This document shows, in pieces, positions 1-64,000 of a DNA stretch of 64,000 nucleotides. The stretch's first letter is position 1. Each line of letters begins with the position of its first letter. The position numbers and the translations under genes are program-made. The notes beneath the pieces are model-generated. The model saw nothing but the letters and a program-made list of their open reading frames with translations. It was not told where the DNA came from and did no database searches. This DNA comes from Gemmatimonadota bacterium (GTDB lineage: Bacteria; JAAXHH01): positions 1-64,000 of the forward strand of contig JAPOZT010000023.1 of NCBI GenBank assembly GCA_026705925.1, written 5' to 3'.

Positions 1-6
1 ACGCGC

Positions 7-72
7 GGACTCCTCGGCGTCTCGGTGTGATGCGAATGAGCCGCGGACGGACTCCTCGGCGTCCCGGTGTGA
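7..72. repeat. Direct repeat, two 24-bp copies upstream of the first gene
   Basis: Bases 7-30 and 49-72 are near-identical 24-mers (one T/C difference), 42 bp apart. They lie in the leader just before the ribosome-binding site of the first gene. The spacing is a multiple of three and each copy ends in TGA, as in other gene-edge duplications in this window. Confidence 0.8.
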
Positions 73-84
73 AAGGAATCTCCC

Positions 85-1119
85 ATGGTCCGTGAAATTG
101 TACGGCCCGAAAAACTGGACCTCGATTCGCCCGGGCGCAGGGACTACTGGGTCGCCCTCGAACACGATTCCCTCTGGGCGGACCATCTCATCCCCCTGAC
201 GGTCATGGTCGGACCCGACGTGCGCGAAGGCGAAGGTCTTCTCGCCACAGGTTCCAACCACGGCAACGAATACGAAGGACCGGTGGCGGTCAAGGGACTG
301 CTTCAGGAGATTGAGCTGGCAGCCGTCAAGGGGCGGCTGATCTTCATTCCCGTGCTCAACCCCGCGGCCTTCCACGCGGGCCGCCGGGCCAGTGACGCCG
401 ATGACGGGGTCAACCTGAACCGGGCTTTCGTGGACGGCGCCGGAACCTCGCCGGGTCTCGCAGGCATCACCCACCGGATCGCCCAATTCGTGCGGGAACA
501 TCTCTGGCCCCGCGTGCACGTCGTCACGGACATCCATTCCGGTGGCGCCGAGCTCGACTTTGCCCAGTGCTCCAGTTATCACGAGGTGGAGGACCCGGAC
601 CAGGCGGCCGTCATCGAAGACACGGCACGGTGGTTCGGCACGCCCTTCGTGATGGTCTACCAGAACGAGACGCCCGGACTGATGGTCAGTGAAGCCGAGC
701 GGCTGGGAAAGATCACCATCGGAACCGAACTGGGCTGGGGTGAATCGGTCAATCCGGACGGTGTACAGTACGCCCGGCACGGCATACGGGCCGCCGCCAT
801 CCACCACGGCCAGCTTGCCGGTGACATTCAACCCATCGCCCATCACGCCGACGGCACCCAGATACTGACGGCCATAATCGACCGGGCCTGTTACGTGCCC
901 GCGCCTTTCCCGGGTCACTACGAACCGCTCATGGCCTGCGGCGCGCCGGTGACGGCGGGGCAGACCGTGGGAAACCTGCACGATTTCTACCGCGTGGACG
1001 ATCCGCCCTGGCCAGTGCGGGCGGGCGTGGACGGCTACGTGTTGTCGCAGGCGTTCCGACAGCCGGTCAGGCAGGGCAGCCACATCCTGGTCGTGGCCCA
1101 GGAATACCCGGCGCGGTAA
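85..1119 (+). CDS. Succinylglutamate desuccinylase/aspartoacylase-family (M14) deacylase
   Basis: A 344-residue zinc-dependent amidohydrolase of the AstE/aspartoacylase branch of the M14 fold. Members remove acyl groups from amino-acid derivatives in the cytoplasm; DoeB-like enzymes of ectoine breakdown belong here. The metal site is visible as GSNHGNEYEG near residues 57-66 (His and Glu ligands) and as a second His in TDIHSGG near 150; N-L-N-R near 110 is the substrate-carboxylate motif. A Shine-Dalgarno-like GAAAGGAA precedes the ATG. The next gene starts 17 bp downstream. The substrate cannot be assigned from sequence alone. Confidence 0.85.
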   Translation: MVREIVRPEKLDLDSPGRRDYWVALEHDSLWADHLIPLTVMVGPDVREGEGLLATGSNHGNEYEGPVAVKGLLQEIELAAVKGRLIFIPVLNPAAFHAGRRASDADDGVNLNRAFVDGAGTSPGLAGITHRIAQFVREHLWPRVHVVTDIHSGGAELDFAQCSSYHEVEDPDQAAVIEDTARWFGTPFVMVYQNETPGLMVSEAERLGKITIGTELGWGESVNPDGVQYARHGIRAAAIHHGQLAGDIQPIAHHADGTQILTAIIDRACYVPAPFPGHYEPLMACGAPVTAGQTVGNLHDFYRVDDPPWPVRAGVDGYVLSQAFRQPVRQGSHILVVAQEYPAR

Positions 1120-1136
1120 GATTCCTCCTAATCGAA

Positions 1137-1754
1137 TTGAAAAACACGGAGCCCCGCACGCAACGACTCGAAGACCATCCAGACCGGCTGAAGTGGAACG
1201 CAAGGTACCTGGCGCCGAAGCGCCTGGCGCCCAGGGGTTTCTGCCCGCTGTACGACCGGGCGACGTCCCTGGGATTTCCGGACGGTCCCGTGCTGGAACT
1301 CGCCTGCGGCCTGTCGGACCAGGCCCTCGCCCTGGCGGAGGACGGCCGCGAGGTGCTTGCCGTCGACATATCGAACGTGGCCCTGGACCACCTGCGTGAG
1401 ACGGCGGCGAAAAGAGGCATCGGGTCCCGCCTGACCTGCGTGGAAGCGGACCTGGTTTCCTGGCGTCCGCCCGCCGGCCTGAAATTCGCCCTCGTGATCT
1501 GCGTGATGTACTGGGAGGAGGCGGTCTTCGACTATGCCTGGCCCGTGGTCGCCGATGGCGGGCTCATCGCCTGGCAGGGCTTTACCCTGGACCACCTGCG
1601 GTACCGGCCCGCGCAGAACCCGGACTGGTGCTTCAAGGAAGGCGAGCCGGCAAGCCGGCTTCCCGCCGATGCGTTTGCCGTGCTGCACGAAGAGGACGTG
1701 GACGAAGGTCACCGGGTGATCCGGCGCATGGTGGCCAGAAGAAACCGAAGCTGA
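1137..1754 (+). CDS. Class I SAM-dependent methyltransferase
   Basis: A 205-residue Rossmann-type methyltransferase. Motif I, VLELACGLSDQ (about residues 60-70), binds SAM. The acidic end of beta2 (AVDIS, about 81-85) and the D of CVEADL mark motifs II and III. The start is a TTG 17 bp after the deacylase with no good ribosome-binding site, so the exact N-terminus is uncertain. The general look is TehB/TPMT-like, but no substrate-defining motif is visible. The stop codon lies inside a 15-bp tandem duplication. Confidence 0.75.
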   Translation: MKNTEPRTQRLEDHPDRLKWNARYLAPKRLAPRGFCPLYDRATSLGFPDGPVLELACGLSDQALALAEDGREVLAVDISNVALDHLRETAAKRGIGSRLTCVEADLVSWRPPAGLKFALVICVMYWEEAVFDYAWPVVADGGLIAWQGFTLDHLRYRPAQNPDWCFKEGEPASRLPADAFAVLHEEDVDEGHRVIRRMVARRNRS

Positions 1755-1785
1755 GATCCGGCCAGCTGAGGTCCGGCCAGTTGAG
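1751..1785. repeat. 15-bp tandem repeat spanning a stop codon
   Basis: Units at 1751-1765 and 1766-1780 differ by one base and a third partial copy follows. The first unit contains the TGA stop of the methyltransferase. Each unit carries its own copy of that trinucleotide in the same phase. Confidence 0.85.
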
Positions 1786-1804
1786 ATAAGGCGGGGAGAC
1801 CAGC

Positions 1805-2725
1805 ATGCAGGTACAACGAATTGCCATATTGAGCCCGGGAGAGATGGGCCATTCCGTGGGGCGGTGCCTCCTGGCGGGCGGTTTCGACGTGGGCACCTGC
1901 CTGACGGGCCGGAGCGAACGGACCCGCACGCTGACGGTGGCCGCGGGCATCCGGGACGAGCCGGACCTGGACGAACTGGTGCGGGACGCGGACCTGATCC
2001 TGGCCATCCTGGTACCCGACCAGGCCCGGGCCCTCGCCGGCCAGGTGGCGGAGGCGATGAAACGGACCGCGTCCTCGAGACGGGCCGGGTCCCCGCCGGC
2101 CTACGCCGACTGCAACGCCATCTCCCCGGATTCGGCGCGGCAGATCGACCGGGTCATCACCGCCGCTGGAGGCCGCTTCATCGACGCCGGCATCATCGGC
2201 GGCCCACCGGGCGCAGACGAGAAGACCCGATTCTACGCTTCCGGCCCCCACGAGACCATACTCTCGCAACTGGACGGCCACGGCATCCTCGTCCGGCCGT
2301 TGGGCGGCGAAGTGGGCCGGGCGTCGGGCATCAAGATGTGCTATGCCTCGGTCACCAAGGGGACCTCCGCCCTCCATGCCGCGGCGCTCACCGCCGCCGA
2401 AGTCATGGGACTAGGGGAGGAACTGCTGGCGGAATTCGCCGAAAGCCAGGGGCAGCGGCTCAAGGCTATGGGCGGCGTGAACAGCCTGTCGGCCAAGGCC
2501 TTCCGCTGGATCGGCGAAATGCAGGAGATCGCGGCGACCTACGACCGGGCCGGGGTGTCGCCCGGTTTTCACGAAGGCGCCGAACACATTTTCCGCCTCA
2601 TCGCCGAGAGTCCCATCGGCCACGAACGGCCCGAGACCGTGGACCGCGACCGCACCCTTGAGGAAACGGTGGCCATCTTCGCGGACGAGGCGCGGCGGCG
2701 GGCACGCGAATCCGGGAAAGGGTAA
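1805..2725 (+). CDS. NAD(P)-dependent oxidoreductase, 6PGDH-like N-domain with DUF1932-type C-domain
   Basis: A 306-residue dehydrogenase of the beta-hydroxyacid/6-phosphogluconate dehydrogenase superfamily. The N-terminal Rossmann domain has LSPGEMGHSVG (about residues 9-19), a variant of the GxGxxG nucleotide loop, followed by TGRS. The mid-protein segment GAxID-like GGRFIDAGIIGGPP and the GGEVGRASGIKMCYASVTKG helix fit the catalytic Lys region. The C-terminal helical part resembles DUF1932, usually paired with this N-domain. The ATG has GGGGAG 9 bp upstream. The substrate is unknown; a small hydroxyacid or phospho-sugar acid is plausible. Confidence 0.8.
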   Translation: MQVQRIAILSPGEMGHSVGRCLLAGGFDVGTCLTGRSERTRTLTVAAGIRDEPDLDELVRDADLILAILVPDQARALAGQVAEAMKRTASSRRAGSPPAYADCNAISPDSARQIDRVITAAGGRFIDAGIIGGPPGADEKTRFYASGPHETILSQLDGHGILVRPLGGEVGRASGIKMCYASVTKGTSALHAAALTAAEVMGLGEELLAEFAESQGQRLKAMGGVNSLSAKAFRWIGEMQEIAATYDRAGVSPGFHEGAEHIFRLIAESPIGHERPETVDRDRTLEETVAIFADEARRRARESGKG

Positions 2726-2730
2726 GCGCC

Positions 2731-4515
2731 ATCCCTTCGATCCACACCATCGGCATTCCGGTCCGCAGCGTCAACTGGGTCCGGGTCTTCCCCACGCTGG
2801 ACGGGGCCGGCCGGGACTGCCTGGTGGCCGTGATGGGTCAGCAGGCGGCGGGGTTCACCGTCGTGAAAATCGATCCGGCCACGGGCACGACCTCCCAGGT
2901 GACTTCATCCGATCCCACCGCCAATTTCCCCACGGGCGCACTGCGCACCCGCGACGGACGAATCTACGTCGGGGCCGCCTACGCAGGGCATCTCTACCGT
3001 TACGATCCCGCGACGGAACGGCTGGACGACCTGGGCGCCATCAACCTGCCCGACGATACCTTTCCCTGTAACATGGACGAGGACGCGGACGGCGTGATCT
3101 GGATCGGGTGCTACGGGTCGGCCGGCCTGACGAGCTACGACCCCGCGGCCGATGCCTTCACCCGCCACGGGCGGATGGACGAGACCGACATGTACTGCTA
3201 TCCCCACGTCGGCGCGGGGGGCACGATCGCCTGCCACATCAGGATGACCCGTCCGCATGTGGTCGTCTACGATCCGGCGTCGGGCCGGCGCGAGACCGTG
3301 GGGACCGTGGTCACGGAGGACGGGGGATCGCTGAACCTGTACCGGGCGGGCGACGGGCAACTTTACATCCGGTCGACCGCGGGCGATTACCGACTGAACG
3401 GCTTCGAAGCCGAACCCGTAGATGATCTACCGGATTCGGCACCGCCGCCTACCCTCTCCGATGGATCCACGGCGGATTTCGCGGACCGGGCAATCCAGAT
3501 GTTCCGCGAGATGGCCATTACTCAACCGGGATCCAACAGGATGCGCACCCTGCCCGTAGCCTATGAATCCTCGGGCAGCGAGATCTTCCTGGTGCATCGC
3601 GGACCCGACGACAACCTGTATGGCTCGAGCATCCTGCCGCTTCACTTCTTCCGCCATGATCCGTCTACCGGCGCCATGGACGACCTGGGCATATGCACCA
3701 CCGCCACTGGGGAAGCCTATTCCATGGCCAACATGGACGGCAAGCTCTACATCTGCTCCTACCCGGGTGCCGTGCTGTCCGTCTACGATCCCGCCCGACC
3801 CTACCATTTCGGGAAAGACACGGGCAGCAACCCCCGCGACCTAGGTCGCATGGACGAGATTTCCTATCGGCCGCGTTCCATGGTCGCCGGTCCCCTGGGC
3901 CGCGTGTGGACGGCCTCCGTGCCGAACTACGGCATGTGGGGAGGACCGTTGTCCTGGTACGATCCGGTCGCGGATGCATTCGGTACCTATCGCGATATCG
4001 CCGGGGACGCAAGTTGCTGGTCGCTGGCCTGGCTGGAAGCCCATGGCCTGCTGGCCGTCGGCACGACGATCGATGGCGGCACCGGCACGCAGCCGCGGGT
4101 AGACCAGGCGTCGCTGTTCCTCTGGGACTACGAGAAGGAGGAAAAGGTGTGGGAGGGCCGGCTACCGGTCGAGGTTACGGCCGTCAACGCGCTGGTCGTC
4201 ATGGACGGCTCCCTGCTGTGCGGGACGGCTCGCGTAGAATCCGGATCCATCCTCTTCGTTTTCGATGCCGATGACCGGCGGTTCGTGCACCTGGCTTCCC
4301 TACCGGGCGGGCGAGCCCTGGACGGAGGAATCCAGAACGGTCCGGATGGCGGTATATACGGATTCACGACCGACTGTTTCTACCGTTTCGATTCCGCCGC
4401 CGGCGTCGTGACCACGATTCTCGAAGCGCCGACCGCCTTCCAGACTCCCGGTCCGATGTACGGGGACGGTGTCTACTTCACGAAGAAACACGAGCTGAAG
4501 AAACTGGTGTTCTGA
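2731..4515 (+). CDS. Beta-propeller repeat protein of unknown function (probable AUC start)
   Basis: About 594 residues built from repeating propeller blades: recurring YDPA(S/T)xx and LGxI/LYxYDP units appear roughly every 45-60 residues (for example near 100, 145, 185, 360 and 420), as in SMP-30-like or PQQ-like propellers. No signal peptide is seen. The first canonical start (GTG 2824) would begin inside a blade-like strand. The frame stays open and protein-like upstream to ATC at 2731, five bases after the previous stop and downstream of a purine-rich stretch, so I extend it there. A ligand-binding or lactonase-like role is possible; no catalytic residues can be named. The fold call is good, the start and function are not. 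Confidence 0.6.
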   Translation: MPSIHTIGIPVRSVNWVRVFPTLDGAGRDCLVAVMGQQAAGFTVVKIDPATGTTSQVTSSDPTANFPTGALRTRDGRIYVGAAYAGHLYRYDPATERLDDLGAINLPDDTFPCNMDEDADGVIWIGCYGSAGLTSYDPAADAFTRHGRMDETDMYCYPHVGAGGTIACHIRMTRPHVVVYDPASGRRETVGTVVTEDGGSLNLYRAGDGQLYIRSTAGDYRLNGFEAEPVDDLPDSAPPPTLSDGSTADFADRAIQMFREMAITQPGSNRMRTLPVAYESSGSEIFLVHRGPDDNLYGSSILPLHFFRHDPSTGAMDDLGICTTATGEAYSMANMDGKLYICSYPGAVLSVYDPARPYHFGKDTGSNPRDLGRMDEISYRPRSMVAGPLGRVWTASVPNYGMWGGPLSWYDPVADAFGTYRDIAGDASCWSLAWLEAHGLLAVGTTIDGGTGTQPRVDQASLFLWDYEKEEKVWEGRLPVEVTAVNALVVMDGSLLCGTARVESGSILFVFDADDRRFVHLASLPGGRALDGGIQNGPDGGIYGFTTDCFYRFDSAAGVVTTILEAPTAFQTPGPMYGDGVYFTKKHELKKLVF

Positions 4516-4626
4516 AATATGATGGACCGTAAATGCCCTTCCTGACCTTGACAGGCCCGGCTGCATGCCGTAAATATGCAATGGATTTTAATTGCGCATC
4601 GCCAACCAATCACGAGGATCCGTCAG

Positions 4627-5622
4627 ATGAAAAACCCGTTCAGGTCGTGGAAAAGGTCAGTGCTTCTTGCCGGTCTGGTCTCGCTGTTGCTGATCGCACC
4701 GGACCCGGTCGCCGCGCTGGATGCCCCGCAATCCTGGGAACTGCGCAAATCCACGATTATCGACCTGCCCCGGACCCATCCGGCGGCGTCTTACCTGCCC
4801 GATCTGATCAAGCGCCTAGCGTCTGGGCAGGGCGGGGGGTCGCCCGTGTCCGAGGCGGAGTTCCTGGCTCTGTTCGACCGGCCTGAAAGCCGCGAGGTCT
4901 ACAACAACCAGTTGATCAAGGTGGCCACGCCCCGGAGCGTCGCGATTCAGAACAAGGCCCACGAGGATTTCTCGCGCGTATTCCTGACGGATAAGCGGGT
5001 GAAGCGGGGTGTTGCGTTCCTCGAGGAGAAGAAAGACCTGCTGGGCCGGGCAAAGCGGACCTACGGGGTGGCCCCGAAGGACATCGTGTCCATCCTGATG
5101 TGGGAATCCGGCCTGGGCGAGTTCACGGGCAAATACCGCGTGTTCAATGTCCTGGTCGCGCAGCTGTTATACCTGGAGGAGGCGCAGCAGGCAGCCGTGC
5201 GACGGATTAAGGCAGGGGGTGAAGCCGATCCGCTCGCCTCGGCCGCGGTAGCCGAAAGACAGCAGGAACGCTTCGCGAAAATCCGCCGCAGGTGCGTCGG
5301 CAACCTGGTGGCGCTCCTGCGCCATAGCAAAGCCACCGGCGTGGACCCACTGTCCCTTCGCGGTTCCTGGGCCGGCGCCATCGGGTACCCGCAGTTCATG
5401 CCGGCCAGCATGCCCCATGCCGCCGATGGAGACGGGGATGGCGAAATCAACCTGCATTCGTGGCCGGACGCCATCATGAGTGTGGCAAAGTACCTCAACG
5501 AACGGGGCAAGTACGGCACAGCCGATGCCGCGCGCCGCAAGGCCATCTTCAGCTACAACCCCATCGACTCCTACGTAAACGGTGTGATCAAGTACGCCGA
5601 AGCCATCTCGAAGGCGCGCTGA
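4627..5622 (+). CDS. Lytic murein transglycosylase, MltB/SLT_2 type (GH103)
   Basis: A 331-residue exported peptidoglycan-cleaving enzyme. From ATG 4627 (GAGGA 8 bp upstream, preferred over the in-frame 4576) there is a positively charged n-region and a hydrophobic h-region ending near APDPVAA (about residues 25-31). The catalytic glutamate lies in MWESGLGEF (about 158-166). The SWAGAIGYPQFMP block followed by DGDGDGEINLHSW is the MltB-type substrate-groove signature. It should act in the periplasm on glycan strands and release 1,6-anhydro-muropeptides. It ends in a triple 15-bp repeat that contains the stop codon. Confidence 0.88.
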   Translation: MKNPFRSWKRSVLLAGLVSLLLIAPDPVAALDAPQSWELRKSTIIDLPRTHPAASYLPDLIKRLASGQGGGSPVSEAEFLALFDRPESREVYNNQLIKVATPRSVAIQNKAHEDFSRVFLTDKRVKRGVAFLEEKKDLLGRAKRTYGVAPKDIVSILMWESGLGEFTGKYRVFNVLVAQLLYLEEAQQAAVRRIKAGGEADPLASAAVAERQQERFAKIRRRCVGNLVALLRHSKATGVDPLSLRGSWAGAIGYPQFMPASMPHAADGDGDGEINLHSWPDAIMSVAKYLNERGKYGTADAARRKAIFSYNPIDSYVNGVIKYAEAISKAR

Positions 5623-5652
5623 TCGAAGGCGCGCTGATCGAAGGCGCGCTAA
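5608..5652. repeat. Three tandem 15-bp units spanning the mltB-like stop codon
   Basis: Units 5608-5622, 5623-5637 and 5638-5652 are identical except for the last two bases. Each ends in a stop trinucleotide (TGA, TGA, TAA). Loss of the first stop would add one five-residue unit and then terminate again. Confidence 0.93.
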
Positions 5653-5666
5653 GCCGGCATCTTAAT

Positions 5667-6458
5667 CTAAAGCGCTATGATCCGCCGGATGCGCTCGGCG
5701 GTTTCCCGCATGGTGTCGTCGTCGCCGCCAACCTCGCTCACCAGGGCACCGTCGAACCCGATGCCGCGCAATTCAGCCATGACCGCCGGCCAGTCCGTAT
5801 CGCCGTCCATCAGCTGGACCCAGGCGCCTTCCCCGCGCCGGAAATCCTTCACGTGCACCTTGAAGATCCGTCGGCCCAGTTCCTTGATCCACATGTCGGG
5901 GTAGCCGTAGAGGATCATGTTAGCCGTGTCCAGGTAGATACCGATGGCGGGCGATCCTACCTCGTCGACGAGTTGGCGGGCTTCCCGGGGACTCAGCATG
6001 AACTGGTTCCACACGTTCTCGATGCCGATCCGTGTGCCGCGGCGTTCCGCCTCAGGCGCGAGATCACGCAGGGCGTCGCGGAAGTTGTCCCAGGTCGTCC
6101 CGTAGGAACTCGCCGGATCGAGCGCTCCGGGATGCAGGAGGAGGGCGTCTACACTCAGGATCTCGGCGATTTCGAAGCCGCGCTCGAGGATGGCAACCCG
6201 CTTCGCCCGTTCTTCCGCGGACGGCGACAACAGGGAGCCGGCATCACTGCGGATGGCGATCATGGAACACAGTTCGAGTCCATGATTCCTGCAGGCCTCC
6301 CCCACGGCGGCAATCTCCGAGGTAGAGGCGTCTATGTCCGGTGAACCCTGGTCGGAGAAAACCAGTTCGATGGCCTCGTAGCCCAGATCCCGGGTCTTCG
6401 AGAGATCCGCTTCGAGATCCTGGCGGGCGAGACAGAGTTGCGTGATGCCTGGCTTCAT
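5667..6458 (-). CDS. Sugar phosphate isomerase/epimerase (xylose isomerase-like TIM barrel)
   Basis: About 263 residues with the AP-endonuclease-2/xylose-isomerase-like TIM-barrel pattern: GITQLCLARQD at strand 1, LGYEAIELVF at strand 2, ALLLHPG, IGIENVWNQ (metal-binding Glu, about residue 147), IYLDTANM (Asp/His side) and FKVHVKDF (His). C-terminal SEVGGDD provides the last acidic ligand. The start chosen is ATG 6458, preceded by AAGGAG 10 bp upstream, rather than GTG 6491. Such enzymes interconvert keto- and aldo-sugars or epimerise them. The substrate is not predictable. It is divergent from the selenoprotein redoxin. Confidence 0.82.
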   Translation of the reverse strand: MKPGITQLCLARQDLEADLSKTRDLGYEAIELVFSDQGSPDIDASTSEIAAVGEACRNHGLELCSMIAIRSDAGSLLSPSAEERAKRVAILERGFEIAEILSVDALLLHPGALDPASSYGTTWDNFRDALRDLAPEAERRGTRIGIENVWNQFMLSPREARQLVDEVGSPAIGIYLDTANMILYGYPDMWIKELGRRIFKVHVKDFRRGEGAWVQLMDGDTDWPAVMAELRGIGFDGALVSEVGGDDDTMRETAERIRRIIAL

Positions 6459-6524
6459 GAGGAGGCGGCTCCTTGGAATCGTTTTGGGCACATGAAATCG
6501 TTGCGGACGGCGGTATTTTTGAAG

Positions 6525-6553
6525 TTAACAGTCGTGTCGGGGTAGGTTATATT
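6525..6553 (+). promoter_or_regulatory. Sigma-70-type promoter for the redoxin selenoprotein gene
   Basis: TTAACA at 6525-6530 (5 of 6 matches to TTGACA), a 17-bp spacer, then TATATT at 6548-6553 (5 of 6 to TATAAT). It lies about 55 bp upstream of the ATG at 6608 in an AT-rich pocket within GC-rich DNA. This is a consensus match only. Confidence 0.6.
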
Positions 6554-6607
6554 ATAAGTAACAAAACGCAAGCGAATTGCGCTGCAACTGAAACGAGGAG
6601 GAAGACC

Positions 6608-7183
6608 ATGATTCATACACTGGCGCGGTGGTGCTTCGCCCTGGCCCTGGTCGGCCTGGTGGCGGAGTCCGCCGACGCGCAACCCCGTAACCTGGCGCCG
6701 AGGCTGAGTGAGGCCGCACCGGAGTTCAGCCTGCAGGACGTTAACGGCGAGACCGTCAACTTCGCCGATTACAAGGGCAGCAAGAACCTGCTTGTGGTCG
6801 TCGACCGCGGCTGGATAGGCTACTGGTGACCCCTTTGCTTACGGCAACTGGGGCAGTTGCAATCCGATTACGAACGCATAGCAGCACTCGACACCGAACT
6901 ACTCTTCATCAATCCCGAAGATCTCGACCAGACCAGGGACTTCGTCGCCAAGTCGAAAGTCACGAGGGAGGAACTCTCCTTCCCCGTACTCGCCGACCCG
7001 GACCGGACTATTCCCACCAAGTTCAAGATCCAGAAAGCGACCGATAAGGGAACGGAAGTCATTCCCACGGCCTTCATCATCGACAAGGAAGGCATCCTTC
7101 GGTTCAAGTACGTGGGATCGGATCCCTTCGACCGGCCGTCGACCGACAGCCTGGTGGAGATCCTGGGTATGATCGAAGGGTAG
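6608..7183 (+). CDS. Secreted redoxin/peroxiredoxin-like selenoprotein (Sec encoded by TGA 6827-6829)
   Basis: A 191-residue thioredoxin-fold redoxin when the in-frame TGA at codon 74 is read as selenocysteine. The ATG at 6608 has GAGGAG 7 bp upstream. Residues 1-24 form a signal peptide ending SADA. APEFSLQD (about 37-44) and the YKGSKNLLVVV strand are typical of AhpC/TSA redoxins. The TGA falls in GYW-U-PLC, the position of the peroxidatic Cys in WCPxC, and leaves a UxxC pair (U74, C77). The same frame continues through RQLGQL to the cis-Pro region VIPTAFIIDKEG and ends normally at 7183. A 7-bp hairpin with a GGG loop follows the TGA. Predicted role: periplasmic peroxide or thiol redox chemistry. 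The alternative is a Cys-to-stop nonsense mutation. Confidence 0.85.
6827..6860 (+). promoter_or_regulatory. Putative bacterial SECIS element just after the UGA codon
   Basis: GCAACTG (6844-6850) pairs perfectly with CAGTTGC (6854-6860) around a GGG loop (6851-6853). The loop begins 22 nt after the last base of the TGA (6829). Published bacterial SECIS rules ask for a small apical loop with G in its first two positions, about 16-37 nt from the UGA; this stem fits. It also encodes conserved redoxin residues, so SECIS identity is inference. Confidence 0.75.
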
Positions 7184-7227
7184 CAAGTCTGTTTTGAAGT
7201 CGAGATGAAGTTCGATTGAGGTAGAGT

Positions 7228-7665
7228 TTACGAAGCGAAGTTGACGTCAGGACGCCAGGTTCCTGATTCGTCGGACACGAATTCGACCAGGATCTGGGTT
7301 TCCAGCCAGACTTCGTAGAGCGGTCCGCCTAGCCTCGGCCGAAAGCGGTGGTGAAGTCCATGTGATTCCGCCACCGCTTTCAAATGGTCGAGGCTATTTC
7401 TTGTTTCGAGCAGAAAATGGGTCGAATTGAAATTCTGTACTTCTTCGGCCGGCCTGAATTCCGCGGCGTGTTTTCCGGGGCAGAGCAGGTAGTTGTTCGG
7501 GATGAATTCGATCATCTCGCCGGACTGACGGTCCCAGGCGCATACCCAGGCGCCTTCCATGGTCTTCGAGGTGAAGGGGTACACAGATCCATCCGTCAAC
7601 TCTGCCAGGATCCCTGCCGCTCGTTCGGGGTTTGATGCCGTAATGGAAAGGTGTTTGATCTGCAT
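7228..7665 (-). CDS. VOC-family (glyoxalase/bleomycin-resistance fold) protein
   Basis: About 145 residues from ATG 7665 (MQIKHLSIT). The N-terminal beta strand with His (IKHLSI), the central FNSTHFLLET strand and the closing QILVEFVSDE strand give the paired beta-alpha-beta-beta-beta layout of the vicinal-oxygen-chelate fold. His and Glu residues at strand ends could bind a divalent metal. An upstream GTG-type extension to 7713 looks unlike the family and is rejected. No substrate can be named. It starts a minus-strand run of small accessory genes. Confidence 0.6.
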   Translation of the reverse strand: MQIKHLSITASNPERAAGILAELTDGSVYPFTSKTMEGAWVCAWDRQSGEMIEFIPNNYLLCPGKHAAEFRPAEEVQNFNSTHFLLETRNSLDHLKAVAESHGLHHRFRPRLGGPLYEVWLETQILVEFVSDESGTWRPDVNFAS

Positions 7666-7721
7666 ATGGCGATGCGACTCTATATGGGTGTGTAATCTGC
7701 AGAACGCGCACAAGCGTTGCG

Positions 7722-8045
7722 TTATTCACGCGGTTCAGTATGGATAAGAAAGACCTTCGTTTCAAATCCTCCTCTTTTCTCCTTCTTCGCGTTTCTCATT
7801 TTCTCGAGTTGTATCGGATCAATTCCCATTCGAGACGCAATAGCGTATACCACCTCCAGGATATCAATTAATTCCTCGGCGTCATTGGAAGTGTTGAATT
7901 CCCCGACTTCCTCCACAAGTTTGCGTCTGAGTTCATGAATATACTCGGCCCTGTCGAGAACTCGGGTCGTCGGACGATCGCCCGCAGCAGCAATGATATC
8001 GGGAATCCTGTCCCGAACAAGCTTGTTGTGATCAACTCGTTTCAT
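7722..8045 (-). CDS. MazG-like nucleotide pyrophosphohydrolase / phosphoribosyl-ATP pyrophosphohydrolase-like
   Basis: A 107-residue all-alpha NTP pyrophosphatase. KLVRDRIPDII near residues 8-18 is the signature of the small YKLVRDKIPEII subfamily. Metal-binding acidic motifs are LVEEVGEF and EELIDILEVV (EExxE plus ExxD arrangement, about residues 43-68). The start at ATG 8045 follows GGAGGG with a 7-nt spacer. Such proteins hydrolyse (d)NTPs to monophosphates and are often carried with defence or mobile genes. Base composition is lower in GC than the flanks. Confidence 0.75.
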   Translation of the reverse strand: MKRVDHNKLVRDRIPDIIAAAGDRPTTRVLDRAEYIHELRRKLVEEVGEFNTSNDAEELIDILEVVYAIASRMGIDPIQLEKMRNAKKEKRGGFETKVFLIHTEPRE

Positions 8046-8069
8046 TGCTGCACCCTCCACGGCGCAATT

Positions 8070-8588
8070 TCAAAACCGAACCTGGCCTGCAGGTGTCACG
8101 TCTGCGAAGTCACCGAGGATATCATTATAGTGAGCGATAATCTGCTCTGCTGTAAGTACATCGGAATCGAAAGTACTGTGTCCATCCTTGACTAGCGTTA
8201 TCGAATATCCCGCAATACGAGCATGATGGCATGTCGAGCTGATACAGTTCTCGGTTTGAACGCCCGTTATTATTAACCTGCCGATCTCCTTTTCATTCAA
8301 AATAGATGCTAACTGAGTTTCGTAAAACGCATCCGGAGTTCGTTTCTGAACGACAATATCTCCCTCCCGCGGGGAAACCCGTTCGTGTATATGCCATCCT
8401 GGTGAATCCGTCTCATCCGGGTCGCCCGGTTTTCCGTTGTGTTGTACGTAAATGACGGGAATCTGTACATCACGCGCCTGGGTAGTCACGCGACTTATTG
8501 TATCCAGTAGTTGATGACCGTTTCGAACGGACATCCCGGTTTCGAACATATTTACCTGGGCATCAATAACCAACAGAGCCGACTTCAT
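8070..8588 (-). CDS. Cysteine hydrolase, isochorismatase family
   Basis: About 172 residues. The catalytic triad of the family is visible: Asp in LLVIDAQVNMFE (about residue 9), Lys in VVQKRTPDAFYET, and Cys in ITGVQTENCISSTC (cis-peptide then nucleophile). The start at ATG 8588 has GGGGAG 7 bp upstream. Relatives hydrolyse amides or vinyl ethers (nicotinamidase, isochorismatase, N-carbamoyl compounds); nothing here picks one. It is the first gene upstream of the MazG-like gene on the same strand, 24 bp apart, so co-transcription is likely. Confidence 0.8.
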   Translation of the reverse strand: MKSALLVIDAQVNMFETGMSVRNGHQLLDTISRVTTQARDVQIPVIYVQHNGKPGDPDETDSPGWHIHERVSPREGDIVVQKRTPDAFYETQLASILNEKEIGRLIITGVQTENCISSTCHHARIAGYSITLVKDGHSTFDSDVLTAEQIIAHYNDILGDFADVTPAGQVRF

Positions 8589-8633
8589 GGGTAAACTCCC
8601 CTGGAAGTTGTGTACGCCGCCCAATGTCGTTTC

Positions 8634-9560
8634 CTATATGCATTCAACGATGCGGTCTTCAATCTCAGCCAACGCTTCGAACAGACCTTTTGCGCGATTC
8701 CAGTCTTCCTGCGTGGTATAGTATTGCGCCAGCCCGAAAGACTCGGCTTTCTTGACCAACCATTCCGCGGTTTCAGCCTGATCTGCCGACTTCATGAAAT
8801 CGGCCGCATCGAGGCAACGACGGGCGCCGATCGGCAGGACGAATTGGACCAGCAACCCCGCGAAGGCCTTCGGAGGGCCACCACGAATCACCTCCGCGGC
8901 CATCCGGAACGCCTGCGAACCTCCAAAAAAGACCGGACCGGAGGGGGCGGCATGAATCAGTTCTCGTGCGTTTTCCAGTGTAGCCTTCAGCATGTCATCA
9001 ATCGAAACCCGAAGGTCTTCCCGGAAATCGCCGCGCAGGGTGTATGCACTTGTTGCGTAGCCGAGATCAGTGGCATTCCACGCACGCAAAAGGTCATCGA
9101 CCGGCAGTACCGCGAATGGATAGAACTGCGGGTCATGCACCTGCACGCGGCCATCTTCGAGTTTCAGGGCTACAATGAAATGGTCTCCGCCACGTTTCAG
9201 CCGGTGATTCGGATCATAGGGCAGGAAACCCAGGTCCAGGGGGCCAAGCAGTATGGGACCATTCTTCAGGTTTGCCTTCAATGCTTCAAGAGCCGATTCA
9301 ACATTTTCGCCCTCCCATTGTGTACATGTCCAACCCAGAATGCTGAGCGCACGGGACATCCCGCTGTTTGGATTCAGGTCGGCGTGACTTGGGAAGAACA
9401 GGGGAGTTTCAAACTGCAGGAACAGCGCGCCGAACGGCATACCTGTCATGCATTCAAGCAAGCCGGGTTCCGGAAGATCGGCCATGCCGGCGTGCTGCAG
9501 ACACATGTGAAGGCTGTTGCTGTAACAGTAATGGCTGTTCCCGGTGTAGGCGGTGTGCAT
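8634..9560 (-). CDS. BtrH-N/papain-like fold protein of unknown function
   Basis: A 308-residue protein with GAGGAG upstream of its ATG. The N-terminus (SHYCYSNSLHMCLQ, Cys near residue 12) and GGDHFIVALKL with His near residue 145, followed by VQVHDPQ, recall the Cys-His arrangement of BtrH/C39-like papain folds that carry out acyl transfer or peptide cleavage. The C-terminal third is helical and unrecognised. An AT-rich promoter lies upstream. It neighbours an APH-type kinase and a cysteine hydrolase. The fold assignment is tentative. Confidence 0.5.
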   Translation of the reverse strand: MHTAYTGNSHYCYSNSLHMCLQHAGMADLPEPGLLECMTGMPFGALFLQFETPLFFPSHADLNPNSGMSRALSILGWTCTQWEGENVESALEALKANLKNGPILLGPLDLGFLPYDPNHRLKRGGDHFIVALKLEDGRVQVHDPQFYPFAVLPVDDLLRAWNATDLGYATSAYTLRGDFREDLRVSIDDMLKATLENARELIHAAPSGPVFFGGSQAFRMAAEVIRGGPPKAFAGLLVQFVLPIGARRCLDAADFMKSADQAETAEWLVKKAESFGLAQYYTTQEDWNRAKGLFEALAEIEDRIVECI

Positions 9561-9634
9561 TCATTGCTCCTCTCGTCCAAATATCGCAATGGATCGAAGA
9601 AACCCTCACTGTTTAATTGGGATTCATTCAGACC

Positions 9635-9666
9635 ATTATACTATATATATGTTTAGTGTAAGTCAA
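9635..9666 (-). promoter_or_regulatory. Promoter for the BtrH-like gene
   Basis: On the minus strand TTGACT (complement of 9661-9666) is followed by an AT-rich spacer containing TATATA and then TATAAT (complement of 9635-9640). The spacing to TATAAT is 20 bp, but an overlapping TAGTAT lies at 17 bp. This is the most AT-rich stretch of the neighbourhood. Confidence 0.4.
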
Positions 9667-9707
9667 GAAATACGAGAGGAAACACCAGGGTTTTTGCAGA
9701 AAAACAT

Positions 9708-10700
9708 TCAGGGTATTCCGAGCGTCCGACCGATCCTGTCCACCACCTCGTCGATCCTTTCCAGGTACCGCATGGCCGCCTTGTAGGTGGGCATGAGTAC
9801 ACGCTCCTCATCCACCTCGCCATCCAGGTACTGGTCGGCCATCCACAGGTAGATGGAGAGTTCGTAGATCGTCCATTCAGGATCTTTCGAAGCGTTGCCG
9901 TATCCTTCATAGAAAGCGGCCGGTGTGGGGCCGATCGGCTTCAGCCGGAAGATCTCCAGCCTGGCCAGGTCCCAGGTCGGATCGCCGGACCAGGCGTACT
10001 CCCAGTCGAGCCAGGCGGAGCACTTCCACTGGCCGTCTACCTCGTGAACCAGCACGTTCCAGGGATGGGGATCGTTGTGCAGCAGGACCAGGGGTCTTTC
10101 ATTCAGCGGGGGTAATGCATGCTTCAAAACGCGTTTCATCGAAGCCAGTTCGAAACGAAGTCCCGGGTCCCGCTTCAGCAGGCTCTCCGCATGCCGCACG
10201 GCCTGGTGGTAATGAAAGTCACCCCAGGTTCCTCCGTCAAAAGGCTGAATGCGTTCTCCGACGATCAATCCCGCACAATGATCTGGAAGCTGGATGGAAT
10301 GCACTTTTCGAAACGCGGCGCCGACATCCCGCCAGGCTTGAGCGCGCTGTCCATCGGTCAGGTTATCGACAACATTACCCAGCAACTGCCCCGGCTTGAA
10401 CTCCATTAGCACGGCACGTCCACCTTCATTATCGCGATGTGCGAGAATGGCCGGCACAGGTACGTCATGCTTCCGAAGCAGGTCGTGTAAATACAGTTCT
10501 TTTTCGACCCTTTGCAGGTCGTCTTTCGTATCGTAAGGCCACTCGTATTCGCGGAGGATGTAGCGTGTGTCGTCCCGGAGTTTTACGAGGGAAGTTCGGT
10601 TGGTTACTCCGGTATGGAGTGGCTCGACAGATTGGATGGAATTACAGCCGTGCCCGGCTTCGGTGAGTAGCCATGGAAGGATTGCAGGAAGCTGGGACAT
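9708..10700 (-). CDS. APH-family phosphotransferase
   Basis: A 330-residue kinase-fold protein of the aminoglycoside phosphotransferase/choline kinase family. The catalytic loop is LLHNDPHPWNVLV (about residues 206-218, Asp and Asn), and the metal-binding Asp lies in AWLDWEYAWSGDP. The N-terminal lobe shows ILREY (ATP Lys replaced or displaced) and VLMEFKPG. The gene begins 15 bp after higA on the same strand, so both are probably in one transcript. Small-molecule hydroxyl phosphorylation is expected. An antibiotic target cannot be inferred. Confidence 0.8.
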   Translation of the reverse strand: MSQLPAILPWLLTEAGHGCNSIQSVEPLHTGVTNRTSLVKLRDDTRYILREYEWPYDTKDDLQRVEKELYLHDLLRKHDVPVPAILAHRDNEGGRAVLMEFKPGQLLGNVVDNLTDGQRAQAWRDVGAAFRKVHSIQLPDHCAGLIVGERIQPFDGGTWGDFHYHQAVRHAESLLKRDPGLRFELASMKRVLKHALPPLNERPLVLLHNDPHPWNVLVHEVDGQWKCSAWLDWEYAWSGDPTWDLARLEIFRLKPIGPTPAAFYEGYGNASKDPEWTIYELSIYLWMADQYLDGEVDEERVLMPTYKAAMRYLERIDEVVDRIGRTLGIP

Positions 10701-10715
10701 GGGGTCTGCACGCTT

Positions 10716-11021
10716 TCAGTTCGATCGGTTCAGCACGCGTACTTCTGTCTCCAATCGTTCTCCCAGCCGATCCTTCTGCAACTCCAGGTCATAGTGGGTC
10801 TGCAGATTCAGCCAGAATCGATCCGTAGTTCCGATATAGCGAACCAGCCGTAAAGCCGTGTCGGCCGAAATAGCGTGTTTGCCGTGCACGATCTCGTTTA
10901 TGCGGCGCGGGGGAACTGAAATATCCACGGCAACACGGTACTGACTCAGACCTAGTGGTTCGAGAAACGCTTCCTTAAGGATCTCACCGGGATGAATAGG
11001 GGGAATAAAAGCGACAGGCAT
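10716..11021 (-). CDS. higA: HigA-type addiction-module antitoxin (XRE family)
   Basis: A 101-residue DNA-binding protein. IHPGEILKEAFLEPLGLSQYRVA followed by VPPRRINEIVHGKHAISADTALRL is the hallmark HigA N-terminus and helix-turn-helix, and the FWLNLQTHYDLE block is the typical C-terminal part. HigA represses its own promoter and neutralises HigB mRNA interferase. Here no intact higB is present. Only a short HigB-like C-terminal tail sits directly upstream, so this is an orphan antitoxin. CAGGAG precedes the ATG. Confidence 0.88.
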   Translation of the reverse strand: MPVAFIPPIHPGEILKEAFLEPLGLSQYRVAVDISVPPRRINEIVHGKHAISADTALRLVRYIGTTDRFWLNLQTHYDLELQKDRLGERLETEVRVLNRSN

Positions 11022-11024
11022 GTT

Positions 11025-11057
11025 TTACTCCTGGTGGTAGTCTACAAGTTCGACCAT
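11025..11057 (-). pseudogene. Vestigial 3' end of higB
   Basis: Just upstream of higA the minus strand reads MVELVDYHQE then stop, matching the usual HigB ending (xVEIVDYHxE). The bases further upstream in this frame do not look like HigB. The higB stop lies 3 bp before the higA ATG, the normal toxin-antitoxin spacing. Confidence 0.6.
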
Positions 11058-11068
11058 AAAAACGGTCT

Positions 11069-11099
11069 TTGAACGATATGGACATGCCAATACTATAAT
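11069..11099 (+). promoter_or_regulatory. Possible promoter of the PLP-enzyme gene
   Basis: A perfect TATAAT at 11094-11099 is preceded by TTGAAC at 11069-11074, with a rather long 19-bp spacer. It lies about 90 bp upstream of the ATG at 11191. Confidence 0.35.
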
Positions 11100-11190
11100 A
11101 ACGATTCGTGGAACCTTTTTACACTGTTTCTGAATCGGTCCGGACGCCAATACAACAACCACATAGATTTGATACCGAGGACTCCCCGCC

Positions 11191-12345
11191 ATGCCCAACG
11201 ACCACGAACTGCGATTCGCCGCCGACGACTACCAGTCGGCCGACAACCGGGATTTCACCACGGACGCCATCCACGGAGGTTACCACGGCACGTCGTCCGC
11301 GGTGCCGATCTACCAGGGGAACACCAATTACCGCGAGGGTTACGAGGGGACGAATTCCTACGGCCGCGGCCTGGACAAGGCCGGAGGTCCCACCAGCGGT
11401 GCACTCGAAGAACAGGTGAGGATCCTCGAAGGCGCGGAGTGGGCGCAGGCGACCTCGTGCGGGATGTCGGCGGTCAGCCAGACGTTGTTCGGCCTGCTTC
11501 GGAGCGGCGACCGGGTGGTCTGCCACGAGACCGTGTACGCCGGTACCCACATGTTGTTCCAGGACGTGCTGCCGGTGAAATGGGGCGTGGACGTCGAGAT
11601 GGTCAACATGTGCGACCTGGACGCCCTGAAAAAAGCGCTGGAGAAGCCCGCCCGGATGGTCTATTTCGAACCGTACGCCCACTCCATGGAGTTCATCGAC
11701 CTGGCCCGCGGCACGGAAATGGCCCACGAAGCCGGCGCGCTGGTCGTGGTGGATAACACCTTTCTCTCCCCCTACCTGCTACGTCCCCTGCAGTACGGCG
11801 CCGACGTGGTCCTCCACGCCATGACCAAATACATGGCCGGTCACGGAGACGCGCTGTCCGGAATCGTTGTGGGTTGCGACGAAGAGATCCGGAAGCAGAT
11901 CCACTATATGCGCATCCTGATGGGCGGTGTGCTGGCGCCCATGAACGCCTTCCTTGTGCACCGGGGACTCAAGACCCTGGCCTTCAGGATGGAACGGCAC
12001 TGCGCCAGCGGTCAGAAGGTCGCCGAGTACCTGGAGAGGCACGACAAGGTCGCCCGAGTCGACTACCTGGGACTGCAATCCCATCCCCAACACGAGGTCG
12101 CGTCCAATTACCTTCGAGGCTATGGCGGTATGATGCGGTTCTTCTCTGGGACCGGCGTCTCACTCGACACTTTCATCGGTCGGCTAAAGATGTGCAAGCC
12201 GTGGTACAGCCTGGGCGATGTGGAGACGCTGATCCTGCCCTCGGGCGAAGGTGAGGAAGGCGGTTTCGGAGCGCGCGTTTCGGTGGGGTTGGAAGATCCG
12301 GACGACATCATCGCTGATCTGGATCAGGCGCTGGAGAATGCGTAG
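11191..12345 (+). CDS. PLP-dependent Cys/Met metabolism enzyme (cystathionine gamma-synthase/gamma-lyase family)
   Basis: A 384-residue fold-type I PLP enzyme. The PLP lysine is K213 in MTKYMAGHGDALSG, the PLP-ring Asp is D188 in VVVDNTF, and YGRG (about 57-60) is the neighbouring-subunit phosphate loop. SCGMSAV near 89-95 binds the cofactor phosphate. Members carry out beta/gamma elimination or replacement on cystathionine, homocysteine or O-acyl-homoserine. The Cys that marks methionine gamma-lyase near the active-site Tyr (VYAGTH) is absent, so MGL activity is less likely. GAGGA precedes the ATG. Confidence 0.82.
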   Translation: MPNDHELRFAADDYQSADNRDFTTDAIHGGYHGTSSAVPIYQGNTNYREGYEGTNSYGRGLDKAGGPTSGALEEQVRILEGAEWAQATSCGMSAVSQTLFGLLRSGDRVVCHETVYAGTHMLFQDVLPVKWGVDVEMVNMCDLDALKKALEKPARMVYFEPYAHSMEFIDLARGTEMAHEAGALVVVDNTFLSPYLLRPLQYGADVVLHAMTKYMAGHGDALSGIVVGCDEEIRKQIHYMRILMGGVLAPMNAFLVHRGLKTLAFRMERHCASGQKVAEYLERHDKVARVDYLGLQSHPQHEVASNYLRGYGGMMRFFSGTGVSLDTFIGRLKMCKPWYSLGDVETLILPSGEGEEGGFGARVSVGLEDPDDIIADLDQALENA

Positions 12346-12361
12346 AATCCTGCGCTCAACC

Positions 12362-13588
12362 TCACACCACCCTCTCTACCTCTTCCTCGACAGGCTCGGT
12401 CTTCTTCTCCGTGGGAGGCAGACAGTTACGCAGGACGATGTAGCCCAGTACGCCCGACAGCAGCGAGCCGGCCATGATGCCCAGTCTTTCGTCGAATAAC
12501 CCGTACGTGTCGATCTCCGCGAAGGCCAGCGACCCGATGAAGAGGCTCATGGTAAACCCGATGCCACACAGGGCGCTGGCTCCGTATATGCTCGTCCATG
12601 TCATGCCCGTGGGCAGGCTGGCCCATTTGAGTCTGACAAACATCCAGCAGAGGCCGAAGATACCGATCTGCTTACCCAGGAACAGGCCCAGCGCCACACC
12701 GACGGGAACGTTGTGAAGGACCTGGTCGAGCGTCATGCCCTCGAAACTGATCCCGGCGTTGGCGAAAGCGAACACGGGAAGGATGACGAAGGCGACGACC
12801 GTATGCAGATCGTGCTCCAGGATCTTGAGCGGCGAGACGTCGGGGTCGGTCCTGGACCGCATGGGAATGAATATGGCCAGGATCACGCCCGCCAGCGTCG
12901 CGTGGACGCCGGACTTCAACAGGGCGATCCACAATACTACGCCGACCATCATGTAGGAACTGTGGGAGACCCAGTTCCTGTTGTTCAGGAAGAACAGCAC
13001 CAGTACGCAGCCCGCGGCCACCAGCAGGGCCGGTATCGATATTTCCGCCGCGTAGAACACCGCGATGATCGCGATGGCCCCGATGTCGTCCAATATGGCC
13101 AGGGAGGTGAGAAAGACCTTGATCGAAATGGGCACGCGGGAGCCCAGGAGGGCCAGCACGCCGAGGGCGAAGGCGATATCCGTGGCCACCGGGACGGCCC
13201 AGCCCCGCAACGCGTCAGGATCGCCGCTGTTGAAGATGAAATAGATCAACGCGGGGACGATCATGCCGCCGACGGCGCCCACGCCGGGCAGGACGATGTT
13301 CCGCCGGTCCGACAGCTCGCCCTCGAGGAATTCGCGCTTCAGTTCCAGGCCGACGAGGAAGAAGAAGATGGCCATCAGGCCGTCGTTGATCCAGAGCTGC
13401 AGCGGTTTGTGGATATCCAGCGCGGCGATGTGAATCTGAATCGGGATATTCAGCAGGAAGTGGTAAAGCGGCTCAAGGAACGAGTTCGCGAAAATCAAGG
13501 CCAGCGCGGTCGCGAGCATCAGGAGGATGCCGCTGGCGGATTCCAGGCGTAAAAAGGCGTCGATGAACGGAAGTTTCTGATTCGACAT
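12362..13588 (-). CDS. nhaA: Na+/H+ antiporter NhaA
   Basis: About 409 residues from ATG 13588 (MSNQK); the longer reading from 13630 lacks family resemblance. The protein is strongly hydrophobic with about 12 membrane helices. The sodium/proton-binding aspartate pair is in LAILDDIGAIAI, and NDGLMAIFFFLVGLELKRE and ATDIAFALGVLALLG are diagnostic NhaA blocks. It exports Na+ in exchange for protons at the inner membrane. It converges on the PLP-enzyme gene with only 16 bp between them. Confidence 0.93.
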   Translation of the reverse strand: MSNQKLPFIDAFLRLESASGILLMLATALALIFANSFLEPLYHFLLNIPIQIHIAALDIHKPLQLWINDGLMAIFFFLVGLELKREFLEGELSDRRNIVLPGVGAVGGMIVPALIYFIFNSGDPDALRGWAVPVATDIAFALGVLALLGSRVPISIKVFLTSLAILDDIGAIAIIAVFYAAEISIPALLVAAGCVLVLFFLNNRNWVSHSSYMMVGVVLWIALLKSGVHATLAGVILAIFIPMRSRTDPDVSPLKILEHDLHTVVAFVILPVFAFANAGISFEGMTLDQVLHNVPVGVALGLFLGKQIGIFGLCWMFVRLKWASLPTGMTWTSIYGASALCGIGFTMSLFIGSLAFAEIDTYGLFDERLGIMAGSLLSGVLGYIVLRNCLPPTEKKTEPVEEEVERVV

Positions 13589-13637
13589 AAGTTTTGTTAC
13601 CCGTACCTCCCTCAGGCCGGCGCCTTCCATCGGCGCG

Positions 13638-14696
13638 TCAGACCGGGTCCGTCACCCGCCCGACCATCTCCTCCACGTCGACGGACCCGCTGCTGCGCGA
13701 GGCCTCGATGGCGGCGAAGACCATGGCCACGCTGCGGATGTTATGCGCCAGGCGCGTTTCCGGCGCGGGTCCGCCGTCAATCCACTCCAGGAACTCGTTG
13801 ATCTGCCACTGGTGCCCGTCGTATTCGGGAACGACCGGGCTGACGTCTTCGACGTGCATGCCCTTGCCGGGCGTGTGCCGGTACATGCGCGCGACTCCGT
13901 CGCTTCCGATGGCGACGGCGCCTTCTTCGCATTCGGCCCGGTAATACTCCCGGTGCCAGCTGTTCTGCTCGGCGGCGCCCAGGCACGAACCCTCATAGGC
14001 CGCCTTCACGCCGTTGGTCATGTCCATCACGTACATGGCACAGCAATCCCCCTGGAAGGTGCTCCACGGCCGGTTCCACTCCCAACCGGCGATCGTCTTG
14101 CAGTCTCCCCCCGAGAGATTCCGCATCATGTCAAAGTGATGCACGGCGCCTTCCACGAGCAGGGTGTGCGGTATTTCATAGCGGAAGGCGCCCCAGGCGC
14201 CGTACTTCCGGTAGTCCGCAGCAAAGCGGCCCTGGATGTGGTTGATTCGTCCGAGTTCTCCGTCCCGCAGCACCTGCCGCATGGTCAGCATGCGGCAGGA
14301 ATAACGGTAGTTCTGAATCACGTGCATCTTCAGGCCGGCTTCCGTGACCGCCCTGTATATATCTACGCAAGCGGGCCACGTGTCGGCAATCGGTTTTTCA
14401 CTCAGGATGTCCAGCTTGTGTTCCACCGCCTGCATTACGGCGTCCCGGTGGACGGCCGGTGGGATCACGATCGTGCAGTAGTCCGCGTCCACCTCCCCGA
14501 AGGCGGCTGCCATGTCCGTGTACCGACGGCTCCGTGGAAGCCCCAGGAAATCACCGGAATCGTGGAGGACATCCGTATTGATATCCACCAGGGCGACGAT
14601 TTCGTGCCGGTCGTTGAACCTTGGATAGAATTGGCGTATCCATGCGCCGGCCATGCCGCCGCCACCGATCATCAGGCACTTCTTTTTGTTAGACAC
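13638..14696 (-). CDS. Gfo/Idh/MocA-family oxidoreductase
   Basis: A 352-residue NAD(P)-dependent sugar or inositol dehydrogenase-like protein. The N-terminal Rossmann loop is GGGGMAG (residues 11-17), VDIN at the end of beta2 binds the ribose, and EKP (100-102) holds the conserved catalytic-region Lys. The C-terminal domain contains the VHHFDMMRNL helix (His-His-Asp) typical of the substrate site. It starts at GTG with GGAG upstream. The gene is transcribed in the same direction as the MATE gene upstream. The substrate is unknown. Confidence 0.87.
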   Translation of the reverse strand: MSNKKKCLMIGGGGMAGAWIRQFYPRFNDRHEIVALVDINTDVLHDSGDFLGLPRSRRYTDMAAAFGEVDADYCTIVIPPAVHRDAVMQAVEHKLDILSEKPIADTWPACVDIYRAVTEAGLKMHVIQNYRYSCRMLTMRQVLRDGELGRINHIQGRFAADYRKYGAWGAFRYEIPHTLLVEGAVHHFDMMRNLSGGDCKTIAGWEWNRPWSTFQGDCCAMYVMDMTNGVKAAYEGSCLGAAEQNSWHREYYRAECEEGAVAIGSDGVARMYRHTPGKGMHVEDVSPVVPEYDGHQWQINEFLEWIDGGPAPETRLAHNIRSVAMVFAAIEASRSSGSVDVEEMVGRVTDPV

Positions 14697-14730
14697 TCAG
14701 TACTCCGTTCTCTTGCTGGAAAACGCCTCG

Positions 14731-16113
14731 CTATATCACCATCCTCTTCCAGGCGCCCTGCCGGAACCGGTAGACGCAGGCGATACCGAGCAGGCAGATG
14801 TAGATGGTCGCGCTCAGCCATGCGCCCCAGAAGTCCAGTTCCAGGGTGAAGGCGAGCAGATAGGTCAGGGGGAGGAAGATCACCCAGGCGCCGATGAAAG
14901 CGGCCACGGCGGACCACCGGGTGTCACCGGCGCCGCGCAGGGCGCCGATGAATATGACCGCGAGGGCGTCGAAGGCCTGGAAAAGCGCCGCGTACAGCAG
15001 TCCCTGCCGGCCGTAGCGGATGACGTCGGGATCGTCGTTGAAGAGGCTGACCAGCGGTTCGGGAAACAACAGGAACGCCAGGCCGACGAAGACCATGATG
15101 CCCATCGCCAGTTTCAGGGCGCTGTAGGCGCTGCGTTCGGCCTGCGCGATACGTTTGGCCCCGATATACTGCCCCACGAGGGTGGCAGCGGCCATGCCGA
15201 TGCCCAGGCCGATCATGTAGGAGATGGACATCAGCTGGATGGCGATCTGGTTCGCGGCCAGCTGGGCGTTTCCCAGCCTTCCGATGATGGCGGCGAAGAT
15301 GACGAAGCTGCCGATGTCGAGAAACCGTTGCAGGCCGATCGGGGCGCCGACTTTCAAGAGCCGGACCTGGTCCGGCCACCGGGGCCGCGGCACGGTCCGG
15401 TTGTCGTAGGGACGGAGCCGCCGGGACAGGTACAGGACGAGGTATATGCCGCCGCCCAGTATGCCGGCCAGCGCCGATCCCATGGCCGATCCCTGCACCT
15501 CGAGACGGGGAAGGCCGAAGTGGCCGTAGATCAGCCCGTAGTTCAGGATGACGTTGATGATGTTGATGGTGATGCCGATCTTCATCGGCGTCTTCGTATC
15601 GCCGATACCGCGGAAGAAGCTGGCCGCGGTCATGGCGACCATGAAGGCCGGACCGTCGATCAGCCGCCATTGCAGGTAGGTGATCCCCAGGCGCCGCACT
15701 TCGGCGGAGGGTCCCGCGAGGTCGAACAACAGGGGTACGAAGGGGATGACGAGCAGGATCAGTACGCCGCTGGCCACGGCCATGTACAGCCCCTGCCACG
15801 TCATGTAGCCGCAGTCCTTCCGGTTGCCCGCGCCGTAGCTCTGGGCGACGAAGGTGTTCAACCCCATGGCCAGACCGAGGAACGGAAGGTAGAAGAGCCA
15901 GGCGAGCATGGATCCCAGACCCACGGCGCCGATCTCGGCCACGCCCAGCTGGCCAACCATGTACGTGTCGACTACGCCCAGCAGCGTTTCGGACATGTTG
16001 GCCAGGATGATCGGATAGGCCAGCAGCCACACCTGGTTCACGCTTCCCGAGGAGGGATGGAAGGCGGGTGCCGTATCCTGGGTCGAAGGTTTCGATGTAT
16101 CGGAAACGCTCAT
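14731..16113 (-). CDS. MATE-family efflux transporter
   Basis: A 460-residue inner-membrane transporter with about 12 hydrophobic segments in two related halves. The N-terminal ANMSETLLGVVDTYMVGQLG and its second-half counterpart, together with AQSYGAGNRKD and VGQYIGAKR, are MATE signatures. It is expected to export cationic organic compounds using a Na+ or H+ gradient. No clear ribosome-binding site precedes the ATG, which sits beside a run of eight A on the sense strand. Its neighbour downstream is a Gfo/Idh dehydrogenase. Confidence 0.9.
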   Translation of the reverse strand: MSVSDTSKPSTQDTAPAFHPSSGSVNQVWLLAYPIILANMSETLLGVVDTYMVGQLGVAEIGAVGLGSMLAWLFYLPFLGLAMGLNTFVAQSYGAGNRKDCGYMTWQGLYMAVASGVLILLVIPFVPLLFDLAGPSAEVRRLGITYLQWRLIDGPAFMVAMTAASFFRGIGDTKTPMKIGITINIINVILNYGLIYGHFGLPRLEVQGSAMGSALAGILGGGIYLVLYLSRRLRPYDNRTVPRPRWPDQVRLLKVGAPIGLQRFLDIGSFVIFAAIIGRLGNAQLAANQIAIQLMSISYMIGLGIGMAAATLVGQYIGAKRIAQAERSAYSALKLAMGIMVFVGLAFLLFPEPLVSLFNDDPDVIRYGRQGLLYAALFQAFDALAVIFIGALRGAGDTRWSAVAAFIGAWVIFLPLTYLLAFTLELDFWGAWLSATIYICLLGIACVYRFRQGAWKRMVI

Positions 16114-16319
16114 TTTTTTTGGAAAGTTGCGGCTTGATCACAGGGATAAACGCCAGGAACGAAGGCACAACAGATCACATTTCGCGGCGCACAGGATCGT
16201 CCGCGGCGACTCGGATCGTTCGTACCGTTCCTGACACCTCGCATCATACGAATCAGTCGGATCGGTTCACGCGATTCTCGCAAGAAAGTGCGCAATGCTA
16301 CGCGTCCGTGCCGGCGATG

Positions 16320-17069
16320 CTACGCGTCCCCGACGATGGTCAGTCCGCCGTCGACCACGAGGCTTGCGCCGGTGATGAAGGACGCCTCGTCGGACGCGAG
16401 AAACACCACCGCGGACGCGATGTCTTCCGGAAGGCCCAGCCGCTTCATGGGCGGTCGGTCGATGTAGGGCCTGCGTATCGACTCATCGAGGCCGTCCCAG
16501 GCATTCGTCAGTATGGCGCCGGGCAGCACGGCGTTGCTGCGGATTTCGGGTCCGTAGTCCACGGCGACGGCTCGCGTGATCCCGACGACGCCGCCCTTGG
16601 CCGCGTCATAGGCGGCGTAGTCCCGGAATCCGACGAGGCTGTGTACCGACGCCGTGTTGACGACGGCGCCTCCTCCGGATTCCCGCATGACCGGGATGGC
16701 GTGCTTGCAGCCCAGGTAGATCGCCTTCAGACACACTTCGAGCGTCCTGTCCCAATCGGCTTCCGCAAGGTCGCACACCGGTCCGGGCGCGTGCCAGTAA
16801 GCGTTGTTGTGCAGGATCTGCAGTCCGCCGTAGGTGTCGACCGCGCTCTGGACCATGTGCCCGACCTGTTCGTCCCGGCTCACGTCGGCGACGCAGGCTG
16901 TGGCCGCCCACCCTTCCCGGCGGATCGATTCGACGGTCTGTTCCAGTCCCACTTCGTTGATGTCCACGGCCACGACCCGGGCGCCTTCCCGGGCCATCCT
17001 CTCAGCGGTGCCCCGTCCGATGCCCGAGGCCGCGCCCGTTACGATCGCCGTCTTGTCTGCCAGTCTCAT
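16320..17069 (-). CDS. Short-chain dehydrogenase/reductase (SDR)
   Basis: A 249-residue classical SDR. The nucleotide loop is TGAASGIG (residues 11-18), D36 at the end of beta2 suggests NAD preference, and HNNAY near 87-91 is the NNAG-like motif. The catalytic triad is S141, Y154 and K158 (YDAAK). CGGAGCAG sits upstream of the ATG. It is last in a minus-strand operon-like series: M42 peptidase, enolase-superfamily enzyme, SDR. Oxidation of a sugar or hydroxyacid is likely, possibly linked to the product of the upstream dehydratase-type enzyme. Confidence 0.88.
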   Translation of the reverse strand: MRLADKTAIVTGAASGIGRGTAERMAREGARVVAVDINEVGLEQTVESIRREGWAATACVADVSRDEQVGHMVQSAVDTYGGLQILHNNAYWHAPGPVCDLAEADWDRTLEVCLKAIYLGCKHAIPVMRESGGGAVVNTASVHSLVGFRDYAAYDAAKGGVVGITRAVAVDYGPEIRSNAVLPGAILTNAWDGLDESIRRPYIDRPPMKRLGLPEDIASAVVFLASDEASFITGASLVVDGGLTIVGDA

Positions 17070-17103
17070 GGTTCTGCTCCGTTGCTATGCCGCTGAACTC
17101 AAT

Positions 17104-18369
17104 TCAACGCTCGGTTACCGGCGACTCCCGGGTGCGGCGCCACAGGTCCTCGAACTCCGCGGTGCCGTCCTCCCGCCAGTATTCGGTCCGGATACCCGGC
17201 GTATAGGCCTCCAGCTCCCATCCATCGCGGATATTCCCGAAATGGACGCGATGCCCGTCGGGAAACACCGCCGTGCGGATGAAGCGCGGCCTGGGAAAAT
17301 CGTAGGGTTCATCCCGGTCGAGAAAGGGCCTCATCACGTCGTCCGGGACGAGGAAGCCGTGCATGGCCTCTTCATCCACTTCGACGCCCAGCCCTGGCCC
17401 GTCGGGGACGCGGTGGAAGCCGCCCACGACCTCGATGGGTTGCTTGAGCAGGTGGTGGCGGTACAGGTTGATGCAGGTGATGGCGGGCCAGGTGGCGTGG
17501 GTGAGCACGGCGCCGAGATGGGCGGCCCAGGTGGTGGTGAGTCCGTTGCCGACCATCTGGAGCCAGAAGGGCATGTTGGCCTCCGCGCTGAGGATGCCCT
17601 GGTACATCACACGCGTGGCGCCGCCGCTGACGACGAATCCGTCGCAGACCTCCTCGCGGATCGCGGTGGTGTAGGGCGGCGAACCGAAATGCATGGCGAT
17701 GGGGCGGCTGATGACCTGCCGCAGCTGCCGGTTCCCCAGGAGGTCGGTCTGCGGGATGGGCGTCTCGAACATGGCCACGATGTCGAACCCCTCCAGGCTG
17801 CGCATGACGGGCATGGCTGCGGCGGCGTTGTGCATGGAACCGTTGGCGTCGAGGTCCACCCGGAAATGGCGCGGCACGTTGGCGTCGATCGCCGTCATCT
17901 GTTCGTGGATGTCGTGCCACGGCCGTTGCTTGAGCTTGATGGTCGTGTACCCGTGGTCCACGGCGTCCCGGACCTGGCGGACCCAGTCGTCCGGCGGCCC
18001 CTCGTTAGACCACCAGGATATGGGCACCCAGTCCCGCGTCTTGCTGCCCAGCAGCTTGTGACAGGGGACCTCGAGCGCCTTGCCGACCACGTCGTACAGA
18101 GCCATCTGCAGCCCGGCGCCGATCGTATCGTCCTGCATGAAGTCCGCCGGGCTTTTGCCCATGACGCGCTGCACGCTCTCGTCGGTCACCCGCGAGTGGA
18201 TGTAGTGGACGATGGTCTCGCCCCAGCCCACGAGGCCGGCGTCGGTGGTGACCTTGCACAGTTCGAACACGGACCAGTTGTATACCGTCCGCTCCGCCAT
18301 GGGCCGCTGTCCCTGCGTGAACGGCACGGTGACGGTGAAACGTTCCACGTTGGTGACTTTCAGGGGCAT
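17104..18369 (-). CDS. Mandelate racemase/muconate lactonizing enzyme-family (enolase superfamily) protein
   Basis: About 421 residues from ATG 18369 (MPLKV); upstream in-frame sequence overlaps the M42 gene and is not family-like. The N-terminal capping domain is followed by the barrel with TTIKLKQ (KxK bases at strand 2, about residue 165), RVDLDANG (first metal Asp), and MFETPIP (Glu). The third ligand and the strand-7 His are unclear, so catalysis may differ from acid-sugar dehydratases. The gene lies 24 bp after the M42 stop and 34 bp before the SDR, consistent with a catabolic operon. Confidence 0.8.
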   Translation of the reverse strand: MPLKVTNVERFTVTVPFTQGQRPMAERTVYNWSVFELCKVTTDAGLVGWGETIVHYIHSRVTDESVQRVMGKSPADFMQDDTIGAGLQMALYDVVGKALEVPCHKLLGSKTRDWVPISWWSNEGPPDDWVRQVRDAVDHGYTTIKLKQRPWHDIHEQMTAIDANVPRHFRVDLDANGSMHNAAAAMPVMRSLEGFDIVAMFETPIPQTDLLGNRQLRQVISRPIAMHFGSPPYTTAIREEVCDGFVVSGGATRVMYQGILSAEANMPFWLQMVGNGLTTTWAAHLGAVLTHATWPAITCINLYRHHLLKQPIEVVGGFHRVPDGPGLGVEVDEEAMHGFLVPDDVMRPFLDRDEPYDFPRPRFIRTAVFPDGHRVHFGNIRDGWELEAYTPGIRTEYWREDGTAEFEDLWRRTRESPVTER

Positions 18370-18392
18370 GAAGTTGCTAACGCTCCTCTCGG

Positions 18393-19460
18393 TTACTCCG
18401 GTTTTTCCAGGTAGGCCGCCAGCAGGGCGGCGCACCGGACCAGGCTGTTGCGGGGTATGATCTCGAAACCGTGGGTGTTCTCCGTGGGGATGCACAGCAG
18501 GCCGGCCTGGGGCGTCTGCCCCACGGACTTGGCCATGGTGGCGTCCGAGGCGTAGCTCTGCCAGTACGCGCACTGGGGCTCCATGTCCAACGCCCGTCCG
18601 CACGCCAGCAGGCGGTCCGCGACGGCTTTGTCGTAGAGTCCCCGCCCGTCGCCGTAGACCACGATGGGTTCGTCCGTGAGCGCCACGCCGTACTCCTCGC
18701 AGGCCGGACCGGAATCCACGGCCAGGGAAATCTCGCCGGGCAGGGACCGCGCGGCAAAGGCGGCGCCGTGGCCGCCGATTTCCTCGCAGGTGGTCATCAC
18801 GAGGTAGGCATCGCCCGCGGGGCGGACGCCTTGGTCCCTCATGCTTACGGCCGCACCGATGGCGATGGCGATGGCCGCCCGGTTGTCCATGAAATACCCG
18901 CCGATGCAGTCTTCGATTTCCCAGAAAGCGCGCCGCGATTGGGCGATGACGCCCCGCGTACCAGGGTGCACGCCCGCCTCCTTCAGCTGTGCCGCCGTCC
19001 GGCGCGTGAAGACGAACACGTGGTTCCAGTCCATGGCCACGTTGCCGCCCTTGGCCTTGGTCTCCCAGATCCGCGCGGAATCGGCCGTCGTGTGCTGCGG
19101 ACCGACGGAGAGGACGCCCGGAACGATGCCGTCGTCTGCCAGGATCTCGACGGGGCCCTGCCCGTAATTGGCGGGATAGATGCCCCCGAGGGGATTAACC
19201 CGGAGCGTGCCGTCCTCGTTGACGCGCTTGACGACCAGGGCCAGTTCGTCCAGGTGGGCCATCACGCGGACCACCGGGGCGTCCGGCGACGTGCCTTTCA
19301 GCAGGCCGATGACGTTGCCCGCGGCGTCGACCCGGGTCTCGTCGCACAGGGACCGCAGTTCCCGTTCGCAGACCGCCCGAACCTCGTCTTCCTGGCCCGA
19401 TGGCCCACGGGCGTGAACGAGTTCCTGGAGCAGCGAAACGAGGTGATCGTCGGCGGACAT
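18393..19460 (-). CDS. M42-family metallopeptidase (glutamyl aminopeptidase/deblocking aminopeptidase type)
   Basis: About 355 residues starting at ATG 19460 (AAGGAG 6 bp upstream). The dinuclear metal site is visible: H69 in VMAHLDE, the bridging Asp in YFMDNRAA, the catalytic Glu pair in TTCEEIGGHGA, and the downstream Asp in AVDSGPACEE. M42 enzymes form tetrahedral 12-mers that trim peptides in the cytoplasm. The family has also been mislabelled as endoglucanase. It is first in the operon with the enolase-superfamily and SDR genes. Confidence 0.9.
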   Translation of the reverse strand: MSADDHLVSLLQELVHARGPSGQEDEVRAVCERELRSLCDETRVDAAGNVIGLLKGTSPDAPVVRVMAHLDELALVVKRVNEDGTLRVNPLGGIYPANYGQGPVEILADDGIVPGVLSVGPQHTTADSARIWETKAKGGNVAMDWNHVFVFTRRTAAQLKEAGVHPGTRGVIAQSRRAFWEIEDCIGGYFMDNRAAIAIAIGAAVSMRDQGVRPAGDAYLVMTTCEEIGGHGAAFAARSLPGEISLAVDSGPACEEYGVALTDEPIVVYGDGRGLYDKAVADRLLACGRALDMEPQCAYWQSYASDATMAKSVGQTPQAGLLCIPTENTHGFEIIPRNSLVRCAALLAAYLEKPE

Positions 19461-19568
19461 GGATTGCTCCTTGAAGGATGAAATGACGGGTCGTGGTCGT
19501 GGCATATATGTCGATAAGGTACGCGTAAAATAGTACTTTTCGATTGGCTTCAGAGCAAGGGTAAAGAC

Positions 19569-19594
19569 TTGACAGAGGGCATGTTATGTATAAA
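19569..19594 (+). promoter_or_regulatory. Possible promoter of the small membrane-protein gene
   Basis: A perfect TTGACA at 19569-19574 is followed by TATAAA at 19589-19594, but the spacer is only 14 bp. A weaker TAAACT sits at 16 bp. It lies about 75 bp upstream of the ATG at 19668. Confidence 0.3.
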
Positions 19595-19667
19595 CTCCTG
19601 CATATCGTCGTCCAGGTGTCCGGAGTTGCCGCCGTCCTGGAATCGGGACTGGTCTCAGGAGCAAGAG

Positions 19668-20204
19668 ATGGTTCAAGCCGCTCAATGGACGCTGGCGGCA
19701 ATCGTCACGAAAACGACGGTCGTGCACACCGTGACCTATTTCGTCGCCGGTGCGCTGGCCTACGCGTTTTTCGACTACAGATCGCTCTGGGACGAACCGG
19801 TCTTCAACGTTTACATGCGGCGCATGGACGATCCGGTCCTGATGGCCGGACCGCTCTTTCAGCCCATCCGCGGGGTGTTGTTCGGCGTGGTGTTCTACCT
19901 GCTGCGCCGAGAATACTTCGGCCGGGCATACGGCTGGCTGACCATCTGGGCGGTCCTGGTCGTGCTGGGGATGTTGAGTACGTTCGGTCCGGCACCGGGT
20001 TCCATAGAAGGCCTGATCTATACGACGATTCCCTTCGGCTCGCAGTTCGGCGGCGGGAGCATCGAGACTTTAACCCAGGCGCTTACCTTTTCGTTTATCG
20101 TGTTCTACTGGGTGCGCCATACCGAAAAGCGGTGGTTGACCTGGGTGTTGGCGGCTGCGTTTCTTCTCGTCCTGGCGTTTTCAATCATCGGGATACTCCA
20201 GTGA
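19668..20204 (+). CDS. Conserved membrane protein of unknown function, four predicted TM helices
   Basis: A 178-residue membrane protein. The start at ATG 19668 follows CAGGAGCAAGAG; an upstream reading to 19569 adds a non-family segment. Hydrophobic stretches lie near residues 18-35 (TVTYFVAGALAYAFF), 60-80, 85-105 and 145-170. Conserved-looking polar positions are DPVLMAGPLFQPIRG and GSIETLTQALTF. No domain is recognised. The next gene, a lipoprotein hydratase, starts 35 bp downstream with its own ribosome-binding site. Confidence 0.65.
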   Translation: MVQAAQWTLAAIVTKTTVVHTVTYFVAGALAYAFFDYRSLWDEPVFNVYMRRMDDPVLMAGPLFQPIRGVLFGVVFYLLRREYFGRAYGWLTIWAVLVVLGMLSTFGPAPGSIEGLIYTTIPFGSQFGGGSIETLTQALTFSFIVFYWVRHTEKRWLTWVLAAAFLLVLAFSIIGILQ

Positions 20205-20238
20205 TCCTTCGTGGTTTACCTATTTTACAGGAGTCATT

Positions 20239-21195
20239 ATGTACAGGAATCTGATGGCAATACTCGTAAGCAGCGCATTCGTGACCATGTTGTCGGCCTG
20301 CGCGGCCACGGATGAGGAAACGGCAGCGCCCGCGGCCGAGTCCGAAACCGCGGCCGAGTCCGAAACCGCGGCCGATGCCGACGTCCTCACCACGAGCCTC
20401 ACTCCCGACTCGGACCGGACCGCCATCGTCGCCCACCTGCTGGAGGCGGAGCAAAAGAAGATCAACACCGAGGCCATGGCGGTCAACTTCCCCGACATGG
20501 ACCGTCAGACCGCCTACGACATCCAGGCGGACATCCTGGCCAAGAAGCTGAAGAATGAAGAGCGCGTCGGCTGGAAGATCGGCTTCTCCCGCATGCCCGA
20601 GGACCCGGCCACGCTGGATCCTATCTATGGCCACATCATGGCGTCGAACGTGTTCGAACCCGGGACGCCCGTGGAAGCGGCGTCCTTCGTGGCGGACACG
20701 GCGGTGGTTGAAGGCGAGTTCGCCTTCTTGATCGGCCAGGATCTACCTGGTCCCGATTTGACTCGTGAGCAAGTCGGCGACGCCGTCACCGCGGTGGTCG
20801 GCGTGATCGAGCTGCTTTCCACGTGGACGGCCGGTACCGAGGAGAATCCGTCTACCCGCGACCATGATGTCACGGGTAATGTCTTCCATGTGGGCATCAT
20901 CCTGGGCGAGACGCGCGTGCCGCTCTCCGAGATGGATTTCACGAAGGAAACCGCGACGGTAGTGATCGACGGCGAGGAAAGGGCCTCCGCGCCGGCCACC
21001 ATGAACATGGGCGTGGATCCCCTGGAGGCGCTGACCTGGCTGGCCAACGAGTTGACCACCTACAGCGACGAGTACCTCCGGGCGGGGGACGTGGTGATCA
21101 CCGGAACGGTCTTCCCTCCGCCCCGCATGGGTGCCGGCAGCAAGGCCGTGATGAGCTACACGACGCTGGGGACGATCGAGGTGGAGTTGAAATAA
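20239..21195 (+). CDS. Lipoprotein with a 2-keto-4-pentenoate hydratase-like (FAH-fold) domain
   Basis: A 318-residue protein. Residues 1-20 form a lipoprotein signal with lipobox LSAC (Cys near 21). A linker with two perfect 18-bp repeats (AAESET units, residues 32-46) follows, then a hydratase-like domain: QTAYDIQ, VGWKIGFSR, IYGHIMASN, VEGEFAFLI (metal Glu pair) and VVGVIELLSTW. C-terminal GDVVITGTVFPPPRMGAGS is the FAH/MhpD fold end. Family members normally act in the cytoplasm on keto-acids. A membrane-anchored, exported version is unusual. AGGAG precedes the ATG. Confidence 0.78.
   Translation: MYRNLMAILVSSAFVTMLSACAATDEETAAPAAESETAAESETAADADVLTTSLTPDSDRTAIVAHLLEAEQKKINTEAMAVNFPDMDRQTAYDIQADILAKKLKNEERVGWKIGFSRMPEDPATLDPIYGHIMASNVFEPGTPVEAASFVADTAVVEGEFAFLIGQDLPGPDLTREQVGDAVTAVVGVIELLSTWTAGTEENPSTRDHDVTGNVFHVGIILGETRVPLSEMDFTKETATVVIDGEERASAPATMNMGVDPLEALTWLANELTTYSDEYLRAGDVVITGTVFPPPRMGAGSKAVMSYTTLGTIEVELK
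20332..20379. repeat. 18-bp tandem repeat in a lipoprotein linker
   Basis: Two exact 18-bp units at 20332-20349 and 20350-20367 plus a partial third. They are in frame and encode the six-residue AAESET linker unit. Confidence 0.92.
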
Positions 21196-21227
21196 AGGAC
21201 CCTGGCTACTCAACCTGAGATTCGAAA

Positions 21228-21689
21228 ATGAGCATGATGATCAACGCCAGGAAGCTGATCCTGGGAACCGCCGCTTATACGGTCTGTACCTTCTCCCTCG
21301 CCGTGGGCTGGCATGTACTCCTTTTCCAGGAGAGATATCAATCGTTCGGCTACTTCGAGGGAGAGCCTGATTTTCTGCTCGGGTTGCTCACCATCGTGCT
21401 CCAGGGCGTGCTGCTCTCCGCCCTGTTTCCGATGCTGAAAGCCGAGGGCACCTCATTTCGGCGGGGGATCAAGTTCGCTTTCATTGCAGGCGCATTCTTC
21501 TGGACTTCTCACGTGCTCGCCTTCGTCGCCAGGCAGAAGGTCCCGGAAGTGTCTGCATTCATCTGGATGGAAACGGCCTACCTATTGGTCCAATTCGGGC
21601 TGTTCGGTCTGATCCTCGGTGTCATATACCGTGGAGAGATTCAGACTGACGATCGATCAAATCCCGGCGACGAAGGCGGGGATGCATAA
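21228..21689 (+). CDS. Small integral membrane protein of unknown function
   Basis: A 153-residue protein with four hydrophobic segments (about residues 8-28, 48-66, 80-100 and 112-132). Features such as WHVLLFQERYQSFGYF and AGAFFWTSHVLAF recur in uncharacterised bacterial membrane proteins, but I cannot name the family. Three Met codons lie within the first four codons, so the start is uncertain by a few residues. Its stop overlaps the start of the PfkB kinase by 8 bp, indicating translational coupling. Confidence 0.65.
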   Translation: MSMMINARKLILGTAAYTVCTFSLAVGWHVLLFQERYQSFGYFEGEPDFLLGLLTIVLQGVLLSALFPMLKAEGTSFRRGIKFAFIAGAFFWTSHVLAFVARQKVPEVSAFIWMETAYLLVQFGLFGLILGVIYRGEIQTDDRSNPGDEGGDA

Positions 21690-22638
21690 AATCAGCAGGA
21701 CGGTCAGTCCCTTCCGTAATTTCGAATCAAGAGACCGCTACGTCATCGCCGGCCTGGGTGAATTGCTCTGGGACATGCTGCCCTCGGGTCCCCAGCTCGG
21801 CGGCGCCACGGCGAACTTCGCCTACTTCGCGTCGCTCGTGGGTGAGGAGGGCATTGTCGCGAGCCGTGTCGGGTGCGACGACCTGGGAGACAGGGCCGTG
21901 GACCGTATAGCCGGTCTCGGCCTTTCCACCGACGAGATTCAGCGGGACGAAGTCTATCCCACCGGAACGGTCGACGTAGCCATCGGACCGGACGGGCAGC
22001 CCGATTTCACGATCAACGGCGATGTCGCGTGGGAGCACATGGCGTGGACGCCTGGCTGGGCCGCGCTGGCCAAACGGGCGGACGCAGTATGCTTCGGGAC
22101 GGTGTCCCGTCACCAGGCTGGTTCGATCGGTGCGGTCACGGCGTTCCTCGAAGCCTTGAGACCCTCCGCCTTACGTATCTTCGACGTGAACCTGCGGCAG
22201 GACCGGTATTCCCCGGCCCTGCTGCACGATTCCTTCCAGCGTGTCCACATCGTCAAGCTGAACGACGAGGAACTGCACGTGGTTTGTCCCCTGCTGGACC
22301 TCGGGAGTGGGGATCTCGAGGCCATGGCCAAGCGGCTGCGCGCAGCTTATGATCTGGAAGTCGTCTGCGTCACTCGCGGCGCGGAAGGCAGCCTGCTGGT
22401 CACCGCGTCGGAGACCGTAGCCCACCCGGGCGTGCCGGTCGAGGTAGTGGATACCATCGGCGCCGGCGACGCCTTCACCGCGGTCCTGGCCAGCGGGTAC
22501 CTGCGCGGCGTGCCGCTGGAACGCGTGAGTGAAGCCGCCAACCGGCTCGGCGCCTGGGTCGCGTCCCGGACCGGCGCCATGCCGGCGGCCGACGAAGCCG
22601 TGTGCTCGGCCGTCCGGAATACCCTGCGGGAAGCGTAA
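21682..22638 (+). CDS. PfkB-family carbohydrate kinase
   Basis: About 318 residues from ATG 21682, which overlaps the preceding gene. The N-terminal GLGELLWDMLP (substrate loop) and GGATANFAYFASLVG (about residues 35-50) match the sugar-binding signature. The catalytic motif DTIGAGDAFTAVLASGY (about 258-274) holds the base Asp and anion hole. FDVNLRQDRYS is typical of fructokinase-like members. It phosphorylates a sugar with ATP in the cytoplasm. The fructokinase subgroup is likely but not proven. Confidence 0.87.
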   Translation: MHKISRTVSPFRNFESRDRYVIAGLGELLWDMLPSGPQLGGATANFAYFASLVGEEGIVASRVGCDDLGDRAVDRIAGLGLSTDEIQRDEVYPTGTVDVAIGPDGQPDFTINGDVAWEHMAWTPGWAALAKRADAVCFGTVSRHQAGSIGAVTAFLEALRPSALRIFDVNLRQDRYSPALLHDSFQRVHIVKLNDEELHVVCPLLDLGSGDLEAMAKRLRAAYDLEVVCVTRGAEGSLLVTASETVAHPGVPVEVVDTIGAGDAFTAVLASGYLRGVPLERVSEAANRLGAWVASRTGAMPAADEAVCSAVRNTLREA

Positions 22639-22651
22639 GGGAAACGCGGGA

Positions 22652-25513
22652 TTATTCGGGCAGGTAGTAGGTCTCTTCCGCCGGCCGCAGGGGGCGGTTG
22701 AGCCAGAGGGGCCGGCGCAGTCCGCCCGGTCCGGGTGCGGGGCGCGTCTGGTCCAGCCATTCGCGGTACACCTCGAAGGACTTCTCCGTATCCACCATCA
22801 CGTCCCCGTAGGCGTCCTCCTCGCGGGCCTTTTCGATCCTGACCTTCTGGTGCCAGCAGTGCATGCCGCTCACGGGATCGGGGTGCACGGGGAAGGTAAT
22901 GTTCTGGTGCACGCCGCCATCCCGCCAGAAGATGCGAGACGAGTCGCGGTCGGCACTCTCATAGGGGCGAATCCCGTCCATCACCTTCATGCGCCACTTG
23001 CCGCCGGAAGCTTCCTGGATATCGACCAGGTTGACCGACCACCGGTTGCCGTCCGCGTCCTGCTTGCGCCGCCAGCGGCCCAGGTGGTGGGAGCAGGCGA
23101 CCACGCCGGGCTTCATGGCCTCCGTGACCCAGACGCGGTCCACGAAATGGCCGATCTCGGTGGTCACGCGGACCAGGTCGCCCGTGGTGATGCCCATCCG
23201 GTCGGCGTCCTGCCGGTGCATCCAAACGGGGTTGCGGTTGGAGATCTCGTTGAGCCACTTGGCATTGCCCGACCTCGAGTGGATCAGCGTGGGCAGCCGG
23301 AAGGTGGGCACCAGCGGGAACTCGCCCTGCTCGCGGTCGAGTTCGTCGGGGTGTACGTGGCTCTTGATGTAGGTGGGGATGGCGTACTCCGGCCAGCCCC
23401 AGTCCACCATGGTCTGGGAGTAGAATTCCTGCTTGAGCGACGGTGTCGGGAAACCCGCGCGCGGCGTCCCGTCCACCATGACCCCCACGGTCTTGCCGTC
23501 CGCGACCAGGGTATTCGTCTCCGGATCGACCTCGGCGCCCGCGGCCGTCTCGTCATCCAGCTCCTTGAGGTGCTTCGCGTAGGCCGTCTTCTCCACCTCG
23601 AAGGTGCCGTACTTGCGCATGTAGTCCAGGGTGGACAGGCCCTCTTCCGCGGCGGCCTCGGGCAGCCCGTCCACGTGGTCGAAGATGTACCGGTAGTACT
23701 CGTCGACGGTGATCTTCTCACCGGGCCGGTAGGGTGATATGAAATGGTCCCGGATCCCCAGGCTGCCGTCTGGATCGATGCGCCAGGACAGTTCGATCCA
23801 GAATTCGTCTTCTTCCCAAACCTCGCCCGGGTTGGCCTCGTAGGTGAAGGTCACGGGATCGCCCATGCGCCGCCGCGCCTCGCGCAGGACGGGCTGGCGG
23901 AACCCGATCCAGGTGCCCGAGTGGGTCTCGTAGCTGATGATGTCGTGGCGCTCGCTGGCGTGGCCCATGGGCAGCACGTAGTCGGCGAAATAGGCCGTCT
24001 CGTTCCACGTGGGCGTCAGGGCCGCGTGGAGCCCCACCTTCTCCTCGTCGCGCAGCGCCTCGACCCAGGTGAACCCGTCGGGGTACGTCCACACGGGATT
24101 GAATACCCGGGTGAAGTAGACCGCCAGCTTTCCGCGCCCCTCTTTCAGGAAATGGGGCAGGAGAAAGCTCATCTCGTAATGGGAGAGGGGGTATTCCTTC
24201 GGAAAGTGCAGTTCGTTCCAGAACTTCTGGTCCGGGGGATGGTCGAAGACGTTGGGTTTGAACTTGTTCCACCCGCTCGGCGAGGTCCCGCCCTCCGTAC
24301 CGACGCTGCCAGTAAGCACGTTCAGGAAGTGGAGGCACCGCGCTACGGCCCAGCCGCCGGCGTTGCCGCTGCCCGCGCTGCGCCAGTTGTGGGTGGCGAA
24401 CCGCGACCCCGCCCGGCCGATCTCGCGGGCGATCTCCACGATCTGCGCCGCCGGCACGCCGCTCTCCTGTTCGGCGAACTCGGGGGTGTATTCGCTGTAG
24501 ACCGCCTTGAGCGCCTCGATGAACCGCTCGAAGGTGCGCGGCGCGTCGGGGTGTTCCTTCTCCAGGTAGGTCTGCCAGTTCACCCACGTCTTCATGAATT
24601 CCCCGTCATAGAGGCCGTCCTGCAGGATGACGTTGGCCATGGCCAGCAGCACCGCTGCCTCGCTGCCCGGATAGGTGGGCATCCAGTGGTCGGCCATGCT
24701 CGCCGTGTTGGACAGCCTCGGGTCCATGACGGCGAGCTTCGCGCCCTTCATCATACCCTCGATGATGCGCTGGGCGTGGGGATTGAAGTAGTGCCCCGAT
24801 TCCAGGTGGGCGCTGATGAGGAGGATGAACCGCGCATTGGCGTGGTCCGGCGACGGCCGGTCGAAGAAGTGCCAGAGGGCGTAGCCGAACCGGGCCCCGG
24901 ATGAACAGATGTTGGTGTGGCTGTTGTGCCCGTCCACACCCCAGGCCTTGAGCACCCGGTCGATATAGCCCTCGGCGCCGGGCCGGCCCACGTGGTAGGC
25001 GATCTCGTTGTTGGCGCCCTGCTGCAGCCGTTCTCGGATCCGCCCGGCGATGTCGTCCAGCGCGTCGTCCCAGGACACCCGTTCCCACTCCCCGCTGCCC
25101 CGGGCGCCGGACCGGCGCACGGGATAGAGAATGCGGTCGGTGTCGCGGATCTGGTTGATGGTCGCCGGGCCCTTGGCGCAGTTGCGTCCCCGGCTGGCCG
25201 GGTGGTAGGGATTGCCTTCGAACTTGCGGACCTCCATCGTCTCCTTGTCCACGTAGCTCAGCATGCCGCATCCGGCTTCGCAGTTGAAGCAGGCCGTGGG
25301 CACCACCATGTAGCGTTTAAACTGCTGCCGCGGCCAGTCCTGGGCCTCGTACTCTACCCAGTCGTCCCACTGGTCCGGCGGCGGGTAGTCCGTGAGCGCG
25401 CCCCCCTCGGTGAGACTCGGGAGATCCGGTCCGTCCTCTTCGTGCAGGTTGGGGATCAGGCCGATCTTTTCGGCCAGCGATTCGATCAATCCCGGTTTAT
25501 GACGTATGGACAT
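22652..25513 (-). CDS. Molybdopterin-dependent oxidoreductase catalytic subunit (DMSO reductase/CISM superfamily, SoeA/PsrA-like)
   Basis: A 953-residue Mo-bis-MGD enzyme from ATG 25513. The N-terminal [4Fe-4S] site is C75, C78, C82 and C112. The molybdenum-ligand region is HTNICSSGARFG (C203 or an adjacent Ser). Later YADYVLPMGHASERHD, NPVWMHRQDADRMGITTGD and VACSHHLGRW are cofactor-dipper and C-terminal MGD-binding blocks. No twin-arginine signal is present (start MSIRHKPG), so it probably acts on the cytoplasmic face, as SoeA does. It lies 53 bp downstream of the FeS/NrfD gene. Candidate substrates are sulfite, polysulfide or another oxo-anion; the sequence does not choose. Confidence 0.87.
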   Translation of the reverse strand: MSIRHKPGLIESLAEKIGLIPNLHEEDGPDLPSLTEGGALTDYPPPDQWDDWVEYEAQDWPRQQFKRYMVVPTACFNCEAGCGMLSYVDKETMEVRKFEGNPYHPASRGRNCAKGPATINQIRDTDRILYPVRRSGARGSGEWERVSWDDALDDIAGRIRERLQQGANNEIAYHVGRPGAEGYIDRVLKAWGVDGHNSHTNICSSGARFGYALWHFFDRPSPDHANARFILLISAHLESGHYFNPHAQRIIEGMMKGAKLAVMDPRLSNTASMADHWMPTYPGSEAAVLLAMANVILQDGLYDGEFMKTWVNWQTYLEKEHPDAPRTFERFIEALKAVYSEYTPEFAEQESGVPAAQIVEIAREIGRAGSRFATHNWRSAGSGNAGGWAVARCLHFLNVLTGSVGTEGGTSPSGWNKFKPNVFDHPPDQKFWNELHFPKEYPLSHYEMSFLLPHFLKEGRGKLAVYFTRVFNPVWTYPDGFTWVEALRDEEKVGLHAALTPTWNETAYFADYVLPMGHASERHDIISYETHSGTWIGFRQPVLREARRRMGDPVTFTYEANPGEVWEEDEFWIELSWRIDPDGSLGIRDHFISPYRPGEKITVDEYYRYIFDHVDGLPEAAAEEGLSTLDYMRKYGTFEVEKTAYAKHLKELDDETAAGAEVDPETNTLVADGKTVGVMVDGTPRAGFPTPSLKQEFYSQTMVDWGWPEYAIPTYIKSHVHPDELDREQGEFPLVPTFRLPTLIHSRSGNAKWLNEISNRNPVWMHRQDADRMGITTGDLVRVTTEIGHFVDRVWVTEAMKPGVVACSHHLGRWRRKQDADGNRWSVNLVDIQEASGGKWRMKVMDGIRPYESADRDSSRIFWRDGGVHQNITFPVHPDPVSGMHCWHQKVRIEKAREEDAYGDVMVDTEKSFEVYREWLDQTRPAPGPGGLRRPLWLNRPLRPAEETYYLPE

Positions 25514-25566
25514 GTGGTCGGTTCCAGTCTCGATGGTCGGCGCCGCGCCGGAAGACGCCGTACCTT

Positions 25567-27225
25567 TCAGCTCAGCGGGATGTCCTGCGGCGCCCTGACC
25601 CAGACGTACTCCGTCGCATAGAGGCCGATCAGCACGCCCGCGCCCGCCGCGGCGAGCATCGGGCCGCCGCCGATCCAGGCCAGTACGACAGGAACAAGAT
25701 TGCCGATGGCGATACCGAGCACCCAGAAATACCCCCGATACCTGCCCCGGACGATGGCCTGAACGGCTTTCCGGGCGTCGGCCGTGGGATGGGGCGTCAG
25801 CATCTCGGACGCGATCACCAGCAGGTTCAGGATGACGGCGGCGATCAACGTTGTCCGCAGGAAGTCGGTCCACGCCTCACCGGGCGCGCCGAACAGCAGG
25901 ACCAGGGCGAACACCGCCGCGCCGGCCAGCACCGCGTGGAGCAGCATGTGCAGGACCAACGTCGGGCTCTGCCAGAAATCCCGTCCCTTGGCCTGTGCGA
26001 AGAGAAAGGCCGTGTATACCGCCGTGACGACCGCCAACGCGGCCGTGATCCAACCGATGATTTCGGCCGCCCCGGTTCTGCCGGTCCACATGGCCGCGGC
26101 CCAGAGCGTGAGCGCCAGCCCGTAGAGGGTCAGGGCATAGCCGCCGAGTACGAGCCAGGATTTCCACTGGGGACGGAGCAGCACGTAGAGAAAGCGTTTG
26201 GGTTGGGTCAGGTCGCTGACCAGCAGGATCGTCGTGGCCAGAAGGAACGTCAGGGCAACGGTGCAGCCGGCCCAGGCAATCACGGGATCGACGGCATACC
26301 CGAAGACCGACGCCGCGAAGGGAAGGAGGAAGGCCCCGGCTGAGATGGCCTTGGTCCACACGTAGGCCGCCACGTCGTTGCCCCAAAGGACGCCCTTGTC
26401 CGGCGCGTCGTAGACCCGGCGCGCCGCGGCGTCTTTTCCATTCTGCTCGCTTCCGGATACTGCTCCCGACTGGCTGCCGGCGCTGGCCTGGCTGGCGGCG
26501 CCATTGTGCTCGCCGCCAACCTGTCCGTCCTGTCCCGCCCCGCCGAGTTGCCGGATCATGTCCTCCGGGTCCGCCTTGGCGGTCCGTTCCTCGATATACC
26601 GGGCGAAATGGCCGACGCCGTCCGACTGTGAACTCCACATGTAGTTGTCCGACGTCGCGGTTTCCCCGGGTGTCAAAGAGGCCTCGTCGCCGTCGATGTA
26701 GTACAGGCGGGGCTTCGTGTCCTTCTCGATCTTACGCACCGTCACCTGTTCCTTCGCGAGCAACTGGGAGATCTCCGTCGATCCATCGTCCATGTCGCCC
26801 GAGATGATGGCGTGTTCCGGGCAGACGTTCACGCAGGCGGGTTCGAGACCGATGTCCACCCGGTGGGCGCAGTAGTTGCACTTGGCGGCCGTATGGGTGT
26901 CCGGATCGATGTACAGGGCATCGTAGGGGCAGGCCTGCATGCAGCCCTTGCATCCGATGCATCGCCGCGGATCGAAATCGACGATGCCGTCCTTCCGGGT
27001 GTACAGCGCCGTCACCGGGCAGATCTCCACGCAGGGGGCGTCCTCGCAATGGTTGCACCGCATGACGGAGAAATGCCTGGCCGTGTTCGGATAGGTCCCT
27101 TTCTCGATGTACTTCACCCAGGTCCGGTTGACGCCGAGAGGCACCTCGTGTTCGGCCTTGCACGCGACGGTGCAGGCGTGGCAACCGATACACTTCCTGT
27201 TATCGATGATGAAACCGTATTGCAT
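25567..27225 (-). CDS. Fused four-cluster ferredoxin and NrfD-type membrane subunit
   Basis: A 552-residue fusion. Residues 1-150 hold four [4Fe-4S] motifs starting at CIGCHACTVACK (12-23), CNHCEDAPCVEICP (57-70), CIGCKGCMQACP (89-100) and CNYC...ACVNVCP (116-135), as in NrfC/PsrB/SoeB. A low-complexity linker (about 225-270, rich in G, S, A and N) leads to eight or so hydrophobic helices (about 285-550) of NrfD/PsrC type. The subunit would pass electrons between the Mo enzyme and membrane quinone. These are normally two separate genes; here one chain carries both. Upstream, 17 bp away, is a flavin reductase on the same strand. Confidence 0.88.
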   Translation of the reverse strand: MQYGFIIDNRKCIGCHACTVACKAEHEVPLGVNRTWVKYIEKGTYPNTARHFSVMRCNHCEDAPCVEICPVTALYTRKDGIVDFDPRRCIGCKGCMQACPYDALYIDPDTHTAAKCNYCAHRVDIGLEPACVNVCPEHAIISGDMDDGSTEISQLLAKEQVTVRKIEKDTKPRLYYIDGDEASLTPGETATSDNYMWSSQSDGVGHFARYIEERTAKADPEDMIRQLGGAGQDGQVGGEHNGAASQASAGSQSGAVSGSEQNGKDAAARRVYDAPDKGVLWGNDVAAYVWTKAISAGAFLLPFAASVFGYAVDPVIAWAGCTVALTFLLATTILLVSDLTQPKRFLYVLLRPQWKSWLVLGGYALTLYGLALTLWAAAMWTGRTGAAEIIGWITAALAVVTAVYTAFLFAQAKGRDFWQSPTLVLHMLLHAVLAGAAVFALVLLFGAPGEAWTDFLRTTLIAAVILNLLVIASEMLTPHPTADARKAVQAIVRGRYRGYFWVLGIAIGNLVPVVLAWIGGGPMLAAAGAGVLIGLYATEYVWVRAPQDIPLS

Positions 27226-27242
27226 GGATGCTCCGCAAAAGT

Positions 27243-27716
27243 TCAGCCGGAGAGCTTTCCGTACCGGCCGCCGTAGAAAACCAGTGGACGACCTTCACCG
27301 GCGTCACCCGCCACGATTTCGCCGATGAAGATGTCGTGATCTCCGCCCGGCAGTACATTGGTGACCCGGCAGTCGACGTAGGCGAGCGCTTTTTCGATAA
27401 CGGGCGAGCCCGTAACCTCGGTCCGGTATTCGATGCCTGTGAAGTCCTTTGGACCGTGCTTTGCGAACCGCACGGACAGCGCTTCGTGTTCTTCGGTCAA
27501 TATGTTGACGGCGAAGCAGTCGCTGGCCTTGAGGCAGGCGTTCATCTGGGCCTTGACGTCCACCGATACGAGGATGAGCGGGGGATCCAGGGAGAGGGAA
27601 GCCACCGCGTTGGCGGTCATGCCCTGCGGCCTGTCCTCGTAGCAGGTGGTTACGACGGTCACGCCGGTCGCGAAATGCCCCATGATCCGCCGTTGTTCCA
27701 TTTGATCGAATGCCAT
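27243..27716 (-). CDS. Flavin reductase family protein (FMN-binding split barrel)
   Basis: About 157 residues from ATG 27716. RRIMGHFATGVTVVTT (residues 10-25), GMTANAVASLSLDPPLILVSVD (about 33-54) and the later FxGEI-like IFIGEIVAGD are signatures of HpaC/ActVB-type flavin reductases, which use NAD(P)H to reduce FMN or FAD. The upstream extension to 27845 is not family-like. Only 17 bp separate it from the FeS/NrfD gene, so it may belong to the molybdoenzyme operon. Confidence 0.87.
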   Translation of the reverse strand: MAFDQMEQRRIMGHFATGVTVVTTCYEDRPQGMTANAVASLSLDPPLILVSVDVKAQMNACLKASDCFAVNILTEEHEALSVRFAKHGPKDFTGIEYRTEVTGSPVIEKALAYVDCRVTNVLPGGDHDIFIGEIVAGDAGEGRPLVFYGGRYGKLSG

Positions 27717-27841
27717 TTTACCACGCTTTTCAGGGTGTATTCCGCGAGCGGGCAACTGTCTCCCACTGTGATGCATCGTCTCGACAAAGTCAATGTATTG
27801 GGAATTACATACGAAAATAACAATGGCGGGGATTCGGGGTA

Positions 27842-28075
27842 TCAACCCTTGGTCAGTTGATCTATCTTCTTCTGAAGCGTTTGTAGGTCTCTACTGATTT
27901 CCACCGGATTTACTTGGGATTGCCATGTTGTAAATTCATGCAAACATTTGCTGTTCTGGCAAACATGGTGACGGTACCATATATGAGATCCGTAAGTGGA
28001 CTTCCCAGGTATCACCTTGCCGGTTTTCTGTCCACATTTTGGACACGGAAATTTTCGAGAGTCATATGTACTCAT
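27842..28075 (-). CDS. Small zinc-ribbon protein of unknown function in the RM island
   Basis: A 77-residue protein. CPKCG near residues 11-15 and a second Cys pair in HVCQNSKCLHEF (about 38-49) form a treble-clef or zinc-ribbon like that of Ogr/NrdR N-termini, and a C-terminal heptad-like helix follows (LQTLQKKIDQL). Its ATG overlaps the stop of the 69-residue gene by 4 bp (ATGA), so the two are translationally coupled downstream of the restriction-modification gene. Possibly a regulator or nucleic-acid-binding accessory. Confidence 0.6.
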   Translation of the reverse strand: MSTYDSRKFPCPKCGQKTGKVIPGKSTYGSHIWYRHHVCQNSKCLHEFTTWQSQVNPVEISRDLQTLQKKIDQLTKG

Positions 28076-28281
28076 CGGTAGGCGACTTTCTGATCCACGT
28101 ATTCGATGTTAACCTTACGGCCTAACGCCGTCGCAAGTTTTTCCGGTGTCGCATTGATATGGGTTTCTTCTTCCAGTTCCTTTTTTGATGGTTGGTACCG
28201 ACTGGACATCACGCGGACCGTAGGTGGTGGGCTACCCATCAACTCCTCACTGCGTGGTCTGGGTTTCCATCGTTTTGGCAT
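28072..28281 (-). CDS. Small hypothetical protein between RM enzyme and zinc-ribbon protein
   Basis: A 69-residue basic protein starting with ATG 28281 after GAGGTG, 21 bp beyond the stop of the restriction-modification enzyme. The N-terminus is Pro/Arg-rich and the C-terminal half (TPEKLATALGRKVNIEYVD) could form a small helix-strand. No family is recognised. The tight spacing and the ATGA overlap with the next gene argue that it is a real gene of the same operon. Confidence 0.5.
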   Translation of the reverse strand: MPKRWKPRPRSEELMGSPPPTVRVMSSRYQPSKKELEEETHINATPEKLATALGRKVNIEYVDQKVAYR

Positions 28282-28302
28282 GGTTCACCTCAATAGTTTT
28301 CG

Positions 28303-30888
28303 TCATTCTATAAGTGCTTCCAGGACATTTGAGTTTGTTTCAGCAACCGTAAATTCACGTTGTTGTGCATGAAGAAGTTCTCTGGCAGTATCGACAATCG
28401 TGTTTCTTAATACACTGTCATTCGGCCACGGTATAATCATTTCATTAAGAAAAATATGATCTCTGACTTCTGCTTGTGTGGCTGTGATAGCCAAATAATA
28501 TACCTGCCTTTTCCATATTTCCGACCTGAAGATCGACCAAAGGATTAACGCCTCTTCCTCGTTTTGCGGTCGTACGCTTATGAAGCCACTGGTAGCAATA
28601 CAACCCGTGATGTTCTCTGTACCAATAAATGACGTGCCCCGTGAAGTACGGAGTTTTGCAAATAGAACATCCCATTCTTGAACGATCCACTTTGAACGTG
28701 AAGGAAGGTTTTCAAACGAGTACTCACTGTATCTATCTACCAATCCATTTCGAGTTACATCACTTATCTCAATGTATCTGCATCTTGAATTCCGAAGACT
28801 ATCTCGGTCCGCCGCAGCAATAGGCTCTGATAGATCGAAATCTCTGCCCTTTCTTATCTCTATCTCTCCAGTCTCCGCCCTTGCATAAAGTGCATCCCGA
28901 AGTTCTTGCAGATGTGGGGCATAGCAAAACGCATCAATACGGTCTTCCAGTCTGGAACTTGGGACCACAAAAACCTGCAAAGGGCATCCAAGGGGTTCTT
29001 CAATTTCGGTTTCTCGAAAAGTCGTAGGTATTTCTCCGTGAACGTCCCAGTTTAAAAACAGGTTTGTGATCTCTGGCAGATTGTCTCTATGGGGAGTATC
29101 GTTCTTGTAGTCATCATGGCCCACGTTATTGGCAACTGCCATGAAAACATCGCCTTGTTCTTCGCTTGGTCGTTTTCTTCTGAGGTGCATGATTGAAGTT
29201 TTGATTCCAGCTTGTGCACGGTAAAACGTATTAAATGGAAGGGATACTACTTGTCGAATAATGAAGTTCTCACGTATGAAATCTCGGATATAACACGAAT
29301 CTACCCCATTCAAAACTGTATCATCAATCACAGTTAGGAGATCGCCGTCCTCTGCCAGTAAGTCCCGATACCGTTCTATGAAGAGTACATTTGAGTTTCT
29401 TTTCTGTCCGCCGCTTACATCATACTGTTCCAAAATCAAACGCTGGCCCGCATCACTGGGGGAATACGACAAACTAAAAGGGGGATTTGTGAGTATAACA
29501 TTAAAACGAAGGTTATCGTTTTGAATCTTGTTGCGAAATTCTTCGAGGTGTGTTTGTCGTTCATCAGACAAGCCCGTTTCGCCTGATAAGGTCTTGTCAA
29601 GTGCATCCGTTACGTATATCCGGCTACCCCCATCCCCGTGTAAATACATGTTCAGTCTAGCGATTCTCCCAATTTCGTCATTGGCCTCAACACCGTACAA
29701 TGTATCGGTTTCCAGCCTCGAGTGTAATGTTGCCTTTTCGGCACTGGTCAGATGCCCGCTATTTGTAATCACAAAGGACAGTTCGGCAAGTGCCTCAATA
29801 AGAAATCCGCCACTACCACAACATGCATCAAATACTCGCGGGATATCCCGACCTGTCAGTTTGAGTTGGGCAGATTTGGTCATGTATTTTACAACGGGGC
29901 GAGGCGTAAAAAACTGCCCCAGTTCCTTACCACGCACAGTAGCGTTAAGGAACGTCTCAAACATTCGCCCATTCAAATCTTCATCAATACCATGCAAATC
30001 ATGATTTTCAAGTAATCTAACCACTTCCCTTGTTGTCGATGGTCTTAATTCGATTTTCTCGTTTCTTAGGAAAATCCGTTTTTTTCTGCCCAAGTTGTAT
30101 TCGTTTTCAAGGTGTGATTGGATCGAATCAAAGAGTGTATCTGAAATTGGATTATCTATGGGTTGTCTGTCTATCCAATCTACCGTGAAGTAGAAATCAT
30201 CTTGAGCAGGAACTCCCCCATTAGTGATTTTGTCGTGTATCTCGCGGTCCTGTCTAAGTTTGACAAACATCAGTTTTGCAAGTTCATAGAACGCCTTTGT
30301 CGGACCTAGTTTGTCTGAATTCCTGATTATATTGTGGGCATTTGAAAAAACGGCAATGACCTGCCCAACTGTCGGTCTTTGGTAATCAGGGTTAATCTCC
30401 CGTACTGCTTCTGCTTGATTAAAAACCCCGTACCCTACTGTCGATCTCAGAGAAACAAAACTGGATTCCCCTGATTCAAATTCATCAAATCTCAGAACCA
30501 GAACCGGATGTTCTCTGTCCCATTCCAGCAGTTCAGTTGTAACGCCATTTGAAACCATGCAATACCGGACAGGATTTTCGTTCGTGTGGCGTTGGTTGAT
30601 AAGAAGGGCATATCCTGTGACCTGATATCTGTACGCGCTGGGATTCTCTTCAGGGCTTTTTGCGTCAATTATAAAAACAGGTTTGCCACCAGAATCCATA
30701 AGCACGTAATCTGGCCGATAACTCTCTCCATGGGCCCCTGTAGTAGGCAGCACGAGACTTTCTAAAGAAGCCTTGCGCCGGATTCTATTGGCAGGATATC
30801 CGAGAACGCCTATCAACGGTTCCATAAACAAGGCCTCGACATCTGCCTCGTTGTGTAAATCGTCCCGGTTACAAAACAGGTTTTGCAT
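28303..30888 (-). CDS. Single-chain restriction-modification enzyme (N6-adenine methyltransferase with PD-(D/E)xK N-domain, type IIG/type I-like)
   Basis: An 861-residue multidomain protein. Residues 55-80 carry a nuclease motif (RPDYVL, D60, then D75-A-K77) like the HsdR N-terminus. A helical linker follows. The methyltransferase has GQFFTPR (324-330), DACCGSGG SAM motif (354-361) and catalytic NPPF (468-471), the gamma-class N6-adenine arrangement of HsdM. Residues about 690-850 look like one target-recognition domain plus coiled coil (YIEISDVTRNG and IIPWPN blocks). Thus cleavage, methylation and specificity sit on one chain. Base composition is clearly AT-richer than the flanks. The start lies 4 bp after the decayed transposase end and lacks a good ribosome-binding site. 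Confidence 0.82.
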   Translation of the reverse strand: MQNLFCNRDDLHNEADVEALFMEPLIGVLGYPANRIRRKASLESLVLPTTGAHGESYRPDYVLMDSGGKPVFIIDAKSPEENPSAYRYQVTGYALLINQRHTNENPVRYCMVSNGVTTELLEWDREHPVLVLRFDEFESGESSFVSLRSTVGYGVFNQAEAVREINPDYQRPTVGQVIAVFSNAHNIIRNSDKLGPTKAFYELAKLMFVKLRQDREIHDKITNGGVPAQDDFYFTVDWIDRQPIDNPISDTLFDSIQSHLENEYNLGRKKRIFLRNEKIELRPSTTREVVRLLENHDLHGIDEDLNGRMFETFLNATVRGKELGQFFTPRPVVKYMTKSAQLKLTGRDIPRVFDACCGSGGFLIEALAELSFVITNSGHLTSAEKATLHSRLETDTLYGVEANDEIGRIARLNMYLHGDGGSRIYVTDALDKTLSGETGLSDERQTHLEEFRNKIQNDNLRFNVILTNPPFSLSYSPSDAGQRLILEQYDVSGGQKRNSNVLFIERYRDLLAEDGDLLTVIDDTVLNGVDSCYIRDFIRENFIIRQVVSLPFNTFYRAQAGIKTSIMHLRRKRPSEEQGDVFMAVANNVGHDDYKNDTPHRDNLPEITNLFLNWDVHGEIPTTFRETEIEEPLGCPLQVFVVPSSRLEDRIDAFCYAPHLQELRDALYARAETGEIEIRKGRDFDLSEPIAAADRDSLRNSRCRYIEISDVTRNGLVDRYSEYSFENLPSRSKWIVQEWDVLFAKLRTSRGTSFIGTENITGCIATSGFISVRPQNEEEALILWSIFRSEIWKRQVYYLAITATQAEVRDHIFLNEMIIPWPNDSVLRNTIVDTARELLHAQQREFTVAETNSNVLEALIE

Positions 30889-30892
30889 TGGT

Positions 30893-31860
30893 TTAACCCA
30901 CCAGATTATGGTACTTCAGTCTCTTGCCATGCATACCCATTGCAGTTAACGGAATTTGGTCAATGGTATCAAGTGAACGGGCATTGTACCAAGTCTCAAA
31001 CTCATCGATGTAGCGTTCCATGTGTTTGGCCGACCAATGATGGTCAAACACCGTGCTACCAGCGTTTCATCAACTCCCAAAAGGCTCCATGTCGTTTGTG
31101 GTAGCCTGTTCGTTCACGTACTAGTCAACACAGTGCTTCACCGTTTCGTGTTTCACACCCTGCATATTGACATATACGATGTGGTCATCCATGTTCGTGG
31201 TCGCAGCAGGAAAGTATGTTCATGCACGAACATTCTAGGTTTTCTGATCTGGTGGAAGGTGTTACATCGGCATGAACTGGCTCGTATCTTGGTCATTTGT
31301 GCCAACCTTACAACCTACGCCGCCGCCTGAGTGTGTTTTCTTGCAACGAGTCTGTCGCCCTCGATGCCACCAAAGTAGGCTTCGTCGACATCAACGGGCC
31401 CAGTAAATACAGACGTATCCATTTCAGACGCCTTGCGGAGCCTGTGGGCTAGATACCACGCGGTTTTGTACGTTACACTTAGGTCACGATGCAGTTTCAT
31501 ACTGGACATTCGCTTGATACCGGTAGTGAACAAGTAAATAGCAATCACCAATACGCGAAAGGGCAATTTCGATGATTGGAGCAGGGTGCCGGTCCTTACG
31601 CTGAATTTTCTGCGATTCGGACAATCCCTGCATCTGTGCGTCATGGTTGGATGTTCAATTCCGGTTTGCACATTGAATGTGCCGCAGTACGGACAGTTCG
31701 TACCTTGTGGCCATACCTGTTCTTCGTAACAATTGCGGGCCGTATCTTCATCGGGGAACATGTTGATTAACTCTACCAGTGATAGTCCTTCGCAGTACGG
31801 TTCTCCTGGGGCCTTCTTTGCCACCTCTGATCTCCATTGCAAGTTGTTGTAAACTTTCAT
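30893..31860 (-). pseudogene. Decayed IS1595-family transposase
   Basis: The first 181 codons (31860 down to 31315) encode an IS1595-type transposase N-terminus: zinc ribbon CPYCG/CRDCPNRRKF (about residues 56-86) and the start of the DDE core (VDVDEAYFGG). They then shift out of frame and stop. The C-terminal part is recognisable in other frames of 30893-31310: YVNEQ, HMERYIDEFETWYNARSLDTIDQ and GKRLKYHNL, interrupted by several stops. The element is inactive. I found no convincing terminal inverted repeats. Confidence 0.82.
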
Positions 31861-32014
31861 CTAACTACTCGAATTTACAAGAGTAACAACATCCCTGTCA
31901 TCAGAAAATGTTACTTATGTTATAGAACCTACGATGTATTTAAAGATGATCCCGCGTTTCATTCCCGGAGGCGTCTCAGGGCTAATTCTGAATCAAGACT
32001 GTAGCGTCTCGATA
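31861..32014. other. AT-rich non-coding junction between the decayed IS and the barrel-protein gene
   Basis: This 150-bp stretch has no credible ORF. It is AT-rich near the transposase and returns to the host composition around 31965, so it may mark the right-hand edge of the acquired island. No clear inverted repeat or target duplication is seen. Confidence 0.4.
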
Positions 32015-32653
32015 CTACAGATGCATCACCACGAAGGCGGTTACGGGTATCCACCTGGCGCTTTCATCGAACACATTGCGTGCATGGTTGTACCTCGCCT
32101 CCAGGGATAACCTCACGCGGTCGCTGAAGGTCAGGTTGACCCCCAGGCCGAACACGAACATGAACGAGTGGTCGCTGGTACCGGAGTCCGCGTCTTCACC
32201 CTCGGCAGTGCGATCGGATCGGCCCGTGAAGCGATCGGGCCAACTTGTGGCCCTTGCCCATCCCACACCCCCGTGGCCATAGAAACCCACGGGGTCCGCG
32301 ATCCCCTCAATCAACAGGCTCACATTGCCGCCCGTCAACGTTCTGTGGGCATCCGATGCCAGCCCCTCATCAGCCAACCCCTCATTCGAATGCGAATACG
32401 CGACCTCTTTGATACCGAATCGACTGTGATGGCCCTCGAGCAACAGATAGTATCCCTCATCGACGGGTATGGCCAGGCCAGCGAGTAGAAAAGAGCCAGC
32501 CGACGCCGTTCCGTCCGCCAGATCACCGATGGGCACGGCGGGTCCGCCGCCCAGCCTGGCATTCGCCTGGCCCTCGGCAAACAAAGGCAAAAACAAACTC
32601 GCGATCGCCAGAAAAACACCACGCACCTGAGTACTCCCTCCATGCCGCATCAT
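32015..32653 (-). CDS. Outer-membrane beta-barrel protein (OmpA/opacity-like)
   Basis: A 212-residue exported protein. The N-terminal stretch VRGVFLAIASLFLPLFAEGQA (about 11-31) is a signal peptide. The rest alternates polar and hydrophobic residues with Gly/aromatic-rich strands (GSFLLAGLAIP, GYYLLLEGHHS, FMFVFGLGVNLTF, VRLSLEARYNHA) and ends in a hydrophobic strand. This is the eight-strand small-porin pattern. It is transcribed divergently from the ECF sigma operon and could be a target of it. Function beyond barrel formation is unknown. Confidence 0.7.
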   Translation of the reverse strand: MMRHGGSTQVRGVFLAIASLFLPLFAEGQANARLGGGPAVPIGDLADGTASAGSFLLAGLAIPVDEGYYLLLEGHHSRFGIKEVAYSHSNEGLADEGLASDAHRTLTGGNVSLLIEGIADPVGFYGHGGVGWARATSWPDRFTGRSDRTAEGEDADSGTSDHSFMFVFGLGVNLTFSDRVRLSLEARYNHARNVFDESARWIPVTAFVVMHL

Positions 32654-32812
32654 GTCGCAACTTCGAATTCACCGGAAAGAACGGACCGACTTGTTTTTAG
32701 GCATAATGAGCAGGTTCCGTGTGAAAGAAGTAACTTATTTCTGAATTTTGTGGGAATAGAATCGGCGCCGGCGTGGTCTAATCAGTAGGCAGCGGCAACC
32801 GTTCGGATCGAT

Positions 32813-32861
32813 CTCCGGCACTTTCGAGATGGGATTACGGGCCTCCGGCACTTTCGAGATG
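32813..32861. repeat. 19-bp direct repeat upstream of the ECF sigma gene
   Basis: Identical 19-mers at 32813-32831 and 32843-32861, with a 30-bp period, lie in the leader of the sigma-factor gene. The otherwise gene-free 32654-32934 shows nothing else that I recognise. Confidence 0.85.
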
Positions 32862-32934
32862 CGTGTTCTGGCCGCGCCGGCCGACAGTCCGTTGGATGCT
32901 GACCATATTGTTCCGGCCATTCGAGGGAAGCGGG

Positions 32935-33525
32935 ATGAGGGAAGACGCCTTGACGGACGAAGCACTGGTCGACGCCGCCCGCGATGGGTGCGAGGACGCC
33001 TTCCGCACCCTCGTGGAACGATACGAAGGCCGCGTGGCGTCCGTCGTCATCCGCATGCTGGGGAACACCCCCGAAGCGGAGGATGCCGGACAGGAGACTT
33101 TCATCCGGTTCTATCGCGGCTTGCGAGGATTCCGCGGCCAGGCGTCGGTCGGCACCTACCTGACCCGGATCGCCATCAACCTCTCGCTCACCGAACTCAA
33201 AAAACGCCGGCGCCGTGCGATCTTCGTCCCCTTCACACCGCCGGGCAGGGAAGACGACACACCGGAACTGGAATATGCCGACCCGGCGGCCAGCGCCGAA
33301 TACGACGACACGGCCGACCGGATTCAGGCGGCACTGAACAGATTGAAGCCCGAATTTCGTTCCGTGATCGTACTCCGGCTGATGGAAGGCTACTCGACGA
33401 AAGAAACCGCCGAGATCCTTGGCTTGCCCGTCGGAACGGTACTGTCCCGCCTGAGGAGGTCCCAGGAGAAACTGAAACGCATGCTTATTTCCTCTAACAG
33501 GGAGCTTGTCCATGAAACGGTCTGA
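32935..33525 (+). CDS. ECF RNA polymerase sigma factor
   Basis: A 196-residue sigma-70-family regulator from ATG 32935 (purine-rich GAGGGAAGCGGG upstream; the reading from 32863 adds a non-family segment). Region 2 spans about residues 20-85 (FRTLVERYEGRV; DAGQETFIRFYRGL; the -10 binding helix FRGQASVGTYLTRIAINL). Region 4 spans about 125-180 (LKPEFRSVIVLRLMEGYSTKETAEILGLPVGTVLSRLRR, helix-turn-helix). The anti-sigma gene overlaps its 3' end by 14 bp. It likely controls the envelope-protein genes that follow. Confidence 0.92.
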   Translation: MREDALTDEALVDAARDGCEDAFRTLVERYEGRVASVVIRMLGNTPEAEDAGQETFIRFYRGLRGFRGQASVGTYLTRIAINLSLTELKKRRRRAIFVPFTPPGREDDTPELEYADPAASAEYDDTADRIQAALNRLKPEFRSVIVLRLMEGYSTKETAEILGLPVGTVLSRLRRSQEKLKRMLISSNRELVHETV

Positions 33526-33970
33526 ACTGGATTTGCTGTACCGGTCGCTGGATGCGTCCCTGACGCCCGAAGAACAAAGCCGCCTGGACGCGGCGTTGCG
33601 GCGCGATCCCGGCCTGCGGGACGAACACGAGCGATTGGTCCGGCTGCGAAGCCAGGTCGAAAACCAGGAATCGCCCTCGTTCCGGGCGGATTTCTCCCAA
33701 CGCGTCATGGAACGCCTGGCGGCGGAGTCCTCGACCATGCGGGCGTCGATCCCTGAAGGCGAAACAACACCCGACTTCGAGGACGCGTTGCCCCTCATGT
33801 TCCGCAAAGTAGCGGTGGCTGCTTCGGTCGCTGCCGTCCTGCTGGTAACCTACAACCTGGCCACGTCCGAAAGCGTCTCTATCAACACGTCGTTCGGGCT
33901 GACCGAGGAACTGTATCCTGAAGACCTGTACGACGCGCGGATCGCGCTGGAAACGGAGGGCGAATTATGA
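33512..33970 (+). CDS. Membrane-anchored anti-sigma factor
   Basis: A 152-residue single-pass protein. The N-terminal cytoplasmic part (LYRSLDASLTPEEQSRLDAAL) resembles anti-sigma domains that bind ECF factors, but the HxxxCxxC zinc motif is absent. One TM helix lies near residues 92-110 (VAVAASVAAVLLVTYNLA), followed by a short periplasmic tail. The start overlaps the sigma gene (33512), and its stop overlaps the next start as ATGA, so three genes are translationally coupled. It should hold the sigma factor at the inner membrane until an envelope signal arrives. Confidence 0.75.
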   Translation: MKRSELDLLYRSLDASLTPEEQSRLDAALRRDPGLRDEHERLVRLRSQVENQESPSFRADFSQRVMERLAAESSTMRASIPEGETTPDFEDALPLMFRKVAVAASVAAVLLVTYNLATSESVSINTSFGLTEELYPEDLYDARIALETEGEL

Positions 33971-34476
33971 ATATCCACCTGAAGACCGCGGCCATTCTGC
34001 TGGCCACGTTGATCATCGGCATGGTCTGCGGCGCGCTCATCCTGGGCGCCTTCGCCCGGGACCGTCTGCAGCCGCCGCCCCAGGTGACCCGGGAACGCTT
34101 CGTGGAACGGTGGGTCAGGATGGTGCAGCCGGATCCTGAGCAGTTGCAGAGGATCCGGGAAGTGGTGGGCGAACATGAACCCGGATTCCGGGAGTACTAC
34201 ATGCGCCATCGGCAGGAGATACAGGTCCTGGTCGATTCGCTGCACGGGGACCTGGAACCCATCCTTACTGAAACGCAACTCGAGCGGATCAAGCGGATCC
34301 GCGAGGGTCGCGAACGCGTCCGCGAGTTTCGACGGGATGACGATCGCGAACCACGCCGGGGACGCCTGGGACCGCCCGGACGCAACAGGTCCGGCGACCG
34401 GTCGGGCGGGCGGCCCCGGGGAGATCGCCCTGACAGCATTCGTTCGGAAGGGCGCGGGAACGGCGGCGACCATTGA
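33967..34476 (+). CDS. Membrane-anchored Spy/CnrR-like periplasmic protein
   Basis: A 169-residue protein. An N-terminal signal-anchor (ILLATLIIGMVCGALILGAF, about 9-28) is followed by a helical periplasmic domain (VVGEHEPGFREYYMRHRQEIQ; DLEPILTETQLERIKRIREG) similar to heavy-metal sensor or Spy-like chaperones. A basic, Gly/Arg-rich disordered tail follows (about 115-169). It is coupled to the anti-sigma gene by ATGA overlap. It may sense misfolded envelope protein or metal and relay to the anti-sigma. The sequence does not prove this. Confidence 0.65.
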   Translation: MNIHLKTAAILLATLIIGMVCGALILGAFARDRLQPPPQVTRERFVERWVRMVQPDPEQLQRIREVVGEHEPGFREYYMRHRQEIQVLVDSLHGDLEPILTETQLERIKRIREGRERVREFRRDDDREPRRGRLGPPGRNRSGDRSGGRPRGDRPDSIRSEGRGNGGDH

Positions 34477-34649
34477 CTCCTCGTTCCGACAGGTCAGGAG
34501 TGGCCCGGTCGCCGGGCATTGTACGGATGTGAAGAAAGTTGGAATATACCGCACCCGGCCCCCGTCTAATCCTGTAGAGCAGCACGAAGACGATCTCCGG
34601 AGATCGCGGTCCATACATCCGTCAGCCTTACCATGAAGGGAGTTACAAA

Positions 34650-35270
34650 ATGAAAAAGATCATTTCAATCACATTCGCAGGCACGCTGAGTGTTGTCGTG
34701 CTGGCCTGGGCTTTCGATGCGATGGGCCGGATCGGACACGAGGAAGCTGCAGAACATGCGGCGGAAACCGGTCATGAGGATGCCGACGTGCTCGCCGGAG
34801 TAGCTGAACTCGCGGCGGCCGGATCGTCCGGCGAGTTTGATGACATCCTGGCCGTAGATCTCGCCGATGATGATGCGGATGATGTGCGGACGCGCCGGTC
34901 CCGGAGAGCAATGTCCGGACTCGAACTCACGGACGCGCAGCAGGAAAAGATCAAGACGCTGCGTTCCGCCTACACGCGGGAAATGATACAGCTTCGCGCC
35001 GACTCGAGGCTCGCGCGGGTCGAACTTCGCGAACTGATGAATGAGATCAGCCCGGACATCGAAAGGGTGAAGGAACTGGCCGCGGCCGCATCGGCGGCCC
35101 AGGGCAGCGTGTTCGAGCGTAGTGCGCTATTCCGTGCAGAGTTCAAGCATGTCCTGACCCCGGAGCAGCAGGAGAACCTGCGTGAGTCCTTCAGCGACCG
35201 GCGTGACGGTCGCCGCGACTCCGGGATGCGTGGGCGGCGCGACGGCCGCGAATCTCGCAATCGGCGTTAA
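34650..35270 (+). CDS. Exported Spy/CpxP-like (LTxxQ) protein
   Basis: A 206-residue protein with a signal peptide (ISITFAGTLSVVVLAWAFDA, about 4-23), an acidic segment (about 30-80), then a helical domain with two Spy/CpxP-like LTxxQ motifs: LTDAQQEKIKTL (about 92-103) and LTPEQQENLRESF (about 169-181). The C-terminus is Arg-rich. Such proteins act as ATP-independent periplasmic chaperones. GGGAG precedes the ATG. It is followed by a terminator-like hairpin. Confidence 0.7.
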   Translation: MKKIISITFAGTLSVVVLAWAFDAMGRIGHEEAAEHAAETGHEDADVLAGVAELAAAGSSGEFDDILAVDLADDDADDVRTRRSRRAMSGLELTDAQQEKIKTLRSAYTREMIQLRADSRLARVELRELMNEISPDIERVKELAAAASAAQGSVFERSALFRAEFKHVLTPEQQENLRESFSDRRDGRRDSGMRGRRDGRESRNRR

Positions 35271-35324
35271 GGCGGGATCAACGTGAAACGGACCACTGAC
35301 TTACGTTTTAGTGGTTAAGTAAAT

Positions 35325-35362
35325 GCCGCGGCGGGACCCAGGGTTCGGCCGCGGCTTCTTTT
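35325..35362 (+). terminator. Rho-independent terminator after the second Spy-like gene
   Basis: GCCGCGGC (35325-35332) pairs with GCCGCGGC (35348-35355) around a 15-nt loop, followed by TTCTTTT. It lies between the second and third exported-protein genes and directly upstream of the latter's ribosome-binding site, so it may set attenuation rather than a full stop. Confidence 0.65.
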
Positions 35363-35377
35363 GAAAGGAGTCGAAGC

Positions 35378-35824
35378 ATGAGATACCGTATTTACCTTGC
35401 CATACTCGGCCTGATCATGACCGCGTTTATCGCAAACGACGCGGTCGCGCAGCGAGGCGGATTCGGCCGCGGGGGCGGACGGGGACAGAACAGCGACATG
35501 ATGGAGCGCGTACGGGCGGTAAGCACCTTCCCCGTCGACCGGATCTGGCACGTGTTGAGCATCCGGATGGACACCACCGACCAGCAGGTGCTGCAATTAC
35601 GCGCGGTCGTGAAGGAAGCCTCGACTCAGAAGATCGCGCTGGTGGAACAGGCCACGAAGACCGAGGACTGGAACTGGCTGCGCGAGCAATTGGAATCGAA
35701 TGAGAAGCAGTTCATGGAAAACCTGCAAAGCATGCTCTCCGCCGACGAGATCAAGGCGTTTGAGCAACTGGTGGAGGAAGCCTCACGCATGGTGCCGGAC
35801 AGGCAACGCAGGTCCAGGCGTTGA
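35378..35824 (+). CDS. Small exported helical protein (Spy-like)
   Basis: A 148-residue protein with a signal peptide (YLAILGLIMTAFIANDAVA, about 6-24), a Gly/Arg-rich segment (RGGFGRGGGRG), then helices with STFPVDRIWHVLSI and QLESNEKQFMENLQSMLSADEIKAFEQL, resembling the Spy/CpxP hairpin. AAAGGAG precedes the ATG. It is the third such gene after the sigma/anti-sigma pair. The function as an envelope chaperone is inference. Confidence 0.6.
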   Translation: MRYRIYLAILGLIMTAFIANDAVAQRGGFGRGGGRGQNSDMMERVRAVSTFPVDRIWHVLSIRMDTTDQQVLQLRAVVKEASTQKIALVEQATKTEDWNWLREQLESNEKQFMENLQSMLSADEIKAFEQLVEEASRMVPDRQRRSRR

Positions 35825-35887
35825 AGAGACGGGCTCACCTGGACCGTCTGGACGTACCTGGACTCACTTGGGCTCACCCGGTCCCGC

Positions 35888-37144
35888 CTATCCCGACCAA
35901 CGCTCCATCTTCTCCTCATCCAACGCCATGCCCAGCCCCGGACCTTCGAAAGGAGCGAGTTCACCACCTTGGAGGGTGAAGGGGTTGGTGCATACATCGT
36001 CTTGAAGCAAGCCGGGTCCCACCAGGTCCGAGGGCACCTCGACGCTCGCCGATGAAACGGCGAGATGCACCGACGCCGCGGTACCGGGTCCCAGTTCGAT
36101 GGTGCTGCCCAGCAACGCGGGCATGCCCGCGGTCTCCGCGGCATTGAGCAGGCGTCCCGCACGGCGAAGCCCGCCGGCCTGGCAAGGGACGATGTTGACG
36201 ATATCCACGGAGCGGTGGCGGATCAGGGCCGTCAGGAAGGCGTCCCCGAGATCGGCGACATGTTCGATGATGGGTATGGGGGAACGGCAGCGGACCTTCG
36301 CCAGTGCTTCGGCAATGCCCTCCGCATCCGCTTCGATCCGGGCGGGATCCTCCCGCGACATGGGCCGTGAGAGCGCGCGAATCGGCGTCTCGCACGCGTC
36401 GGCCCCGGCCTCGGACATGTCGCGCAGCCTGGACAGGGCCTCGTCTTCCTCCCAGTAACCGCTGGCATCCACCTTGATGTAGGCTTCGGGTCCCGCGATC
36501 CTGCGCGCAAGCCTCACCCGCTCGAGGTCCCGTTCGTGGTCCTCGCCCACCTTGAGCTTGAAGGCCTTCATGCCCGATCCCACCTGGTCGGCAACCTCCC
36601 GCTCAAGGGCCTGCAGCTCGTCCTCGAGCGTGGCGTCGCCGCGCAGATAAGCCACCCAGGAAACGGTTGCGGCGCGCCGGCAGCGGCCGCCCAGGAGTTC
36701 GTACAACGGAATGCCGTGTGCCTTCCCGACAAGGTCGAGCAATGCACATTCGACACCGGAGAGTATCAGTTGCCGGAGTTCGGGGTACCAGTTACCGGGA
36801 AGCGCTTCATCGGTCCGGTCATAGAGGCCGCGCCACGCGCGACCGTCGCTGCCAGCCAGCGCACCAGCGTCAGCCAGCATGTCACTGCCGGCCAGCACGT
36901 CGCCACCGGCCAGCACGCCGGACAACAGGTCCCGCAGCACTGCGGGCGAAGGGGCGTCCATCCGCGGCGCGATATCGGAGACCTCGCCGATACCGGTCAA
37001 GCCGTCCGGCGTCTTCATTTCGATGATCTGGTAGGTAGACCGACCGTGGTTAATGGTGGCCTTCAGTTGCTTGGGGTCCGCACAGTAGGTGTCGTAGATG
37101 CGTGGGACGGCAACCTGGCGCACGCGGACGTTGGAGATTCGCAT
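35888..37144 (-). CDS. Enolase-superfamily enzyme (MR/MLE family)
   Basis: A 418-residue protein. The capping domain ends near LILSGVECALLDLVGKAHGIPLYELLGG (about 129-156). The barrel shows KAFKLKVGED (KxK acid/base lysines, about 194-203), KVDASGYW (metal Asp), the SPIPIIEHVADLGDA block and, towards the end, ALLGSTIELGPG. This is closest to dipeptide epimerase or MLE-like subgroups rather than the acid-sugar dehydratase type at 17 kb. An insertion of tandem LAGxD units near residues 77-100 is unusual. Monocistronic, minus strand. Confidence 0.8.
   Translation of the reverse strand: MRISNVRVRQVAVPRIYDTYCADPKQLKATINHGRSTYQIIEMKTPDGLTGIGEVSDIAPRMDAPSPAVLRDLLSGVLAGGDVLAGSDMLADAGALAGSDGRAWRGLYDRTDEALPGNWYPELRQLILSGVECALLDLVGKAHGIPLYELLGGRCRRAATVSWVAYLRGDATLEDELQALEREVADQVGSGMKAFKLKVGEDHERDLERVRLARRIAGPEAYIKVDASGYWEEDEALSRLRDMSEAGADACETPIRALSRPMSREDPARIEADAEGIAEALAKVRCRSPIPIIEHVADLGDAFLTALIRHRSVDIVNIVPCQAGGLRRAGRLLNAAETAGMPALLGSTIELGPGTAASVHLAVSSASVEVPSDLVGPGLLQDDVCTNPFTLQGGELAPFEGPGLGMALDEEKMERWSG
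36840..36930. repeat. Degenerate in-frame tandem repeat in the enolase-superfamily gene
   Basis: Repeated GCCAGC-containing units with about 15-21-bp spacing encode VLAGGDVLAGSDMLADAGALAGSDG-like residues in the capping domain. A short motif recurs four to five times with substitutions, unlike the conserved sequence either side. Confidence 0.65.
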
Positions 37145-37306
37145 TTCGGTATGTTACTGCCGTCGGGTTCCGGGGTCAATGGCATCTTCATTCGTCGTTC
37201 GCGCGGTTTCCCTGCCGGTAAGCAACTTGCCTGAAAGGTACATAGTCTATATCTTTAAAGAGCCAGAATCCGTACACACAATCCGACTACACAGGGGAAG
37301 TACCTC

Positions 37307-39136
37307 ATGTCTCGACATATGAAACTGGTCATGATGACCGGCTTGATCGCGCTGATGGGTGGTTTTTTGCAGACCGGACCAGGTGCGGAGCGTTCGATAG
37401 CGACCGACCGCTTGCGCTCGGTCGACGACGCGGCGCCGGCCGCGGAAATCGACGTGCCGATCTCGAAACACGCGGAAAATGCGGAACGAACGATCCGGGA
37501 AATCACCGGACTGTTCGGTCCTGAGGAAGCCTTCGCCCGCCGCGGTTTCGGCGGTTTCCGGAGTTCGCGGTCTCTTTGGAATCGCCGCAGTTCCTTTGGC
37601 CGGCGCAGCCCCTTCGCCCGGAGAAGCACGCCGGCCGCGACACGCCAGACGCCGGCGCGAACAACGGGGCAATCCGCCACGCCGGCGCGCAGTACCTCGG
37701 CCAGGCAGCCCTCGGCCACCGCGGCGCGGTCGACCCGGGCAGGTGCCGCAACCGCCGGCCGGGCCACGGCGCGGTCTTCGGTCATGGGCCGGCGGGTCCA
37801 GAGCGAGACGGCGCGCCGGTCGCTGGCCACGCACCAGTCCAGGCAGGCCGGTTTCGCCCGGTCGTCCAACTCGGCCGCCAATACGAGCACCTACCGGGAC
37901 AACGGCCTCTACAACCGGGGCTCGCAGAACCGCACGTCCTATGACAACTACTACGCGGGTCGAGATAGTTATTACGGGGGCATGGGCTGGAGGACGCCGG
38001 GTTACGCCTTCATGTCATACCCCAGCTTCGGCATGTGGGACGCCCTGTTCATGTGGTCCATGCTGGACATGATGAGCAGTCGCCGTCACTACGCTGTAGC
38101 CCATCACCATGCCAACGACCCGGGATACCAGGAATGGCGCAGCGAGGCCGAGCGCCTGGCCGAGGATAACACTGAACTGCGCGCGAAGCTGGACGAGCTG
38201 GACCGGCAGGTCGCCACGCTGGAAGGCACGCCGAGGGATCCCGAATACCTTCCGCCCGGCGTCACCCCGGCGATCGCACTGGCCGCCGAAGTCGTGGCCA
38301 CCGCCGATCCGAACCAGCCCCGCATCACGGTGAATACGGGGGTGGAGAACGGTAATTACCACCGATTCGGCCAGATCCTGCAGTCCCACTTGCCGGATTT
38401 CGACGTGATGCTCGAGACGACGGCGGGTTCGGAGGAGAACCTGAACAACCTGGTCCGGAACCAGGTCGACGCAATCCTCGTGCAGAGCGACATCCTGAAC
38501 TCTTACCTGCGCAAGAATCCTGATGCGGAAGACCAGCTGGTCGGGCTGCAGTCAACCCTGTACACCGAGTACGTGCAACTGATCGTCAACGAGGACGGCG
38601 GCATCGCAAGCGTGTCCGACCTCGAGCCGAACACCCATATCGTGTATGTCGGCCCCCGGGGTTCCGGGACGCACCGGGCCTGGGAGGGCTTCGTCCTGCA
38701 GGATCCGAGGTACGGGGAATTCAACACGCGGTTCGCCAGCTACGAGGAAGCGTTGAGCCAGGTGTCTGAAAACGCCAACGCGGTCATGCTGTTCGTCGCC
38801 GGCCTCAACTCGGAACTGCTCAAGGAGGCGGACCGGCAGTACGGTCTGCAGTTGAGCATGGTCGCCGTGGATGAGCACTATTTCAGCACGGCCGTGGACC
38901 AGTTCGGAAATACGATCTACGAGGTGGCGACGATCCCCCACGAGACCTATCCCGAGCTGCAGGAAGGCTGGTTCTTCGGCTATTTCGACAGCAGCGTGGA
39001 GACCCTGACGGTGGACGCCATCCTGATCCTGTCCAAGCAGTGGGTGGACACCTACGGCAGCAAGCCGATGACCCTCTTCGAAGACGCCCTGTGGAGGTCC
39101 ATCGACGACATCAAGCCCATCGTGGGCGAGGAGTAG
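37307..39136 (+). CDS. Exported TAXI-type solute-binding protein with long N-terminal extension
   Basis: A 609-residue protein. A hydrophobic leader (residues 5-24) is followed by a basic Arg/Ser/Thr/Ala-rich low-complexity stretch (about 65-200), an aromatic segment SYPSFGMWDALFMWSMLD (about 240-257), a coiled coil (SEAERLAEDNTELRAKLDEL, about 281-300) and from about 335 a TAXI-family ligand-binding domain (ITVNTGVENGNYHRFGQIL; TTAGSEENLNNL; VYVGPRGSGTH; ILILSKQW). TAXI proteins usually serve TRAP transporters, but no TRAP permease is near. Genes for DUF2491, a PspA-like protein and an ion channel follow, 12 bp and 18 bp apart for the first two. A ligand-sensing role is possible. Confidence 0.75.
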   Translation: MSRHMKLVMMTGLIALMGGFLQTGPGAERSIATDRLRSVDDAAPAAEIDVPISKHAENAERTIREITGLFGPEEAFARRGFGGFRSSRSLWNRRSSFGRRSPFARRSTPAATRQTPARTTGQSATPARSTSARQPSATAARSTRAGAATAGRATARSSVMGRRVQSETARRSLATHQSRQAGFARSSNSAANTSTYRDNGLYNRGSQNRTSYDNYYAGRDSYYGGMGWRTPGYAFMSYPSFGMWDALFMWSMLDMMSSRRHYAVAHHHANDPGYQEWRSEAERLAEDNTELRAKLDELDRQVATLEGTPRDPEYLPPGVTPAIALAAEVVATADPNQPRITVNTGVENGNYHRFGQILQSHLPDFDVMLETTAGSEENLNNLVRNQVDAILVQSDILNSYLRKNPDAEDQLVGLQSTLYTEYVQLIVNEDGGIASVSDLEPNTHIVYVGPRGSGTHRAWEGFVLQDPRYGEFNTRFASYEEALSQVSENANAVMLFVAGLNSELLKEADRQYGLQLSMVAVDEHYFSTAVDQFGNTIYEVATIPHETYPELQEGWFFGYFDSSVETLTVDAILILSKQWVDTYGSKPMTLFEDALWRSIDDIKPIVGEE

Positions 39137-39148
39137 CGTTAAGGACCG

Positions 39149-39850
39149 ATGAGCTTTCACATCATTCGTTCCGTAGCGAAGAAGCAGGCGAAAGAGGCGG
39201 CAGGTTTCTTTCGGAAGAAACCCGTGCGGGTCGACCAGGATCTGCCCCTGGGCATTGCCATCGACCGGCTGGTCGACATCGACGCCGTCGCGTCGTCCAC
39301 CTTTGTCGGCCTTGTCCACTTCAATTTTCCCTCCTTTCCCCTGGCCATCGAGGCCATCGGCAAGATCGATCTCGGCGAAGGGGCCATGGCCTATCGGTGC
39401 TATCTCCAGGGGACCTCGGCCTTCCTCCAGGTGGTGTCGGACCATGGGGAGCCCGTGGAATGCCGCCTGTACGTGCTCGACCGGGATCTGTATCCCCATT
39501 CCGAGGATGTCTGGGCGCAGTGGCTGAACGACAAGGACGGCATCATCGGTTCACCGGAAGTGCTGCACGGCGAGGGGGAGGAGCGGAGCTACCAGCGGGA
39601 ATGGATGGACGGCGACGGGCAGTCGGCGCCGATACAGGTCGACGAGCGGATCATCCGCGACGCCTACGGCGAGCAGGTCTTCGAGGAGACCCAGCAGGCC
39701 ATGTCCTACTTCCGGGTAGCGAGCGGAGATCCCCACAACCCGGAAGATCCCGAACGCGTGGATGAATTCCTGTTGATCAGCGCGGGCGACGGGGTTATAG
39801 AACTGTACCTGGGCGTGGCATTGATGCTCGAGGAAGTCACGGTTATTTAA
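39149..39850 (+). CDS. DUF2491 (YjfK-like) family protein
   Basis: A 233-residue soluble protein. LPLGIAIDRLVDIDAVA near residues 34-50, ECRLYVLDRDLYPHSEDVWAQWL and the late VDEFLLISAGDGVIELYLGVAL resemble the YjfK/DUF2491 family, known as a companion of the PspA-like YjfJ in E. coli. Its N-terminus (KKQAKEAAGFFRKK) resembles the start of the next protein (KKQAGNALESF), hinting at a shared interaction motif. AAGGA lies upstream of the ATG, 12 bp after the TAXI gene. Biochemical function is unknown. Confidence 0.78.
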   Translation: MSFHIIRSVAKKQAKEAAGFFRKKPVRVDQDLPLGIAIDRLVDIDAVASSTFVGLVHFNFPSFPLAIEAIGKIDLGEGAMAYRCYLQGTSAFLQVVSDHGEPVECRLYVLDRDLYPHSEDVWAQWLNDKDGIIGSPEVLHGEGEERSYQREWMDGDGQSAPIQVDERIIRDAYGEQVFEETQQAMSYFRVASGDPHNPEDPERVDEFLLISAGDGVIELYLGVALMLEEVTVI

Positions 39851-39868
39851 ACGCGAAAGGATGAAAAA

Positions 39869-40639
39869 ATGATCTGGAAGTTTCTCTCCCGCGTCGGCAA
39901 GAAACAGGCCGGCAACGCCCTGGAGTCCTTTACCCAGGCCGTGGTGGCCTTCGACCCGGAAACCGCTTCCGAGGCGCAGATCTCCCTCATGGAAGAGGAG
40001 CTCGACAAGCTCGGGAAACGGGTCGGCAAGGCCGAGATGGACGTGAAGAAGGATCATGAAGAGACGCAGGCGCTGTTGACGCAGTACGACCGGTACCTGG
40101 CCGCCGCCGAACGGATCGAAGGCCAGCTCGAAGGGGCGGACGAAGGCCAGCGGCCCAAGCTGGAGGAGAGTCTGGAAAAGCTGGTCGCGGAACTGGAGCG
40201 TCTGAACCCGGAGATCGAGCGGGAGCGCCAGGAAGACCAGGAAGCGGAGGCCTTCGCGAGCGAGCTGCGCCAGGCCTACGATGTGGCGGCGGAGAAGCTC
40301 AAGAAGGCGCAGGTCCAGCTCAAGCAGGCCCAGCGCCGCATGGAGCAGGCCCGGATGAAGAAGGAGCGGGCCGTCGAACGCGCCGAGGGCGTGCGGCAGG
40401 CCGCGGGACTGAGCAGTTCAATGGGCGGACTCGATACGGCCCTCAACGCCATGGACAAGGAGACGGAGAAGGCTGAGACGACTTCCCGTGCCGCAGAACT
40501 GAAGATCGGCGCCTTCGGCCAGACCGAAATTACCGATGATCCCAACATCGCGGCGGCCCTGGAAGCGGCCGAGAAACCCGCGCTGCCCGCATCCTCGACG
40601 CGGGACCGGCTGGCGGCCCTGCGTTCCAGGAAGTCCTGA
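39869..40639 (+). CDS. PspA/IM30-like coiled-coil protein (YjfJ type)
   Basis: A 256-residue, almost wholly helical, charged protein with long coiled coils (about 45-200: EEELDKLGKRVGKAEMDVKKDHEETQ and KLKKAQVQLKQAQRRMEQARMKKERA). It follows the PspA layout: short N-terminal amphipathic segment, hairpin coiled coil, then a flexible tail with SSMGGLDTALNAMDKETEKAE near 180-200. PspA-type proteins coat stressed membranes. The operon with DUF2491 and an ion channel supports the YjfJ assignment. A terminator follows at 40662. Confidence 0.78.
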   Translation: MIWKFLSRVGKKQAGNALESFTQAVVAFDPETASEAQISLMEEELDKLGKRVGKAEMDVKKDHEETQALLTQYDRYLAAAERIEGQLEGADEGQRPKLEESLEKLVAELERLNPEIERERQEDQEAEAFASELRQAYDVAAEKLKKAQVQLKQAQRRMEQARMKKERAVERAEGVRQAAGLSSSMGGLDTALNAMDKETEKAETTSRAAELKIGAFGQTEITDDPNIAAALEAAEKPALPASSTRDRLAALRSRKS

Positions 40640-40661
40640 GACCGTCACAGGTCTAGCATTC

Positions 40662-40706
40662 AAAGGCTCACCCGATGCGAGAAGCGGAAGGTGGGCCTTT
40701 CTCTTT
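40662..40706 (+). terminator. Rho-independent terminator after the PspA-like gene
   Basis: AAAGGCTCACC (40662-40672) pairs with GGTGGGCCTTT (40690-40700) with one G-U pair over 11 bp, followed by CTCTTT. It separates the TAXI-DUF2491-PspA transcript from the ion-channel gene. Confidence 0.7.
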
Positions 40707-40752
40707 AGATATGCCTTAGATAAGCCCACCGCATTCACCCAGGAGGCAAACC

Positions 40753-41619
40753 ATGCCGGGAATCCTGTCCTCCCTCCTTGCGGCCGTACACCGTTTTGGT
40801 CCCTACGTGCTGGCCGTCAACATGATCCTCTATTTCATCGAGTTGCAGTATACCCAGACTCGCAGCAGCCTGGACGCCGGCGCCTGGGCGGGGTTCATCT
40901 GGATCGAACGGGTCATCGCCGGGTTCTTCACCCTTGAATACGTGCTGCGCATCAGGCTGGCGCCGCACAAGGGGAAGTACCTGCGCAGTGGGCTCGGGTT
41001 GATCGATCTGATCAGCATCCTGCCCTTCTGGATCGGATTCTATCCCGGCCTGACCCAGGAGCAGCTCGGCCTGGTGCGCGGCGCGCGGACGCTCCGACTG
41101 CTCAAGATGTTCCGGTACAGCCCCAAGCTGGCGGAGTTCGCCCGGTCCATGTATACCAATCGCGTCCGGGTCATCCCCATCTTCCTCATCACCATCATGT
41201 ACCTGATGATCAGTTCAACCGTGATCTACGAGGTGGAACGCCGCGCTCAGCCGGAGGTGTTCAATGTCTACGGCGACAGCATCTGGTGGGCCGTGGTGAC
41301 CTCCACCACGGTGGGGTACGGGGACAAGTACCCGGTCACTCCCCTGGGTCAGGGGGCCACCGTCCTGATGATGATGGTGGGCATCGGTATCGTGGGCATG
41401 ATCTTCGGGTTCTTCGCCGACAGCTTCCACGACTCAAGGCAACCGCTGGAACCTACGTTAATGGAGGCGTACTGCCGTGGTGTTCACGAGGAGGGGGCGG
41501 AGGGCCGCACGGTGCAGGCCCTGCGGCAGACTCACCGAAGCAACCCGCAATTCCTGATCTTCGCCGATACGGTGGAAAGATTCATTGGATCGGCGAAGGA
41601 TGGCGACAGAAATGCTTGA
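40753..41619 (+). CDS. Voltage-sensor-type potassium channel
   Basis: A 288-residue six-TM ion channel. S4 with regularly spaced Arg/Lys lies at RGARTLRLLKMFR (about 109-121), and the selectivity filter is TTVGYGD (185-191), preceded by pore helix WWAVVTS. The S6 helix GATVLMMMVGIGIVGMIFGFFA leads into a short cytoplasmic tail. AGGAGG sits 7 bp before the ATG. K+ flux across the inner membrane is expected, gated by voltage. The gene follows the PspA-like gene after a terminator and may answer membrane-potential loss. Confidence 0.9.
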   Translation: MPGILSSLLAAVHRFGPYVLAVNMILYFIELQYTQTRSSLDAGAWAGFIWIERVIAGFFTLEYVLRIRLAPHKGKYLRSGLGLIDLISILPFWIGFYPGLTQEQLGLVRGARTLRLLKMFRYSPKLAEFARSMYTNRVRVIPIFLITIMYLMISSTVIYEVERRAQPEVFNVYGDSIWWAVVTSTTVGYGDKYPVTPLGQGATVLMMMVGIGIVGMIFGFFADSFHDSRQPLEPTLMEAYCRGVHEEGAEGRTVQALRQTHRSNPQFLIFADTVERFIGSAKDGDRNA

Positions 41620-41637
41620 AGAGGGAAGGGACGGTGG

Positions 41638-41691
41638 AGGCGGAAGGCGCGAACTGGGCGGAAGGCGCGAACTGGGCGGAAGGCGCGTACC
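41638..41691. repeat. Three tandem 18-bp units downstream of the channel gene
   Basis: Units at 41638-41655, 41656-41673 and 41674-41691 are near-identical. They lie in the short convergent region between the channel stop and the lipoprotein gene. One frame reads repeated glutamate/glycine codons without stop. Confidence 0.85.
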
Positions 41692-41707
41692 AGGCGAATG
41701 GTGGGAA

Positions 41708-42556
41708 CTAGAGGGATGAGGTCTCTTCGGACCCGGATTCAGGATCGGGCTCCGGGTCGGGTTCAGGCTCCGGCTCGTACGTCCCGATGGATTCCTTGAG
41801 GGAAATCAGCCTGCGGAGTCGTCTCCGGTCCTTGGGCGTGAAACGATCCGTGTAGGCGTCGTAGATGGGTTGCTCGGGCGCGCCGTCGATGCGTGTGACG
41901 ATCACGTAAAAGTAGAGGTTCTCCACATCCGCTGGAGCCTTCTTCCAGACGGGCGAAAGCAACGCGAAGTTCCAGACGGCCCGCTCGTCCGGTCCCAGGT
42001 CCTTGCCTTCCGTGAGCCGGATATTGTAGTTGAAGTCGTCATCCAGGATCCACTTCCGGGGTTCGTTTCTCATGAGCGATCCGCGGAAATAGACCTTCGA
42101 GATCCGGTGCTCGGTCCGGTTGTGTATGGAGAGTTTCACGACGGACTGGCCCCGTTGCACATAGTACTCGACCCCGCGCACCCTCACGTCCTTGAGACTT
42201 TCCATGGCGGAGTCCGTGTTCTCCTGCTTTTCCTCGAGGGCCTCGATAGCCTTGTTCACCCGCTCGTTCCACTCCGCGAAGATGTCCGTCGCGTCCATGC
42301 CGTCCAGCCGTCCGCGGATCCGGTTCTGTATGGCGTCCGACGCGTTCAGCGAGCTGATCACGTTGTCGCTGTAGAGGTACTCGAAGGCATCCAGCACGTC
42401 GTCGAGTCTTGCCTGGTCGTCCTCGGCCAGGGTGGCCTTGACCTCGGCGATGGTTGCGTCGAAGGTGTCGACGTCCGTGCCGTCTATGGTTGGACCGGAC
42501 TTGCAGGCCATCGCGACCAGCGCGAGACCCGCAGTAAACAGACTCAGGCGCACCAT
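41708..42556 (-). CDS. Lipoprotein of unknown function
   Basis: About 282 residues from ATG 42556 (CAGGAG 7 bp upstream). An N-terminal hydrophobic segment with a lipobox-like AMAC near residue 18 suggests a lipid-anchored protein. A helical middle (FDATIAEVKATLAEDDQARLDDVLDAFEYL; EWNERVNKAIEALEEKQ) is followed by a beta-rich part (VVKLSIHNRTEHRISKVYFRGSL; RAVWNFALLSPVW) resembling DUF6694/immunoglobulin-like lipoproteins. It ends in an acidic EPEPEPDPEPDPE tail. No function is known. Confidence 0.65.
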   Translation of the reverse strand: MVRLSLFTAGLALVAMACKSGPTIDGTDVDTFDATIAEVKATLAEDDQARLDDVLDAFEYLYSDNVISSLNASDAIQNRIRGRLDGMDATDIFAEWNERVNKAIEALEEKQENTDSAMESLKDVRVRGVEYYVQRGQSVVKLSIHNRTEHRISKVYFRGSLMRNEPRKWILDDDFNYNIRLTEGKDLGPDERAVWNFALLSPVWKKAPADVENLYFYVIVTRIDGAPEQPIYDAYTDRFTPKDRRRLRRLISLKESIGTYEPEPEPDPEPDPESGSEETSSL

Positions 42557-42557
42557 C

Positions 42558-42586
42558 GTTCGTCTCCTGCCCGTTCGTCTCCTGCC
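42558..42586. repeat. 15-bp-period repeat at the lipoprotein start
   Basis: The 14-mers at 42558-42571 and 42573-42586 are identical. Each contains, on the minus strand, a GGCAGGAGACGAAC segment with a Shine-Dalgarno core, so the lipoprotein gene has two possible ribosome-binding sites 15 bp apart. Confidence 0.85.
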
Positions 42587-42650
42587 GAACACGCTGTAGT
42601 ATGTTCTTCGCTCATGTAAATACTATCCGGTTTGTGCTGGATGTACAAGG

Positions 42651-43682
42651 TTAAACGTCCCCGGCGGTACGCAGTTCCTCTGCAGGTTTGCGCCCCACGA
42701 AATCGTGAAGTTCGCGCCGGGAAAGGACGGAAGTGGCCGGTTTCTGCACGATGACGGCCGCCGCGTCGTTGGCGAGCACCCCCGCTTCCTCGAGGGGAAG
42801 TCCCAGCGCCGCGCCAATGGCGAGTACCGCCCGTACCGTGTCGCCGCAACCGACCTTGTCCACGGGTTCCACCCGGTGTCCGGGCGCGTGGAAGTATCCG
42901 CCCGGGCCCACACCGCAAAGACCGTGCTCGCCGAGTGTGACCACCGTGTTCCGGCTGCCCAGCGCGTCGTGCAGGCGCCGGCAGTCGCTTTCCAGCCGGT
43001 CCATGGAAAACCCGCCGATGAGTGCGGCGGCCTCGGCGGCGTTCGGCGCGATGATGTCCACGCCGGAGAAGATCGCCCGGTTGCCCGGCTTGAAATCGAC
43101 CACGACCGGAATATCGTGGAGGCGGCATTCGCGGATGATCTGGCTGGCGTTCTCCGCAGTAAAGACGCCCTTGTCGTAGTCGCTCAGGACTACCACGTCG
43201 GTTTCCGGTAATGCGCACAGGACTTCCTTCACCAGCGCGTTCGAGATCTTTTTGCTCACCCGGTTGGTGCACTCGGAATCGCGGCGCAGCAGGTAGTCGT
43301 CGTCCAGGTACAGCCGGACCTTGGTCGTGGTGGGCCGGCCGCCGTCCCGGATCAGACCGTGGCGGATGGATAATCCGTCAGCCAGCTCCCTTATCTTGAA
43401 GTAATGTTCGTCGTCGCCCGTCACGCCCACGAGGGTGGTTCTTACGTCCAGGGACGCTAGGTTGGCGGCCACATTGCCCGCGCCGCCCAGCACCTTGATC
43501 GTCTCCTGCGCCTGGTAGGCCCGCTTTCCCGCCTTCTCCGAATCGATGGGCTTGCTGTCCCGCGTCCGGCAGAACTCGTAGACGTCGAGCATGACGTCGC
43601 CGACTACGAGGGCGCGTAGTTCCGGGAGTCGATCGATGACCTCGAGCGCACTTCCGGGTTTGCTGTCCGGTCCGCGGTTCAT
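42651..43682 (-). CDS. PfkB-family kinase, heptose-7-phosphate kinase (RfaE1/HldE N-domain)-like
   Basis: A 343-residue ribokinase-fold kinase. ALVVGDVMLDVYEFCRTRDSKPIDSEKA (about 24-51), LGGAGNVAANLASLDV (about 65-80), VLSDYDKGVF, IIAPNAAEAAALIG and the catalytic GCGDTVRAVLAIGAALG block are typical of the HldE/RfaE kinase domain. The C-terminal nucleotidyltransferase domain of full HldE is absent. It overlaps the HAD gene by 4 bp. Together a kinase and phosphatase could act on a heptose-like sugar phosphate. Confidence 0.8.
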   Translation of the reverse strand: MNRGPDSKPGSALEVIDRLPELRALVVGDVMLDVYEFCRTRDSKPIDSEKAGKRAYQAQETIKVLGGAGNVAANLASLDVRTTLVGVTGDDEHYFKIRELADGLSIRHGLIRDGGRPTTTKVRLYLDDDYLLRRDSECTNRVSKKISNALVKEVLCALPETDVVVLSDYDKGVFTAENASQIIRECRLHDIPVVVDFKPGNRAIFSGVDIIAPNAAEAAALIGGFSMDRLESDCRRLHDALGSRNTVVTLGEHGLCGVGPGGYFHAPGHRVEPVDKVGCGDTVRAVLAIGAALGLPLEEAGVLANDAAAVIVQKPATSVLSRRELHDFVGRKPAEELRTAGDV

Positions 43683-44560
43683 GGGTTTTCCATTCCGACG
43701 CCCTTCATCGACGCGATGCGTGCGATGAGGCCGGCCTGGTCGAGGATGGCGTAACCGGCACGGCGGGCCAGCGCGTGGTCGTCCGGTCCGATATACCCCC
43801 AGGAAGCCAGCATCAGCTCGAGCAGTGGCTCACCGGCGTTGCCGTGCTCACCGGCGTTACCGGGCTCACCGGTGTTACCGGACCCATCGGCGTTACCGAG
43901 TTCCCCGGCGTTGAAATGGGCGTCGAGTTCCTCCAGGTTGCCGATGGAATCGTCGACGAACCCGTACCGCTCCCGGCCGAACCGCGCCTGGATCGCCTCC
44001 AGGTTCTCGATCTTGTTGGTCCCGTGATCGCCCGCGTATACGTTCTCCGGTAGAACGGCCAGCCCGAAGTGGTGACACAGGGTCACGGTGGCCTCCCGGT
44101 TCTTGTTGGTCAGGATCACGATCCCTTCGGCGTCCACCCCCTTCAATTCGTCCCAGACCGGCTGGTAGACCGTGTTGAGCGACGGCCACTGCACGGGATC
44201 GTGGGCGACAAAACGCTTCCGGGCCGCGAAGAACCGGACCGTGCGCGCCTTCAAGGGAACGTCCGACGATTCGCGGATCGCCCGGTACTCCGCCGGATCC
44301 AGCCGGTGGTTACCGGGCAGGCCGGCGTATTCCACGCACCAGGCCATCAGGTTGATCGCGTCGCCGGCCGGCTGGACGTGGTACCGGTTGGTCACGAAGA
44401 GCGCCGCCGCGTTGCCGGGCAGATCGTCCGGAGAAGTGGCCAGTCCGCCGGTGACCGCATTGTAGGCCGTGATCGACATCTCCACGACGGAGTTCAGCAG
44501 GACCCCGTCGAAGTCGAAGATGAGCATGGATTCGTTATTGGGGGCCTGTAGACGCGTCAC
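43679..44560 (-). CDS. HAD-superfamily hydrolase with tandem-repeat insertion
   Basis: A 293-residue HAD phosphatase. Motif I DFDGVLLNS (about residues 15-23, nucleophile Asp), motif II ILTNKN, motif III Lys in the EN...K segment and motif IV FVDDSIGN are present. A low-complexity insertion of GNAGEx hexapeptides (about residues 216-244) lies next to motif IV and is unusual. It overlaps both neighbours by 4 bp, forming an SMP-30/HAD/kinase operon. The substrate is unknown; a sugar phosphate is likely. Confidence 0.8.
   Translation of the reverse strand: MTRLQAPNNESMLIFDFDGVLLNSVVEMSITAYNAVTGGLATSPDDLPGNAAALFVTNRYHVQPAGDAINLMAWCVEYAGLPGNHRLDPAEYRAIRESSDVPLKARTVRFFAARKRFVAHDPVQWPSLNTVYQPVWDELKGVDAEGIVILTNKNREATVTLCHHFGLAVLPENVYAGDHGTNKIENLEAIQARFGRERYGFVDDSIGNLEELDAHFNAGELGNADGSGNTGEPGNAGEHGNAGEPLLELMLASWGYIGPDDHALARRAGYAILDQAGLIARIASMKGVGMENP
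43832..43915. repeat. 18-bp tandem repeat inside the HAD gene
   Basis: Four to five diverged 18-bp units encode GNAGEP-like hexapeptides in frame. The flanking coding sequence is conserved HAD, so the repeat looks like a recent expansion at a loop. Confidence 0.8.
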
Positions 44561-45525
44561 GGTTGCTGCACCCCCTGGGCTTCGACGTAGAGGGCGTACA
44601 GGGACTGGCTAGCGGCCATGAACAGGCGGTTCTTCTTCACCCCGCCGAAACACAGATTGGCGCAGGGCTCGGGCAGATGGATCATGCCCAGTCGCTCGCC
44701 TTCCGGGGAGAAGCAGATCACGCCGTTCGTGTCCGGTCCGCCCCAGCCGGAGGCGGCCCACAGGTTGCCGTCCACGTCGGTCCGGATGCCGTCGGAGGAG
44801 GCCGGTTTCATGTCGGTGAATACGCGGGAATTCGTGACGAGGGTACCGTCAATATCCAGCACCCGGATATGGGCGGGACCATCGGGGTCGTGGGAAGCGC
44901 CTGTGTCTACAACGTATAGACGTGATTCGTCGGGCGAAAAGCAGAGCCCGTTGGGACGCATGAAGTCGTCGGCGATGACGGTCGCGCCGCCCGTGACCGG
45001 GTCCAGTCGATACACCCGGGTGGGCTGTTCGAATTCGGCCCTGTGCCCTTCGTAGTTCATCAGGATGCCGTATCCGGGGTCGGTGAACCAGACCGAGCCG
45101 TCGGAATGGACCACCACGTCGTTCGGCGCGTTGAGCGGCTTGCCGTCGAACCGGTCGATCAGCACGGTGATCGTTCCGTCGTGTTCCGTGCGCGTCACCC
45201 GCCGGGTGTCGTGCTCGCAGGAGACCAGCCGCCCCTCGCGGTCCCGCGTGTTGCCGTTGGTGTTATTGGACGGTTTGCGAAAAACGGTCACCGCACCGGT
45301 CTCTTCGTCCCAGCGCAGCATACGGTTGTTAGGGATGTCGCTCCATACCAGGCATCGGGCGTCGCCGATCCATACGGGGCCTTCCGACCACCGCGTCCCG
45401 GTGAACAGCCGCTCGATCCCGGCCGTGTGCAGCACGTAGGGCTTGAAACGGTCGTCGATGATCTCCACATTGGGGTCGGGATAACTCACGAGACCCCGTT
45501 CCCAGTCCCTGCCATGGTCGTTCAT
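44557..45525 (-). CDS. SMP-30/gluconolactonase/LRE-family beta-propeller
   Basis: About 322 residues from ATG 45525 (MNDHGRDWE); longer readings begin with Arg-rich repeat-derived sequence. TRWSEGPVWIGDARCLVWSDIPNNRMLRWDE (metal Glu in EGPVW), NTNGNTRDREGRLVSCEH, APNDVVVHSDGSVWFTDPGYG (Asn and Asp) and PNGLCFSPDE are the blade signatures of this calcium-dependent lactonase family. It opens sugar or other lactones. It is first in an operon with HAD and heptose-kinase-like genes. Confidence 0.87.
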   Translation of the reverse strand: MNDHGRDWERGLVSYPDPNVEIIDDRFKPYVLHTAGIERLFTGTRWSEGPVWIGDARCLVWSDIPNNRMLRWDEETGAVTVFRKPSNNTNGNTRDREGRLVSCEHDTRRVTRTEHDGTITVLIDRFDGKPLNAPNDVVVHSDGSVWFTDPGYGILMNYEGHRAEFEQPTRVYRLDPVTGGATVIADDFMRPNGLCFSPDESRLYVVDTGASHDPDGPAHIRVLDIDGTLVTNSRVFTDMKPASSDGIRTDVDGNLWAASGWGGPDTNGVICFSPEGERLGMIHLPEPCANLCFGGVKKNRLFMAASQSLYALYVEAQGVQQP

Positions 45526-45601
45526 ACCCGCTCCGTGTTGAGGGCCTGACGTATCCATCCGATCGGTATCAAACCAACGGCACAAGATATGTCTCAGGCG
45601 G

Positions 45602-45669
45602 CCCGCGGACAAGCGAGAAATGGGCGGGCGTCTACGTCGCAGGCGTCCCGCGGACAAGCGAGAAATGGG
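45602..45669. repeat. 23-bp direct repeat, 45-bp period, between SMP-30 and queE genes
   Basis: Identical 23-mers lie at 45602-45624 and 45647-45669. The second abuts the end of queE at 45676. Forty-five bp is three 15-bp units. Confidence 0.88.
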
Positions 45670-45675
45670 ATGGCG

Positions 45676-46362
45676 TCAGGTCCCGCGGGTGTCCCCGTAG
45701 AGGTCGATATGTACCCGCGGGCAGTATCGGAAGCCGCGGGATTTGCAAGCCTCGGCGACCCACACCCCGCGACTGCTCAACTCCCCGGCCGTCCGCCCCT
45801 GGGGCATGAGGAGCACCCGGTTGCGGTCCACGTCGTCCAGGTCCGCGACGAGCGATTCGACTTCATCCAGGTCTTCCTGGCGGTCGACCACGAACTTCAA
45901 CTGGTAGGAGTAGGCCGCCATGAACCGGTCGAGGACGGGCAGGTTGATCCGCAGTTTCTCGTGGTTCGGGGCGAATTTGCCGTCTTCCTCATTCCAGGGC
46001 GTGGAATTGGACAATTTGGGGCTGAGTGAGACCAGGTCGCAACGCAGGTCGGCGTACACGGTGCCCGCGGTCTCGATGGTCACGTGATATCCCGCGTCGC
46101 CGAGTATACTGGTCAGTTCGGGCAGATCCTTCATGAGGAGCGGTTCGCCGCCCGTGATCACCACGTGACGGGAGGGAAAACCGGCGATGTCCGCCATGAT
46201 TTCATCCACGGGCCGCTCCTCGCCTTCGGGCGACCAAGACGTGTAGGGGGTGTCGCACCAGCGGCACCGCAGGTTGCATCCCGAGGTGCGGATGAAGACG
46301 GAGGGGACGCCGGTCAACAGGCCCTCGCCCTGGATGGAATGAAAGATCTCGGAAATGAACAT
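45676..46362 (-). CDS. queE: 7-carboxy-7-deazaguanine synthase
   Basis: About 228 residues from ATG 46362 (MFISEIF). The radical-SAM site is C29, C33 and C36 (CNLRCRWCDT); SIQGEG precedes it and ITGGEPLL holds the SAM-binding GGE motif. TIETAGTVY and LSPKLSN are QueE signatures. It converts 6-carboxytetrahydropterin to CDG, a step of queuosine/preQ0 synthesis. Other pathway genes are not in the window. The gene is divergent from the GNAT gene. Confidence 0.9.
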   Translation of the reverse strand: MFISEIFHSIQGEGLLTGVPSVFIRTSGCNLRCRWCDTPYTSWSPEGEERPVDEIMADIAGFPSRHVVITGGEPLLMKDLPELTSILGDAGYHVTIETAGTVYADLRCDLVSLSPKLSNSTPWNEEDGKFAPNHEKLRINLPVLDRFMAAYSYQLKFVVDRQEDLDEVESLVADLDDVDRNRVLLMPQGRTAGELSSRGVWVAEACKSRGFRYCPRVHIDLYGDTRGT

Positions 46363-46409
46363 GGTCTGTACGCCGCGTCTGTATGTCGCCCGTGTACGCC
46401 GCCTCGTGC

Positions 46410-46438
46410 TTGACACCTCATTCTATCGGAAATATATA
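46410..46438 (+). promoter_or_regulatory. Sigma-70-type promoter of the GNAT gene
   Basis: Perfect TTGACA at 46410-46415, a 17-bp spacer, then TATATA at 46433-46438. The ATG of the acetyltransferase follows 50 bp downstream. Confidence 0.6.
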
Positions 46439-46487
46439 GAGCGTGGACCGGTTTTCAAAGCATCGTAACAACGACAGGAGTCAGTAG

Positions 46488-47654
46488 ATGGAAGGCCCGA
46501 GGGGACTGAAGGCGCAGGAGTTCGATTCGCTCTGCACCCTGGTCAATACCGTTTTCCGCGGCGATGGCGTGGGTCGCATGGAGGAGCAGTATCCGCTGCT
46601 CTTTGCGCCGGAGAACTTCGATCAGCTCTTCGTTATGGTCGACGAGGGTGTCGTGGTCTCCCACGTGGGCGCGTTGACGCGGGACATCTCCGTGCTCGGA
46701 TGCCGGATGTCCACCATGAGCATCGGCGCGGTGGCGACTTATGAATCGTACCGGGGACAGGGACTGGCGACGCGGTTGATGGAAGCGGCGGTCCGCAAGG
46801 CCGTCGAACAGGACGCCGTGCTCATGCCCATATCGGGCGGAAGGGGACTGTATACCCGACTTGGCGCGAAGCGTATCGGCCAGTACGCCCTATTCTCCGT
46901 CCCCAGGGACACGCTGCCCGCCGGTGAGGACACAGCCGCCGGTGATCGCGTGACCGCGGGCGACACGGACATCCAACAGGCGGGCCCCGAGGACCTGCAC
47001 GAAATGACGCGGCTGTACGCGGAGGAGCCCAGCCGATACGTGCGATCGACGGCCGATCTGCGGATGGCGGTCGACGCCGCATGGATCTGCGACCGAGACG
47101 GGGAGACGGTGGTGATTCGCGAGGAAGGCCGTCCGGTGGCCTATACGGGCATCCAGAAACGCCGGCCCGACCGGGAAGACGAAGCCCGCAGGGCCAGGCT
47201 GGCCGAGGTCGCGGGCTCGCGGTCCGCACTGTTGCGCGCGCTCCCTTGCCTGTATGACCGTTATGGTGTGGATTACCTCGAAATCGTGACTACGGCGTCA
47301 GACATCGAACTGGCCTCCCTGCTACGGCCCCACGGCGTGACCGCGGCGCCCCAGGGGTTCACGGGCACGGTACTCGTCCTCCAACCTGAACGGCTGCTGC
47401 AGGTATTCGAAGACTATGTATCGGATGTGCTGGGTCGGGGTACGCTGGCGTGGGATGTTTCCGGGACGTCGGTATCGTTCCAGAGCGACGGCCAGGCGCA
47501 TCCGATCGCGACGGGCGATTTGGGCGCCCTCGTTTTCGGCGTGGTGCCGCCCGATCCGGACCCCCTCAAGACCGTGCCTCCCGGACCGATCCGGACCGCG
47601 CTGGAGCGTGTATTCCCGCTCCAGCTACCATGGTACGGATTCAATTTCGTCTGA
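46488..47654 (+). CDS. GNAT-family N-acetyltransferase, two-domain (Eis-like)
   Basis: A 388-residue protein. The N-terminal GNAT domain has the acetyl-CoA loop RGQGLATRLM (about 89-98), preceded by IGAVATYESY. A second, GNAT-like middle region begins near DLHEMTRLYAEEPS, and the C-terminal EDYVSDVLGRG...VSFQSDGQ part looks like the SCP2-type fold of Eis proteins. Such enzymes acetylate amines of small molecules or proteins. The linker TLPAGEDTAAGDRVTAGD (about 141-160) is a diverged 18-bp repeat. AGGAG lies 7 bp before the ATG. Confidence 0.8.
   Translation: MEGPRGLKAQEFDSLCTLVNTVFRGDGVGRMEEQYPLLFAPENFDQLFVMVDEGVVVSHVGALTRDISVLGCRMSTMSIGAVATYESYRGQGLATRLMEAAVRKAVEQDAVLMPISGGRGLYTRLGAKRIGQYALFSVPRDTLPAGEDTAAGDRVTAGDTDIQQAGPEDLHEMTRLYAEEPSRYVRSTADLRMAVDAAWICDRDGETVVIREEGRPVAYTGIQKRRPDREDEARRARLAEVAGSRSALLRALPCLYDRYGVDYLEIVTTASDIELASLLRPHGVTAAPQGFTGTVLVLQPERLLQVFEDYVSDVLGRGTLAWDVSGTSVSFQSDGQAHPIATGDLGALVFGVVPPDPDPLKTVPPGPIRTALERVFPLQLPWYGFNFV
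46914..46973. repeat. Diverged 18-bp in-frame repeat in the GNAT gene
   Basis: GCCGGTGA-type units recur at about 18-bp spacing and encode PAGEDT/AAGDRV/TAGDTD, a linker between domains. Confidence 0.6.
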
Positions 47655-47732
47655 CGGGCCGCCTCGGGTGGTGCGCGACCATCACCGGACCGCAGATTCC
47701 TAGCCGCCTCTCACCGCCAGCCCGGGGACCCA

Positions 47733-49616
47733 TCACTCCAGCAGCTTCATCTTCAGGTGTGAAGGCGCGCTCCGCGAGAAGTACACCCGGTGCGTGGCCG
47801 CCTGGTAGTCTTCTTCCTTTGCGTCGTAGATACTCGGCACCCAGGTCTGGGGATTGCGGTCCACCATGGGGAACCACGTGCTCTGCACCTGCACCATCAT
47901 GCGGTGCCCCGCCTTGAAGGTGTGGGCGACGTCCTGCATGTCGAATTCGATTCGCGTGACGCTGCCCGGCCTCATGGGCTCGGGATGGGTGAAACTGTTC
48001 CGGTACCGGCCCCGCATGACCTCGCCCCGCACCATGAGCTGGAACCCGCCCATCTTGACATTCATGGGGTTCTCGCCCACATAGCGCGCCGTATCAGGAT
48101 ACACGTCGATCAGCTTGACGATGAAATCGGCGTCCTCCCCCGTCGTGGTCACGTACAGGTTGGCGAACAGATCGCCCGCCACGGTGACGTCCTCCTCCAG
48201 CACATCGGACTCGAAGACCAGCACGTCGGTCCTTGTTGCCGCGAACCGCTGGTCCTGGATGAGGTACCGGTCGTCCCGGTTGATGACGACCTGGGAGGTG
48301 TGGGGCACGGGTTTCGCGGGATCGCTGACGTATTCGGCGTAGTCGCCCGCGCCTGTCGGCCGGTCGAAGGACAGGCCGCCGCCGGGCGCCAGATAGAGGT
48401 TCGCTTCGCGCGCTTCCCTGGGCGGCCAGCGGTCGAAGGCGTGCCACTTGTTCGAACCCGTGACGAAGATGCTGGCCTCAGGCAACTGCGGGTCGGGACC
48501 GTCCTTCAGGTAGTGGTTGAATAAGGGCAGTTCGATGGCTTCGCGGTAATGCGCCGCCGTGGGCTGCTCGAAATAGATGTCCTGGTATCGCAGGCCGCTG
48601 CCCCGCGCCCACCCACCGTGCCACCACGGTCCCATGACGAGGTGGTTCACGATGCCCGGGTTGTTGTCCTCCACGGCGGCGTACGTCTTCAGCGGGCCGT
48701 ACAGGTCCTGGGCGTCGAAGAACCCGCCCACCACGAGCACCGCCGGCTTCACGTCTTTCAGGTGGGGCAGCGGCGTGCGGGCCTGCCAGAACTCGTCGTA
48801 GTCCGGATGCTCCATCATGGCGTTCCAGATCTTGTTCTCCCCGTGCAGGTATTTCTCGTTGATGTTCGACAGGGGCCCGAGATCCAGGTACCATTGGTAG
48901 CCGTCCGGTGTGCCGTAATCCCGGAACCCTGTGGCCCGCCGGGTCGTGGGCGCGGGACGCGGCTGGCCGTAGAAGGACAGGAAACTGAAACTCGCCTGCA
49001 GCTGGAACGCGCCGTTGTGGTGGCGGTCGTCGCCGATCCACCAGTCGGTCACCGGCGCCTGGGGCGAAACGATCTTCACGGCGGGATGGGCGTCGATCAG
49101 GGCGTGGGTGGCGTAGAAGCCCGGCGCCGAGATGCCCCATACCCCCACTCGGCCGTTGTGATTGGGCACGTTTTCAAGCAGCCAGGAGACCGTATCGTTG
49201 GTATCGGTGCTCTCGTCGATGTCGGCGTCCGACGCCTTGTCCGGGTTATGAGGGCGCACGGCCTCGAATTCCCCCTCCGACATCATGCGGCCGCGTACGT
49301 CCTGGTAGACGATGATGTACCCGTCGCGGGCGAACAGCATAGACGGGCCGATCCGCGTCCTGTACGCCGCCCCGTAGGGCGCCACGCTGTAGGGCGTGCG
49401 CTGCAGCAGGATGGGATAGGTCCGTGCATCGTCCTTCGGCACGTAGATGGAAGTGAACAGCCTCGCCCCGTCGCGCATAGGCACGTAGCGCTCCATCTTG
49501 TCATAGTGCTCCACGATGTACCGCGCGTCGGCGTTGGACTGGCCGAGGACCGTTGCGGGCAGAAGGAGAAGGATCAGCATCCCGAAGAGTAAGACGGGAC
49601 AGGGTACGGTTTTCAT
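47733..49616 (-). CDS. CocE/NonD-family (X-Pro dipeptidyl-peptidase S15-like) hydrolase, exported
   Basis: A 627-residue protein with a signal peptide (VLLFGMLILLLLPATVLG, about 8-25). The alpha/beta-hydrolase domain begins VPMRDGARLFTSIYVPKD. The nucleophile is S163 in GVWGISAPGFY, the Asp is in VVGGFFDAQD and the His in MGPWWHGGW. The C-terminal jelly-roll (FTHPEPMRPGSVTRIEFDMQDVAHTFKAGHRMMVQV) is the S15 C-domain. It hydrolyses esters or acyl-peptides, probably periplasmic or secreted. Monocistronic. Confidence 0.9.
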   Translation of the reverse strand: MKTVPCPVLLFGMLILLLLPATVLGQSNADARYIVEHYDKMERYVPMRDGARLFTSIYVPKDDARTYPILLQRTPYSVAPYGAAYRTRIGPSMLFARDGYIIVYQDVRGRMMSEGEFEAVRPHNPDKASDADIDESTDTNDTVSWLLENVPNHNGRVGVWGISAPGFYATHALIDAHPAVKIVSPQAPVTDWWIGDDRHHNGAFQLQASFSFLSFYGQPRPAPTTRRATGFRDYGTPDGYQWYLDLGPLSNINEKYLHGENKIWNAMMEHPDYDEFWQARTPLPHLKDVKPAVLVVGGFFDAQDLYGPLKTYAAVEDNNPGIVNHLVMGPWWHGGWARGSGLRYQDIYFEQPTAAHYREAIELPLFNHYLKDGPDPQLPEASIFVTGSNKWHAFDRWPPREAREANLYLAPGGGLSFDRPTGAGDYAEYVSDPAKPVPHTSQVVINRDDRYLIQDQRFAATRTDVLVFESDVLEEDVTVAGDLFANLYVTTTGEDADFIVKLIDVYPDTARYVGENPMNVKMGGFQLMVRGEVMRGRYRNSFTHPEPMRPGSVTRIEFDMQDVAHTFKAGHRMMVQVQSTWFPMVDRNPQTWVPSIYDAKEEDYQAATHRVYFSRSAPSHLKMKLLE

Positions 49617-49638
49617 GAGGAAAACTCCTGTGGAAATA

Positions 49639-50085
49639 TCAAGGACGGCCCTTGTCCGTCAGCCGCTCGTAGGCGTCCACGACCTCGATGAAGGCGTCAT
49701 GATCGCCGCCATGGTCCGGGTGGTGGACCAGGGCCAGTTCCCGGTACCGCCGCTTGATGTCCTGGAAAGTCGCGTAGGGCGGTAAGCCGAGGAGGGAGAG
49801 CAAGCCCGGATCGTAGGCGTCGGCCATGGACAGGCCGTGTTCCTTGAAATACTGGAAGTAAACGCGGTAGAAGAAGCCCTCGTAGACCTTCTTGATCTCC
49901 TCGTGGTCCATACTCGCCAGCCGGTTCAGCGTATAGGCGACCTGGTCATCGTCCGCGGACCGCGTGGAGAAGAAGGCATCCCAGACCAGCGACTGGTGTT
50001 CCTCCCGCGGGCGGTTCCTGAACCGGATGCGGCACTCGGTCTGCTTGAGCTGACGCAGTTTGCGTTTCAGCTGGGGAATGGTCAT
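49639..50085 (-). CDS. J-domain protein
   Basis: About 148 residues from ATG 50085. A basic N-terminal helical region (LKRKLRQLKQTECRIRFRNR) is followed by a central helical part. The C-terminal J-domain (LGLPPYATFQDIKRRYRELALVHHPDHGGDHDAFIEVVDAYERL, about 103-145) has the HPD triad that stimulates DnaK. Having the J-domain at the C-terminus is unusual; it may tether a client-binding N-terminus. It sits upstream of the CocE-type gene on the same strand, 22 bp away. Confidence 0.82.
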   Translation of the reverse strand: MTIPQLKRKLRQLKQTECRIRFRNRPREEHQSLVWDAFFSTRSADDDQVAYTLNRLASMDHEEIKKVYEGFFYRVYFQYFKEHGLSMADAYDPGLLSLLGLPPYATFQDIKRRYRELALVHHPDHGGDHDAFIEVVDAYERLTDKGRP

Positions 50086-50212
50086 GGCGTGGTCCGGTGA
50101 TGGACAGGTTGTTTCCAGCCGACAAAGGCGACCAATCAAACTACTTTTGCTCCAGACGTTCGTTCTTTCGGGTTCTATTCACTTTAACACGGATTAACAC
50201 GGAAACTATACC

Positions 50213-50686
50213 ATATCTGATAAGCTGACATACAAAGCCTTCGCGCTTGTACTTAGGCCGGATGATTCGGGGTACCGACTTCTCGCTCTTTCGGGCTATG
50301 CCCCGAGTCTTGTAAATCCGCCTCCTCTGCGATTACCAGGCGGAAACCTCAATTCAGGTGAAACACCTGAAAAAGCCATGTATCGCGAGCTTTATGAAGA
50401 ATCAGGCCTAGAACGACTGAAACTACTTCGCAAACTAGGCGTACACCTTTACTACAAAGAGTTCATTCGGTCACATGTCGAAAGACATGACTTTCTACTT
50501 CTTGCTCCGAACCATACCCCAGATCAATGGTCTCACAGGGTCACAGGCGGGGATGGAGACACCGATTGTATCTTCACATACCGGTGGTTACATGCAGACG
50601 AATTCGACCTTCTTGCTGATGAACTCACCACTTTTGTCACACCGGAACACATACCCGAACTGTTCAGCGGCAAGACTCCTGGGTAA
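50213..50686 (+). CDS. NUDIX hydrolase (possible AUA start or 5'-damaged gene)
   Basis: About 157 residues. The NUDIX box GGNLNSGE...REL-YEESGL fits G-x5-E-x7-REUxEExGU exactly (about residues 42-65). The first ATG (50378) lies inside that box, so a genuine start must be further upstream. The frame is open back to 50198, and ATA at 50213 follows GGAAA by 7 bp and begins ISDKLTYKAFALVL, as expected for such proteins. No ATG, GTG or TTG is available there. Either a rare AUA start or a mutated ATG is implied. Base composition is AT-richer than neighbours. Pyrophosphate hydrolysis of a nucleotide derivative is expected if expressed. Confidence 0.6.
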   Translation: MSDKLTYKAFALVLRPDDSGYRLLALSGYAPSLVNPPPLRLPGGNLNSGETPEKAMYRELYEESGLERLKLLRKLGVHLYYKEFIRSHVERHDFLLLAPNHTPDQWSHRVTGGDGDTDCIFTYRWLHADEFDLLADELTTFVTPEHIPELFSGKTPG

Positions 50687-50722
50687 TTTCATAAGTAAAG
50701 GGCAGCCGTTAAGGACATCGGG

Positions 50723-51394
50723 CTAATTCAACATGGACGGCAGGCTTTCCATCGACTCCGCCCGGTGCAGGGGATGGTCCCAGGGCCAGCCCACTTCCTG
50801 CCGCAGGTACCAGGCCGCCTGGATCGCCGTCATGCCGGTGGCTGCGGCGCCACGCAGTTCGTCAAAGCCACCATCCCCGACGAAAAACGCATCGGACGGC
50901 CGGACACCCATGCGCGCGCAGGCGAGATCGTAGATCTTCCTGTCCGGCTTCATCAATCCGACTTCACAGGAAAAAACGACTTCGTCCACGTGATCCCGAA
51001 GCGGACAGGTGTTCCATGCCAGCGCTTCCCAGGGCATGGCGTTGCTGATGATTCCGATGTCGAGCCCCAGGGCCCTGACTTCGCCCAGCATCTCCACCAC
51101 TCCGGGATCCACTTCGGATATGACCCGGCTCTTCCACAGTTCGTATTCCCGGGCGATTTCTCCGAGTTCCCGGTCCGAGACCGGTGAGCCGACTGCATCC
51201 CGCATGTGCAGGAACTTGGCGAGGCAGTTCGAAAACCCGCCGGTCATCACACGCTCGCCGAAATCCTCCCACCACTGCACCACCCGTTCCCGCGTGGTAC
51301 GCAGCTTCACGTAGTTTGGGGATCTCGACTGGAAAGCGCTTTTTGTCTTCTCGGTGATCAGCGTTTCGAATAAATCGAAGAAAACGACTTTCAT
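50723..51394 (-). CDS. HAD-superfamily hydrolase (haloacid dehalogenase/phosphatase-like)
   Basis: A 223-residue HAD protein. Motif I is FFDLFETLI (nucleophile Asp near 6), motif II IISNAM, motif III KPDRKIY (Lys) and motif IV FVGDGGFDELRGA. A helical cap lies at about 20-90. The second Asp of the usual DxD is Phe-Glu here, as in dehalogenase-like or some phosphatase branches. GAGG precedes the ATG. It lies downstream of guaB on the same strand, 24 bp away, and may be co-transcribed. Confidence 0.83.
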   Translation of the reverse strand: MKVVFFDLFETLITEKTKSAFQSRSPNYVKLRTTRERVVQWWEDFGERVMTGGFSNCLAKFLHMRDAVGSPVSDRELGEIAREYELWKSRVISEVDPGVVEMLGEVRALGLDIGIISNAMPWEALAWNTCPLRDHVDEVVFSCEVGLMKPDRKIYDLACARMGVRPSDAFFVGDGGFDELRGAAATGMTAIQAAWYLRQEVGWPWDHPLHRAESMESLPSMLN

Positions 51395-51418
51395 CGCGCC
51401 TCGTTTTCAGGTGATCTA

Positions 51419-52906
51419 TCAGGTGATCCCGAACTCCTGTATGGACTGGATGGCGGACATGTCGTGCACGCCGCTGTCGTCGAGGGACACGTTGGACTGC
51501 AGTTCCAGGACGGCGTCCCGGTGCAGCGCCTCGATGGTGGCGCATCCCGCCGTGGCCATGCCCGACTTGAGCATCTGCATGACGATGGGCAGCTTGTCGT
51601 AGACCGACCCCGCGTGGGGCACCTGGCCCACGATGCCTTCCTCGAAAAAGGTGCTGGCGAGCTGCGCGTAGCGCCGGTTGTTGAAGGCCTTCCGGCTGCC
51701 TTCCATCCAGTATTCCTTGACCAGGTCCCCGGCCGCGTTGCGGACCAGTTCGCCGTGGCTCTCGGTGAACCGCGCCAGGAGATTGCCCATCATGAGCGTG
51801 TCGGCGCCCAGCGACAGCGCGACGAGCATGTCCGCAGGACCCTGGATGCTGCCGTCCGCCACGAGGGGCAGATAGTCACCTGAGTTCTCTGCCCACGCGT
51901 CGCGGGCCGAGGCGACTTCCTGGATGGAAGTGGCCTGGCCGCGGCCGGTGGCCTTCACCATCTGCGTCGTGCAGCCCGAGGCGATGCCCATGCCGATCTT
52001 GACGGCGTCCGCGCCGCTGGCGGCCAGGTAGTCGAACCCCTCCCGCGTCACCACGTTCCCGGCGATCACCGGGATGTCGTAGTGGGACTTGATCCATTTC
52101 AGGGTCTCGCCCTGGTACTCGGTATGGCCGTCGGAGGCGTCGATGACGATCACGTCGGCCTGGTGCTCGATCAGCGCCTCCACCCGCTCCCGGTCCTCGG
52201 GATGGGTCGATACGGCGGCACCAACCACGAGGCGCTTCTGGGCGTCCTCCGTGGAATGGGGATGGCGAATATGCTTGTCGAGGTCCCGCTTGAACACCAC
52301 TGACACCAGCGTCCCTTCGGAAGAAACCATGGGCAGGAAACCGCGACCGTACTCGATCATCCGCGTGTTCGCCGTCTTCAGGTCGTCCTCCTCGGCGCCG
52401 GTCTGCACGTCGGTCTTCATGCGGTCGCCCACCCGCAGGCCATGATCGTACCGCTCGTCGAAGTCCTTGTCCGTGATCACGCCCACCAGCTTGCCGTGAA
52501 AGACGCCTGTATCCGTCACCGGGAAGGTATGGTAGCCGGTATCGTTCATGATGCCGATCACCTCGCCGATGGACTGCTCCGGCGACAGCGTGACGATATC
52601 GGTCTGAAACCCGGCCTTGAACCGCTTCACCGCGTCGATCTTTCCGCACTGTTCCTCGATGGTCTGGCTCACGGCGAACACGCCCATGCCGCCCAACTGG
52701 GCCATGGCGATGGCCATCTCCACGCTGGTGACCGCCTGCATGGCCGCGCTGAGAAAGGGCGTGCGCAGCGCCAGGTAGCCGTCTCCCTGCCGGCAGAGGC
52801 GCGTCTCCAGGGACGCGAGCTGGGCGTTCGCGTCGGCCTGCGTAAGGCGTGGCAGAAGACGGTATTCCTTGAGACTGTGAGATACGGTAGAGGCTATTTG
52901 CGCCAT
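51419..52906 (-). CDS. guaB: IMP dehydrogenase, divergent Tritrichomonas-type
   Basis: A 495-residue TIM-barrel enzyme with two CBS domains (about 100-215) that oxidises IMP to XMP, the committed step to GMP. The catalytic Cys is C312 in GIASGCTTQ, where most bacteria have GPGSICTTR. ADG at 350-352, the flap motif EYWMEGSRKA (399-407) and R412-Y413 match the Tritrichomonas foetus-type enzyme more than the common bacterial form. The insertion AENSGDYLP near 339-347 and the C-terminal AGCATIEALHRDAVLELQSN agree. GGAGG lies 6 bp before the ATG. Confidence 0.88.
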   Translation of the reverse strand: MAQIASTVSHSLKEYRLLPRLTQADANAQLASLETRLCRQGDGYLALRTPFLSAAMQAVTSVEMAIAMAQLGGMGVFAVSQTIEEQCGKIDAVKRFKAGFQTDIVTLSPEQSIGEVIGIMNDTGYHTFPVTDTGVFHGKLVGVITDKDFDERYDHGLRVGDRMKTDVQTGAEEDDLKTANTRMIEYGRGFLPMVSSEGTLVSVVFKRDLDKHIRHPHSTEDAQKRLVVGAAVSTHPEDRERVEALIEHQADVIVIDASDGHTEYQGETLKWIKSHYDIPVIAGNVVTREGFDYLAASGADAVKIGMGIASGCTTQMVKATGRGQATSIQEVASARDAWAENSGDYLPLVADGSIQGPADMLVALSLGADTLMMGNLLARFTESHGELVRNAAGDLVKEYWMEGSRKAFNNRRYAQLASTFFEEGIVGQVPHAGSVYDKLPIVMQMLKSGMATAGCATIEALHRDAVLELQSNVSLDDSGVHDMSAIQSIQEFGIT

Positions 52907-53078
52907 TTATGTCCTCCGTGGGAAACCGTTTGAGGAACCCTTTCCCCGTTCGGCATCCCGGTACGGTGATCCGAGGTTGTGCTGATCCATTTCCGCTTCA
53001 ATCGACGGCTCGATATCTGTGTCAACAGGCGACTGCGCATTCGAGTCTATCAATATACATCATCCCGCCGATTTTGCC

Positions 53079-53107
53079 TTGACATAATACCGGCTAAGAT
53101 ATATTAG
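53079..53107 (+). promoter_or_regulatory. Sigma-70-type promoter of the LysR gene
   Basis: Perfect TTGACA at 53079-53084, a 17-bp spacer and TATTAG at 53102-53107, with TATATT overlapping at 15 bp. It lies in the divergent guaB/LysR intergenic region, which is AT-rich just before the ATG at 53151. Confidence 0.5.
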
Positions 53108-53150
53108 TCAAATTAATAATTTAAATACGCGCTATTACGTGGATAAATAA

Positions 53151-54092
53151 ATGAACCTGTCCTACGATCAAGCCGTCGCCTTTCATGCCGTGGCCCGTCA
53201 CGGAAGCTTTTCACTCGCGGCAAAAGCCCTCTTCCGGTCCCAGTCCGCCGTGAGCATCCAGGTGGCCAAGCTCGAGGGCGAAATCGGCCAGCCGCTATTC
53301 CACCGGACGACCCGGCATCTCGCGCTCACCGAGGCCGGCAAGGTGCTGCTCAAGTACGTGAGCGAGATGGAAGGGCTGATGAAAGAGGCCGTGCAGGAAC
53401 TGGAGGACCTGGACCGGCTCGAGGCTGGCCGTCTCGTGCTTTGCACGTCGGACACCACGGGCTGCTACCGCCTGCCGGCCATCCTCAAATCCTTCCAGGA
53501 CCGCTATCCCGGCATCGACATTGTCGTGAAGAACGCCACGTCGCTGCGGACCATCCAGGCCGTGGTGGACGGCGAGGTGGATCTCGGCGTGGTCACGCTG
53601 GCCTACCTGCCCCGGGAGATCGAGGCGATCCCCCTGTTCTCCCGCCACGACGTGCTGATCACGCCGCCGGACCACCCCCTGGCGAAACGGCGGACCGTGC
53701 ATCTCAAGGACATGGAGCAGTATCCGCTGATCCTGCTCGACCAGCACTGCGCCTCGCGGCGGCTGATCGACGATCTGTGCGAGAAGTCTCGGGTACAGCT
53801 CGACGTCGCCATGGAGCTCAGTTCGATCGAGGTCATCAAGCACTTCGTGCGGATCGAGGCGGGCCTGTCCATCGTCCCCTCCATCGCCATCCAGGAGGAA
53901 CTGGAGAACGGCACGCTCGCACAGGTCACGATCGGGGATTTCCGAAACCGTCCCCGCCAGAAAATGGGGGCGATCTACCTCAAGGGGCGGTATTTATCGC
54001 GGGCGGCACGGAGTTTCCTGGAGGCCCTGCAGGCGTACTTCAGGCCGGGGCGCAGGAAGATCGCGGAGGGCCGGGGCAAGCCGGCGGCCTGA
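53151..54092 (+). CDS. LysR-family transcriptional regulator
   Basis: A 313-residue regulator. The N-terminal helix-turn-helix (AVARHGSFSLAAKALFRSQSAVSIQVAKLEGEIGQPLFHRTTRHLALTEAG, about 10-60) is typical. The effector-binding domain follows (about 90-295) with the LVLCTSDTTGCYRLP strand and AGLSIVPSIAIQEE near the second subdomain. It probably controls its own promoter and a divergent or distant operon. The effector is unknown; the closest look is a CysB/CbbR-type fold. Confidence 0.88.
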   Translation: MNLSYDQAVAFHAVARHGSFSLAAKALFRSQSAVSIQVAKLEGEIGQPLFHRTTRHLALTEAGKVLLKYVSEMEGLMKEAVQELEDLDRLEAGRLVLCTSDTTGCYRLPAILKSFQDRYPGIDIVVKNATSLRTIQAVVDGEVDLGVVTLAYLPREIEAIPLFSRHDVLITPPDHPLAKRRTVHLKDMEQYPLILLDQHCASRRLIDDLCEKSRVQLDVAMELSSIEVIKHFVRIEAGLSIVPSIAIQEELENGTLAQVTIGDFRNRPRQKMGAIYLKGRYLSRAARSFLEALQAYFRPGRRKIAEGRGKPAA

Positions 54093-54275
54093 TCGATCGG
54101 GCGGTTTCGGTGGCTCATCGGTAGCCCGATCGGGGTCGAAACCGGAAACTTCCCGTGCCCCACAGCGTCTAACCAATGTGAGTGCTCAGAAGCTAGGATT
54201 AAACATACAGTATCTGCCACGCTTTGAAACTAACGAGGATGACAAGCGGTCGTACCGCAGGAAGGTCGGCTGACT

Positions 54276-54545
54276 TTGATCCAGACGGTTACGAATGATC
54301 TAGTGTCGCTGATTCAGCCACACTTGGCCCCTCTGCTTGCTATTTGCGGGATTCTGGTCATCTGCTACGGACTCTTCCGACTGGCACGCTCCCCGCGCCG
54401 TGGCGGCGGCAGTGCGACGATATTCTTCATTGGTACGACCGACGCACTGAGGAACATGGACCAGCGCACTGCGGCCGAGATCGTCGTACGTCAGCAGACC
54501 GGGGATCGTTTGAAGGAAGAAGAAAGAGGCGGGGCGCGTAAGTAG
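54276..54545 (+). CDS. Small membrane protein of unknown function
   Basis: An 89-residue protein starting at TTG 54276 (AGGAAGGTCGG upstream). One TM segment (LLAICGILVICYGLFRLA, about 19-36) is followed by a basic turn (SPRRGG) and a cytoplasmic charged tail ending KEEERGGARK. No domain is recognised. It lies between the LysR gene and a lipoprotein gene on the same strand, about 140 bp upstream of the latter. Confidence 0.5.
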   Translation: MIQTVTNDLVSLIQPHLAPLLAICGILVICYGLFRLARSPRRGGGSATIFFIGTTDALRNMDQRTAAEIVVRQQTGDRLKEEERGGARK

Positions 54546-54685
54546 ATGGAACCGGACAGCGATAGAGAGGTGATACGTCCCGAATCGCCCGTTTCACCAG
54601 GTAGGAGTGTATTGGAGAAGGCATATTTTATTGGGATTTAAAACGTGATAAGGGCTTACAAGGCGTCACATTCCGGAGGTGCAAC

Positions 54686-55264
54686 ATGTCTCTTCCCGGT
54701 ACCCGAAGCATCACCGTCATTGCAGTCATGGCGACCTTCGTTCTGCTTACCGTAGTCGGATGCGCCGCTCGCAGACCTGCACTCGTGGTATCCAAGGACC
54801 TGGTGGCGGTATCGGTCATGCCGGCCGGCCCCAATAACTGGCGTTACACCGTCGAGACCAAGAACGCCGAGCACCTGACGAGCGTGGAATTCATTTCTCC
54901 GAACCTCGAAGGCTGCAAGGTGCTCGCGCTGCCAGAGGAATTAGAGATCATCCAGGAAAAGACGCCCGAAGGGATCAAGGTCAACCTGAGAGGCACCATT
55001 TATGGCCAGCGATTTAGCCAGTTCCGTCGCCTGCACTTGGTACTGACCACAGACACGCCGATGAAAAGAGGCGAGATCAAGGTCCGCGTTACCGATTTTC
55101 GCGGCAACACCACGGTGATCGAACCCATCGCAGGGCCGGTCGCCACCAGGATTGGTACGCCTCGTTACGCCGTGGAACGGGCCTGGCGTTCCTACGAGAT
55201 CATACCCCAGCATTTCGGCAGGTATCCGGATAATCTCGGGGGCATCAGTTTTATAGGGAATTGA
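54686..55264 (+). CDS. Lipoprotein of unknown function
   Basis: A 192-residue protein with a lipoprotein signal (ITVIAVMATFVLLTVVGCA, lipobox VVGC, Cys near 26). The rest looks beta-rich (NWRYTVETKNAEHLTSVEF, VNLRGTIYGQRFSQFRRLHLVLTTD), perhaps an Ig-like fold. GGAGGTG lies upstream of the ATG. No family is recognised and no partner is evident. Confidence 0.62.
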   Translation: MSLPGTRSITVIAVMATFVLLTVVGCAARRPALVVSKDLVAVSVMPAGPNNWRYTVETKNAEHLTSVEFISPNLEGCKVLALPEELEIIQEKTPEGIKVNLRGTIYGQRFSQFRRLHLVLTTDTPMKRGEIKVRVTDFRGNTTVIEPIAGPVATRIGTPRYAVERAWRSYEIIPQHFGRYPDNLGGISFIGN

Positions 55265-55321
55265 TGCTTGCTTGTTCGCTGTCGGAGGCCGGAATCGGCC
55301 GGTAGGATTGGTAAACGCCGA

Positions 55322-56140
55322 TCAGCGCGGGCGTTTTTTCTTCCATTCCTTGGGGCCTGCACTTCGTCCCAAAATGACTCCAGCTGCCGCGGAAGGTGAA
55401 CCGAACGGGTAGTCTTGTCCGAATTCGAAGATTGCACCCGCCTCTTCGAGAACCCCCTTCTTCTGAAGGTCGCGCCTGATCTCCAAAAGGTGACCTGGCA
55501 TTGTCGGCACAGTTTCTTTAACGGCTTGAGAACCCGCCAGTACCGTGAACCCGCTTGATCCCTCAAATCCTCTTGCTTCGACTCCTTTCCCGCTAAGGTG
55601 CAGGATGTTGGTGATTTTACCTGGTTTGCCCGATTTCTCGAAGAACTGAATACCAATCACCGGCAGGCACAACAGCATATCGCGCAAGTACGATTCGGCG
55701 TCGGCTCGGTCAGCCAGATCGAGGGTGGGAACCTTTGGCACTGCGACGCCAGCCAACTCGCATCGTTTTGCATCCTCTGCCAGTTCTACCAATCGTGCCT
55801 CCAGATAGCGGATGTTTGCTTTATCCAGAAACTTGTCCTTGCTGAAAAATACCACGCAGTGCGTCCAGAAGTCCTTGTTGTTATGGTGATGGTTCAGGCG
55901 CGTCTTCAGACTGTCGCTTTCACCGATGTAAACTCTGGGCAGGTATCCTTGCGGTACGTGTTCCCAGAGAATGTAGACGCCAGAGGTCTCAAGCTCTTCC
56001 AATGTTCGAACCTCGTCGAAGCTTGCACGGGGAAACAGAATACCTTGGCCTGTCCACAGGGGTTTAGTGATGAAACGCAACCCTTCAGGATCACCGGAAG
56101 GGAAGAATATGCGTAGCGAGAATGCGTTTTTCTCAATCAT
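55322..56140 (-). CDS. GIY-YIG nuclease-family protein with DUF4357
   Basis: About 272 residues from ATG 56140 (56158 possible). GIY-YIG motifs are GVYIL (54-58) and VYIGE (70-74), with R81 and the metal-binding E114 in YLEARLVE. The C-terminal GFEGSSGFTVLAGSQAVKE matches DUF4357. Such proteins are small nucleases often found with mobile or defence elements. Base composition is AT-richer than the neighbours. Monocistronic. Confidence 0.78.
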   Translation of the reverse strand: MIEKNAFSLRIFFPSGDPEGLRFITKPLWTGQGILFPRASFDEVRTLEELETSGVYILWEHVPQGYLPRVYIGESDSLKTRLNHHHNNKDFWTHCVVFFSKDKFLDKANIRYLEARLVELAEDAKRCELAGVAVPKVPTLDLADRADAESYLRDMLLCLPVIGIQFFEKSGKPGKITNILHLSGKGVEARGFEGSSGFTVLAGSQAVKETVPTMPGHLLEIRRDLQKKGVLEEAGAIFEFGQDYPFGSPSAAAGVILGRSAGPKEWKKKRPR

Positions 56141-56228
56141 TGAACTAGAACCCTTCATATGAGAGCGCGAAAGTCAGGATGTATTGACTACTGTTGTTCG
56201 ACGTTGGAAGGCATTTCGATTTCTTGAC

Positions 56229-57416
56229 TCATCCCTGCTCCAGCACGCTGACCCCCGGAAGCACCTTGCCCTCCAGTAGCTCAAGCGAGGCACCGCCACC
56301 CGTGGATACGTGGCTCATGCGTCCGGCGAGACCGAGGGCGTTGACGGCCGCCGCCGTATCACCGCCCCCGATGATGGAAACAGCTCCCCGGCCGGTAGCG
56401 TCCGCGATGGCGTGAGCGACCTTCCGCGTGCCCCCCGCGAACGCCCCGATCTCGAAGACGCCCATGGGACCGTTCCAGAGGATAGTACCCGCTTCGCCAA
56501 TGGCCTCGGCAAACTGGCGACGGGATTCCGTTCCGATATCGAGGCCCATCGATCCGTCGGGGATCTGATCGACATGCAGCGCAGTCTCACCGGAGTCGAT
56601 TGAGTCGGCGACAACATGGTCCACGGGCAGCAGGATCTGTTTGCCCAGGTCGGCGGACTGATCCAGGATCTCTGACACGAATCCCAGTCGATCATCCTCC
56701 AGCAGGCTCTTTCCAATGGCCTCGCCGCGGCTTGCGAGAAAGGTATAGGCCATGCCGCCCCCGATGATCAGCGCGTCGGCGATCTCGATGAACCGTCGCG
56801 TCGCCCCGATCTTGTCCGATACCTTGGCCCCGCCGAGAATGACAACGAGCTTCCCTTTCGGGTTTTCGATCGCTCCCGAGAGGTAGTCCAGCTCCTTCTG
56901 CATTAAGAATCCGGCCGCGCGTTCGGGTAGCAGCCGCGCCACGCCCTCGGTGGATGCGTGGGCGCGGTGGGCCGTACCGAAGGCGTCGTTCACATAGACC
57001 TCCCCCAGCGCAGCTAGTTCGCGTGCGAAGTCCGGATCGTTCCGGGTCTCCCCGTCGTTAAACCGGACATTCTCGAGCAGGAGGCATTCGCCGTTCGCCA
57101 GGTCTGCTACCGCGCGCTCAGCCGCCGGTCCGACCGTCCCCCGCACGTAGCCGACCGATTGGCCCAGGTGTTCGGACAACCGGTCCGCCACCGGCCGTAC
57201 CCGCAGGTTCTCCGTGACCCCTTTCGGCCGTCCGAGATGGGTCATCAGGATGGCCCGGCCACCGTGGTCCAGGATGTGCCTCAGCGTGGGGAGCGACGCC
57301 CGGATGCGCGTGTCGTCGGTGATGTTGCCCGCTTCGTCGAGCGGCACGTTGTTGTCCACGCGAACGAGTACGCGCCGGCCGTGCAGTTCGAGGTCGGTGA
57401 GGGGGCGAATACTCAT
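56229..57416 (-). CDS. pgk: Phosphoglycerate kinase
   Basis: A 395-residue glycolytic kinase that transfers phosphate from 1,3-bisphosphoglycerate to ADP. The N-terminal VLVRVDNNVPLD (about 15-26) is the substrate signature, with HLGRPKG near 61-67. PKGKLVVILGGAKVSDKIG (about 191-209) and the nucleotide end GPMGVFEIGAFAGGT and GGGDTAAAVN are diagnostic. Length is normal. It is divergent from gltB. Confidence 0.96.
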   Translation of the reverse strand: MSIRPLTDLELHGRRVLVRVDNNVPLDEAGNITDDTRIRASLPTLRHILDHGGRAILMTHLGRPKGVTENLRVRPVADRLSEHLGQSVGYVRGTVGPAAERAVADLANGECLLLENVRFNDGETRNDPDFARELAALGEVYVNDAFGTAHRAHASTEGVARLLPERAAGFLMQKELDYLSGAIENPKGKLVVILGGAKVSDKIGATRRFIEIADALIIGGGMAYTFLASRGEAIGKSLLEDDRLGFVSEILDQSADLGKQILLPVDHVVADSIDSGETALHVDQIPDGSMGLDIGTESRRQFAEAIGEAGTILWNGPMGVFEIGAFAGGTRKVAHAIADATGRGAVSIIGGGDTAAAVNALGLAGRMSHVSTGGGASLELLEGKVLPGVSVLEQG

Positions 57417-57736
57417 GGAAAGGACCCATCAAAGGCCTTGCTGGGTGGGCAATGACGTGTGACAGAGGAGTGCATGTTCACGGTCATTTTCTCGGTGGAG
57501 CGGTGCATTTTCTACTTTACTTAGTTGATCGCACAGGTTATATACAGGGTTTCAACCGGAATTTGGTACAAGTGCGAATAACGGACTATCCTCTCTTTTT
57601 CCTCCTTCAAGAAACCGTGTCTGTTATTGCGAATCAACGGTATTCCAGTACTCCGGTTTGAATTGAGAAACTGGAAATCGCGTTCCCGTATTCGATTTTC
57701 GCAACCGAAAGGATGCGAAAAAGGGGCGATCTTTAT
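57417..57736. other. pgk/gltB divergent intergenic region
   Basis: A 320-bp region without a credible gene, AT-richer than its surroundings. It holds a putative promoter for gltB. Short inverted segments (AATAAC near 57579 and GTTATT near 57621) could pair at a distance, but I see no convincing riboswitch or terminator. Confidence 0.4.
57516..57544 (+). promoter_or_regulatory. Possible gltB promoter
   Basis: TTTACT at 57516-57521, a 17-bp spacer and TATATA at 57539-57544. It would give a leader of about 185 nt before gltB. The consensus match is moderate. Confidence 0.35.
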
Positions 57737-60700
57737 ATGAAAAAACCCCGGGGTCTCTACGATCCGGCCTATGAGCACGACGCGTGCGGCGTGGGTGTCG
57801 TGGCGAATCTGAGCGGCGAGAAATCATACGCCATCATACGCAACGCCATCCGTGTGCTGGTCAACCTGGAGCATCGCGGCGCCTGCGGATGCGATCCCCA
57901 CACCGGTGACGGCGCGGGCCTGCTGTTCCAGCTTCCCCATGACTTCTTCAAGCGGCAATGCAGACTCTCAGGCATTTCTCTGCCGGAAGCGGGCCAGTAC
58001 GCCGTGGGCATGGTGTTCCTGCCCAGGGGCGCCGAACACCGCCGGTGGTGCGAGCGGGCGATCGAGAAGACCGTCTGGGAGGAAGACCAGGTGTTCCTGG
58101 GGTGGCGCGACGTGCCGGTGGATTTCTCCCAGGCCGGGGAACTGGCGACCCAGGTTTCCCCGCTGATCCGGCAGTTTTTCATCGGAAGCGGCGAGCAGGT
58201 ATCCGATCAGGACCGTTTCGAGCGCAAGCTGTACGTCATCCGCAAGGTCATCGAAAACGCCGTCGACGCGAAGCTCCCCGAGGACAACCGCGACGACTTC
58301 TATATCGCCAGCCTTTCGAGCAAGACCATCGTCTACAAGGGACTGCTTCGGGCCGACCAGTTGGACTCCTTCTACCGCGACCTGTCCGACGAGTCCATCG
58401 TCACGTCCCTGGCCCTGGTCCATTCCAGGTACAGCACGAACACGCTGGGGTCGTGGCGCCTCGCCCATCCCTACCGGCTGCTCTGCCACAACGGCGAAAT
58501 CAACACGATCCGGGGGAACCAGAACTGGATGCGCGCCCGGGAAGCGCTCTTCGCATCGCCGCTGTTCGGCGACGACATGGCCAAGCTGAGCCCGATCATC
58601 CGCGAAGGCGCCAGCGACACGGCCGGGTTCGACAATGCGCTGGAACTGCTGGTCTCCACGGGACGGTCGCTGCCCCACGCCCTCATGATGATGATCCCGG
58701 AAGCCTGGGAGAATCATGAGTCCATGTCGGACGAGAAGAAGGCCTTCTACGAATACCATGCCTGCCTCATGGAACCGTGGGACGGTCCCGCCCTCATCGC
58801 GGCGTGCGACGGGGACCGCATCTGCACGACCCTGGACCGCAACGGACTGCGGCCCTTCCGGTACGTGGTGACGAAGGATGATTTCGTCGTCGGCGCGTCA
58901 GAAGCCGGCGTGTTGGATATCCCGCCCGAACGGATCCTCACGCGGGGGCGGCTGCAGCCCGGACGCCTGTTCCTGATCGACACGATCCGCGGCCGCATCG
59001 TCACCGACAACGAGATCAAGCACGAGATCAGTTCGCGCAAGCCCTATCGCGCCTGGCTGAACGAGCACATGGCGAGTCTGGACGACCTGCCGGAGCCGGA
59101 CGATGTGCCCGCACTCGACCTGGCGACGCTGGAGGAACGGCAGCGGGCCTTCGGATATACCAGCGAGGAGCTCAAGATCCTCATCGGTCCCATGGCGGCC
59201 CATGGGTACGAACCCGTGGGGTCCATGGGCAACGACGCGCCGATCGCCGTTCTGTCCAACAAGCCGCAACTGCTGTTCCACTACTTCAAGCAGCTGTTCG
59301 CCCAGGTTACCAATCCCCCCCTGGACGCCATCCGCGAAGAACTGGTCACGTCCGTGGACACCTCGATCGGTCCCGAGCAGGACCTCTTCGCCGAAACGCC
59401 CGATCACTGCCGGCAACTCCGGATTCCCCGCCCGGTGCTGACGAACGGGGAACTCGCCCGCATCCGGGAACTCGACCTTCCCGGGCTGAAATCGGAAACG
59501 CTTCCTGCGGTGTTCCAGCGGTCGACAGGCGCCCTCGAGGCCGCCGTGGACGAGCTGTGCCGCGAGGCGGGCCGGGCCATCCGGGAACGGGGCGCTACGC
59601 TGCTCATTCTGTCGGACCGGAAAGTCGGACCGGACTGGATCCAGATCCCGAGCCTGATCGCCACCGCCGCCGTGCATCACTATCTCATACGAGAAGGACT
59701 GCGGACCAGCGCGGCCATCGTCGTGGAATCGGGCGAGCCGCGGGAGGTCATGCACTTCTGCCTGCTCATCGGTTACGGTGCCAATGCCATCAATCCCTAC
59801 CTGACCCTCGAAACGGTGGAATGGATGAGCATCGACGGCCTGATCGAACCGCCGGCCAGCCCGGCCGGCGCGGCCAGCCCGACTGGCGTGGCCGGCGCGG
59901 ACAAGGCGCGGGAGAACGTGATCAATGCCCTGTGCAAGGGCGTCCTGAAGACCATGTCCAAGATGGGCATCTCCACCATCAAATCCTATCACGGCGCACA
60001 GATCTTCGAGGCCATCGGCCTGAAGCAGTCGGTCATCGACAAGTACTTTACGTGGACCGCGTCCCGCATCGAGGGCATCGGGCTGCCCGAGATCGAAGCG
60101 GAGTATCGCCAGCATCACCACCACGGCTATCCCGAACGTCCCGTGGCGAACGGCCATACCCTGGACGTGGGGGGATACTACCAGTGGCGTAGCGACGGCG
60201 AGCACCATCTCTTCAACCCCCAGACCATAGCGCTCCTACAGACTTCGACGCGTACCGGCGATTATGCACTCTTCCGCCAGTACACGGACCAGATCGACGA
60301 CCAGACGCGCCTGCTGGGCACGCTGCGCGGCCTCTTCGACTACAGGCAGATGCAGCCACCGGTGCCCATCGAGGAGGTGGAGCCGGCTTCGGAGATCGTC
60401 AAGCGCTTCTCCACCGGCGCCATGTCCTACGGCTCCATCAGCAAGGAGGCCCACGAGACGCTGGCCATCGCCATGAACCGCATCGGCGGCCGGAGCAATT
60501 CGGGCGAGGGCGGCGAGGACCCGGACCGCTACTATCCCGATGAGAACGGAGATTGGCGGAACAGCGCCATCAAGCAGGTGGCCTCGGGCCGGTTCGGGGT
60601 GACGAGCAACTACCTGGTCAACGCCACGGACCTTCAGATCAAGATGGCCCAGGGCGCGAAGCCCGGGGAAGGCGGTCAGCTGCCGGGCCACAAGGTCTTC

Positions 60701-62359
60701 GAAGAGATCGCGCGCGTGCGAAAGTCGACCCCCGGCGTGGGGCTCATCTCGCCGCCGCCCCATCACGACATCTACTCCATCGAGGACCTGGCGCAGCTGA
60801 TCCACGACCTGAAGAGCGCCAACGACCGCGCCCGCATCCACGTAAAGCTCGTGGCCGAGGTGGGCGTGGGCACCGTGGCGGCCGGCGTGTCCAAGGGCAA
60901 GGCCGACGTGGTCCTCATCAGCGGGTACGACGGCGGCACCGGCGCCTCGCCGGAATCGTCCATGAAGCACGCGGGCGTGCCCTGGGAACTGGGCGTGGCC
61001 GAGACCCAGCAGGTGCTTGTCCAGAACGACCTTCGGGGCCGCATCGTCGTGCAAACCGACGGCCAGCTCAAGACGGGCCGCGACGTGGTCATCGCCTGCA
61101 TGCTGGGCGCCGAGGAGTTCGGTTTCGCCACGGCCGCCCTGGTGGTGAGCGGTTGCATCATGCTCCGCAAGTGCCACCTGAACACCTGCTCCGTGGGCGT
61201 GGCCACGCAGGACGAGGCGCTGCGCAAGCGCTTCACGGGCAAGCCCGAGCACGTCATCAACTTCATGACGTTCATCGCCGAGCAGATGCGGGAGCAGATG
61301 GCCCAACTGGGTTTCCGGACGGTGAACGAGATGGTTGGACGCACCGACTGCCTCGACACGCGTGAGGCCATCGACCACTGGAAGGCGAAGGGCCTGGACT
61401 TCACCCGGATGCTCGCGCCCGTCGAAGCGCCCGACCGCGTGGCCCGCTACTGCTGCCAGAGCCAGGACCACGGCCTGGAGAAGAAGCTCGACCAGCGGCT
61501 CATCGAGTTGTCGACCGAGGCCCTGGAGGATCGCCAGCCGGTCGTGCTGCGGCACGCGATCCACAATATCGACCGGACGGCGGGCGCCATGCTCAGCGCG
61601 GAGGTGTCGCGAAGGCACGGCGAGGAAGGCCTGCCGGAGAACACGATCCGGGCCAGGCTGCACGGGTCGGCCGGCCAGAGCTTCGGCGCTTTTCTTGCGC
61701 CGGGCATCACTTTCCTCCTGGAAGGCGAATCCAACGACTACACGGGCAAGGGGTTGTCCGGCGGCATCATGGCCATTTTCCCGCCCGAGAACGCAAGCTT
61801 CGTGCCCACCGAGAACGTGATCATCGGCAACGTGGCCCTCTACGGCGCCACTGGTGGGCAGGCCTACTTCCGCGGCCGGGCCGGGGAACGGTTCGCCGTG
61901 CGGAACAGCGGCGCCGAGACCGTGGTCGAAGGCGTCGGCGACCACGGCTGCGAGTACATGACCGGTGGCCGCGTAGTCGTCATCGGTCCGGTGGGCCGCA
62001 ACTTCGCCGCGGGCATGAGCGGGGGCGTAGCCTACGTCCTCGACGAGCAGGGCGTCTTCCCCAGACTGTGCAACCAGGAGATGGTCGACCTGGAGCCGCT
62101 GATCGAGGAAGAGGACATCGTCGAGGTGCGGCGGCTGATCGAAGCCCACGTGCGCTTTACCGGCAGCGACCGGGGCGAGGATGTGCTGGCCCGGTGGTCC
62201 GAACTCCGGGACGCCTTCGTCAAGGTCATGCCCGTCGACTACCGCCGCGCGCTCAAGGAAATGGCGGAACGAGCGGCGCAGGAAGCCGAGACCAACGGAC
62301 ATCCCGCCGAGACGGTGCCCGAAGCCGTCCCCGTGGGCGTCAACGGCGGCAAGGGATAG
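57737..62359 (+). CDS. gltB: Glutamate synthase large (alpha) subunit
   Basis: A 1,540-residue protein from ATG 57737 (AGGGGCG 8-9 bp upstream; 57713 is less well spaced). The N-terminal class II amidotransferase has its catalytic Cys at C17 after a short propeptide (EHDACGVG). CHLNTCSVG with the preceding CIMLRKC forms the 3Fe-4S site, and [14 protein letters not shown] lies in the FMN barrel. The C-terminal GxGxG helix domain ends near [13 protein letters not shown]. It makes two glutamates from glutamine and 2-oxoglutarate with electrons from GltD. A short alanine/proline repeat insertion lies near residue 713. Confidence 0.97.
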
Positions 62360-62392
62360 CGCGCGGACGGTGCAGAGCGTCGCTGGCGCGGA

Positions 62393-62433
62393 ACGTCGAT
62401 TAGCGCGAAGGCCGCGATTAGCGCGCGGACGTC
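62393..62433. repeat. Imperfect direct repeat between gltB and gltD
   Basis: CGATTAGCGCG occurs at about 62396-62406 and 62414-62424, with 18-bp spacing and near-matching flanks. It lies in the gltB-gltD spacer. Confidence 0.65.
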
Positions 62434-62472
62434 GCGACCGGGATCTGGCCAGATTTACGGATTAACGGACTT

Positions 62473-63969
62473 ATGGGCAAAACAACCGGCTTCATGGAGT
62501 ACGAGCGGGGGACGGCGGGTTATCGGGACCCCCTCGAACGCGTCGGCGACTGGGAAGAGTTCGTCCTGCCCATGGCGGTGGATTCGCTGCAGGAGCAGGG
62601 CGCCCGCTGCATGGACTGCGGCATCCCCTTCTGCCACACCGGGGTTCCGATGGGCAAAGGACCCGGCGCGTCGGGCTGCCCCCTGAACAACCTCATTTCC
62701 GACTGGAACGACCTCGTCTACCGGAACCACTGGAAGGAAGCCCTCCAGCAGCTGCACAAGACCAACAATTTCCCCGAGTTCACCGGGCGGGTCTGCCCCG
62801 CGCCCTGCGAGGGTTCCTGCGTCCTCGGCATCAACGCCGATCCGGTCACCATCAAGAGTATCGAGTGCGCCATCGTCGACCGCGGTTTCGAGGAAGGCTG
62901 GATACAGCCCGAGCCGCCGCCGAAGCGGACCGGCAGGAAGGTGGCCGTCATCGGATCCGGGCCCGCCGGCCTGGCCTGCGCCGCCCAACTCAACCGCGCC
63001 GGCCACCACGTGACGGTCTACGAACGGGCCGACCGGCCCGGCGGACTGCTCATGTACGGCATCCCGAACATGAAGCTCGACAAGGAAAAGGTCGTCCAGC
63101 GCCGCCTCGACCAGATGACGGCCGAGGGCGTCGAGTTCGTGACCGGCGTCGAGATCGGCAGGGACGTGCCCGCGACGGACCTGCGGGACGAAAACGACGC
63201 CGTGGTGATCTGCACTGGCGCCACCAATCCCAACGACTTCGTGCGCAACGCGCCGGGCCGCGGCTTGGACGGCGTCCACTTCGCCATGGACTTCCTGCAC
63301 GCGAACACGAAGAGCCTGCTGGATTCGGGTCACGAGGACGGGAACTACATCTCGGCCAAGGACAAGCACGTGATCGTACTGGGCGGTGGCGATACGGGAA
63401 CCGACTGCGTGGGAACGGCTATTCGCCACGGCTGCAAGACGATGAACCAGTTCGACGTGATCCCCAAACCGCCTCCCGAACGCGCCCCGAGCAACCCCTG
63501 GCCCCAGTGGCCGGTGGTCTACAAGCTCGATTACGGCCAGGAAGAAGGCAAGGCCCTCTTCGGCGCCGACCCCCGGCGCTACGACACCAGCACCGTGGAG
63601 TTCATCGACGACGGCCAGGGCCGGGTCAAGGCCCTGCGCACCATCGACCTCGACTGGTCGGTCCCCAGCAACGGAGCGCCTTTCAGTCCGAAGAAGGGCA
63701 CGGAGCAGGAGTGGCCCGCCGACCTCGTCCTCCTGGCCATGGGCTTCTCCGGTCCGGAAGATCCGGTGATCGAGCAGCTCAAAGTGGAACGGGACGCCCG
63801 GTCAAACGCCCAGGCCGAATACGGGAAGTACGCCACGAGCGTGGAGAACGTCTTCGCGGCCGGCGACGCCCGTCGCGGCCAGAGCCTCGTCGTCTGGGCT
63901 ATCCACGAAGGCCGGGGCGCCGCCCGGGAAGTGGACCGCTACCTCATGGGAAGCACGGACCTGCCTTAG
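62473..63969 (+). CDS. gltD: Glutamate synthase small (beta) subunit
   Basis: A 498-residue flavoprotein. The N-terminal low-potential FeS region has CMDCGIPFC (about 45-53), CPLNNLI and CPAPCEGSC (about 111-119). [10 protein letters not shown] is the FAD loop and [17 protein letters not shown] the NADPH site. It passes NADPH electrons to GltB. It lies 113 bp after gltB, with a repeat-rich spacer between. The stop sits in a triple 15-bp repeat at the window edge. Confidence 0.96.
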
Positions 63970-64000
63970 GCGGACCTGCCGTAGGTGGACCTGCCGTAGG
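63956..64000. repeat. Three tandem 15-bp units spanning the gltD stop, reaching the window edge
   Basis: Units 63956-63970, 63971-63985 and 63986-64000 are near-identical; the first contains the gltD TAG. More copies may lie beyond the window. Confidence 0.92.

Follow-up and report, generated by a model that had tools for sequence, protein, structure and literature searches.

The locus analyzed here raises the question of whether a TGA codon lying inside a redoxin gene is the end of the protein or a site of selenocysteine (Sec) insertion. In the stretch of DNA under study (64,000 nucleotides, hereafter the window), a single frame on the forward strand runs from an ATG at 6608 to a TAG stop at 7181–7183, and only one internal TGA (6827–6829) is found, in the context RGWIGYW-U-PLC-LRQLGQL. 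Read through this codon, the coding sequence (6608–7183) would yield a putatively exported UxxC redoxin of 191 residues with Sec at position 74 (U74). A Shine-Dalgarno sequence, GAGGAGG (6595–6601), lies 6 bases ahead of the ATG, being found in 12 out of 12 members of the genus and absent from the homologues L116, L117, and L118. Moreover, codons 1 to 24 (6608–6679) resemble a signal peptide, with a hydrophobic core and an ADA-Q end whose cleavage site was placed by eye, and the L116, L117, and L118 redoxins have a comparable start ending in AQ, their start codons having been chosen in this analysis. A signal peptide is therefore likely from the sequence. The frame, its good ribosome-binding site, the single TGA, and the normal stop are as the initial annotation had described them, and the signal-peptide start that it proposed agrees with the leader judged here by eye. 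Downstream of the signal peptide, the only Cys or Sec besides U74 is Cys77 (codon 6836–6838), its partner in the UxxC motif. A promoter-like site upstream of the gene (TTAACA-17-TATATT, 6525–6553, forward strand) is weak and based on the consensus only, a single site occurring where shuffled sequences give 0.3 on average.

Right after the TGA lies a hairpin (6844–6860, forward strand) with a perfect stem of 7 bp, GCAACTG/CAGTTGC (6844–6850 and 6854–6860), and a GGG loop (6851–6853), just as first described. Counting from the TGA, the stem starts at base 15 and the loop at base 22. Bacterial SECIS elements have a small loop with an early G, located about 16 to 37 nucleotides after the UGA, and the hairpin fits this description in its loop size, early G, and position. 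The observation of a redoxin frame with an internal TGA and a hairpin is thus confirmed. However, it is not beyond chance in the window when taken alone. Among its 1691 TGA codons, 45 are preceded by 70 or more open codons and followed by 100 or more, and 11 of these 45, the one in the redoxin included, lie ahead of a comparable hairpin (at least 6 pairs, G-T allowed, with a G at the first or second loop position). The raw observation is weak, so it is conservation in relatives that decides the case.

A homologue of the redoxin is found in 15 of the 16 genomes of the phylum that were searched (E <= 1e-8), and in the best match of each of the 15 the only internal stop is a TGA at codon 74. Twelve of these homologues come from the same genus, the window's own genome being counted, whereas the remaining three belong to one further genus of the same family and to two other families of the order, giving four genera in all. 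Identity to the window's redoxin ranges from 46 to 97% for the other 14 homologues and from 46 to 50% for the three outside the genus. The homologue in G012, of the same genus, ends at a contig end after 140 residues. Seven loci from a separate set (L001–L007, all with TGA) are the same places as 7 of the 15 and were counted once. In G001, the sole genome of the phylum without the redoxin gene, SelB and tRNA-Sec are present. All 15 members keep Sec, and no orthologue with Cys turned up in the 16 genomes; three more matches without an internal stop are distant paralogues (33–35% identity). Among 73 other loci, 50 have Cys at the position aligned to U74, 14 have Thr, 3 have Ser, and 1 has Tyr, the other 5 having a gap. 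An in-frame UGA that is conserved in the phylum, in a column that is Cys in other relatives, is what is expected of a selenoprotein gene, and this is the pattern that the alignment proposed in the initial annotation returns. A stop at another place or a decayed downstream frame in the relatives would have spoken against it; instead, the TGA is in place and the frame conserved. Also, the part after the TGA has an NG86 omega of 0.09 to 0.15 in five comparisons within the genus. Omega values from comparisons across genera carry no weight, given that dS is large or saturated there. In the window's own genome PF00578 gives 12 matches, 11 of them over the cut-off, and only the TGA redoxin has an internal stop.

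The same site is also found well beyond the phylum. A family-profile search of 384 genomes gave 25 genomes at E <= 1e-20, 15 from the phylum and 10 from outside. Eight of these 10 carry a TGA in the same motif, whereas the other two (G150 and G287) have only stop-free matches with Cys at that site. The eight genomes hold 11 distant TGA sites, including a second one in the flank of L133, and the longer motif RGW(I/V)GYW-U-P-x-C is present in only one of them, L131. A 34-row tree was built from 8 of the 15 phylum sequences and 13 selected Cys loci, the rest being distant sites, with one of the two L133 domains omitted; in it, the Sec forms of the phylum group with L131 (support 88/79, unstarred). 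The labels of this tree require three changes between Sec and Cys, and the order of gain and loss is not fixed by it.

Some of the distant genomes hold more than one Sec redoxin. L133 (G054) has two in adjoining genes (sites 1618–1665 and 3036–3083), both with a GCARCTC-GGT-GAGTTGC hairpin at an equal distance from the UGA and both with an N-terminal part that, by eye only, is lipoprotein-like with a carboxypeptidase-regulatory-like stretch. G331 also has two, L140 (1636–1683), which is a UxxS form without a good hairpin, and L130. The two of G063 are L138, which has UGDC, and L131.

Regarding the hairpin, it is invariant in the 12 members of the genus, and the sole pair change within the phylum is a swap of the loop-closing pair from G-C to C-G in L116, accompanied by a change from Gln to Glu. 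Covariation within the phylum amounts to this one pair in one sequence, is reached by 73 of 500 shuffles, and is not convincing. When the comparison is widened to the full set of 26 sites, of which 18 are distinct, pairing is seen in 90.5% of 126 cells and 16 cells are changed on both sides; neither value, nor the covariation score, is reached by any of 500 shuffles, and controls in which the alignment was slid show at most 46% pairing. The number of pairs with a two-sided change (reached by 57 of 500 shuffles) and the further pair types (73 of 500) are unremarkable. Five of the 11 distant sites are without a clean stem (L128, L132, L134, L135, and L140), with other hairpins nearby in L132 and L135 and only a weak stem in L140. 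In the genus, codons 72 to 85 show no synonymous change, compared with 103 changed among the 185 degenerate codons of the gene; a run of 12 unchanged degenerate codons around the TGA and the hairpin is reached by 72 of 20,000 shuffles of codon order. On the other hand, when 48 nucleotides are folded from the UGA, 13 of the 15 phylum sequences (the 12 of the genus and L117) have a minimum-energy structure other than the hairpin, and the best fold contains it in L116 and L118. For the window's sequence, the hairpin is the best fold (-8.8 kcal/mol, z -2.1) once the UGA and the 12 bases that follow are removed. Since a ribosome paused at the UGA would cover these bases, the folding result is given little weight. 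A search of 6780–6920 against Rfam (E <= 10) returned only one meaningless lncRNA match. A chance hairpin is rejected, the TGA being conserved and the hairpin covarying across the 26 sites. Taken together, this comparison establishes a conserved TGA and hairpin, a part after the TGA that selection maintains as protein, and the presence of the decoding genes described below, and it raises the prediction of a selenoprotein far above chance.

What the protein would do depends on the kind of active site to which U74 belongs. The window's redoxin matches PF00578 (AhpC-TSA, 85.9 bits, cut-off 26) and PF08534 (Redoxin, 69.2 bits, cut-off 26.6), and 14 out of 14 members of the alignment A3 match PF00578 at E <= 0.001. 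An AlphaFold (AF2) model made with 7 near-identical rows had a pLDDT of 35.2, and a model based on the 54-row alignment A6 (the window, L001–L006, and 47 of the 73 loci L008–L080) was used instead. Its mean pLDDT is 81.7, with residues 7–28 and 70–72 under 50, and residue 74 immediately precedes the helix 75–86 of the redoxin fold. In A6, column 74 is Cys in 31 rows, Sec in 7 (the window and L001–L006), and Thr or Ser in 16, whereas the column of C77 is Cys in 54 of the 54. Moreover, the rows separate fully into two classes, 38 combining Cys or Sec at 74 with Pro at 153 and the other 16 combining Thr or Ser with Arg at these columns; the window's redoxin falls in the first. Its Pro153 codon (7064–7066, forward strand) falls at a column where classical peroxiredoxins have Arg and where every one of the 14 rows of A3 has Pro; we take this residue, by analogy, to be at the cis-proline position. 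Classical peroxiredoxins have a Thr or Ser three residues before the peroxidatic Cys, plus a catalytic Arg, and in the window's protein Sec and Pro take these two places. The initial annotation had placed U74 at the position of the peroxidatic Cys; instead, U74 lies on the Thr/Ser column, and it is C77 that lies on the column that is Cys in all rows. Its proposal of an exported selenoprotein with a U74/C77 pair stands with regard to the Sec gene, the SECIS-like hairpin, the UxxC motif (U74-P-L-C77), and the likely signal peptide, but not with regard to a peroxidatic site. In the alignment, U74 stands where a CxxC of the thioredoxin type has its first Cys, and the active site is of the thioredoxin/ResA kind.

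Because of the UxxC motif and the Pro153 class, a thiol:disulfide oxidoreductase or reductase is favored over a classical Thr-Cys-Arg peroxidase, and the product is most likely an exported Prx-like thiol:disulfide oxidoreductase. It is highly probable that the gene product is an exported redoxin and that SelB, bound to the hairpin 15 to 31 nucleotides downstream, decodes UGA 74 as Sec. The signal peptide would then carry the protein across the inner membrane, and in the periplasm the selenolate of U74 would attack its substrate, either a disulfide or possibly a hydroperoxide or some other oxidized thiol. Cys77 would resolve the adduct with the substrate, leaving a U74-C77 selenenylsulfide to be reset by some thiol reductant.

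The alternative that survives best keeps the same Sec protein and makes it a periplasmic peroxidase, where H2O2 or an organic peroxide would oxidize U74 to a selenenic acid, which Cys77 would resolve. The PF00578 and Redoxin matches over their cut-offs are compatible with this activity, and so are the nearest solved folds, since BCP/AhpC/Prx peroxiredoxins rank at the top for the model in Foldseek. Nonetheless, the Thr/Ser at -3 and the Arg153 of the 16 rows are replaced by Sec and Pro, and the best matches in the PDB by sequence are chains of the thioredoxin family and ResA. A peroxidase is therefore the less likely function, although one to be taken seriously. As a separate observation, a redoxin in a betaproteobacterial MAG (L072, near 5214) has a TGA at the column of the peroxidatic Cys (FTDT-U-TTEV) and an Arg ahead of a WFIID stretch, and it is possibly a TxxU Prx selenoprotein.

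A second alternative would give the UGA an additional role as a selenium-dependent switch, with scarce selenium leading to a fragment of 73 residues and the hairpin mainly regulating output. Every UGA-Sec codon competes with release factor 2, which lends this idea some plausibility; however, the sequence beyond the TGA shows conservation at the protein level, no hint of an own role for the fragment came up among the features examined, and we consider such a switch improbable.

Decoding as Sec, as preferred here, requires its machinery, and the initial annotation pointed to selA, selB, selC (tRNA-Sec), and selD in the rest of the genome as the place to look, their absence being an argument against a selenoprotein. 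All four are present over the curated cut-offs: selA (447 bits), selB (344 bits, two pieces together), and tRNA-Sec (70.6 bits, adjoining selB) in contig C5, and selD (255 bits) in contig C23. Weaker matches over the cut-off, four to the SelA model and one to that of tRNA-Sec, are far below the best. Among 26 genomes, SelB is over the cut-off in 22 and tRNA-Sec in 21; for the 23 genomes with U forms, the numbers are 21 and 20, whereas the two genomes with only Cys forms have neither. The U-form genomes G007 and G014, 87% and 85% complete, are without SelB and tRNA-Sec over the cut-off. G013, the genome of L116, has SelB and a Sec redoxin and no match for tRNA-Sec at E <= 1e-9, although it is listed as 99% complete; either an assembly gap or a divergent tRNA may account for this. 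These data also bear on programmed readthrough or a reassigned code, in which an ordinary residue such as Trp or Cys would be inserted at the UGA. The identity of the inserted residue cannot be named from the sequence alone, which leaves some room for this idea. However, TGA is the commonest stop in the window, ending 25 of 44 non-overlapping ORFs picked mechanically with a minimum length of about 200 codons; moreover, the site is Cys in thioredoxin-type relatives, SelA, SelB, SelD, and tRNA-Sec are present, and the hairpin covaries. Readthrough with an ordinary residue is thus very improbable, and a reassigned code is rejected. Finally, a nonsense mutation that splits a decaying redoxin gene in two, as the in-frame stop and the expected splitting by annotation pipelines might suggest, is hardly credible and is rejected as a pseudogene reading, because all 15 phylum homologues, from four genera, carry the TGA at this codon and the frame beyond it is open and conserved.

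A selenoprotein of this kind would not be new as a family. Passages of the GOS survey describe 'Prx-like 1' (pfam00578, UxxC) with 225 sequences (PMC2398784), and the consulted part of the 2005 Sargasso paper places 22 Prx-like proteins with a thioredoxin-like UXXC among the known selenoproteins (PMC1088965), which lowers the novelty implied by the first reading. In excerpts of two reviews, from 2022 and 2026, the entry is 'Prx-like thiol:disulfide oxidoreductase, UxxC/UxxU' (PMC9312934, PMC13188914); the same excerpts have a UxxC 'Redoxin family protein', assigned PF08534 in PMC13188914 and given with no domain in PMC9312934. Very probably, the window's gene belongs to this already known bacterial Sec family (PF00578, UxxC; marine metagenomes). 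Its placement with the Prx-like selenoproteins (published representative WP_010940744.1) is by the PF00578 score, the UxxC motif, and published descriptions: it shares with them an AhpC-TSA match over the cut-off, a UxxC with Sec first, a hairpin right after the UGA, and known Cys relatives, and its branch differs in the longer RGW(I/V)GYW-U-P-x-C motif and the likely signal peptide. The 'Redoxin family protein' selenoproteins, compared by description, are alike in PF08534 over the cut-off and UxxC, although the window's protein scores higher on PF00578.

Other families are more remote by score. The best NCBIfam match is the SelL-related redox protein model NF040769 (E 2.2e-17), also matched by 14 out of 14 members of A3 at E <= 0.001; nevertheless, the window's protein reaches 63.3 bits against a cut-off of 120 and is not a SelL-related member by this score. 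With ResA and StoA it shares the C(U)xxC, the Pro at column 153, and the likely signal peptide, whereas it has Sec for the first Cys and remains below the NCBIfam cut-offs (48.5 of 170 bits for ResA and 36.8 of 210 bits for StoA). The Sec peroxiredoxins (TxxU, PrxU NF040737) have the superfamily and fold in common with it, but Sec is at another position of their motif, and the PrxU score is 19.0 bits against a cut-off of 270.

Regarding the lineage, no report of a selenoprotein was found for the Latescibacterota in the open-licence literature. The consulted part of PMC8318568 mentions Latescibacter and selenoprotein without connecting them, and 'Latesci' is absent from the consulted parts of PMC13188914 and of the deep-Sep paper PMC12013277. 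The neighborhood of the gene is of little help. A PF01261 TIM-barrel gene (5667–6491, reverse strand) lies upstream in divergent orientation and is found beside the redoxin in 10 of the 12 distinct relative loci searched, L117 from another family included (13 loci were given, L005 and L113 being one place). A lytic-transglycosylase-like gene is also located upstream, and neither neighbor offers a functional clue to the redoxin. None of the 11 NCBIfam models matching the window's protein reaches its cut-off, so that one would expect an annotation pipeline to truncate the protein after residue 73.

Beyond the known family, we tentatively consider that the genes with RGW[IV]GYW-U-P-x-C may form a distinct exported subfamily, with Sec in every lineage seen and in a phylum without described selenoproteins. 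Such proteins would perform a periplasmic reaction that Cys cannot support, and they would have kept an ancient SECIS hairpin while its pairs changed across phyla, a combination somewhat more doubtful than not. The redoxin leaves the existing knowledge of selenocysteine unchanged, and it illustrates how annotation can miss genes of this kind. With it, an uncultured lineage gains a well-supported selenoprotein gene, whose hairpin, fixed in position while its pairs change across phyla, would be useful for testing what SelB reads.
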